DNA of 39,166 nucleotides from contig CANPWY010000005.1 in NCBI GenBank assembly GCA_947585215.1, positions 1-39,166 on the forward strand, given 5' to 3'. Of the stretch, positions 1 to 39,166 are shown one piece after another. Both the position numbers and the translations under genes were made by a program. Under the pieces are notes generated by a model. It was not told the origin of the DNA. It did not search any database and saw only the letters and a program-made list of their open reading frames with translations. The stretch's first letter is position 1, and the number at the start of each line of letters is the position of its first letter. The stretch comes from an uncultured Clostridia bacterium. GTDB lineage: Bacteria; Bacillota; Clostridia; Oscillospirales; JAAYOS01.

Positions 1-911
1 TCCTCAAGCGAGAGATCCTGCGGCCGGAGCTGGAGTATCGGGTATCCCGCCTGCGCAAGCGCCCGGAAGAGCGGCTTGCGGATGTCCACCTGACCGTCCG
101 ACTCGACAAGCATGTCGCACGCGCCCTCCTCACGGTCCGGGAGCGGCGTCACCACGCGCACGCCGGGTACGCTGCGGACGGTGTTCGCGACGGCGCTCCG
201 TGCGCCGGCGCACCGGAGCGTGAGCGCGTGGCCCTGAGCGACGTTTGCCTGAAGACCCTGCGGCGTATCGTCCGCGATGATGCGTCCCTCCTTGATGACG
301 AGGACGCGCTCGCATATCTGCTCGACCTCGGGCAGGATGTGCGTCGAGAGGATTATCGTGCGCTTCTTGCCGAGCTCGCGTATGACGTCGCGTATCTCGA
401 CTATCTGGCGCGGGTCGAGGCCGACGGTCGGCTCGTCGAGGATAAGCACCTCGGGGTCGCCTATCAGCGCCTGAGCGAGGCCGACGCGCTGGCGGTATCC
501 CTTGGAGAGGTTGCGTATCACGCGGTTGTAGACCTGGGTGATACCCACCATCTCGCATATCGAGGAGATGTGCTTCTTCCTGTCCGCCTCGCGCGACTTC
601 GCGCCCTTCAGGTCATAGACGAAGTCGAGGTAGTCCTTCACCGTCATGTCGAGGTAGAGCGGCGGCTGTTCAGGAAGATAGCCTATCTGCTTCTTCGCCT
701 CAAGGGGATCCTCGAGCACGTTGACGCCGCCTATCGAGGCGGAGCCGCTCGTCGCCGAGAGGTACCCGGTGATTATGTTCATGGTTGTGGATTTGCCTGC
801 GCCGTTCGGCCCGAGGAAGCCGACTATCTCGCCCTCGTCTATCTTGAAGGAGATGTCGGTCACGCCCCGCTTGTCGCCGTAAAGCTTTGTCAGGCGGTTG
901 ACTTCGATCAT
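1..911 (-). CDS. ABC transporter ATP-binding protein (ABC-2/gliding-type exporter), truncated by window edge
   Basis: Minus-strand frame open to the window edge (absent from ORF track): MIEVNRLTKLYGDKRGVTDISFKIDEGEIVGFLGPNGAGKSTTMNIITGYL...NLSKGYRQRVGLAQALIGDPEVLILDEPTVGLDP; Walker A, signature and Walker B all present. Confidence 0.93.
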   Translation of the reverse strand, partial: MIEVNRLTKLYGDKRGVTDISFKIDEGEIVGFLGPNGAGKSTTMNIITGYLSATSGSASIGGVNVLEDPLEAKKQIGYLPEQPPLYLDMTVKDYLDFVYDLKGAKSREADRKKHISSICEMVGITQVYNRVIRNLSKGYRQRVGLAQALIGDPEVLILDEPTVGLDPRQIVEIRDVIRELGKKRTIILSTHILPEVEQICERVLVIKEGRIIADDTPQGLQANVAQGHALTLRCAGARSAVANTVRSVPGVRVVTPLPDREEGACDMLVESDGQVDIRKPLFRALAQAGYPILQLRPQDLSLE

Positions 912-1111
912 TTGCAAAACCGTCCTTTCGGTTGCCGTGCGCGCCGACGGCCTGTCCCGTTTCCCGGGACGGTGGGCGCGGAGCGCACTTCTGGCTTTAA
1001 CCACGTAATTATAGCACAATCTTTCCCGTTTGGCTAGTGCCAATTTACAGCGATTTGCCGTTTTTTCGATTTATGCGGTCAGGTTTTTTGCGGCCGACGG
1101 CGCGGGCGCGG

Positions 1112-2524
1112 CTATTTCGCGGCCGGCAGGCCGAACCGCATCGTCGTTTTTTTGCCCTCGGGTATGCACTCCACGCTCTCTCCGTGGCGGTCGAGTATGC
1201 GTTTTACGAGGTAGAGCCCGAGGCCCATGCCCTCGGTACTGCGGGAGCGGTCGGTCTTGTGGAAGCGCTCGAATATCCGCTCGCGCTCGTCGGGCGGTAT
1301 CGGCGGCCCGATATCCGAGAGGGAGAACGTCACCCGCTGACCTCGGCGCTTTATCGAGAGCTCGAGCGCCGTCTCCTCGTCCGAATACTTCACCGCGTTT
1401 TCCACGAGGTTCCACACCACGCGGTAGATGTAGTCCATGTCGCCCGTGACCTCCGCCGGCTCGTCGAGGTCGAGCGCGAGCGTGAGGCGCTTCGCGTTTA
1501 TCTTCTCCTCCTGACCCGCGAGCACCTGACGCGCGGTCTCGCTCAAATCGAACGCCGTGATGTTCAGCGGGACGCCGCCGTCCGCCTCCATGCGGCTTAT
1601 CTCGAGCATCTGGGTGACGAGGCGGCTGAGGCGCTTCGTCTCGCGGCTCACGACGCCGAGACAGCGCTCCTGCTTCTCGGGCGGTATCACGCCGTCGAGG
1701 ATGCCGTCCACATACCCGGAGATGCTCGTCATCGGCGTCTTCAGCTCGTGGGAGATGTTCGCGATGAACTCGCGCCGCCGCGACTCCGACTGGTCTAGCG
1801 ACTCCGCCATCAGGTTGAGGCTGTGCGCGAGCCCGCGTATCTCGTCGACCTGCCCGCCGTCCTCGTCGAGGCGCGGCGAGAAGTCGCCGCGCGCGAAGGC
1901 GCGGCTCGTCTCCGCCATGTCCTTGAGGGGCTGGGTGAGGCGGCGCGTGTAGAAGTACGCCCACAGGCCCGCCACCGCGAGCACGAGGACGGCCATTATC
2001 ACAAAGAGGCGGAGGAAGTTCGTGAGCAGGCGCTGGCTTGCCTCGGTCGTCGTCGAGACGAACACCGCGCCGCAGAACTCGCCGTCCTCAGAGCGCACCG
2101 GCAGTCCCACCGTGAAGTAGTCGCTCTTGTAGAGGCCGCCGAGGTCTCCCGCCGCGACGTACTCCCCACCGCGCTGCAGCCGCTCCATGACGCCCTGCGA
2201 GACGTAGAGGGTATAGTCCCACTCCACTCCCTCCGGCGTCGCGACGACGCGGCCGTACTTCCCCGTTATCACGACCTCGCATCCGCTCATGTCGCTTGCG
2301 AGCCGCGCCGCGCTCGAGAGCGTACTGCTCATGGCGACGGTGCCGCTTTGCACATAGCTCTGCGCGACGCGGGATATGTTTTCCGCGGACTGCCTCATGG
2401 TATACTCGCGCTCGGCGCGGGTGGAGCGGAGCGCGAGCAGAGACACCGACGAGCCGAGCAGCAGGAAGCTCGCTATGAGCAGCGCCGCCGTCGCGGAAAA
2501 GGTCCTTCCGAATATCGTTCTCAA
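1112..2524 (-). CDS. Sensor histidine kinase (2 TM, HAMP, HisKA, HATPase)
   Basis: FIANISHELKTPMTSISGYVDGI H-box; N/G boxes (NLVENAVKYS, GMGLGLYLVKRILDRHG). Confidence 0.95.
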   Translation of the reverse strand: MRTIFGRTFSATAALLIASFLLLGSSVSLLALRSTRAEREYTMRQSAENISRVAQSYVQSGTVAMSSTLSSAARLASDMSGCEVVITGKYGRVVATPEGVEWDYTLYVSQGVMERLQRGGEYVAAGDLGGLYKSDYFTVGLPVRSEDGEFCGAVFVSTTTEASQRLLTNFLRLFVIMAVLVLAVAGLWAYFYTRRLTQPLKDMAETSRAFARGDFSPRLDEDGGQVDEIRGLAHSLNLMAESLDQSESRRREFIANISHELKTPMTSISGYVDGILDGVIPPEKQERCLGVVSRETKRLSRLVTQMLEISRMEADGGVPLNITAFDLSETARQVLAGQEEKINAKRLTLALDLDEPAEVTGDMDYIYRVVWNLVENAVKYSDEETALELSIKRRGQRVTFSLSDIGPPIPPDERERIFERFHKTDRSRSTEGMGLGLYLVKRILDRHGESVECIPEGKKTTMRFGLPAAK

Positions 2525-2550
2525 TGAAAACGCCTCCGTCTGACGGCGAA

Positions 2551-3237
2551 CTAGTTTCCGTCGGTCTCGAATTTATAGCCCACGCCCCAGACGGTCTTGA
2601 GCTGCCAGTGCTCGCTCGCGCCCTCAAGCTTCTCACGCAGGCGCTTGATGTGTACATCCACCGTGCGGTTGTCGCCGAAGTAGTCGATGCCCCACACGGC
2701 GTCGAGGAGCTGGTCGCGGGTGTAGACGCGGTTCGGGGAGGACGCGAGGTACGCAAGGAGCTCAAGCTCCTTGGGCGGCGTGTCCACCTTTTTCCCGCCC
2801 ACGGTGAGCTCGAAGCTCGACATATCTATGATAAGGTTGTCAAAGACGAGCCGCTCGGGCGCGCTCTCGCCCGAGCCGGCGCGGCGGAGCACCGCGTGGA
2901 CGCGCGCTATCACTTCCTTCATCTCGAAGGGCTTGGTGATATAGTCGTCCGCGCCGGCCTGGAGGCCGCTCACGCGGTCGCCGAGCTCGCCCTTGGCGGT
3001 GAGCATTATTACCGGCGTCTTGCTCGTCGCGCGTATCTCGGCGAGCACGCCCCATCCGTCGAGCTTCGGGAGCATGACGTCAAGCAGAACGATGTCCGGG
3101 CGGAAGACCCTGAGCTGTTTCAGCGCGTCCTCGCCGTCGGGGGAGATCGTCGTGCTGAATCCCTCCCTCTGCATGTATATCTCCACAAGCTCCGCTATGT
3201 TTTCGTCGTCCTCGACTATGAGCATCTTCTTCGGCAT
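2551..3237 (-). CDS. OmpR/PhoB-family response regulator
   Basis: MPKKMLIVEDDENIAELVEIYM...DIVLLDVMLPKLDG...; C-terminal winged helix DQLLDAVWGIDYFGDNRTVDVHIKRLREKLE. Confidence 0.96.
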   Translation of the reverse strand: MPKKMLIVEDDENIAELVEIYMQREGFSTTISPDGEDALKQLRVFRPDIVLLDVMLPKLDGWGVLAEIRATSKTPVIMLTAKGELGDRVSGLQAGADDYITKPFEMKEVIARVHAVLRRAGSGESAPERLVFDNLIIDMSSFELTVGGKKVDTPPKELELLAYLASSPNRVYTRDQLLDAVWGIDYFGDNRTVDVHIKRLREKLEGASEHWQLKTVWGVGYKFETDGN

Positions 3238-3413
3238 ATTTACCTCCGCGCGCCGCGGGCGCTTCTCCCGCGGCGCATAAAATGTGCTGTGCTATTGTAT
3301 AACGGTATTATATCACAAGTCTCGGTACTCCGGTGAACAATTTGTGAATTTGCAATGAAGAATATTCCTGCTTGCCAATACCCGTCGAACGTGTTACAAT
3401 ATAATCTGTCCAT

Positions 3414-4019
3414 TTGTCGCCGGAGGCTCCGACCCGGCGCATACATACGCAAGGGTTTCGGGAGAGGACGTCGGCATTGCAAAGCAAACACAGATTTCCC
3501 ACAAGGATGCTCGTCACGGCGGCGCTGCTCATCGCGCTCGATGTCATATTCGCGCGGTTTCTCCGCTTCTACACGCCGGGCGCGCTCGACCGCATAAGCC
3601 TCCAGTTCCTTCCGAACGCTATCGCGGGGGCGATATTCGGACCGATAGGCGGCGCGCTTATCTGCGTCGTGGGCGACGTGGTGGGGATGCTCCTCAACCC
3701 GGACGCCTCCGGCTTCATGCCGCTGATAACGCTCGCGTGCGCGGCGCGCGGCGCGATATACGGGCTCTTCCTGTATAAGAAGGAGCCGGGATTCCTCCGC
3801 TCGCTTGCGGCGGTCGCGACGGTCACGGTCGTGGTGGAGCTCGGCATGATGCCGATCTTTCTCTCGATACTCTACGGAAACGCGTGGCGCGCGGTGCTTA
3901 TCGGCAAGCTCCCGTGGCGGCTCGTTTCGATACCGGCGTTTGCCGGCGTTCTCACCGCCGTGTTCCGCGCTCTGAGGAGCGCAAAGGTCCTCCGCCCCGC
4001 AAGCCGCGGGCAGTCATAA
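3414..4019 (+). CDS. ECF transporter S component, folate-type (FolT-like) membrane protein; true start may be TTG at 3477 or ATG at 3507
   Basis: MLVTAALLIALDVIFARFLRFYTP...LQFLPNAIAGAIFGPIGGALICVVGDVVGML resembles the folate ECF S component family; GGAGAGG lies upstream of TTG 3477. Confidence 0.8.
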   Translation: MSPEAPTRRIHTQGFRERTSALQSKHRFPTRMLVTAALLIALDVIFARFLRFYTPGALDRISLQFLPNAIAGAIFGPIGGALICVVGDVVGMLLNPDASGFMPLITLACAARGAIYGLFLYKKEPGFLRSLAAVATVTVVVELGMMPIFLSILYGNAWRAVLIGKLPWRLVSIPAFAGVLTAVFRALRSAKVLRPASRGQS

Positions 4020-4040
4020 ATTCTTCGGGAGGTAAACATC

Positions 4041-4469
4041 ATGTTTTGTACCCATTGCGGAAAAAGCATACCCGACGGGGCGAAGTTCTGCCCCGAGTGC
4101 GGCGCCGCAGTAAACGCCGCGAGCGGCAGTGCCGCAAGCAATACAAACAACAACTCAAATTTTAATAACGTACAGTATTCTTCCTCGCAGAATCAACAGT
4201 ACGGATACAACTATCCGCCGTATACCCCGGTGCGTCCCGTGGACGCGCCGAACGCGGGCTTCCTCGCGCTCGGACTGTTCTTCCCGCTCGTGGGATTCAT
4301 CCTCTGGCTCGTCTGGCGGGACGACCTTCCGCTCCGCGCAAAGAGCGCCGGAAAGGGCGCGCTGATAGGCGTCTGCCTCTGGGTCGGGATAGTGCTGCTG
4401 ATAGTGCTCTGCCTAGCGATATTTGTCGGCGCCGCCGTCGGCGGTGTTCACTACTACTCGCATTGGTGA
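4041..4469 (+). CDS. Zinc-ribbon small membrane protein
   Basis: N-terminal MFCTHCGKSIPDGAKFCPECGAAV zinc ribbon; Asn/Tyr-rich linker; two hydrophobic segments; GGGAGG RBS. Confidence 0.8.
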   Translation: MFCTHCGKSIPDGAKFCPECGAAVNAASGSAASNTNNNSNFNNVQYSSSQNQQYGYNYPPYTPVRPVDAPNAGFLALGLFFPLVGFILWLVWRDDLPLRAKSAGKGALIGVCLWVGIVLLIVLCLAIFVGAAVGGVHYYSHW

Positions 4470-4475
4470 CGCGGA

Positions 4476-4871
4476 ATGGGCGATAACAGCAAAACGTCCG
4501 TCCTCGACATGGCCGAGATGCTCGAGATACAGCGCCGTCTTCACGACGCGCACCCCGAGTGGGGCGGGCTCACCGTCGAACACGGTCTGCGTCAGCTCCT
4601 CTGGATGGTGGGTGAGATAGGCGAGGTCATCGACGTCATAAAGAAGGCCCCGGCGGAGCGGTACATGTCCCCGGGCGAGGTGCGGGAGCACTTCGTCGAG
4701 GAGTTCTGCGACGTCATGATGTACTTTGCGGACACGCTCGTCTGCTACGGCGTGACGGCGGAGGAGTTTGCCGAGGCGTACCGCAAAAAGGCGGACTACG
4801 ACCTCATCCGCGATTACCTGTCGCAGAACGAGGCTGTATATGGGGAAAAGTCCCCAAAAACAAGGAATTAA
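4476..4871 (+). CDS. MazG-like nucleotide pyrophosphohydrolase family protein
   Basis: WMVGEIGEVIDVIKK...HFVEEFCDVMMYFADTL matches the EExxE...D/E pattern of MazG/dUTPase-like all-alpha NTP pyrophosphatases. Confidence 0.7.
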   Translation: MGDNSKTSVLDMAEMLEIQRRLHDAHPEWGGLTVEHGLRQLLWMVGEIGEVIDVIKKAPAERYMSPGEVREHFVEEFCDVMMYFADTLVCYGVTAEEFAEAYRKKADYDLIRDYLSQNEAVYGEKSPKTRN

Positions 4872-4887
4872 GGGAGATAACCTGAAG

Positions 4888-6225
4888 ATGCCCAGATGTA
4901 ATACGGAACGCGCGCAGGCGATATGGCGCTCGGTGATGAACGCCCTGCGCGGCGACCTGTCAAGCCTCGTCATAGACACCTACATAGAGTACGCCAAGGG
5001 CGTGGATATCACGAGCGAATACTTCGTGCTCTGCTGTGAGAACACCGTCTCGCGGGACTGGATAGAGCGCAGTCAGCGGCAGAACATCGAGCGGCTCCTG
5101 CTCGAGGAGGTCGGCGCGCCGGTGCAGCTTCGCCTGCTCGCGGGCGAGGAGGAGGCGCGCGCCTACATCGCGGAGCGGGAGAAGCCGGACGCGGCGGGCG
5201 TCGGGAGCGAGTACACGTTCGAGAACTTCATCGTCGGCGGCTCGAACCGCTTTGCACACGCGGCGGCGCAGGCCGTCGCGGCGGGGGAGGCGACGAGCTA
5301 CAACCCGCTCTTCATCTACGGCGGCAGCGGTCTCGGCAAGACCCATCTGCTCTACGCCATAGCAAACGAGTTCCGCCGGCGCTTTCCCGCAAAGCGCGTG
5401 ACCTACGTGCGCGGGGAGGACTTCACAAACGAGCTCATCGAGGCTATTCGCGAGGGACGTCTCCGCGCCGGACGCGAGCGGGAGTTCCGCGAGAAGTACC
5501 GCTCGAGCGACCTGTTCCTCGTTGACGACATACAGTTCATCGCGGGCAAGGAGGCCACGCAGGAGGAGTTCTTCAACACCTTCAACGCCCTGCACGAAGC
5601 GGGCAAGCAGATAGTCCTCACGTCCGACCGTCCGCCGAAGGAGATGAGCCGCCTCGAGGAACGGCTCCGCACGCGCTTCGAGTGGGGCGTGATATGCGAC
5701 GTTCAGCCGCCCGACCTCGAGACGCGGGTGGTGATAGTCCGCTCGAAGGCGAGCGCCATCGGCATGGACATGCCGGACGCGGTCGCGATGTACGTCGCGG
5801 AGAACATCACCTCCAACGTCCGGCAGATAGAGGGCGTCGTGAAAAAGCTCGGCGCTTACTCCGCGCTGCTCCGCGAGCCGATAACCGTCGCGACGGCACA
5901 GCACGCTATTGGCGACGTGTTCACCGAGAAGAGCGAGCCCACGGCGGACATCATCATCGAGGAGGTCGAGCGGTTCTTCGACCTCGACCGAGGGTCGCTC
6001 GCGGGCAAGCGGCGCGACGCGCGCACCGCGCACGCCCGCCAGGTCGCGGGCTACCTCATGCGAACGATGACGAAGCTGAGCTTCCCCGAGATAGGGCGCG
6101 CGCTCGGGCGGCACTATTCGACCATCATGTACTCGGTCGATCAGGTCGTGGACTCGCGCCGCACCGACCGCCAGCTCGACACCGATTTGAAGGATCTCAC
6201 CATTAACATTACGAATCATCAGTAA
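4888..6225 (+). CDS. dnaA: DnaA-family replication initiator (divergent domain IV)
   Basis: YTFENFIVGGSNRFAHAAAQAVA, GGSGLGKTHLLYAI Walker A, LFLVDDIQFIAGKEATQEEFFNTFN Walker B, LTSDRPPKEM, domain IV helix-turn-helix; ATG at 4888 preceded by AAGGGAG. Confidence 0.93.
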   Translation: MPRCNTERAQAIWRSVMNALRGDLSSLVIDTYIEYAKGVDITSEYFVLCCENTVSRDWIERSQRQNIERLLLEEVGAPVQLRLLAGEEEARAYIAEREKPDAAGVGSEYTFENFIVGGSNRFAHAAAQAVAAGEATSYNPLFIYGGSGLGKTHLLYAIANEFRRRFPAKRVTYVRGEDFTNELIEAIREGRLRAGREREFREKYRSSDLFLVDDIQFIAGKEATQEEFFNTFNALHEAGKQIVLTSDRPPKEMSRLEERLRTRFEWGVICDVQPPDLETRVVIVRSKASAIGMDMPDAVAMYVAENITSNVRQIEGVVKKLGAYSALLREPITVATAQHAIGDVFTEKSEPTADIIIEEVERFFDLDRGSLAGKRRDARTAHARQVAGYLMRTMTKLSFPEIGRALGRHYSTIMYSVDQVVDSRRTDRQLDTDLKDLTINITNHQ

Positions 6226-6238
6226 GGCGTCAACACCG

Positions 6239-6275
6239 AAAGCCCCGCGAAACGTATGTTTCGCGGGGCTTTTTG
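6239..6275 (+). terminator. Rho-independent terminator after the dnaA-like gene
   Basis: AAAGCCCCGCGAAACGTATGTTTCGCGGGGCTTTTT: GC stem plus T tract. Confidence 0.9.
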
Positions 6276-6281
6276 CCGCGC

Positions 6282-6338
6282 AAAGTTGAGACTTATCGGG
6301 TAAAAATATGATGTATCATCATATTATCAACTTTACCC
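6282..6338 (+). promoter_or_regulatory. Nested palindromes in the promoter region of the tyrosine recombinase gene (candidate operator)
   Basis: AATATGATG-TAT-CATCATATT (6305-6325), inside GGGTAAA...TTTACCC (6298-6304/6332-6338) and AAAGTTGA...TCAACTTT (6282-6289/6327-6334). Confidence 0.6.
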
Positions 6339-6351
6339 CAAGGAAGTCTCT

Positions 6352-7230
6352 ATGAAAATGACAAATTTGGTTCTTACTCCGGAAATTCTCTCCGCCTTCG
6401 CGCGCGAGCTCGAAGCGAAGCGGCGCAGTGTCTGCACGCGCGAGAAGTACCTGCACGACGCGCGCGAGTTCGCGCGGTTTCTCGCGGGGCGTCCCGTCTC
6501 GCCGGAGCTGACGCTTGAGTATCGCGACGCGCTCATCTCCTCCGGCTACTCTCCGTCCAGCGTGAACACGATGCTCGCGTCGCTGAACGCTCTGTTCCGC
6601 TTTGTCGGGCGGGAGGACTGCCGCGCCGAGCGGACGCGCGTCCAGCGCGAGGCGTTCCGTCCCGAGGAATGCGAGCTCACCCGCGACGAATACCTCCGCC
6701 TGCTCGGCGCGGCGTCGTCCCGCGAGCGACTCATCCTCGAGGCGATATGCTCCACCGGGATACGCATCTCGGAATTGCGGTATTTCACCGTCGAGGGCGT
6801 GCGGCGCGGCGCGCTGTCGGTGACCTGCAAGGGCAAGACGCGCTCCATCCTGCTCACCCACAAGCTGAAAACTCTGCTTTTGCAGTACGCGGAGGAGCAA
6901 GGCGTCACTTCCGGCGCGATCTTCCTCGACCGTCACGGCAACCCCGTCGGGCGAGGCACGGTCTGGGCGATGATGAAGCGCCTCGCGCGAAAGTCCGGCG
7001 TCCCGGAGGCGAAAGTCTTCCCGCATAACCTGCGGAAGCTGTTCGCCCGGATGTTCTACGAGCGGAGCCATGACATCGCCAAGCTCGCTGACGTGCTCGG
7101 TCACAGCAGTGTCAACACGACGCGCATCTATATCATGACGACGGGCGCGGAACACAGGGCTATGCTCGAGGAACTAGACCTCATCCCGGACACGGAGTAC
7201 CGACCGTCGGGCAGGCGGCGAACGGCGTAG
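6352..7230 (+). CDS. Tyrosine recombinase/integrase, candidate DNA invertase
   Basis: SAM-like N-terminus and full catalytic set: TGIRISEL (Arg), CKGKTR (Lys), HNLRKLFA (HxxR), LGHSSVNTTRIYI (His...Tyr). Confidence 0.95.
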   Translation: MKMTNLVLTPEILSAFARELEAKRRSVCTREKYLHDAREFARFLAGRPVSPELTLEYRDALISSGYSPSSVNTMLASLNALFRFVGREDCRAERTRVQREAFRPEECELTRDEYLRLLGAASSRERLILEAICSTGIRISELRYFTVEGVRRGALSVTCKGKTRSILLTHKLKTLLLQYAEEQGVTSGAIFLDRHGNPVGRGTVWAMMKRLARKSGVPEAKVFPHNLRKLFARMFYERSHDIAKLADVLGHSSVNTTRIYIMTTGAEHRAMLEELDLIPDTEYRPSGRRRTA

Positions 7231-7246
7231 GCCGGACAACAAAAAA

Positions 7247-7270
7247 TCGACATTATTGGTATAATGTCGA
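7247..7270 (+). repeat. Left crossover site: TCGACATTA-TTGGTA-TAATGTCGA
   Basis: Perfect 9-bp inverted arms around a 6-nt asymmetric spacer, the expected architecture of a simple tyrosine recombinase core site. Confidence 0.85.
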
Positions 7271-7317
7271 TCAAACAGAGCCGGACGGCATGCCGCGTCC
7301 GCATAAAATCAATTATT

Positions 7318-7345
7318 ATTATAGTCACTCTGCCAAAGAAGTCAA
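7318..7345 (-). promoter_or_regulatory. Near-consensus sigma-A promoter inside the invertible segment, pointing left (OFF relative to the pilin gene)
   Basis: Minus strand TTGACT-16 nt (tctttggcagagtgac)-TATAAT; -35 at 7345-7340, -10 at 7323-7318. Confidence 0.8.
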
Positions 7346-7403
7346 GAGCTGTAAGGAAATTTCCCTGAAAACAGGCTTGATTTACATATTTTGAGTGTAG
7401 TCG

Positions 7404-7451
7404 GCACACCCTCGGCGCTCCTTTTGAAAGCAAAGGAGCGGGAGGGTGTGC
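7404..7451. other. Long interrupted hairpin in the middle of the invertible segment
   Basis: GCACACCCTcggCGCTCCTTTtgaaagcAAAGGAGCGggAGGGTGTGC: two stacked 9-bp stems; no T tract on either side. Confidence 0.8.
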
Positions 7452-7533
7452 GAAAGCGCGCCCAAATTTTCTGATTTGTGCAAAACAGAAACGATTCAGC
7501 CCGATTTTGAAGCAAACCGAAATGTGCGCAGTT

Positions 7534-7555
7534 GACATTATACCAATAATGTCGA
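7534..7555 (-). repeat. Right crossover site, inverted orientation
   Basis: 22/22 identical to the left site on the opposite strand. Confidence 0.85.
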
Positions 7556-7637
7556 AAAAACGGGGCCTCCCGACGGTAGTTCCGCATGACCTTTGTCGAT
7601 TTTGACGAAGGAAAACACTCTGTTAGGAGGTTCAACA

Positions 7638-8900
7638 ATGAAAGGACAAACTCTGAAAGAAGACAGGAAAGGCTTTACCTTGGTCGAGTTGATCGTGGTG
7701 ATCGCGATTCTCGCCATCCTCGCGGCGGTCGCGTACCCGGTGTACACGGGGTACATCACCAAGGCAAATGAGGCGGCGGATCAGGTGCTGCTCGGCGCCG
7801 TCAACGAGTCGTTCCGCTCGGCGCTGTACGATGTGGGGTATACTGACGGCGAGCTGCCCGAGATGGCTACGGCAGCACTTACCGAACAAAAAGTAAGTGA
7901 AGTATCTTCCGCCGGTATAGCTGGGTTGAACGATGCGTTCTTTAAGTATTTTGAAGGCAATGCAAACACGGCTTTTAAGGTTGTTAAGGCGCTTTTGTAC
8001 AATCAAACCCAAGGCTTCTATGCCAGTTTAGGGGAAAACGAATTTATATTTGGTGAGAACAGAAAATTGGTGAAAAAGGGGATTAATGCCGCAGGTAAAA
8101 CCATGTGGGAATGGTCAACAGAGGTAGGCGATTTCACACTTACAACGAATGAGGAAAACATTGAGAGCTTCAACAACTCCAGTTTCGGTAAAAACATGAC
8201 CATGGACGGTTTGATGGGCGAAATTGATAAACTGGTTACCGGAGTAACTGGCGTTGTCGAAAGTGTTTCCCCCGAACAGTATCTGACAAAAGATATCATG
8301 GATATGCTTAAAAAAGCCGGATATACACCCGGAACAGATGACTATAAAAAAGCTGCCGTTCGCGCGTTGGTGGTGCAATCGGCAATGCAATCTGATTGTT
8401 GGACGGTTGACGGTCTTCTTGAGGACATGAAGAATGGTCGCCTCTCAACAACTCCGGCACTTAAGGAGGGAGACGGTTCACAAGCACGTCTTGCCAGCGC
8501 AAATGCAATGTTTTATGCCATGATTACAGGTTACGCTAAGAGCGAAGCCGGGAAAAACACCACTGTAACAATTTGGAATCAAGGTGAAGGAAGAAACTTT
8601 ACCGGTACAGTAGCCGAATATTACGACCATTATATTACCAATGCGATAAACGGCGAAAACGGTTTAAAGCCAAGCCAAGCATATGGTGAAATACTTACGC
8701 TTATGCAGGGCGTCATAGATACACCAGAATATAAAGATTACTTAAACAGCGGAGAGGGCAAGAAAGATATAGAAGGATACCTCGGTGCGATGGAATTTAT
8801 CCGTGATAACGCCGATTCAATTGTTAGCAGTAAGACGCTGGACGCCGGTTACAGCGATCCTGCTCTTGCGGAACTGCTTTCCACCCTGTTCGCCGGCTGA
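7638..8900 (+). CDS. Type IV prepilin-like protein (N-methylation motif) with a large unknown C-terminal domain
   Basis: RKGFTLVELIVVIAILAILAAVAYPVYTGYITKANEAA is a class III/type IV prepilin N-terminus; AGGAGG RBS at 7625-7630 before ATG 7638. Confidence 0.92.
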   Translation: MKGQTLKEDRKGFTLVELIVVIAILAILAAVAYPVYTGYITKANEAADQVLLGAVNESFRSALYDVGYTDGELPEMATAALTEQKVSEVSSAGIAGLNDAFFKYFEGNANTAFKVVKALLYNQTQGFYASLGENEFIFGENRKLVKKGINAAGKTMWEWSTEVGDFTLTTNEENIESFNNSSFGKNMTMDGLMGEIDKLVTGVTGVVESVSPEQYLTKDIMDMLKKAGYTPGTDDYKKAAVRALVVQSAMQSDCWTVDGLLEDMKNGRLSTTPALKEGDGSQARLASANAMFYAMITGYAKSEAGKNTTVTIWNQGEGRNFTGTVAEYYDHYITNAINGENGLKPSQAYGEILTLMQGVIDTPEYKDYLNSGEGKKDIEGYLGAMEFIRDNADSIVSSKTLDAGYSDPALAELLSTLFAG

Positions 8901-8939
8901 TCCCCGCGACAGATGACGGAACATTCTCTGCGTGACAGA

Positions 8940-9093
8940 GGGACGGTTCTTTTGCAGCCCCACTGGGGACGGTTCTTGTGAACCACCTACGCTTACGCTC
9001 CGGTGTCCCACAAAAACCGTCCCCGTGAGGCAGGAGGCGGTTCAAGGGGACGGTTATTCGTGGGGCGCGAAGCGACTCACAAGAACCGTCCCC
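8940..9093. repeat. Cluster of GGGGACGGTTCTTGTG-type REP-like repeats in both orientations
   Basis: Copies at 8940-8954, 8965-8980 and 9046-9062 (+) and at 9009-9024 and 9078-9093 (-); 8965-8980 and 9078-9093 are perfect 16-bp inverted repeats. Confidence 0.85.
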
Positions 9094-9138
9094 TTGGGAC
9101 GCCGTGTCACACCGATGTTGATTTGAGGAGGCGGTTTA

Positions 9139-9480
9139 GTGGAAAGCTCTTTGCCTCGCTCGCGGCGGCTGTACTTGCTCCTCGCCATTGGTACGCAGAT
9201 ACTCAGCCTCGTCGATTTTGCTTACACGCTTTTCGGCATAGGCCGCATTCCCGGCATGCGGGAGGGCAACCCGTTCTTCGCGGTGCTGCTCGGCTCGCCT
9301 TGGATAGCGGCGGCGTATAAGCTCGTTGTCATACCTGCGGCATTGTGGGCGATGTATCACTTCCGCGCGCGGCCGCTCGCGCGGTTCGGGCTGTGGCTGT
9401 GCTTCCTCGTGTTTGCGTATCTGGGCGTGAAAGCCGCGTATATGCTCGTTGTCTATAGGCAATATCTTTTCGCAGGTTGA
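9139..9480 (+). CDS. Small integral membrane protein (DUF5658-like)
   Basis: Three to four hydrophobic segments; DFAYTLFGIGRIPGMREGNPFFAVLL pattern; family assignment by resemblance only. Confidence 0.65.
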   Translation: MESSLPRSRRLYLLLAIGTQILSLVDFAYTLFGIGRIPGMREGNPFFAVLLGSPWIAAAYKLVVIPAALWAMYHFRARPLARFGLWLCFLVFAYLGVKAAYMLVVYRQYLFAG

Positions 9481-9485
9481 AAAAC

Positions 9486-9527
9486 GGCCTGCCGCGAAGC
9501 AAAACCTCGCGGCAGGCCTCGTTTTTT
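9486..9527 (+). terminator. Intrinsic terminator between convergent genes
   Basis: GCCTGCCGCGAAG-caaaac-CTCGCGGCAGGC followed by GTTTTTT. Confidence 0.88.
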
Positions 9528-12500
9528 ACTTTATCAGCTCGTCCACGAACTTCTCCGCCGCGTCGAGCACGTCCGCGCCGCGCGGGAGCTTCAGCGCGAG
9601 CGCGGGACGCCCCGCGCCGGGCGCGCGGGAGTTCGCCGGCGACGCGCCGCCGCTCTGCCGCGAGCGTCCCGCCTCGAAGCGGAGGACGCTGCGGTACTTC
9701 GGCTCGGTGCAGACGCGGCTCACCGCCTCTATCGACACCGCGCCCGCCTCCTCCGAGCGGAGCGCTTCCTCGTCAAGGTAGAAGCGGACGGTGTCACCCT
9801 TCTGCGCGATCTCGCGGATGCCCGCCGCGCCCGCCTTCGCGCGGAGCAGAGCCACGCGGAGGAGCGCGTACACCTCGCGCGGCAGGTCGCCGTAGCGGTC
9901 GCAGAGCTCGTCGATAAGCTCGCTCGCCTCGTCCTCGGTGCGCGCGAGCGCCATGCGGCGGTAGAGGTCCATCCGCTCGCCGGAGTTTGCGATGTAGCTC
10001 TCGGGTATGCGCGCCTCAACGGCGAGGTCCGCCGTACACTCGCCCGCGCTCTTGGGCTTCTCGCCGCGCTCCTCGAGTACGGCGTCCTCGAGCAGTTTGA
10101 GATACATGTCGTAGCCCACCGAGTTGAGGTGGCCGGACTGCGCCGCGCCGAGGAGGTTGCCCGCGCCGCGTATCTCGAGGTCGCGCATGGCTATCTTGAA
10201 GCCCGCACCGAACTCCGCAAACTCGCGTATCGCCGTGAGGCGCTTTTCCGCTATGTCGGAGAGCGCCTTGCCCTTCCTGTAGCAGAGGTAGGCGTAGGCG
10301 CGGCGGCGGCTCCGTCCGACGCGCCCGCGTATCTGGTGCAGCTGCGCGAGGCCGTACCTGTCCGCGTCCTCGACGATGAGGGTGTTCACGTTCGGGATGT
10401 CTATGCCGGTCTCGATTATCGTCGTGCAGACGAGCACCTGAACCTCGCCGCGCTCGACGCGGTCCATCACGTCGCCGAGCTCCTTTTCGCTCATCTGGCC
10501 GTGCGCCGTCGCGACGACTATGCCGCTCTCTTCGCCGCCGAGGTCCTCGCGGATACGTGCGGCGGTGCGGTCTATCGTCTCGACGCGGTTGTGCAGGTAG
10601 TACACCTGCCCGCCGCGCCCTATCTCGCGGCGCATCGCCTCGGTGAGTATCGCGCGGTCCTGCTCGAGGACGTAGGTCTGCACCGGCAGACGGTCGCGCG
10701 GCGGGTCCTCGAGCACCGACATGTCGCGTATGCCGCTGAGCGCCATGTTGAGGGTACGGGGTATCGGCGTCGCGGAGAGGGTGAGGACGTCCACGCCCCG
10801 GCTTATCTCCTTGAGGCGCTCCTTGTGCATGACGCCGAAGCGCTGCTCCTCGTCCACTATGAGCAGACCGAGCTTCTTGAAGCTCACGTCCTTCTGGAGT
10901 ATTCTGTGCGTGCCTATGAGCAGGTCGACCTGACCCGCCGCCGTCGCTGCCGCGACGCGCTTCAGCTCCGCCGGGGTGCGGAAGCGGCTCATCACCTCGA
11001 TGTTCGCGGCAAAGCCCGCAAAGCGGCGGGACGCGGTGAGGTAGTGCTGCTGCGCGAGGACGGTCGTGGGCACGAGTATCGCGGCCTGCATGCCCGAGAG
11101 GATGCACTTCATCGCCGCGCGGAGAGCGACCTCGGTCTTGCCGAAGCCGACGTCTCCGCAGAGCAGGCGGTCCATCGGCACCGGACGCTCCATGTCCCGC
11201 TTTATCTCCTTCACGGCGGCGAGCTGGTCCGGCGTCTCGTCAAACTCGAAGCGCTCCTCGAACTCGCGCTGCATCGCGTCGTCCGGCTCGCAGACGACGC
11301 CCTCGGTCCGTGCGCGCGCGGCGTAGAGCTTTATCAGCTCGCCCGCGAGCTCCTTTGCCGCCGCCTTCGCGCGGGACTTCGAGCGCTTCCACTCCGCGCC
11401 GCCCATCTTCGAGAGGCGGACTTCCGTCGCCTCGCCCGCGCCGATGTACTTCGATATGACGTCGAGCCGCGTCGCGGGCAGGTAGAGCACGTCGGTGCCG
11501 AGGAAGCGGAGCTTCGCGTAGTCGCGCTTCGCGCCGTCCACCTCGAGGGTCTCTATGCCGACGAACTGCGCTATGCCGTAGTCGTCGTGGACGACGTAGT
11601 CGCCCGCCGTGAGGTCGGCGTAGCTCTTGACGCGGTTCGCCGCCGACTTCTTTGCCGGCTTCCGCTTCGAGGAGCGTCCCTCGCGGATGATCTGCCCCTC
11701 GGTCATGACTGCAAGCCCCGCCTCCGGCAGCTCGAATCCGGCGGTGAGCCGTCCGAGCGCTATGCGGGAACGTCCCGGCTGCGGGAGCTCCTTCAGCTCG
11801 TAGTCTAGTTGAGAGTTTATGCCGCGCTCGAAGAGCAGCTCCATCAGCCGCCGCGCGCGGTGCTCGTCCGCCGAGAGCAGGACGACGCCCTCGCCCGCGT
11901 CGAGATAGTGCCGCACCTCGCTTGCGGCGGTGTCGAGACTGCCGCCGTAGCTTGGGAGCTGGCGCATCGAGAAGGTCTCGAGCCGCTTCGGCGGGACGGG
12001 ATAGCCCGAGCCGATGAAGCTGTCGAGATATACAAACGGTATATCGGTGGCGCGTCTGTACAGTCCGTTTATGTCTTCGTAGAATTTCGCGTGGCGGGGA
12101 TGGAGCTTCCCGCTTTTCAGCAGGTCGGTTATGTCCTCGCCGTTCCGCCACTCGAGCGCGCTTCCGCGCTCGGAGGAGCGGCGGTGCTCGAACAGGACAA
12201 CGAGCGCGTCCGGGGGAAGGTAGTCCATCGCCGTCGCGAACTCGTCATATATCAAATCCAGCCACCGGTCGGCGGCGGGGAAGGAGCGGAGGTTCTCGAA
12301 GCGCTCGGCGTCCTCAAGGAGCGTCGTCTTCAGCGCGCCCTCCTTCTGGCGCGCGGCGAGGGCGCGGAGCTTTTTTGCGACGCCGTCCGCGCCTCCCTCC
12401 GCCGCGCTCACGACCGTCTCGGACGCGGGAAGGAGCAGACATCGCTCCGCCGCGTCCCCGCGCCGCTGGGTCTGCGGGTCGAACGGAGCGAGCGTGTCCA

Positions 12501-13089
12501 CCTCGTCCCCCCAGAACTCTATGCGTATCGGAAGCTCCTCGGAGGGGGAGTAGAAGTCCACTATCCCGCCGCGCCGCGAATACTGCCCCACGCCCTCGAC
12601 GGCGTATGACTGCGCGTAGCCGGACGACTCGAGCAAATCGACGAGCGCGTCCGGGTCGAGGGTCATTCCTTGCGTTATCTCGAGGCGGAGACGCCGGAAG
12701 GCGTCGGGCGGGAGCGTCCGCGCGGACGCGCTCTCGACGCTTGCGACGGCACACGCACCGTTCCGTATCGCTTCGAGCGCCGCTATGCGGCGGTGCGACC
12801 ACTCGCGCGAGCTCGCCTCCACCCCCGCGAAGTCGAACTCCCTCGGCGGGAGCACGACTGCCTCCCCGAGAAGCGAGGCACAGTCCGCCGCGACGTTCTT
12901 CGCGTCCTCGTCGTCCGGGCAGACAAGGAAAAGCGGCCGTCCGGTGTCCCGGGCGAGCGCCGCCGCGACGAGTGCCTTGTGTACCGTGCCGAGTCCTCCC
13001 GCCGCGACGGGGCTCTCGCCCCGCTCGAGCGCTTCCACGAGGACGCGGTATTCCGACAGTTTTCCGATTGCGTCAAGTAATTTCTGCAT
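9526..13089 (-). CDS. mfd: Transcription-repair coupling factor
   Basis: 1187 aa; MDRLLCGDVGFGKTEVALRAAMK, DEEQRFGVMHKERLKE, LSATPIPRTLNMALSGIRDMSVLEDPP, QIRGRVGRSRRRAYAYL, plus CarD-like RID. Confidence 0.97.
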   Translation of the reverse strand: MQKLLDAIGKLSEYRVLVEALERGESPVAAGGLGTVHKALVAAALARDTGRPLFLVCPDDEDAKNVAADCASLLGEAVVLPPREFDFAGVEASSREWSHRRIAALEAIRNGACAVASVESASARTLPPDAFRRLRLEITQGMTLDPDALVDLLESSGYAQSYAVEGVGQYSRRGGIVDFYSPSEELPIRIEFWGDEVDTLAPFDPQTQRRGDAAERCLLLPASETVVSAAEGGADGVAKKLRALAARQKEGALKTTLLEDAERFENLRSFPAADRWLDLIYDEFATAMDYLPPDALVVLFEHRRSSERGSALEWRNGEDITDLLKSGKLHPRHAKFYEDINGLYRRATDIPFVYLDSFIGSGYPVPPKRLETFSMRQLPSYGGSLDTAASEVRHYLDAGEGVVLLSADEHRARRLMELLFERGINSQLDYELKELPQPGRSRIALGRLTAGFELPEAGLAVMTEGQIIREGRSSKRKPAKKSAANRVKSYADLTAGDYVVHDDYGIAQFVGIETLEVDGAKRDYAKLRFLGTDVLYLPATRLDVISKYIGAGEATEVRLSKMGGAEWKRSKSRAKAAAKELAGELIKLYAARARTEGVVCEPDDAMQREFEERFEFDETPDQLAAVKEIKRDMERPVPMDRLLCGDVGFGKTEVALRAAMKCILSGMQAAILVPTTVLAQQHYLTASRRFAGFAANIEVMSRFRTPAELKRVAAATAAGQVDLLIGTHRILQKDVSFKKLGLLIVDEEQRFGVMHKERLKEISRGVDVLTLSATPIPRTLNMALSGIRDMSVLEDPPRDRLPVQTYVLEQDRAILTEAMRREIGRGGQVYYLHNRVETIDRTAARIREDLGGEESGIVVATAHGQMSEKELGDVMDRVERGEVQVLVCTTIIETGIDIPNVNTLIVEDADRYGLAQLHQIRGRVGRSRRRAYAYLCYRKGKALSDIAEKRLTAIREFAEFGAGFKIAMRDLEIRGAGNLLGAAQSGHLNSVGYDMYLKLLEDAVLEERGEKPKSAGECTADLAVEARIPESYIANSGERMDLYRRMALARTEDEASELIDELCDRYGDLPREVYALLRVALLRAKAGAAGIREIAQKGDTVRFYLDEEALRSEEAGAVSIEAVSRVCTEPKYRSVLRFEAGRSRQSGGASPANSRAPGAGRPALALKLPRGADVLDAAEKFVDELIK

Positions 13090-13121
13090 CTATATATACT
13101 CCAAGTAATAATAAGAGACGA

Positions 13122-13150
13122 CTATACGCCCGACTTCGTCGGGCGTATAG
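13122..13150. repeat. Perfect 12-bp hairpin upstream of mfd
   Basis: CTATACGCCCGA-cttcg-TCGGGCGTATAG. Confidence 0.8.
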
Positions 13151-13203
13151 GGGTATTCTGTTGTTTCGCGCGGCCGCCGCCGCGCCCGTCCGCATCGGGA
13201 GGA

Positions 13204-13618
13204 TGTTTCATGTGGAACCTTCCGCGCGGGGGAGCGTCCGCCTCGCAGAGAATGCGCCCGCGAACCTGTACCGCATCCGATCTTCTACCGGGCGCATCAG
13301 ACCTCGGCGCTTCGCGCCGACGTCCCGACATTGTGCGAGTCGAAAGGCGCCAAAGGCGCGAAACAAATTCAAATCATTTTTCCCGACGGCGTGTACGTCG
13401 GGAAAAATACTTTGCGCGGAGCGTGCGTCGATTTTTTGCCGGAGGCAAAAAACTCGGCGCGTAGCGGAGCGCATGCCGTCGGCAGAGCTCCGCTTTGTCC
13501 GACGGCTTCACTTGAAATTGCGCCTGCGCAATTTCAAGTGAACTTCTCGCGGGAAATTGGTAAGTGAGCACGCTTCGCGTGCTCGCGCGATTTCCCGCGA
13601 AAAGCGGCGATAGCCGCT
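13204..13618. repeat. Multi-hairpin intergenic mosaic element between proS and mfd
   Basis: Dense palindromes: 13252-13297 (ATGCGCCCG...CGGGCGCAT), 13475-13506 (GCCGTCGG...CCGACGGC), TTCACTTGAAATTGCG-cctg-CGCAATTTCAAGTGAA, CGCGGGAAAT...ATTTCCCGCG; modules shared with 29.9-30.3 kb and 35.4-35.9 kb. Confidence 0.75.
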
Positions 13619-15058
13619 TTAATACGACTGCCCCCAGATCACCATATGCTTTGCGGGCTTGCCGCAGACCGGGCAGACGTCGCCTACCTGCTCCTGCTCG
13701 AACGGGATGCAGCGGCTCTGGATGCCGACCTTCTCGCGGACGGCGTCCTCGCACGCCTCGTCCCCGCACCACATCATCTTCACAAAGCCCATGCGGTTTT
13801 TCACCTTCTCCGCCGCTTCCTCGAGGGTCTTTGCGGTGTAGATGCGACTCGCGCGGTTTTGAAGCGCCTGCTCGTAGAGCTCGCGCTGCACGTCGTCGAG
13901 GGCGGTCTTTGCGCCCTCCGCGGCGGTGTCGAGCGATATCGTGAACTTCTCCCCGCCTGTACGCTTCGAGGCCATGCAGACGCCGTTCTCGATGTCGCGC
14001 GGGCCTATCTCGAGGCGGAGCGGCACGCCCTTCATCTCGTACTCGGCATACTTCCAGCCGGGGCTGTTGTCCGAGAAGTCGCCCTTCGCGCGGATGCCGG
14101 CCATCGTAAGCTTTTCGACGAGCGCTTCGGCGACCTCGGTGACGCCCGGCTTGTGCGTCGCCACCGGCACGACAACGACCTGTATCGGCGCGACGGCGGG
14201 CGGCAGGCGCAGTCCGTTGTCGTCCCCGTGGGTCATGATGATGCCGCCAATGAGGCGCGTCGAGACGCCCCACGAGGTCTGGAACGGGTGATGGAGCTTG
14301 TTGTCGCGGCCGGTGTACTGTATGTCGTAGGCGCGGCAGAAGCCGTCCCCGAAGAAGTGGGTCGTGCCCGCCTGGAGGCTCTTGCCGTCGTGCATCATGC
14401 TCTCGATGCAGTAGGTCGCCTCCGCGCCGGCGAACTTGTCCGACTCGGTCTTCTGTCCCTTTATGACGGGCATGGCGAGCGCGTTTTCCGCGATGTCGGC
14501 ATAGATGTCGAGCATCATCAGGGTCTCCTGCTCGCCCTCCTCGCGGGTCTCGTGGAGGGTGTGGCCCTCCTGCCAGTGGAACTCGCGGCCGCGCAGGAAC
14601 GGGCGCGTCGTCTTCTCCCAGCGCACGACCGAGCACCACTGGTTGTACTTCTTGGGCAGGTCGCGGTAGCTCTGCACAACGCGGGAGAAGTGGTCGCAGA
14701 ACAGCGTCTCGCTCGTGGGACGGATGCAAAGCCGCTCCTCGAGCTTCGCCTCGCCGCCGTGAGTGACCCACGCTACCTCCGGCGCGAAGCCCTCGACGTG
14801 GTCCTTCTCCTTCTGGAGAAGGCTCTCCGGTATGAGCAGGGGCATCGAGACGTTCTCATGCCCGGTGCGCTTGAACTCCGCGTCAAAGAGATTCTGGATG
14901 TTTTCCCATATGGCCCACGCGTACGGGCGCATTATCGTGAAGCCCTTTATCGGGGAGTAGTCAATAAGCTCGGCCTTCGTCACGACGTCGGTGTACCACT
15001 GCGCGAAGTCCACGTCGCGCGAGGTTATCGCCTCAACGAGCTTTTTCTTGTCCGCCAC
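13619..15058 (-). CDS. proS: Proline--tRNA ligase
   Basis: 479 aa; DFAQWYTDVVTKAELIDYSPIKGFTIMRPYAWAIWENIQ...; RPTSET and class II motifs; archaeal/eukaryote-like ProS type. Confidence 0.95.
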   Translation of the reverse strand: MADKKKLVEAITSRDVDFAQWYTDVVTKAELIDYSPIKGFTIMRPYAWAIWENIQNLFDAEFKRTGHENVSMPLLIPESLLQKEKDHVEGFAPEVAWVTHGGEAKLEERLCIRPTSETLFCDHFSRVVQSYRDLPKKYNQWCSVVRWEKTTRPFLRGREFHWQEGHTLHETREEGEQETLMMLDIYADIAENALAMPVIKGQKTESDKFAGAEATYCIESMMHDGKSLQAGTTHFFGDGFCRAYDIQYTGRDNKLHHPFQTSWGVSTRLIGGIIMTHGDDNGLRLPPAVAPIQVVVVPVATHKPGVTEVAEALVEKLTMAGIRAKGDFSDNSPGWKYAEYEMKGVPLRLEIGPRDIENGVCMASKRTGGEKFTISLDTAAEGAKTALDDVQRELYEQALQNRASRIYTAKTLEEAAEKVKNRMGFVKMMWCGDEACEDAVREKVGIQSRCIPFEQEQVGDVCPVCGKPAKHMVIWGQSY

Positions 15059-15399
15059 TTTAATTTCTCCTTTCGCGGGAGCGAACCCGCATATAAAAAG
15101 TCCCGAGGGACAGATCTACGAGGTTTTTCGCGCGCTTCCGCCGCTGTTTGCCGTATTTTCCGGCGGCTTCCGCCGCGCGTGTACACATATTATATCCGCG
15201 CGGGGAGGTTTTGTCAATACGCGGCGCAGGGGCTCACCGCGCCGAAAATTTATCCGTAAAAGCGTCCCGAATGTAGCTTTTTTTCCGCTTCTGTGATAAT
15301 ATGTAGTATATGGCGCGCGTCCCGCGCCGCGGCGGGCCGTTCGAGCCGCCGCGAGATCAAGATGTTTTCATCTTACTATCTATATAAGGAGTAATTCTC

Positions 15400-16386
15400 A
15401 TGCTGACCCTGAAGCTCACCGTCTGCCCCGAAACCGAAGCGCTCTGGCGCTCGCAGGTCCTCTTTACGCCGCTTTACGTACACCTCGCCCACTCGCTTGA
15501 GAGCATCGGCGCGCAGGTCGTCTATGGCGGGGCGGACGAGGAGATGCGCTCTGTCTTAGCGCCGTCCCTCACGGACGCGGCGGGCGACGATGTGTTCGAG
15601 CTCGCCGAGCCGGTGTTCTTCACCCCCGAGACGCTGAAGGAGACGCTCGAGAGCGGAACGCTCACGTCCAACGCCGTCCCTTACCGTGACTTTACAAGAC
15701 TTGCCGAGGCGGAGGAGGAGCTTCGCCGTGAGGTCATAGCAAGGCTTCTCGCCTCCGGCGTGCGCATCGTCGGGCCCGCGACAGTCTTCATAGCACCGAC
15801 AGTCACGGTCGAGCCGGGCGCGACGGTGCTTCCCGGCTGTATACTGCGCGGCAGGACAACTATACGCTCCGGCGCCGTTATCGGGCCGAACTCGATAGTC
15901 GAGAACTCGGAGATAGCCTCCGGCGTCACGGTGAACGCCTCGCAGGTCTACGACAGCAGGATAGGGGAGGGCACGACCGTCGGGCCGTTCGCGCACGTCC
16001 GCCCGAACTGCGTGATAGGCGAGCACTGCCGCGTCGGAGCGTTCGTCGAGTTCAAGAACTCGAACATCGGGGACGGCACCAAGGCGAGCCATCTCACCTT
16101 CGTCGGCGACAGCGACGTCGGGAGCAGAGTCAATTTCGGCTGCGGCACCGTCACCTGCAACTACGACGGTTACCAGAAGCACCGTACGACCATCGGGGAT
16201 GACGCGTTCATCGGATGCAACACGAATCTCGTCGCACCGGTGACCGTCCGCGAGGGAGCGTTCACGGCTGCGGGAACGACCGTCACCGACGAGGTACCGG
16301 CGGACGCGCTCGCGATAGGCCGCGCGTACACGGTAAACAAAGAGGACTGGGTGAAGCGGTACAGGGCAAAGCACGAGAACAAGTAA
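15400..16386 (+). CDS. GlmU-like left-handed beta-helix acetyltransferase with short, non-canonical N-terminal domain
   Basis: IGPNSIVENSEIASGVTVNASQVYDSRIGEGTTVGPFAHVRPNCVIGEHCRVGAFVEFKNSNIGDGTKASHLTFVGDSDVGSRVNFGCGTVTCNYDGYQKHRTTIGDDAFIGCNTNLVAPV is a GlmU C-domain; no LAAGxGTRM motif; next to pth. Confidence 0.88.
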   Translation: MLTLKLTVCPETEALWRSQVLFTPLYVHLAHSLESIGAQVVYGGADEEMRSVLAPSLTDAAGDDVFELAEPVFFTPETLKETLESGTLTSNAVPYRDFTRLAEAEEELRREVIARLLASGVRIVGPATVFIAPTVTVEPGATVLPGCILRGRTTIRSGAVIGPNSIVENSEIASGVTVNASQVYDSRIGEGTTVGPFAHVRPNCVIGEHCRVGAFVEFKNSNIGDGTKASHLTFVGDSDVGSRVNFGCGTVTCNYDGYQKHRTTIGDDAFIGCNTNLVAPVTVREGAFTAAGTTVTDEVPADALAIGRAYTVNKEDWVKRYRAKHENK

Positions 16387-16449
16387 TACGTTCAGGATAT
16401 TTAATATTATTATATTACTTTTAGTTATCATAATAATCAGGAGAACGAA

Positions 16450-17046
16450 ATGACATCCCCCTTTGATTACATCGTCGCCGGGCTCGGAAATCCCGGCGCA
16501 AACTACGAGAACACCCGCCACAACGCGGGCTTTATGGCGCTCGACATCTTTGCGGAGCGGCTCGGAGCCTCGGTCACGTCCAAGCGCTTCAACGCTCTCT
16601 GCGGCAAGGCCAAGCTCGGCGACAAGAAGCTGTTTCTGATGAAGCCGCAGACATTTATGAACCTGTCCGGCGACGCGATAATGGCGGCGGCGTTCTACTA
16701 CAAGATCCCAAACGACCGAGTGCTCGTGCTCTGCGACGACATCTCGATACCGCTCGGAAAGATCCGCGTCCGTGCGGACGGCTCCGCAGGCGGTCACAAC
16801 GGTCTCAAATCGATAATAGCGCAGCTCGGCGGACAGAACTTCCCGAGGATACGGATAGGCGTCGGCGGCGGGGAGGCCCGCGGAGACGAGCTGATAAACT
16901 GGGTCACGGGGCACTTCCCGCCCGGCGAGCTGAAGACCGTCCGCGCGGCATGCGCCGGTGCGGCAGACGCCGCGGAGATGGTGCTGAAGACAGACGTCCC
17001 GTCCGCCGCGAGCCGATTCAACGGCATGACCTTCTCGGCGGAGTGA
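16450..17046 (+). CDS. pth: Peptidyl-tRNA hydrolase
   Basis: YIVAGLGNPGANYENTRHNAGFMALD...LMKPQTFMNLSG...GSAGGHNGLKSI. Confidence 0.97.
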   Translation: MTSPFDYIVAGLGNPGANYENTRHNAGFMALDIFAERLGASVTSKRFNALCGKAKLGDKKLFLMKPQTFMNLSGDAIMAAAFYYKIPNDRVLVLCDDISIPLGKIRVRADGSAGGHNGLKSIIAQLGGQNFPRIRIGVGGGEARGDELINWVTGHFPPGELKTVRAACAGAADAAEMVLKTDVPSAASRFNGMTFSAE

Positions 17047-17211
17047 GCGCGCTTTTGCTGCGCAATACGCCAACAAAATCAATAATCACATTTTGGAAGC
17101 GGCATGGGGTATCCCTGCCGCTTCGTTTTCTGTCTGCTCGGTAGATTTTTTCACAAATCTGCGGTATCATCATTTCATGTCCGAGAGACAAACATGAATT
17201 GAAGGGATCGC

Positions 17212-17814
17212 ATAAATATAAACGTCAGACCGGAAGAAGAAAAAGATTATCGTAGAGTAGAAGAAATAACGAGAGCCGCCTTCGGGTATCACGACAGGAT
17301 CAAGCGTGGGCAGATCGGCTGCCTCTATGAGCATTGGATGGTCCATGAATTGCGGCGCCGGGATGGGATCATGGCGCTCAGTTTGGTTGCGGAATTGAAA
17401 GACGGTGCGATCGTTGGGCATATTATTTGCAGTAATGCGGTCGTAAAAAAGGAAAACCGGGTGCTTCCCGTACTGAACCTTGGGCTGCTGAGCGTGTTGC
17501 CCGAATATCAGCGGAGGGGCGTCGGAGGGGCGCTGATCCGGGCAATGATAGAACGGGCAAAACAGCTTGATCACGGTGCGATTCTGTTTTTCGGAAGACC
17601 GGAGTGCTATCCCCGGTTTGGGTTCAAGGAAGCGGACGTTTACGGAATAACAGATGCGGAGGGGGACAATTATCCCTCGTTTATGGCCATGGAACTGAAA
17701 GAAGAATATTTGAAGGAGCTTTACGGTGGCAAATTTTTCGAATCGGACATTTATGACGATGAACGGAACCGTGATACAGTGAGAGCTTTTGACCGAGAGT
17801 TTACAAACGGATAA
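17212..17814 (+). CDS. GNAT family N-acetyltransferase; frame extends upstream of ATG 17338 to an ATA at the expected start position
   Basis: INVRPEEEKDYRRVEEITRAAFGYHDRIKRGQIGCLYEHWMVHELRRR...; motif A LLSVLPEYQRRGVGGALIRAMIERA. Upstream in-frame stop TGA, then RBS-like GAAGGGA, then ATA. Confidence 0.8.
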   Translation: MNINVRPEEEKDYRRVEEITRAAFGYHDRIKRGQIGCLYEHWMVHELRRRDGIMALSLVAELKDGAIVGHIICSNAVVKKENRVLPVLNLGLLSVLPEYQRRGVGGALIRAMIERAKQLDHGAILFFGRPECYPRFGFKEADVYGITDAEGDNYPSFMAMELKEEYLKELYGGKFFESDIYDDERNRDTVRAFDREFTNG

Positions 17815-17837
17815 ATTCATGTTTATCGAACAAATAA

Positions 17838-18050
17838 AAATCATATGCAATCGAATCGCAGTGCCAAAAACTCCTAATCACCGATGCGAGTGCTCGTATT
17901 AAAATCATCGGAAACATCGACTCGCAGAGCCTAAGAGGGTACAGATATATGAGGGCCAAGGTTCATCCGCGTAGCCGGAATGAGAACGACGCGGATGTTG
18001 AATCCGATTTTATGGATATATTTGTCTGCGTAAAACCGAACAAAGTATAA
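17838..18050 (+). pseudogene. Start-less short ORF, possible gene remnant
   Basis: Open frame KSYAIESQCQKLLITDASARIKIIGNIDSQSLRGYRYMRAKVHPRSRNENDADVESDFMDIFVCVKPNKV* with no ATG near its 5' end. Confidence 0.35.
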
Positions 18051-18078
18051 AAAGCGCCCCCGGGATCTCCCGGGGGCA
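18048..18078 (-). terminator. Intrinsic terminator of the rplM-rpsI operon (minus strand)
   Basis: Minus strand GCCCCCGGGA-gatc-TCCCGGGGGCGCTTTTTATAC-like hairpin plus T tract. Confidence 0.8.
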
Positions 18079-18122
18079 AATTCAACTGCAAGCAGTAGTA
18101 GCGTCTGAAAATTTCTGAAAAG

Positions 18123-18180
18123 TCAGCGCTTGCTGAACTGCGGAGCTTTACGGGCTGCTTTCAGGCCGTACTTCTTGCGT
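18123..18180 (-). pseudogene. Duplicated 3' end of rpsI (orphan tail)
   Basis: Minus strand encodes [18 protein letters not shown], identical to the S9 C-terminus encoded at 18358-18414, with several synonymous differences. Confidence 0.9.
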
Positions 18181-18329
18181 GTCCCAAACAGATGCTCTGC
18201 ATCGTTTGGGTGCCCTGTCATTTAACATGCTCGGCGGAAGTGAATTCCGCCTGCGCCATTTTGCCGCAACGCGGCAAAATGTACGGCGCTCGCGCCGCCC
18301 GCCTTCGGCGGGAGGAGCGCAAGAAGTAC
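18168..18329. repeat. Palindrome-rich insert bracketed by 12-bp inverted repeats
   Basis: GTACTTCTTGCG (18168-18179) / CGCAAGAAGTAC (18318-18329); internal hairpins TCCCAAAC...GTTTGGG (18182-18210), TTTTGCCGC..GCGGCAAAA, CCCGCCTTCGGCGGG. Confidence 0.75.
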
Positions 18330-18357
18330 TTGTAATCCTGTAAAAGTCTGATGAAGG

Positions 18358-18762
18358 TTAACGCTTGCTGAACTGCGGAGCTTTACGTGCAGCCTTGAGG
18401 CCGTACTTCTTACGTTCCTTCATGCGCGGATCGCGGGTGAGGTAGCCGGCCTGCTTGAGAACAGGGCGATACTCCTCGTTCATCTTGAGCAGGGCGCGGG
18501 CTATGCCGTGACGGATAGCACCTGCCTGACCGGTGAAGCCGCCGCCCTGGACCTTGCACTCGATGTCGACCTTGCCGAGAAGATCGGTGGCGACGAGCGG
18601 CTGGCGGACGATGATCTTCATGGTGTCTAGGCCGAAGTACTTGTCGATGTCGCGATCGTTGATGGTTATCTTGCCGGTGCCGCCCTCATAGACATGTACG
18701 CGGGCGACCGAGCTCTTGCGGCGGCCGGTGCCGTAGTGATAAGGCTTCTTCGGAGTATACAT
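18358..18762 (-). CDS. rpsI: 30S ribosomal protein S9
   Basis: [36 protein letters not shown]...; C-terminus [16 protein letters not shown]. Confidence 0.98.
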
Positions 18763-19199
18763 CAGTTATTTCCTCCTTCGTAGGGTACCGGCTTCTGAGC
18801 CGCATGCTTATGCTCCGGTCCGGCGTAGATGTGAACGCGCTGGAACGCCTTCGCGCCGAGAGTGTTGTGCGGGAGCATACCCTTGACCGCGAGCTCCATC
18901 GCGAACTCCGGACGGGTGGCCATCAGACGGTCATAGCGGGTCTCCTTGAGGCCGCCGACCCATCCGCTGTGATGATAGTAGACCTTCTTACCGAGCTTGC
19001 CGCCGGTGAGTATCGCATCCTTCGCGTTGACTATGATGACAAAGTCACCGCAGTCAACATGAGGGGTAAAGTCGGGGCGGTGCTTGCCGCGAAGAATCGA
19101 CGCGGCAAGGGCGGCGGTACGTCCGAGCGGCTTTCCGGCGGCATCGATAATATACCAATGGCGCTCATAAGTCGCTGCTTTTGCCATAAAGGTGGGCAT
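18762..19199 (-). CDS. rplM: 50S ribosomal protein L13
   Basis: [58 protein letters not shown]...; immediately upstream of rpsI. Confidence 0.98.
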
Positions 19200-19370
19200 T
19201 TTTCTTCCTCCGTTCGATCATCCCGTTCAGGGATCGCTGCATTGTTTGCTTTGGGAGAGCGCATGCGCGCTTCTCAAAAATATTGACGGTTTGCCGGCGG
19301 TGCGGTACAATATCCGTGCGGGTAACGGGTCCGAGCGGACACAAAACCTCCTTTTACCGGTGCAGGATTA

Positions 19371-19399
19371 GTTATACCACAACATTTTTTGACTGTCAA
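19371..19399 (-). promoter_or_regulatory. Consensus promoter of rplM-rpsI with ~170-nt leader
   Basis: Minus strand TTGACA-17 nt-TATAAC (19399-19371). Confidence 0.85.
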
Positions 19400-19514
19400 T
19401 AGTTTTTTTGCGAAATTCGTGTTATGTTTTTGAGTGCTCCTGTTTTCTCAGTAAATCTCACTTATTCTCGCTGATTCTCACTTTCAATTTTCAATTTTTA
19501 TTGGAGGCGCCGCA

Positions 19515-20225
19515 GTGCAGAGACTTCTGGGACTTGTCCGCAAGGCAGTGGACAACTATAAGATGATAAGCGATGGGGACGTTCTGGCCGTCGGGGTATC
19601 GGGCGGGAAGGACTCGCTCGTGACGCTTACGGCGCTTGCTTCGCTTGCGAAGTTCTATCCCAAGCGCTTTGGACTGCGCGCCGTTTCTATAGACGCCGGC
19701 TTTGGGCTCGATTATTCTGCAATATCGGAGTACTGTGCGCGTCTTGGCGTTGAGTTTACAGTGATAAGGACGGACATAAAGGAGATAGTTTTCGATATAA
19801 GAAAGGAGAAGCACCCCTGCTCGCTCTGCGCAAAGCTTAGGAGAGGCGCGATAAACGACGCGGCAAAAAGTCTCGGCTGTAATAAGGTCGCCTACGGGCA
19901 CCACCTCGACGACGCGGTCGAGACCTTCCTTATGAGTCTTTTCTATGAGGGGCGGGTGTCCTGCTTCTCTCCCGTCACGCATCTCGACAGGAGCGGGATA
20001 ACGGTCATAAGGCCGCTTATATACTGCGACGAGTGGAGATGCTCGAAGCTTGCACGGGAGCTCGCTCTTCCGGTGGCGGAAAAGGTGTGTCCCGCGGACG
20101 GGAATACTAAGCGCGAGGAGACAAAGGTGCTCGTCCGCGAGCTGCGGGAAAAGTTCCCGGAGTTGAAGGAGAGGATACTGACGGCGATGCAGCGCGGAGG
20201 CGTTCACGACTGGAAGATAGAATAA
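19515..20225 (+). CDS. TtcA/TilS-type tRNA-modifying PP-loop ATPase (tRNA 2-thiocytidine biosynthesis TtcA family)
   Basis: VGVSGGKDSLVTL PP-loop; CSLCAKLRRGAINDAAKSLGCNKVAYGHHLDDAVETFLMSLFYEGR. Confidence 0.9.
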   Translation: MQRLLGLVRKAVDNYKMISDGDVLAVGVSGGKDSLVTLTALASLAKFYPKRFGLRAVSIDAGFGLDYSAISEYCARLGVEFTVIRTDIKEIVFDIRKEKHPCSLCAKLRRGAINDAAKSLGCNKVAYGHHLDDAVETFLMSLFYEGRVSCFSPVTHLDRSGITVIRPLIYCDEWRCSKLARELALPVAEKVCPADGNTKREETKVLVRELREKFPELKERILTAMQRGGVHDWKIE

Positions 20226-20620
20226 GGTATAGAGACTGGAAACTGACGTAAAAGCCGATATTTTTCGAAATAGTGACGCGGAGAACTCTCCGCGTCCTTT
20301 TTGTTTTGCACAGGTTTTCTTCTCAAAATAAAGAAAAGAAAAAATTTCACTCATAAAAGAAAGGAGTATATCATATTTTTTAGAAGCGGGAGTAGTCTTT
20401 AGGAATTGCGGATTGTGGGGAAAGATGCGAAACGTCTGCGGGACAGGTGTTTGAGGTATCCGGATGGTGTTAAAAAGTCTGATGAATACGGAGTTGTGTA
20501 TCCACATACTTTATTGATATGTTTTATACTCTTCGCCGCGGAGAGGTTTTCGACATTTTTCCTCAACAGGAAAGAATAAGTCTGTGTAAAATATATGTTT
20601 ATTCTCCGGAGGAGAAAATT

Positions 20621-21370
20621 ATGCTTGTTATAAGGAAGAGAGCCGTCCTTGAGGCCGTGGCTCTGATAGGACTTATGGCGGCGATCGCTCTTGCGACGCT
20701 GGCCCTGGGGTTTCTTGATGCGTGGCTCATACATAGATATTTTCCGGAAATAGAGGGACTGCCGTACTACCCGCTCTATCAAATGCCGGTGTTTTCTCCT
20801 GCGGAGCACGGGAGAAGCATACTTGTGGATCTGGACGCGCTTACTCTCACGCTGTATAAGGACGGTGAGATCGAAAAGACCTGGCCCTGCTCCGGCGGAA
20901 AGAAAAGTACGCCGTCTCCGCTTGGGGAGTGGCAGACTCTCGGCGAAGGGGACTGGGGCGAGGGCTTCGGCGGAAGCTGGATAGCGATAAGCTGTCCGTG
21001 GGGAAAGTTTGGCATACACGGGACGGTGGAGCCGTGGACGATAGGGAAGGTCAACGCGTCGCACGGATGTATAAGGATGCTGAATAAGGACGTCGCCGAG
21101 CTGAAGGGGCTTGTGAGCTACGGGACACCTATCTATATAAAGTACGATTCCGCTCCGTTCAGAGGTATGAAAAGCGGCATGACCGGCTCGGACGTGCTCG
21201 AGCTTCAGATAATGCTTCACGACCTCGGTTATCTCGACGCCGAGCCGAACGGAAAATTCGGGCCCGCCACCGAGGCGGCGCTGAGGCGCTGTCAATCGGA
21301 GAACGGGCTCTATGCGGACGGCGTCGCCGGATGGGCGACTATGGAGTTTCTGAAAAGCAAAACCGAGTAG
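20621..21370 (+). CDS. L,D-transpeptidase (YkuD) with C-terminal peptidoglycan-binding domain, membrane-anchored
   Basis: GIHGTVEPWTIGKVNASHGCIRMLNKDVAEL catalytic HGxxx...SHGCIR; C-term GSDVLELQIMLHDLGYLDAEPNGKFGPATEAALRRCQ; GGAGGAG RBS before ATG 20621. Confidence 0.94.
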   Translation: MLVIRKRAVLEAVALIGLMAAIALATLALGFLDAWLIHRYFPEIEGLPYYPLYQMPVFSPAEHGRSILVDLDALTLTLYKDGEIEKTWPCSGGKKSTPSPLGEWQTLGEGDWGEGFGGSWIAISCPWGKFGIHGTVEPWTIGKVNASHGCIRMLNKDVAELKGLVSYGTPIYIKYDSAPFRGMKSGMTGSDVLELQIMLHDLGYLDAEPNGKFGPATEAALRRCQSENGLYADGVAGWATMEFLKSKTE

Positions 21371-21375
21371 GAATA

Positions 21376-22758
21376 CTATTTTCCGACGCAGAAGTTTGCA
21401 AACACCTTGTCTATGATGTCCTGCGGCGCGGCGCGGCCGAAGAGCTCTCCGAACCGGGATGCGGCACGTTCCGCGTCGGTGAGGGCGACGTCGGTCTCGA
21501 CTCCACGCTCGAGCGCCGTCCTTGCAGACTTTGCCGCTTCCAAAACGGCGCGGGCGGCAGCAAACTGCCGTGCAGAGCTGAGAAGTGTTCCGTCAAAGCG
21601 GAGCGAGCCACGGTCGTAGAGACGTCCGAGCTCTTTTTCGAGCGGGAGAAGGGAGATTTCTTTGCCGTCAGTACTCAAAAGGGACAATTCGACCGTGCCG
21701 CAGTTGAGCTCCGCCGCCGCGCCGGATATTGTCTGCAGGGCACGGCCGTCCGGCGGGAGGTCGCACTTGGTCGCGACGACTATCGCACGGCCGGCGCTCC
21801 TTGCCGCGCTAACCGCGCGTCGGATATCCTCCGGAATTGGTGAGGCGGAACGGTCGATGCAGAGAAGGGCAAGAGCGGACGAGGCGGCCTCCGTCTCTGC
21901 GCGGGAGACGCCGATCCTCTCGGCCTCGTCGCTGGAGTCGCGGAGGCCAGCGGTGTCTGTGAGGCGGAGCGGTACTCCTCCGAGCGACGCGTGCTCGCGA
22001 AGCAGGTCGCGTGTAGTGCCGGGAGCGGAGGTGACGATGGCGCGCTGCTCGCCGAGTATGGCATTGAAGAGCGTGGACTTTCCGGCGTTCGGCGCGCCGA
22101 GTATGACACATTCGATGCCGTGAGTGAATGCGTGAGCCCGCTCCGAACGGGAAAGGATCTCCTCAAGTGAATGTTCCACGTGAAACATTCCCTCTATTGC
22201 GTCCCGGCGGGTGAGAGGGTCGACGTCCTCCTCCGGGTAGTCTACCTCCGCCGCGAGGTGTGAAAGAATGTCGGTGAGCTCGTCGTATACCGAGCGGAGA
22301 CGACCGGCGAGCGCGCCGCCGAGCATTGCGGCGGCGTTCCGCGCGGCGTCCGAGGTCTCCGCCGCGATAAGCTCGCCGACGGCCTCAGCCTCGCTGAGGT
22401 CGAGCTTGCCGTTGAGAAATGCGCGCTTTGTGAACTCTCCGGCTTCGGCGGGGCGGCCCCCGGCCTCGGCAAGGGCTTCAAGCGCGGCGGATATGACAGC
22501 GGGTGAGCCGTGGAGATGGAGCTCGGCCGAGTCCTCGCCGGTGTAGCTTGCCCTGCCGCTGAAAATGACCGCGAGGCAGCGGTCTACCGTCTCGCCGTCC
22601 CGGTCGAGAAGGACGCCGAGCGTCATCATCCTAGGTGTGAGCGGCCGGCGCGTGCGAAAGACGCGCCCGAGGAGCTCGTGCGCGTCTTTTCCGGATATTC
22701 TTATCACTGCCACGCCGCTGCGGGCGGGCGCGGTGGAGAGGGCGAATATCGTGTCCAT
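21376..22758 (-). CDS. mnmE: tRNA modification GTPase MnmE
   Basis: MDTIFALSTAPARSGVAVIRISG; GAPNAGKSTLFNAILGEQRAIVTSAPGTTRD; C-terminal DIIDKVFANFCVGK. Confidence 0.98.
   Translation of the reverse strand: MDTIFALSTAPARSGVAVIRISGKDAHELLGRVFRTRRPLTPRMMTLGVLLDRDGETVDRCLAVIFSGRASYTGEDSAELHLHGSPAVISAALEALAEAGGRPAEAGEFTKRAFLNGKLDLSEAEAVGELIAAETSDAARNAAAMLGGALAGRLRSVYDELTDILSHLAAEVDYPEEDVDPLTRRDAIEGMFHVEHSLEEILSRSERAHAFTHGIECVILGAPNAGKSTLFNAILGEQRAIVTSAPGTTRDLLREHASLGGVPLRLTDTAGLRDSSDEAERIGVSRAETEAASSALALLCIDRSASPIPEDIRRAVSAARSAGRAIVVATKCDLPPDGRALQTISGAAAELNCGTVELSLLSTDGKEISLLPLEKELGRLYDRGSLRFDGTLLSSARQFAAARAVLEAAKSARTALERGVETDVALTDAERAASRFGELFGRAAPQDIIDKVFANFCVGK
22172..22187. promoter_or_regulatory. 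parS site inside mnmE
   Basis: TGTTCCACGTGAAACA, matches the B. subtilis-type parS consensus. Confidence 0.92.
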
Positions 22759-22760
22759 GG

Positions 22761-24047
22761 TTACTTTGTGAGAAGCTCTATGCCGCCGAGGTACTTGCGG
22801 AGAACTTCCGGCACCACGACCGAGCCGTCCTTCCGCTGGTTCTGTTCGACGAGGGCGGGGAAGATGCGGCTCGTGGCGAGGCCGGAACCGTTCAATGTGT
22901 GCAGGAACTCGGTCTTATCCGCGCCCTCGCGCTTGAAGCGCATGCGGCCGCGGCGCGCCTGGAAGTCGCGGGCGTTCGAAACGCTCGAGACCTCCTTGTA
23001 GCCGTTCATCGAGGGGATGTGTATCTCGATGTCGTAGGTGCGGGCCATGAGGTCGGAACAGTCGCCGGCGGCGAGCTTCACCGTGCGGAAGTGGAAGCCG
23101 AGACCCTTAACGAGCACCTCCGCCTTGCCTACCATCTCCTCGAACGCCTCGTCCGACTTCTCGGGCAGGGTGTACTGCACCATCTCGACCTTGTTGAACT
23201 GGTGGCCGCGCACCATGCCGCGCTCGTCGGAGCGGTAGCTTCCGGCCTCGCGGCGGAAGCAGGGGGTGTAGGCGAAATACTTCTTCGGAAGATCCTTCTC
23301 GCTCAGTATCTCGTCGCGGTGCAGGCTCACAAGGGCGGTCTCTGCGGTCGGGAGCATGAAGCGGAAGCGGTCGTCGGTCGGGTTTGCGATGTGGTAAACC
23401 TCGTCTTTGTACTTCGGGAACTGACCCGCTGTCACGCCGCACTCCTCCAGGAGCATGTGCGGCGGGAGGATCATCTCGTAGCCGTCCGCAACGTGTGTGT
23501 CGATAAAGTAGTTGAGAAGCGCCCACTCGAGCCGCGCGCCCATGCCCTTGTATATCCAGAAGCCGTTGCCGGCGAGCTTTGCACTGCGGGAGTAGTCGAT
23601 AAGGCCGAGAGATTCGCAGAGCTCGACGTGGTCCTTCGGCTCGAAATCAAACTTGTGGGGCTCGCCGTAGTAGCGTATGGGCTCGTTTGCCTCTTTGCCG
23701 CCGGCGACGAGATCGTCGTCCGGCAGGTTCGGCAGGCCGAGAAGGGTGACGCTGTACTCCGCTTCGACCTCGCGGAGCTCGGCGTCTGCGGCGGCGGCGG
23801 CCGCGCTTATCTCCTTCATCTTCGCGAGGAGTTCTGTCGTGTCTTCGCCTTTCTTCTTCATCTGAGGTATGAGCTTCGAGGCGCGGTTCTGCTCCGCCTT
23901 CAGCTCGTCTCCCTTGGCTATGAGCGCCCGGCGGGACGCATCCAGCTCGATGAGGCGGTAGACGTCCTCGCGGACGTCCTTCAGCTTCTTTGCCGCGCGG
24001 GCGATGACCTCCTCCGGGTTCTCTTTGATGTATCGAATGTCAAGCAT
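22761..24047 (-). CDS. serS: Serine--tRNA ligase
   Basis: MLDIRYIKENPEEVIARAAKK...; TAETALVSLHRDEI; FRREAGSYRSDERGMVRGHQFNKVEMV. Confidence 0.98.
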   Translation of the reverse strand: MLDIRYIKENPEEVIARAAKKLKDVREDVYRLIELDASRRALIAKGDELKAEQNRASKLIPQMKKKGEDTTELLAKMKEISAAAAAADAELREVEAEYSVTLLGLPNLPDDDLVAGGKEANEPIRYYGEPHKFDFEPKDHVELCESLGLIDYSRSAKLAGNGFWIYKGMGARLEWALLNYFIDTHVADGYEMILPPHMLLEECGVTAGQFPKYKDEVYHIANPTDDRFRFMLPTAETALVSLHRDEILSEKDLPKKYFAYTPCFRREAGSYRSDERGMVRGHQFNKVEMVQYTLPEKSDEAFEEMVGKAEVLVKGLGFHFRTVKLAAGDCSDLMARTYDIEIHIPSMNGYKEVSSVSNARDFQARRGRMRFKREGADKTEFLHTLNGSGLATSRIFPALVEQNQRKDGSVVVPEVLRKYLGGIELLTK

Positions 24048-24065
24048 CTTGTTGTTCCTCCTATA

Positions 24066-24713
24066 TTACCCCTTTTCCGGGATACTTACGTTTATGACTG
24101 CGTCGTTTTCGTCTCTTTCAAGCTCGACCGAGCCGCGGGTCTCCAGTCTGTCGAGCGCCGCAAGGTAGGCCGCGTAGAACTCAGCCTCCGCCGAGCCCTC
24201 CGCGCTCCCGGAGAACGCTTCCGAAATGGCGGCGTGCCGCTGTGCGGCGATATCGGCGGCCTCCGCGTACTTTTTATCGCCGACGAGCGAGACAACCTGC
24301 CAAAGGTCGGCGGAGAGCGCCTTGTTGTCCTCGGCGGTCTTTTCCAGCTCGGATATGCGATCCTGCAAATCGAGCGAATCATCCTCGAGGGCGGAGACCT
24401 TCTTTTCAAGCTCGCCGTTTTGCTCCTCGAGGCTCCGGTTTTCCGACTGCGCACTCGCGAGCGACGCTTCGAGCTCCTGATTCTTGGCCTCAAGCTCGGA
24501 GAGCTCCTCGCGCATCTCGTCTATCGACTGAAGCGCCGAGGTCGAGAAGATGTCGTGCTTCTTCTCAAGACTGCCTATCTGCTCGTTTGCGCGCTGCTGC
24601 TGGAAGTAGCTCAGCAGGAGCAGCACGAGCGCTATCGTGAGAAGACTTACCGCATATATCACAAGAAAGCTGGTCTTTTTTTTGTTATTGTTCCCGTTTT
24701 CTCCCGGCATCAC
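24066..24713 (-). CDS. Single-pass membrane coiled-coil protein of unknown function, operonic with parB
   Basis: N-terminal TM (SFLVIYAVSLLTIALVLLLLSYF) then heptad-like coiled coil; 4-bp overlap with parB. Confidence 0.8.
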   Translation of the reverse strand: MMPGENGNNNKKKTSFLVIYAVSLLTIALVLLLLSYFQQQRANEQIGSLEKKHDIFSTSALQSIDEMREELSELEAKNQELEASLASAQSENRSLEEQNGELEKKVSALEDDSLDLQDRISELEKTAEDNKALSADLWQVVSLVGDKKYAEAADIAAQRHAAISEAFSGSAEGSAEAEFYAAYLAALDRLETRGSVELERDENDAVINVSIPEKG

Positions 24714-25642
24714 TCATTACCTCCGGCGAGATTCAAAAATACCTCGAGTATCCGTTTGAGGTCCTTCATGTCATAATACTCAAATTCGACCTTGCCCTGT
24801 TTGCCCGCGCCGGTGACGCGCACCTTCCGTTCGTAGAGGCGGCTGAGATCGTCGGATATCGAGGCAAGATAGCTCTCTACGCTTCCGGCGGGGGCGGGTT
24901 TCTTTTCTCGCGTGCCCGCCTGCTTCGGCGGCAGACCCTTCTTTGCCCGCTCCTCGGCGAGGCGGATCTTCTTTGCCGCCGCCTCGACCTCGCGCACGCT
25001 CAGTCCGCGCGCTATCGTGTCCATCGCGACCGACTTCTGCTGCTCCGGGCGGAGCGTGAGAAGCCCCTTGGCGTGTCCGGCGGAGATGCGTCCCTCGCGG
25101 ACCATCTCCTTCACGTCGTCGCCGAGGGTGAGCAGACGGAGCGAGTTCGTGACGGTCGTGCGGGCCTTGCCGACGGTGTCCGCGACCTCGTCCTGCGTAA
25201 AGCCGAAGCCGTCTATGAGTGAGCGGTAGCCCTCGGCTTCCTCGATGGGGTTGAGATCCTCGCGCTGAAGGTTCTCGATGAGCGCGAGCTCTGCCGCGAG
25301 GCGGTCGTCCGCTTCGATGACGTGCGCCGGAATCTCCTCGAGGCCTGCCATCCGTGCGGCGCGCCAGCGGCGCTCTCCCGCGATTATCAGATAGCCGTCC
25401 TCCGGCGATCGACGTCTCACGGTTATCGGCTGAAGCACTCCATAGCGGCGGATGCTGTCCGCGAGGGCTTCGAGCGCGTCCCGGTCAAAGGACTTTCTCG
25501 GCTGATCCGGGTCGGGGAATACGTCGACAACGCGGAGAAGAGTGCCGCCTCCGTCCCCGGCGGAAGAGGGTTCAGCGTCTGGCAGTGCGGCGTCTCCGAA
25601 AAGACTGCCGAGGCCGCGTCCGAGTCCCTTTTTGGGTGACAT
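24710..25642 (-). CDS. parB: Chromosome partitioning protein ParB/Spo0J
   Basis: KKGLGRGLGSLFG; VFPDPDQPRKSFD; GERRWRAARMAGL; ALIENLQREDLNPIEEAEGY. Confidence 0.96.
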   Translation of the reverse strand: MSPKKGLGRGLGSLFGDAALPDAEPSSAGDGGGTLLRVVDVFPDPDQPRKSFDRDALEALADSIRRYGVLQPITVRRRSPEDGYLIIAGERRWRAARMAGLEEIPAHVIEADDRLAAELALIENLQREDLNPIEEAEGYRSLIDGFGFTQDEVADTVGKARTTVTNSLRLLTLGDDVKEMVREGRISAGHAKGLLTLRPEQQKSVAMDTIARGLSVREVEAAAKKIRLAEERAKKGLPPKQAGTREKKPAPAGSVESYLASISDDLSRLYERKVRVTGAGKQGKVEFEYYDMKDLKRILEVFLNLAGGNE

Positions 25643-25645
25643 AGG

Positions 25646-26413
25646 TTATACCTCCTGTCCGGAAAATTTGCGTGCGATCTCACCTGCGAGGCGAAGATAC
25701 GCCTCCGCGCCGCGGCTAGAGCGGTCGTAGTCGAATATGGAGCGCCCGAAGCTCGGCGCTTCGCTCAGACGGACGTTTCTCGGTATGACCGCAGAGCAGA
25801 GCTTGCCGGGGAAGTGGCGCTTGACCTCCGCCGCGACCTGCGCGGAGAGGTTAGTGCGCGAGTCGTACATCGTGAGAAGGATGCCGTCAAGCTCGAGAGA
25901 GGGATTGAGCTTCGAGCGGACGAGCCGAAGCGTGTACATGACGTCGGCAAGTCCCTCAAGGGCCAGATATTCGCACTGCACCGGGATGAGCACTCCGTCC
26001 GCCGCACATAGGGCGTTCAACGTTATCAGGGCGGCCGCAGGCGGACAGTCGAGAATAATGAAGTCATACTCGCTCCGCAGTGGCTCGAGCGCTTCCGACA
26101 CTACCTTCTCGCGGTTCTCGACGCCCACAAGCTCTATCTCCGCGCCGACGAGGGTCTTGTTTGCCGCTATCAGGTCGCCGCTGTCCGTGTGGCGGATGGC
26201 GCTGTGCGCCTCCGCATTTCCGCAGATAACGTCATAAATGGTGCTGCCGTCGTTCTTGTCCGCGCCGGTGCCGGAGGTGGACTGCCCCTGCGGGTCAAGG
26301 TCGCAGAGCAACACCTTAAAGCCGAGCTGATGAAGCGCGGCTGTGAGGTTGACGCAGGTGGTCGTCTTTCCGACGCCGCCCTTCTGGTTTGCGACCGCGA
26401 TCACCCTTGACAT
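25646..26413 (-). CDS. parA: Chromosome partitioning ATPase ParA/Soj
   Basis: MSRVIAVANQKGGVGKTTTCVNLTAAL; DLDPQGQSTSG; start inferred at 26413. Confidence 0.96.
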   Translation of the reverse strand: MSRVIAVANQKGGVGKTTTCVNLTAALHQLGFKVLLCDLDPQGQSTSGTGADKNDGSTIYDVICGNAEAHSAIRHTDSGDLIAANKTLVGAEIELVGVENREKVVSEALEPLRSEYDFIILDCPPAAALITLNALCAADGVLIPVQCEYLALEGLADVMYTLRLVRSKLNPSLELDGILLTMYDSRTNLSAQVAAEVKRHFPGKLCSAVIPRNVRLSEAPSFGRSIFDYDRSSRGAEAYLRLAGEIARKFSGQEV

Positions 26414-26449
26414 AGAAAATATCCTCCGAGCATTGCCGCTCACGGGTGA

Positions 26450-26465
26450 TGTTCCACGTGGAACA
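26450..26465. promoter_or_regulatory. parS site upstream of parA
   Basis: TGTTCCACGTGGAACA, perfect 16-bp palindrome, 1 mismatch to TGTTCCACGTGAAACA. Confidence 0.9.
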
Positions 26466-26702
26466 TCACCGTGCTGTTTTATGTACACCTTATTATAACA
26501 CAAATTCCCCGTAACGCAAGTAGAAAAGAAATCGTTCGACAGTCTGCCGCTGCTTTCGACAGGGAATGAGTTGAAGCAAAGGAAATTACGTCGATAATTC
26601 ACAAATTATGAGTCTTTACGCGATATTTCCCGCTTTACATTTTAAAAAAGTCTGATAATATACAAGTTAAAGGGACAAGCCTGCGCAAAGGAGGAGAGAA
26701 GG

Positions 26703-27524
26703 ATGCGCCTTGCGGACAGACCGCTCGGGAACAGACTGAAATACATACCGGTGGAGTTCATACGCCCCAACCCCAACCAGCCGAGAACGCAGTTCGGGGA
26801 CGAGGCTCTGCGGAGCCTCGCCGCGAGCATACGGGAAAACGGCGTGCTCCAGCCGCTCGCCGTGCGCCGGGACGGCGGGGAATGGGAGCTGATAGCGGGG
26901 GAGCGCCGTCTGCGTGCGGCAAAGCTCGCGGGGCTCCGAAGGGTGCCCTGCGTCGAAGTGGAGGCGGACGCTGAGCGCTCGTCGCTCCTTGCGCTCGTGG
27001 AAAACCTTCAGCGGAAGGACCTGGACTTTGTCGAGCAGGCGGAGGGCATACGCCGGCTCATAGCGGAGTACAACCTGTCGCAGGAGGAGGCGGCGCAGGG
27101 ATTGGGGCTGTCACAGTCCGCCGTGGCAAACAAGCTCCGGATACTGCGTCTCGAGCCGGAGATACTTGACGCGCTCCGCCGCGCGGGCTGTACCGAGCGT
27201 CACGCCCGCGCTCTGCTTGCCTTGGGAGACGCCGAGGCGCGGAGCGAAGCGGCGCGTACGGTCATAGAGGAGGGGCTGACGGTCGCGGAGACCGAAGCGC
27301 TCGTCGCGGAGATGCGGGAGGAGCGGCCCGCGCCGCCATCGAAGGGCAGGAGAAAGCTGGTGCTGAGGGACGTCCGGATATTTCTCAACACTATCCGCGA
27401 GGCGGTGAAGCTGATGAAATCGGCCGGGGTGGACGTGTCCGCCGAGGAGCAGGAGAGCGGGGACGGACTGACCGTCACCGTCCGCATACCGCACGCGGTG
27501 AGAAAGGAGCGGGCGGCGCTGTGA
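26703..27524 (+). CDS. noc: Noc-like ParB-family nucleoid occlusion protein, divergent to parA
   Basis: IPVEFIRPNPNQPRTQFGDEALRSLAASIRENGVLQPLAVRR...GERRLRAAKLAGL...LVENLQRKDLDFVEQAEGIRRLI; second ParB paralogue beside parAB. Confidence 0.85.
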   Translation: MRLADRPLGNRLKYIPVEFIRPNPNQPRTQFGDEALRSLAASIRENGVLQPLAVRRDGGEWELIAGERRLRAAKLAGLRRVPCVEVEADAERSSLLALVENLQRKDLDFVEQAEGIRRLIAEYNLSQEEAAQGLGLSQSAVANKLRILRLEPEILDALRRAGCTERHARALLALGDAEARSEAARTVIEEGLTVAETEALVAEMREERPAPPSKGRRKLVLRDVRIFLNTIREAVKLMKSAGVDVSAEEQESGDGLTVTVRIPHAVRKERAAL

Positions 27525-27645
27525 ACGTGCCGCCCGCTCCTTTGCCCGTGCAGAGCGGAAAAGCATTGATTCCATATATTTCTGCCGATTTTCGGGCTGT
27601 ACGGCAGCGGTCGGAGCGGAAAACAGGAGCCTGTCTCGGAGCAGC

Positions 27646-27674
27646 TTGACAAATTTATTATTAAACGATACAAT
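27646..27674 (+). promoter_or_regulatory. Sigma-A promoter for the downstream membrane protein gene
   Basis: TTGACA-17 nt-TACAAT. Confidence 0.8.
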
Positions 27675-27740
27675 AACACATATCGGGAGAACCGCACCGC
27701 GGACATAAGGCCAGCGGCCGTCAGAGAGGAGGCGCACGGA

Positions 27741-28127
27741 ATGCCGGATATTTTGGGTATCATCTGCGGCATATTAGAAATTACGGTGGGGGCCCTCTCC
27801 ATCGGAGAAATGATAATTTCGTTTTTTCGGCCGCAGCGCCTTCTTATGCCGGACCATGTCGCGGGGCTTATCAAAGCGCGTCTGAGAACCCCCCGCGGCT
27901 ATCTCACAACACGTCGGGTCGATCTATTTCTGGGCAGCGCGGCATTTACAATCAGCGGCATCGGTGATTTGATAGGGATATACTACATACAGCGTATTAC
28001 AAAAGCGCTCTGGGGGCTTCTTATCGTTGCCGGCATTGCGGTCTTTCTGTTCGGAAATCACGTCTATCTCGATATGTGGCTGCCGCCGAAGAAGCCGGCC
28101 GCCGAAAAGCCTCACACGAAAGATTAG
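27741..28127 (+). CDS. Small membrane protein of unknown function
   Basis: Hydrophobic segments; GGAGG upstream; followed by a terminator. Confidence 0.75.
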   Translation: MPDILGIICGILEITVGALSIGEMIISFFRPQRLLMPDHVAGLIKARLRTPRGYLTTRRVDLFLGSAAFTISGIGDLIGIYYIQRITKALWGLLIVAGIAVFLFGNHVYLDMWLPPKKPAAEKPHTKD

Positions 28128-28165
28128 TACGGATATTTCGTAAGAAACCTCCGCTTCTGCAAAGA

Positions 28166-28202
28166 AAACCGCCTCTTTATACCGAAAGAGGCGGTTATTT
28201 TT
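28166..28202 (+). terminator. Intrinsic terminator
   Basis: AACCGCCTCTTTataccgAAAGAGGCGGTTATTTTT. Confidence 0.88.
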
Positions 28203-28481
28203 AGTGTTTTCTCACGCCGTATCCTGCCAACGGAAAGCTGCTTTTGGGATATACATTAACACGAAAGGACAAGAAAGGCGGACTTATATGCGTCTGCTTT
28301 CCCGCACAGCGTCTCTGCGGACCAGGCGATCAAGAAAGATGCGGCGGCTGCGCTGTACAGAAGTTTCGTTTCATAAGGTTTGTAATATCTTGCGTTCGCC
28401 CCGATATTGCGATACAATGTGTCTATCTAGCCTTATACAGTGACGTCACGCACAAAGCGCCGAGTATTATTGCGGAGGCAA

Positions 28482-29195
28482 ATGATGAGACACAAAATTT
28501 ATGAACTTATTGAAATCGCAAAGGAAGGCGACAAAGCGAGCGCCGTATATGATTCATTGATGATGGCGGTCATTCTGGCAAGTCTAGTTCCTTTGGCCTT
28601 CAAACAGACCAACCCTTTTTTGAATATCATAGACTATGTCACCGTTACGGTTTTTATCATTGACTATGCGTTGCGGCTTTTCACCGCCGACTATCTGCTG
28701 AAAAAGGGAGCCGCTTCTTTTTTGCTGTACCCGTTTACTCCTATGGCACTGATAGACCTCCTAGCCATTTTGCCGTCGTTTACGGCTCTTCTGCCGGGCA
28801 TCAGGCTTGTAAAACTGCTAAGGCTGTTTCGAACCTTTCGGGTATTCCGCTCTTTTAAGATGCTGCGTTATGCCCGCAGCGTCTGGATAATCAGAGATGT
28901 GATACATGATCAGCGAACACCGCTGCTGGCAGTCTGCTCAATGGCCATAGGCTATGTACTGATTTCTGCACTGGTCATCTTTAATGTAGAGCCTGAAACC
29001 TTTGAGAATTTTTTCGAGGCCGTCTACTGGGCTACCGTGAGCCTTACCACAATGGGATATGGCGACATTTACCCCGTGACGACGGTCGGAAGAGTGGTTA
29101 CGATGATATCATCGTTCGTTGGCATCGCAATAGTAGCTTTGCCTGCCGGTATCATTACAGCCGGCTACATGGATAGAATCAACAAAGATAAGTGA
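28482..29195 (+). CDS. Voltage-gated-like potassium/ion channel
   Basis: S4-like RLVKLLRLFRTFRVFRSFKMLRYAR; selectivity filter SLTTMGYGDIYP; GGAGG RBS at 28473-28477. Confidence 0.93.
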   Translation: MMRHKIYELIEIAKEGDKASAVYDSLMMAVILASLVPLAFKQTNPFLNIIDYVTVTVFIIDYALRLFTADYLLKKGAASFLLYPFTPMALIDLLAILPSFTALLPGIRLVKLLRLFRTFRVFRSFKMLRYARSVWIIRDVIHDQRTPLLAVCSMAIGYVLISALVIFNVEPETFENFFEAVYWATVSLTTMGYGDIYPVTTVGRVVTMISSFVGIAIVALPAGIITAGYMDRINKDK

Positions 29196-29367
29196 TATCT
29201 CCCGGATACTTTCAAGCTAAAAGAACCGTGTTGCCGGAAGAGCGGCGCAAGCCGCATCCCAAATTGACAGACGCTGTCCGACGTGTTGATATTCAAATAA
29301 AAGCCTTGCCCTTTTCGCGGGAATGTGTTATACTGTGTCTTACTTTTCGCGAAAAGGGGTGCTTTTG

Positions 29368-29865
29368 ATGGAACGTGTGCTCGTTATAGGCTGTCCCGGC
29401 GCGGGGAAGACGACGCTCTCCACGGCGCTCTCGGAGAAGCTCGGGCTCCCGCTCGTGAACCTCGACCGCCTGCACTGGCGGCCGGGCTGGACCGAGGCTC
29501 CGCAGGAGGAGTTTGACGCTCTGCTCGCGGCGGAGCTAGAAAAGCCGCGCTGGATAATCGACGGGAACTACTCCCGCACCCTCCCTCTGCGCCTCAGGTA
29601 CTGCGATACGGTGATATTTCTCGACTTCGGCAGACTGCGCTGTACGTTTGGGGTGCTGAAGCGGGTCGTCACAAACCACGGCAGGAGCCGCCCGGACATG
29701 GGAGACGACTGCCCCGAGCGCTTTGACGCGGAGTTTATGCGCTACGTCTGGGGCTTCAACGGCTCACAGCGCAGTAAGCTCCTTGCGGCGCTGGAGGGCA
29801 CGGAGGCCGAGGTGACGGTGCTGAAAAACCGCCGCGAGGTGCGGCGGTTCCTTGAAAGCGTATAA
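29368..29865 (+). CDS. P-loop kinase-like AAA protein (adenylate kinase/FlaR-like topology modulator family)
   Basis: RVLVIGCPGAGKTTLSTALSEKLGLPLVNLDRLHWRPGWTEAPQEEF...WIIDGNYSRTLPLRLRYCDTVIFLD. Confidence 0.88.
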   Translation: MERVLVIGCPGAGKTTLSTALSEKLGLPLVNLDRLHWRPGWTEAPQEEFDALLAAELEKPRWIIDGNYSRTLPLRLRYCDTVIFLDFGRLRCTFGVLKRVVTNHGRSRPDMGDDCPERFDAEFMRYVWGFNGSQRSKLLAALEGTEAEVTVLKNRREVRRFLESV

Positions 29866-29890
29866 ACGGCGCGGCTTAGCGTCGAACGAC

Positions 29891-29923
29891 AAAAGGCGGT
29901 TCCCTTCGCGGGAACCGCCTTTT
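29891..29923 (+). terminator. Intrinsic terminator
   Basis: AAAAGGCGGTTCCCttcgcGGGAACCGCCTTTT. Confidence 0.85.
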
Positions 29924-29994
29924 CGGTTTGCCGGAAAGCTCTGCAACGAATCAATGTGCCTCGCAGAGTGTCGCCGCGTCAGCGGCGCCGCGCC

Positions 29995-30280
29995 GGTTCG
30001 CGCGGTTAAAGTTGCTTGCCACGGGCAAGCAACTTTGCGCAGGCAAATTTGTACCATGTTTGGCTTTGCCGCGAAGCGGTAAAGCGCACGAGGGCTGAAT
30101 ACGTGCCGATGAAGAATTGGTGGGCGCCCTCGTGTTCCGCACGAGCATTTTAATGAAAAAGGCTCCCAAACGGTCTACCGACCGTTTGGGAATTGCGCCG
30201 AGTTTTCCGCCGGCAGAGCTTCGCTCTATCCGGCGGTCTCACAGAAAACAGGTCGCGGGCCTTGCCCGCGACCTGTTTCC
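29995..30280. repeat. Multi-hairpin intergenic mosaic element, copy near 30 kb
   Basis: GGTTCGCGCGGTTAAA (29995-30010), hairpin GTTGCTTGCC..GGCAAGCAAC, TCCCAAACGG..CCGTTTGGGA (30164-30191), CCGCCGG..CCGGCGG (30207-30236), ACAGGTCGCGGGC-cttg-CCCGCGACCTGT. Confidence 0.78.
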
Positions 30281-30289
30281 CGTGAGTGT

Positions 30290-30796
30290 TTATTCCCGCC
30301 CCGCGACCTGCCAGGACTCAGGCGTGTACTCCATGAACTCTATCTTGTTGCCGTCCGGGTCGTGCGACCACATCTGCCACGTGTGCTCGAGACCGAGCGC
30401 CGGAGCGCTGTCTATCGGAGCGCCCTTCTCGCGGAGCTGCCGCTCGAGCGCGTGTATGTCGTCGGTGACGAGCGACATGTGCTGGAAGTTGAAGTAGCGC
30501 CCGTCCGGGACGAAAAGCTCGGTAGCGCCGCCGCGATCGAAGAGCTCGATAAACGCGCCCTCGCCTATCTCGAAGTAGGCTATCCAGGCGGTGTTCCGCT
30601 TGGCCTCGAGACTTGCCTCGAAGGCCGGGTCGAGCGCGCGGCCCTCCGCTTCGGCGGTGCGCTTCATGTGGTCGAGCCAGTCTCCGTAGTAGATGACAAA
30701 CTTCTGTCTGAGCCCCAGAACGTCGCGGTAGAACTTCACCGAGGCGTCAAGGTCCTGACATGTGTACGCGAGATGACCGAATTTGCTGATACTCAT
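30290..30796 (-). CDS. VOC/glyoxalase family protein
   Basis: MSISKFGHLAYTCQDLDASVKFYRDVLGL...MSLVTDDIHALERQL...MWSHDPDGNKIEFMEYTPES. Confidence 0.92.
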   Translation of the reverse strand: MSISKFGHLAYTCQDLDASVKFYRDVLGLRQKFVIYYGDWLDHMKRTAEAEGRALDPAFEASLEAKRNTAWIAYFEIGEGAFIELFDRGGATELFVPDGRYFNFQHMSLVTDDIHALERQLREKGAPIDSAPALGLEHTWQMWSHDPDGNKIEFMEYTPESWQVAGRE

Positions 30797-30826
30797 ACGA
30801 ACACTCCTTTCCTTACACACAAAATG

Positions 30827-31528
30827 TTACAGCTCGGACTTTTTAATACTGCCCCAGGATCGGGGGTATTTCACGGGAGTGGGCGATTTCTTCCGCAGAA
30901 GAATGAGACGCATCGCCGCGCCGCCCAGCTCGTAGTCAAACGGCGGCATCGGTTCACCGCCGAGTATGCGGACGGCGCGCTCGGCGGCCGCGGTCTCCTC
31001 TTCTGCGCGCGCGGTCTTGTAGGCATAGAAGACGCCGCCTGTCCGAAGAAACGGCAGGCAGAGCTCCGCGAGGGCGCTCATTTTCGTGACGGCACGCGCC
31101 GTCACCGCGTCAAAGCTCTCTCGGAGCGGCGTGTGCGCCGCCTCCTCGGCACGTGCCTCGACGACTGTGACGTTTGAAAGGGAGAGCGCTTCCGCCGTCC
31201 TGCGCAGGAATGTACAGCGCTTGCCGAGCGAGTCGAGCAACACGACCTCCGTGTCCGGCAGGGCGATGGCGAGCGGTATCCCGGGAAGCCCCGCACCGCT
31301 GCCGACGTCGATGAGGCTGTGTGGTTCCCGGAGCCCCGCACGCAGGGGCGCGAGACTGTCGAGGATGTGCCGCGTTGCCATATCGCTCTCGGTCGCGGGG
31401 CCGATAAGGTTCATTGCGCGATTGCCCGCGAGGAGAAGCTCGCAGTACGCGGCAAGGCGCTCGCACGTCTCCTCCGGAAGGTCAAGCCCCGCGGGTGCGA
31501 GCGTGTCACGAATCTCCGCCGCTGTCAT
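30827..31528 (-). CDS. rsmG: 16S rRNA (guanine527-N7)-methyltransferase
   Basis: MNLIGPATESDMATRHILDSLAPL...LIDVGSGAGLPGIPLAIALPDTEVVLLDSLGKRCTFL. Confidence 0.97.
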   Translation of the reverse strand: MTAAEIRDTLAPAGLDLPEETCERLAAYCELLLAGNRAMNLIGPATESDMATRHILDSLAPLRAGLREPHSLIDVGSGAGLPGIPLAIALPDTEVVLLDSLGKRCTFLRRTAEALSLSNVTVVEARAEEAAHTPLRESFDAVTARAVTKMSALAELCLPFLRTGGVFYAYKTARAEEETAAAERAVRILGGEPMPPFDYELGGAAMRLILLRKKSPTPVKYPRSWGSIKKSEL

Positions 31529-33437
31529 GGCCGTACCTCCTCCGCTGTTCAAGATAGAGCATTAGCGCCGCCGTGTCGGCGGGGTTGACGCCCTCGAGCC
31601 GCCCAGCCTGACCGAGAGTCCTCGGGCGGCGGGCGGCGAGCTTCTGCCGCGCCTCAATGCGAAGTCCCTCGAGGGAGAGATAGTCTATGTCCTCGGGGAG
31701 CAGAACGTCCTCCGCGCGTTGTGCCGCCGCGCGCTCCGCGGCGGCACGGGCGATGTAACCCTCGTACTTGGCGGCTATCTCGACCTGCTCGCAGACATCG
31801 GCGGGGAGCGGCGGGCGCTCCGGGTCGCACGGCGCGAGCGCGGCGTAAGAGACGCCGGGGCGGCGGAGCAGGTCTATGAGCTTTGAGGGATGCTCGAAGG
31901 GATCCCCGGACAGCTCCTCTATATACTCGGCGGCGGTGGAGGTTCCACGTGGAACATCCGCCGTGTGTGACGGCACGACGGTTATCCTCTCCAGCCTCCG
32001 GAGCTCGCGGCCGACAAGTTCGTACTTCTCCTCGACCGCGCGCACCCGCTCCTCCGGCACGAGCCCAAGCCGGTGCCCAACGGCGGTGAGCCGCAGGTCG
32101 GCGTTGTCCTGGCGAAGCACAAGGCGGTGCTCCGAGCGGGAGGTCATCATCCGGTAGGGCTCCGCCGCGCCCTTTGTCACAAGGTCGTCTATCATCACGC
32201 CGACGTAGCCCTGTGTGCGGTCGACCGTCACCGGTTCGAGGCCGAGGGCGCGCCGCGCGGCGTTTGCCCCGGCGATAAGCCCCAGCGCCGCCGCTTCTTC
32301 GTACCCGGAGGTGCCGAGGAACTGCCCCGCGCCGTACAGGCCGCCAATCTTCCGGTGGGCAAGCGAGCTGTCAAACTCGAGCGGGTCGGCGCAGTCGTAC
32401 TCTATCGCGTAGGCGGGGCGGGTGAACTCCGCGCGCTCGAGGCCGGGAATGGTGTGGACGAACTCAAGCTGCACCTCCTCCGGGAGGGAGGAGCTGAGAC
32501 CCTGAAGGTAGAGCTCCCCGCCGCCGAGTTCGGTGGGCTCGACGAACACAGGGTGCCGCGTCTTTGAAGCGAAGCGCACGACCTTGTCCTCTATCGAGGG
32601 GCAGTATCGCGGCCCCACGCCGACTATGTCGCCGCCGTAGAGCGGCGAGCGGTCGAGGTGCGAGCGTATGACGTCGTGTGTCCGCTCGTTTGTGTATGTA
32701 AGGTAGCAGATCGCCCGGTTCTCGGGGAGCGCGGGCGTGGAGAAGCTGAACGGCGCGAGGTCGCGTTCGCCTTCCTGCACCTCCATCCGACCGACGTCCA
32801 CGCTCGAGGCGAGGACGCGCGGCGGCGTGCCTGTCTTGAAGCGTCGGAGCCCGAGACCGAGCGAGACGAGGCTTTTTGTCAGCTCGGAGGCGGGAAACAT
32901 CCCGTCCGGGCCGCTCTCGCGGGAGTATTCGCCGACGAATATCTTTCCGCCAAGGAAGGTTCCGGTGGCGCAGACGACGCACCCCACGCGGTAGACTGCG
33001 CCGAGCGCCGTCACGACCGCCGAGACGCGGCCGTCCTCCGTCTCCAGAGAGACGACCTCGGCCTGCTTTACCGAGAGGTTGGGTTCGCGCTCAAGGGCGC
33101 GCTTCATGTAGGAGCGGTAGGCGGTTCTGTCTGCCTGCGCCCGCGGGGAGCGGACGGCGGGGCCCCTGCCCCGGCCGAGCAGACGAAACTGTATGCATGT
33201 AGCGTCGGCGGCGCGAGCCATCTCGCCGCCGAGGGCGTCTATCTCGCGGACGAGACAGCCCTTCGCGGTGCCGCCTATCGACGGGTTGCAGGGCATGTTC
33301 CCGACGGCGTCGAGGCTTATCGAAAAGACGACGGTCTTTGCGCCGAGGCGCGCCGACGCGAGCGCCGCCTCTATTCCCGCGTGACCGGCGCCTATCACCG
33401 CGACGTCGAAGCGTCCCGCCTCGTAGCGGGGCGTCAC
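31506..33437 (-). CDS. mnmG: tRNA uridine-5-carboxymethylaminomethyl modification enzyme MnmG
   Basis: DVAVIGAGHAGIEAALASARLGAKTVVFSISLDAVGNMPCNPSIGGTAKG... Confidence 0.98.
   Translation of the reverse strand: MTPRYEAGRFDVAVIGAGHAGIEAALASARLGAKTVVFSISLDAVGNMPCNPSIGGTAKGCLVREIDALGGEMARAADATCIQFRLLGRGRGPAVRSPRAQADRTAYRSYMKRALEREPNLSVKQAEVVSLETEDGRVSAVVTALGAVYRVGCVVCATGTFLGGKIFVGEYSRESGPDGMFPASELTKSLVSLGLGLRRFKTGTPPRVLASSVDVGRMEVQEGERDLAPFSFSTPALPENRAICYLTYTNERTHDVIRSHLDRSPLYGGDIVGVGPRYCPSIEDKVVRFASKTRHPVFVEPTELGGGELYLQGLSSSLPEEVQLEFVHTIPGLERAEFTRPAYAIEYDCADPLEFDSSLAHRKIGGLYGAGQFLGTSGYEEAAALGLIAGANAARRALGLEPVTVDRTQGYVGVMIDDLVTKGAAEPYRMMTSRSEHRLVLRQDNADLRLTAVGHRLGLVPEERVRAVEEKYELVGRELRRLERITVVPSHTADVPRGTSTAAEYIEELSGDPFEHPSKLIDLLRRPGVSYAALAPCDPERPPLPADVCEQVEIAAKYEGYIARAAAERAAAQRAEDVLLPEDIDYLSLEGLRIEARQKLAARRPRTLGQAGRLEGVNPADTAALMLYLEQRRRYGHDSGGDS
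31941..31956. promoter_or_regulatory. parS-like site inside mnmG
   Basis: GGTTCCACGTGGAACA; one mismatch to the palindromic parS at 26450. Confidence 0.75.
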
Positions 33438-35380
33438 AGCTTTGCCTCCGGGACGAGTATCCGCGCAGTGCGGGGAGGTATGACGAACGCCTCCGAGAAG
33501 ATCGAGCCGGAGAGAAGGTCGCGCCAGACGCTGCCTGCCTCGAGGTTCAGCGGAAGCATTGCGTCCGAGACGTTTGAGGCGAATATGACCGGCGGTACGG
33601 AGGGGTCGTCCTTCACCTCCCGGCGGAAGGCCAGAAGGCCGCCGTCTGCCGCAAGGTACTCTATCGAGCCGCGCCGCAGGGCTTCATAGCGGCGACGCGC
33701 CTCGCCGAGCAGACGGTAGTGCGCGAGGATGCCGCCGTCCTCCTCTCCCCACGGGAAGGTGCGGCGGGAGTACGGGTCCTCCGATCCCTCGAGCCCCGCC
33801 TCGTCGCCGTAGTAGACGGTAGGACTGCCGGGGTAGCAGAACTGGAGCGCCGCCGCGACCTTGAGCAGTCTGACGGCGCGGGAACGGTCCTCCGGCGCGC
33901 AGACGAGCTTCGCGCGGGTCTCCTTGGGACCCTCCCACACCTCGTCCGGCGTGCCGAGCAGGGTAAGGATACGCGGGGTGTCGTGCGTACCGAGTATGTT
34001 CATGGAGTTGTGGGTGGCGTAGGGGGGATAGTTCTCCCGCAGATCTTCCATCTCGTCACGGAAGTCCGCGGCGCTGCCGCCCTTAAGATAGCGGAGGGCG
34101 GCGGTGCGGAAGACGTAGCCCATCACCGCGTCAAGCGCGGGGGAGCCGTCCACGCCGAGGATGTACTTGCGACGGACGGAGTAGCTTATCTTGCTCGACG
34201 CGTCCTCCCAGACCTCGCCGAGGACGAAGGCGTCCGGCTTCTCGGCAAGCGCCGCGCGCTTTATCTCCGCGATGAAGGCGTCGGGAAGCTCGTCTGCGAC
34301 GTCGAGCCGCCAGCCGTCCGCTCCGGCGCGGAGCCAGCGGCGGATGATGCCGTTCTCTCCTGCTATGTATTCGCGGTAGCCGGGGTCGTTCTCGTTTACG
34401 GCGGGGAGGCTGTCCATTCCCCACCAGCTTTCGTAGCCGCGCGGCCACTTGGTGAAGTGGTACCAATTGTAGTAGGGCGAATCCTTGGAGCGGAACGCGC
34501 CGCCGTCCCCGTATCGCCCGAGGCGGTTGAAGTAGCGGCTGTCCGAGCCGGTGTGGTTGAAGACGCCGTCGAGCAGGACGCGCATACCGCGCGCGTGCGC
34601 CTCGCGGCAGAGCGTCCCGAGCGTCTCCTCCGTGCCGAGGAGCGGGTCGACGTGCTCATAGTCCGCCGTGTCGTAGCGGTGGTTCGAGAACGCCTCGAAG
34701 ATGGGGTTCATGTATATCGTAGTCACGCCGAGAGAGGCGAGATAGTCCAGTTTTTCGGTTATTCCGGCGAGATTTCCGCCGAAAAAGTCCCGATTTGTGA
34801 CCTGCATCCTCCCGTCGAACAGTTCGGGGGAGGGATCGGGATCCTCGCCCCACGCGCGCGCTATGCGCTGCCGTGAGCTCATGGAGGTGCCGTCCGCGAG
34901 GACGTCGTCCTGAGAGAGCGGCGCGCCCGAGCGGGCGAAGCGGTCGGGGAATATCTGGTATGACACCCCGTTGCCGAACCACTCCGGCGCGGCGGCCGCC
35001 GAGGCGGGGGAGTAGACCGTGAGCTGATAGGGGTTCGGGGAGAAGGAAGCCGCAAACTCCGCCTCGCCTCCGGTGCGGCCCTGCCGCGCGCCGTAGCAGA
35101 AGGAGCCGCCATCGTTCTCGAAGCGGAAGAAGTAGAAGACGATGCCGGCGTAGTCCTCGGTCGGGATGTCGACCTCGAAGACCTCGCGGTCCTCAAAGCG
35201 CCCGTGGTGCGTCATCCGCACGGAACGGGGCGTGCGGCCGTCCGTCCAGAGAACGATATATCCGCGCACGGGGAAGCGGCAGCTCTCGGGGTAGACCCGA
35301 AAGCGTACGACGGTACCACTCGGGACCGCGCCCATCGGGGCGCGGCAGAGCGGCGAACGTGAGTTGTAAACAGGATGCAT
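33434..35380 (-). CDS. Alpha-amylase family glycoside hydrolase (GH13, neopullulanase/cyclomaltodextrinase-like)
   Basis: VLLDGVFNHTG; GWRLDVADELP; LGEVWEDA; NILGTHDTPRI; YYGDEAGLEGSEDPYSRRTFPW; N-terminal starch-binding-like domain. Start set to ATG 35380 with upstream GAGGAGG. Confidence 0.94.
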   Translation of the reverse strand: MHPVYNSRSPLCRAPMGAVPSGTVVRFRVYPESCRFPVRGYIVLWTDGRTPRSVRMTHHGRFEDREVFEVDIPTEDYAGIVFYFFRFENDGGSFCYGARQGRTGGEAEFAASFSPNPYQLTVYSPASAAAAPEWFGNGVSYQIFPDRFARSGAPLSQDDVLADGTSMSSRQRIARAWGEDPDPSPELFDGRMQVTNRDFFGGNLAGITEKLDYLASLGVTTIYMNPIFEAFSNHRYDTADYEHVDPLLGTEETLGTLCREAHARGMRVLLDGVFNHTGSDSRYFNRLGRYGDGGAFRSKDSPYYNWYHFTKWPRGYESWWGMDSLPAVNENDPGYREYIAGENGIIRRWLRAGADGWRLDVADELPDAFIAEIKRAALAEKPDAFVLGEVWEDASSKISYSVRRKYILGVDGSPALDAVMGYVFRTAALRYLKGGSAADFRDEMEDLRENYPPYATHNSMNILGTHDTPRILTLLGTPDEVWEGPKETRAKLVCAPEDRSRAVRLLKVAAALQFCYPGSPTVYYGDEAGLEGSEDPYSRRTFPWGEEDGGILAHYRLLGEARRRYEALRRGSIEYLAADGGLLAFRREVKDDPSVPPVIFASNVSDAMLPLNLEAGSVWRDLLSGSIFSEAFVIPPRTARILVPEAKL

Positions 35381-35478
35381 AAGGGAACTTGCCTCCTCAA
35401 AAGACAGTGGAAAAATCGCGGCAAATCGCGCTCGCCGGGTGTGAATAAGGACGGGCTTTCGGCGCAAAGCGTCGAAAG

Positions 35479-35870
35479 CTGATGCGCCCGGTAAACGATA
35501 GAGCGCAGTAAAAGTAGACGGGCGCATTTTTACCAATTTGCCGCGAAGTGCCAGACAGGGCAAAGCCCTGCCGACGGCGGCGCTACGCTTCGCGCCGAGG
35601 TTTCCGCCTTCGGCGGAAAATCGACGCGCGCTCCGCGAGAGGTGTAAATGTCGCCCTATAGTTTGTACAATGTCGGGACGTCGGCGCAAAACGCCGTCCC
35701 GCGCAGGTTCGCGCGGTTAAATTCAGCGCACAGCGCTGAATTTGCGGAGCCCAGATTCATTTGGGGCGAGCATTTCAATCAAAGGGCTCCCAAACGGCGC
35801 TCTGCGCCGTTTGGGATTCTGATGCGCCCGGTAGAAAGTGGCGGCGCGGAACAGGTCGAGAGGCGCATTC
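35479..35870. repeat. Multi-hairpin intergenic mosaic element upstream of the amylase gene
   Basis: Two ATGCGCCCG...GGCGCAT repeats (35482-35527, 35822-35868), ACAATGTCGGGACGTCGGCGC (35667-35687), GGTTCGCGCGGTTAAA (35706-35721), TCCCAAACGG..CCGTTTGGGA (35788-35816). Confidence 0.78.
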
Positions 35871-36055
35871 ACGCCGCCGAAATTTATTGATTGAATCTAA
35901 TTCGCCGCCTGCGGCGGCGAACTCTGCGAGGCTTACTCAGCTGTCACGGGAAATCGCCGGTGTAGGAGTCCAAACTCGTGGAATGCCGGACTTTTTCCAC
36001 TTATAAGCTTCATTCAGCGGCGGCGCCTAAGCAGGCGCGGCGCCGCAAAGCGGCG

Positions 36056-37168
36056 TTACGCCTCCGGCGCGCAGTCGGACGGCTGCGGTCTGCCGCCGCC
36101 TCCGCTGCGGTGGGTGCGTCCGCCGCGTCCGCCCCTGCGGTGCTGGCGGCGGCGCTCGGTGGGAGCTTCCGCGTCGGTGGGGGCGGGAATATCGTCCCCC
36201 ATGTCCCCGTCCTGCGGGACGGAGGCGCCGGACTCCGCCGAGCGGGCGGGACGCTCCGCCCGCTCGGGGCGAGACGGGCGCCTGGGCGCGGGCACGTCCT
36301 CCGCGTCGGAGTATGCGCCGTCATCCTCGCTCGCGGCGGGCCGGGAGTGGGCCTTGCCGGAGCGCAGTATTTCGATGTCGTCGATGGGGTAGTACTTCGC
36401 CGAGAACTCGGTGTCCTTTTCGAGCAGGACACGCACCTGACGGCGGAGCAGGCTTATCGCGGTGATGGTGCCGTCTCCGTCCGCCGTGCGGACTAGACTG
36501 CCGAGCTTCGGCGTGGTCTTCAGGAGCTCGCTGTACGCCTCCTGCTCGTACTTCAGACAGCACATAAGCCTGCCGCAGGAGCCGCTTATCTTGGTGGGGC
36601 TGAGGGAGAGGCTCTGATCCTTTGCCATCTTTATCGAAACGGGGTGGAAATCCCTGAGGAACTGCGAGCAGCAGAACGGCCTGCCGCAGACGCCGATGCC
36701 GCCGAGCATCTTCGCCTTGTCGCGGACGCCGACCTGCCGCAGTTCTATCCTTGTGTGGTACTGGCCGACGAGGTCGCGCACGAGCTCCCGGAAGTCTACG
36801 CGGTTCTCACTGACGAAGCTGAACACCATCTTCGTTCCGTCAAGCGACCTCTCCGCGCTTATGACGCGCATATCGAGCCCGCGCGCGTCCGCCCGCTCCT
36901 GACAGTAGAGCTTTGCCGCCTGCTCCTCGCGGCGGCGCACCTCCGCCTCCGCGAGGTCGTCCTCGCCCGCGGGTCGAAGAACCTTGCGGAAGGGGGGAAC
37001 TATCTTCTCGTCATCGACGAACTGGTTCGCGGCGGTGACCTCGCCGAGCTCGGTGCCGGACGCCGTCTCTACGACCACGCGGTCGCCCTCGCGGAACTTC
37101 TCGCCGCACGGGTCGAAGAAGTAAGTCTTGCCCATGCCGCGGAAACGTATTCCAACGATCTCAGTCAT
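36056..37168 (-). CDS. ricT: PSP1 domain protein RicT (YaaT-like) with disordered Arg/Gly/Pro-rich C-terminus
   Basis: MTEIVGIRFRGMGKTYFFDP...GGIGVCGRPFCCSQFLRDFHPVSIKMAKDQSLSLSPTKISGSCGRLMCCLKYEQEAY. Confidence 0.95.
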   Translation of the reverse strand: MTEIVGIRFRGMGKTYFFDPCGEKFREGDRVVVETASGTELGEVTAANQFVDDEKIVPPFRKVLRPAGEDDLAEAEVRRREEQAAKLYCQERADARGLDMRVISAERSLDGTKMVFSFVSENRVDFRELVRDLVGQYHTRIELRQVGVRDKAKMLGGIGVCGRPFCCSQFLRDFHPVSIKMAKDQSLSLSPTKISGSCGRLMCCLKYEQEAYSELLKTTPKLGSLVRTADGDGTITAISLLRRQVRVLLEKDTEFSAKYYPIDDIEILRSGKAHSRPAASEDDGAYSDAEDVPAPRRPSRPERAERPARSAESGASVPQDGDMGDDIPAPTDAEAPTERRRQHRRGGRGGRTHRSGGGGRPQPSDCAPEA

Positions 37169-37322
37169 TATATTTATATCCTCCGTTCATAAGAACGATA
37201 AAAGTATCGGGCCGCGCACGGCGGCAATATTCGGACGCTTCGCACGGCAAAGCGGTTGTATACAGAGATATTATAGAGTATTTTCCGGGCCGGGTCAAGA
37301 CGTAAATGCCGGCGGACGGGGC

Positions 37323-37360
37323 AAAAAGAGGGTCGGATAGAGATATCCGACCCTCTTTTT
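37323..37360 (-). terminator. Intrinsic terminator of the ABC exporter gene
   Basis: AAAAAGAGGGTCGGATAgagaTATCCGACCCTCTTTTT, symmetric. Confidence 0.85.
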
Positions 37361-37381
37361 CATTTTTTGCGGGGGAAAGGC

Positions 37382-39166
37382 TTACGAAACGGCCTGCGAC
37401 TCGCTTATGCCGCGAAGCTGTTCGAGCTGAGACATGTAAAGCTTGTAGTAGAGACCCTTCGACGCCATCAGCTCCGCGTGCGAGCCCTGCTCGGCTATCT
37501 CGCCCGCCTCGATGTACATGATGCGGTCGCAGTTCTTTATCGTCGAGAGGCGGTGCGCCACTATGAAGCTCGTGCGTCCCTTCAGCAGAGCCGCGATGCC
37601 CTCCTGAACGAGCTGCTCGGTGTTGGTGTCTATCGAGCTCGTCGCCTCGTCAAGGATGAGTATGCGCGGGTCGCTGAGGAGCGTGCGCGCGAAGTTTATC
37701 AGCTGCTTCTGACCGGCGGAGAGCCCGTCGCCGCGCTCGCGCGTCTCGGTGTAGTAGCCGTTTTCCATCTGGCGGATGAACTCGTCCGCGTGTACGGCCT
37801 TCGCCGCGGCGATGCACTCCTCGTCGGTGGCGTCGAGGCGGCCGTAGCGGATGTTGTCCATTATCGTGCCCGAGAAGATGAAGCTGTCCTGAAGCATGAC
37901 GCCCATCTGCCGGCGGAGGCTCTTCAGCGTGACATGCTGGAGGTCGTGCCCGTCTATGGTGACGGCGCCCTCGGTGACGTTGTAGAACCGCGAAAGCAGG
38001 TTGATTATCGTGCTCTTGCCCGCGCCGGTCGGCCCGACGAGGGCAATAGACTCGCCCGGAGCAACGTCGAAGCTGACGTGCTTGAGCACCGGCACGCCCT
38101 TTTCGTACTCGAAGAGCACCTTGTCAAACTTCACGCCGCCCTCGATGGGAGGTATCTCCTCCGCGCCCGGCTCGTCGTCGACCGAGATGGGCTCGTCGAG
38201 GAGCTGGAAGATTCGCTCGAGGTAGGCCATCGTGTCGAGAAGCTGGTTGTAGAGGTTGCCGAGGCGCTGTATCGGTCCCCAGAAGCGGTTGGAGTACTGC
38301 ACCATGGCGGTGAGCATGCCGAACTGGAAGGTGCCGCCCACGACGAAGTCGTCAAGGAACAGGAACGCGCCGCAGATGTAGAGAGCGTTCTGCACGAGGC
38401 GCATGATTATCGCGCTCATCGGCCACATGCCGTGGCCGAGGTAGACGGCGCGCAGATAGTAGTGGCGGGTCTCACCGAGGAGGCCGTTGTAGATGCCGTC
38501 GTTCATCTTCTCACGCGCGAACGCCTGGGTGACGCGCGCGCCGTTGATATTCTCGGCGAGGTACGCGGTGGTGTTCGACTGCTTGTTCGCGCGGACCTGG
38601 CGGAAGCGGCGCTGTTTCGGCTTGGTTATAACTATGTAGATGAGGAATACGGGCAGTCCCGCGAGCACGACGAGGGTCATCTTCGGCGAGGTCGCGAGCA
38701 TGAAGAACAGGATGAAGAACATGTTCATGAACTCGAGAATCGCGTTGATGAGGCCGTTTGTGAGGAAGTCCGCCACCGAGTTGACGTAGTTTATGACGCG
38801 GGTGAGGATCTTTCCGTGCGGACGGCTGTCGTAATAGTCAAAGCCGAGCTTCTGCAGGTGCTCGTAGACGTCGGTGCGGATGTCGGTTATCATCGACTGA
38901 CCGATGTTTATCGAGATCTTTGAGCGTATCCTGTTGAAGATGATTATGACTATCTGCAAAAGGAGGTAGCCCACGCCGAAGCTGACGATGAGCGCTATCT
39001 GCTTATTGGGTATGAAGTCGTCTATGACCCACTGCTGTATCTTCGGGCTGAGGAGCCCGAGCAGTATCGCTATGCCGCTCGCGAGGAACGCGAGCGCGAC
39101 CTGCTTCTTGTACCGCTTGATGTACACGAACGAGCGCTTGAACTGCTGCCAGTTAAAAGGCGCTTC
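37382..39166 (-). CDS. ABC exporter, fused permease/ATP-binding, truncated by window edge
   Basis: ALVGPTGAGKSTIINLLSRFYNVTEG...GDGLSAGQKQLINFARTLLSDPRILILDEATSSIDTNTE; the frame stays open upstream of ORF-track start 39127 (EAPFNWQQFKRSFVYIKRYKKQV). Confidence 0.95.
   Translation of the reverse strand, partial: EAPFNWQQFKRSFVYIKRYKKQVALAFLASGIAILLGLLSPKIQQWVIDDFIPNKQIALIVSFGVGYLLLQIVIIIFNRIRSKISINIGQSMITDIRTDVYEHLQKLGFDYYDSRPHGKILTRVINYVNSVADFLTNGLINAILEFMNMFFILFFMLATSPKMTLVVLAGLPVFLIYIVITKPKQRRFRQVRANKQSNTTAYLAENINGARVTQAFAREKMNDGIYNGLLGETRHYYLRAVYLGHGMWPMSAIIMRLVQNALYICGAFLFLDDFVVGGTFQFGMLTAMVQYSNRFWGPIQRLGNLYNQLLDTMAYLERIFQLLDEPISVDDEPGAEEIPPIEGGVKFDKVLFEYEKGVPVLKHVSFDVAPGESIALVGPTGAGKSTIINLLSRFYNVTEGAVTIDGHDLQHVTLKSLRRQMGVMLQDSFIFSGTIMDNIRYGRLDATDEECIAAAKAVHADEFIRQMENGYYTETRERGDGLSAGQKQLINFARTLLSDPRILILDEATSSIDTNTEQLVQEGIAALLKGRTSFIVAHRLSTIKNCDRIMYIEAGEIAEQGSHAELMASKGLYYKLYMSQLEQLRGISESQAVS

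Follow-up and report, generated by a model that had tools for sequence, protein, structure and literature searches.

The window, a 39,166-nucleotide stretch of DNA from an uncultured Clostridia bacterium, carries a dnaA gene with an unusual DNA-recognition helix and no dnaN neighbour. We read its product as the ordinary, essential and sole chromosomal replication initiator of the lineage, working with standard boxes and encoded by a dnaA relocated by rearrangement, and give this reading a probability of about 0.86. Behind it stand the sole copy of the gene, the distribution of the recognition motif, the gene-order history, the purifying selection and the co-occurring standard boxes, all of which the analysis shows. 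The protein itself most likely binds standard TTWTNMACA boxes and, judging from other DnaAs, would oligomerise with ATP and open oriC as they do.

The DnaA protein

The open reading frame at positions 4888-6225 (plus strand) encodes a full-length DnaA of 445 amino acids. In a profile search it matched TIGR00362 over residues 13-439 with 449.4 bits, above the curated equivalog cut-off of 343.9. The preliminary description of the window, made from the letters alone, had called the AAA+ core canonical, and we could confirm this. Domain III (5206-5700, plus strand) matches Bac_DnaA (PF00308) with about 224-227 bits (227 for the feature as annotated), and the Walker A (GGSGLGKTH, residue 145) and Walker B (LFLVDDIQF, residue 209) motifs are intact. 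The DnaA-box-binding helix-turn-helix of domain IV (5947-6147, plus strand) matches Bac_DnaA_C (PF08299) with about 72.4-72.5 bits (72.4 as annotated; cut-off 31.5). Domain I (DnaA_N) is recognisable and weak, with 20.9 bits, under its cut-off.

Residues 406-414, located in helix 5, read LGRHYSTIM. When the protein is aligned with relatives and with domain IV of E. coli DnaA (1j1v), H409-Y410-S411 (codons 6112-6120, plus strand) fall at the positions of E. coli D433-H434-T435, exactly as had been proposed, so that the protein carries D433H, H434Y and T435S; the equivalents of R399, P423 and T436 are unchanged. The motif is thus GRHYST and not of the GRDHTT type, which is typical of DnaA and not defining. 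Below, variants are named by their residues at positions 433-434 or 433-435 (HYS for the window protein). The dN/dS of dnaA against genus-mates is 0.017-0.026, and strong purifying selection therefore acts on the protein, including its domain IV.

Relocation of dnaA

Proximity to dnaN and oriC boxes is also a typical and not a defining feature of dnaA, and it is absent from the window genome. The remark that no dnaN, recF or gyrB follows the gene holds: none of them lies near dnaA, and dnaN is on a separate contig (C158). Directly upstream, with a gap of 16 bp that leaves no room for oriC, lies the ORF described earlier as MazG-like (4476-4871, plus strand); the ORF is there, but its match to PF03819 is weak (E = 0.004, below cut-off). 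Just past dnaA, a repeat search and the sequence show an intrinsic terminator, consisting of a perfect 15-bp hairpin and a T run (6239-6272, plus strand). Further downstream is mfd (9526-13089, minus strand; Pfam DEAD/TRCF/CarD), and tblastn synteny shows that the dnaA-mfd neighbourhood is kept in G001, G006 and G007.

The family offers a stepwise example of dnaA leaving dnaN. In its genus g2 (G005 and G009) dnaN lies within about 1 kb after dnaA, which is also the arrangement of most of the order. In G007 it is 11 kb from dnaA and in opposite orientation, and in the window genome and the other genomes of its genus (G000-G004) the two genes are on different contigs. The near relative G001 has an intact dnaN-recF-gyrB-gyrA operon without dnaA (recF and the gyr genes were named by their order and by tblastn comparison with G009), and its rpmH is on a third contig, apart from both dnaA and dnaN. 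In G001 dnaA is accompanied by folT, a two-component pair and mfd, which at least in part also accompany it in G006 and G007. Rearrangement within the family took dnaA away from its ancestral place next to dnaN.

Between dnaA and mfd, at about 6227-9527, the window contains a cassette of a recombinase, a 265-bp segment, a pilin-like gene and a small ORF. The gene reported as an invertase after dnaA is indeed a tyrosine recombinase (6352-7230). The 265-bp segment is enclosed by perfect 22-bp inverted-repeat arms (7247-7268 and 7534-7555, repeat search), each of which is also palindromic and the right one of which holds TTGACA; the prepilin-like gene follows at 7638-8900. From its sequence, the whole looks like a putative invertible-promoter cassette; the copies that we saw had the same orientation throughout. 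G001 and G002 lack it and have mfd directly after dnaA; G004 has it at the same place. Two more loci of the window genome, and several of G004, hold close recombinase copies. The cassette was inserted between dnaA and mfd and, as far as can be seen, the recombinase next to dnaA is unrelated to replication.

The search for oriC

TTATCCACA, at up to one mismatch, was absent from the 14 kb to the right of dnaA and from the 4.9 kb of the window to its left, in agreement with the earlier remark that no clear DnaA-box cluster lies beside the gene. In the window genus a box cluster adjoins none of dnaA, dnaN and rpmH, and oriC was not located. The regions upstream of dnaN and rpmH in G001 were considered as origins and rejected, boxes being absent from both. 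Genome-wide scans were run in G001. A DnaA-box weight matrix recovered only weak windows besides an array on contig C1. GC skew, which had been suggested as a means to locate oriC, produced a clear terminus-like switch but no switch that would unambiguously mark an origin within a contig. The terminus-like switch lies at about 230-239 kb of contig C2 and comes with a dif-like site, ATATTATGTAT-ACGCTT-TTATGTAAACT (minus strand), which together with two more TTATGTAAACT copies occupies C2:238979-239110, close to the plus-to-minus switch of GC skew and gene strand. This region is the probable terminus. The parS sequence (TGTTNCACGTGNAACA) is absent from the G001 genome at up to one mismatch.

A conserved three-box array

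The HYS genomes contain, in non-coding DNA away from dnaA, a conserved tandem array TTATTCACA-TTATCCACA-GAC-TTATCAACA (C183:1382-1411 in the window genome, C1:67068-67097 in G001). They keep TTATTCACATTATCCACAGACTTATCAACA, and the third box of G004 is TTATTAACA. The three boxes stand head to tail in a fixed 9- and 12-bp register, and the array is present in most family genomes, not next to dnaA; the reversed control pattern had zero matches. In most family genomes the array is flanked at about -44 and +120 by GTTTACATAA, which we take to be XerD half-sites, given their likeness to known dif sites and to the dif-like site of G001, half of which (C2:238979) has the same letters. When the downstream spacing is kept strict, a match occurs in 4 of 391 genomes from the class, the window genome among them, and the reversed control matches in none. 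Related box arrays with nearby half-sites were also seen in other families of the order. The window's own assembly has two slightly different copies of the array, on C183 and C173, which represent either a duplicated locus or mixed strains.

This array, far from dnaA, could now be the oriC of the lineage: it is the only tandem trio of near-consensus boxes found in G001, and it is conserved in non-coding DNA across genus and family. We regard such a displaced origin as unlikely, however, as G001, G002 and G004 show no GC-skew switch at the array, and G005 and G009 carry the array as well as boxes between dnaA and dnaN. The array is therefore more likely a putative DnaA-binding control locus than an origin, and its coexistence with dnaA-dnaN boxes in genus g2 indicates that it predates the move of dnaA. 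Somewhat more doubtful is a broader scenario for the genus, in which dnaA, dnaN-recF-gyrBA and rpmH-rnpA-yidC are all separated and free of boxes, and initiation would have shifted to, or be governed by, the XerD-bracketed three-box element, which a DnaA with an altered helix 5 would read.

Helix 5 among clostridial DnaAs

The preliminary description took (G)GRDHTTV for the normal signature. Most DnaAs do read GRDHTT, but the statement is too strong for this order, where positions 433 and 435 vary: in 48 sequences position 433 is D in 32, H in nine, N in six and S in one, and at position 435 S is commoner than T. Among 128 clostridial DnaAs the 433-434 pair is not DH in 37 (HH 18, N at 433 10, HY 5, DY 2), hence the motif does not define the DnaA family. 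The expectation that clade-mates of an ordinary DnaA would have the same motif was borne out in part, as HYS is common to the genus-mates G001, G002 and G004, but G003, also a genus-mate (71% identical), has the canonical DHS (GRDHST). Four other family genomes have HHS (G005, G007 and G009) or HHT (G006), and HH or HY recurs outside the family, e.g. in G043, G021 and G045.

A DnaA phylogeny, proposed earlier as a check, was computed with FastTree on 126 rows with the motif columns left out. The DnaAs of the window and of G002 join that of G003 first and the family next, with local support of 99-100%. On this quick tree, in which some long branches are unsure, position 433 changed at least 16 times and position 434 at least five times; this recurrence hangs on no single node. 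GRHYST is a lineage variant of a kind that recurs among gut Clostridia. D433H is a lineage-level change of helix 5 common to most of the family, and H434Y probably arose within the genus of the window genome; both appear to be substitutions that a variable contact position tolerates, with no switch of specificity.

DnaA boxes and box specificity

Residues 432-435 of E. coli DnaA contact bases (PMC5043019), and a helix-5 change with a changed box has precedents in T. maritima (PMC10316083), whose DnaA (2z4r) reads NRSHPVV and uses ACCTACCAC, and in Epsilonproteobacteria (PMC5043019). By analogy, the HYS DnaA could have changed or relaxed its box specificity, with non-standard boxes at the oriC of the lineage. 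The lack of a standard-box cluster at dnaA, dnaN and rpmH of the genus would fit, as would the third array box, TTATCAACA or TTATTAACA, of the HYS species. We nevertheless consider this improbable, because standard boxes adjoin the genes of HH and of independent HY proteins. TTWTNCACA was counted up to 700 bp either side of each dnaA, and the expected numbers come from a first-order Markov model built on these flanks. The 91 DH loci had 205 boxes against 14.1 expected and the 18 HH loci 41 against 2.1; related species are non-independent in these counts, and the effect is about twenty-fold and spans distant HH lineages. At the four scored HY loci there were three boxes against 0.1 expected, all in G045, which has an independent HY protein (GQHYTT) and TTTTCCACA three times beside its dnaA, and which is the one genome that provides an independent HY case with boxes at dnaA. 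The other three scored HY loci are the relocated dnaA of the window genus and have zero boxes.

The array likewise argues against a changed specificity, being TTATNMACA-like alike in HYS, HHS and DHS genomes; G003, with its canonical motif, also has TTATCAACA. G001 shows no excess of the T. maritima-type box. Two candidates for a new box were rejected. TTATCGACA occurred 39 times against 14 expected under an order-3 Markov model, but the excess is gone under a maximal-order model, with 34.5 expected, and the sites do not cluster. The repeated TTATACCATA of contig C14 in G001 is an extended -10 promoter (TGGTATAAT) read in reverse, within hairpin repeats. At this place (C14:19144-19485) three tandem palindromic units of ~110 bp lie between two genes, with a promoter-like extended -10 TGGTATAAT at each end. 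Lineage boxes departing from TTWTNCACA, as in T. maritima, were not seen, and HYS, HHS and independent HY genomes all have standard boxes. Given the boxes at HH and HY dnaA loci and the conserved array in HYS genomes, D433H and H434Y do not conflict with standard boxes, and altered box specificity of the window DnaA is not supported.

A single DnaA per genome

In the window genome (2.0 Mb in 222 contigs, 91% complete) PF08299 and PF00308 have one match each, both inside the gene at 4888-6225, so that a count of dnaA homologues, another suggested check, gives only one. Exactly one DnaA, orthologous to that of the window, was recovered from nine of ten family genomes (83-98% complete), and no DnaA match from the tenth (47% complete). 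The window gene thus combines single copy, clade-wide orthology and purifying selection. Two alternatives had been offered for it. A second DnaA with different box specificity does not agree with the data: the genome yields no further DnaA, clade-mates have either the same motif or ones that grade into it, and standard boxes occur with HH and HY as with DH. The other alternative, a lineage whose one DnaA has a relocated gene, does agree, as each genome has one DnaA and dnaA and dnaN are split in the genus and adjacent in genus g2. The missing part of the genome could hold a true chromosomal DnaA, which would make the window gene, lying outside the usual operon, a second DnaA of accessory or plasmid type, but this is highly improbable, as every family genome with a match has exactly one DnaA, the window orthologue, and the gene is under strong purifying selection and sits amid the chromosomal genes mfd, proS and folT.

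Three other MAGs that are at least 97% complete (G012, G054 and G047) had no match to the DnaA domain IV or dnaN model. The origin region is probably missing from these bins, because both models match in G036, a genus-mate of G012 and G054.

Comparison with known DnaA systems

The D433-H434 pair, often treated as a fixed core of box recognition, has given way to H-H or H-Y on many occasions in gut Clostridia, with standard boxes still at dnaA. These lineages are natural mutants in which the need for individual DNA contacts can be tested.

Compared with the chromosomal DnaA of B. subtilis (PDB 8btg; TIGR00362), the window protein has the same full-length match (13-439), canonical Walker motifs, AAA+ core, domain IV and R399 and P423 equivalents. 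It differs by D433H, H434Y and T435S, by a domain I under the Pfam cut-off and by the position of its gene away from dnaN. The DnaA of T. maritima (PDB 2z4r) also departs from GRDHTT in helix 5; however, its box is ACCTACCAC, whereas TTATNMACA boxes are kept in the window lineage. Epsilonproteobacteria (PMC5043019) likewise have lineage-wide helix-5 substitutions in their sole chromosomal DnaA. Their changes are at positions 435, 438 and 439 and go with a TTCAC core, whereas those of the window lineage are at 433 and 434 and no change of box is visible, a pattern unlike both precedents.
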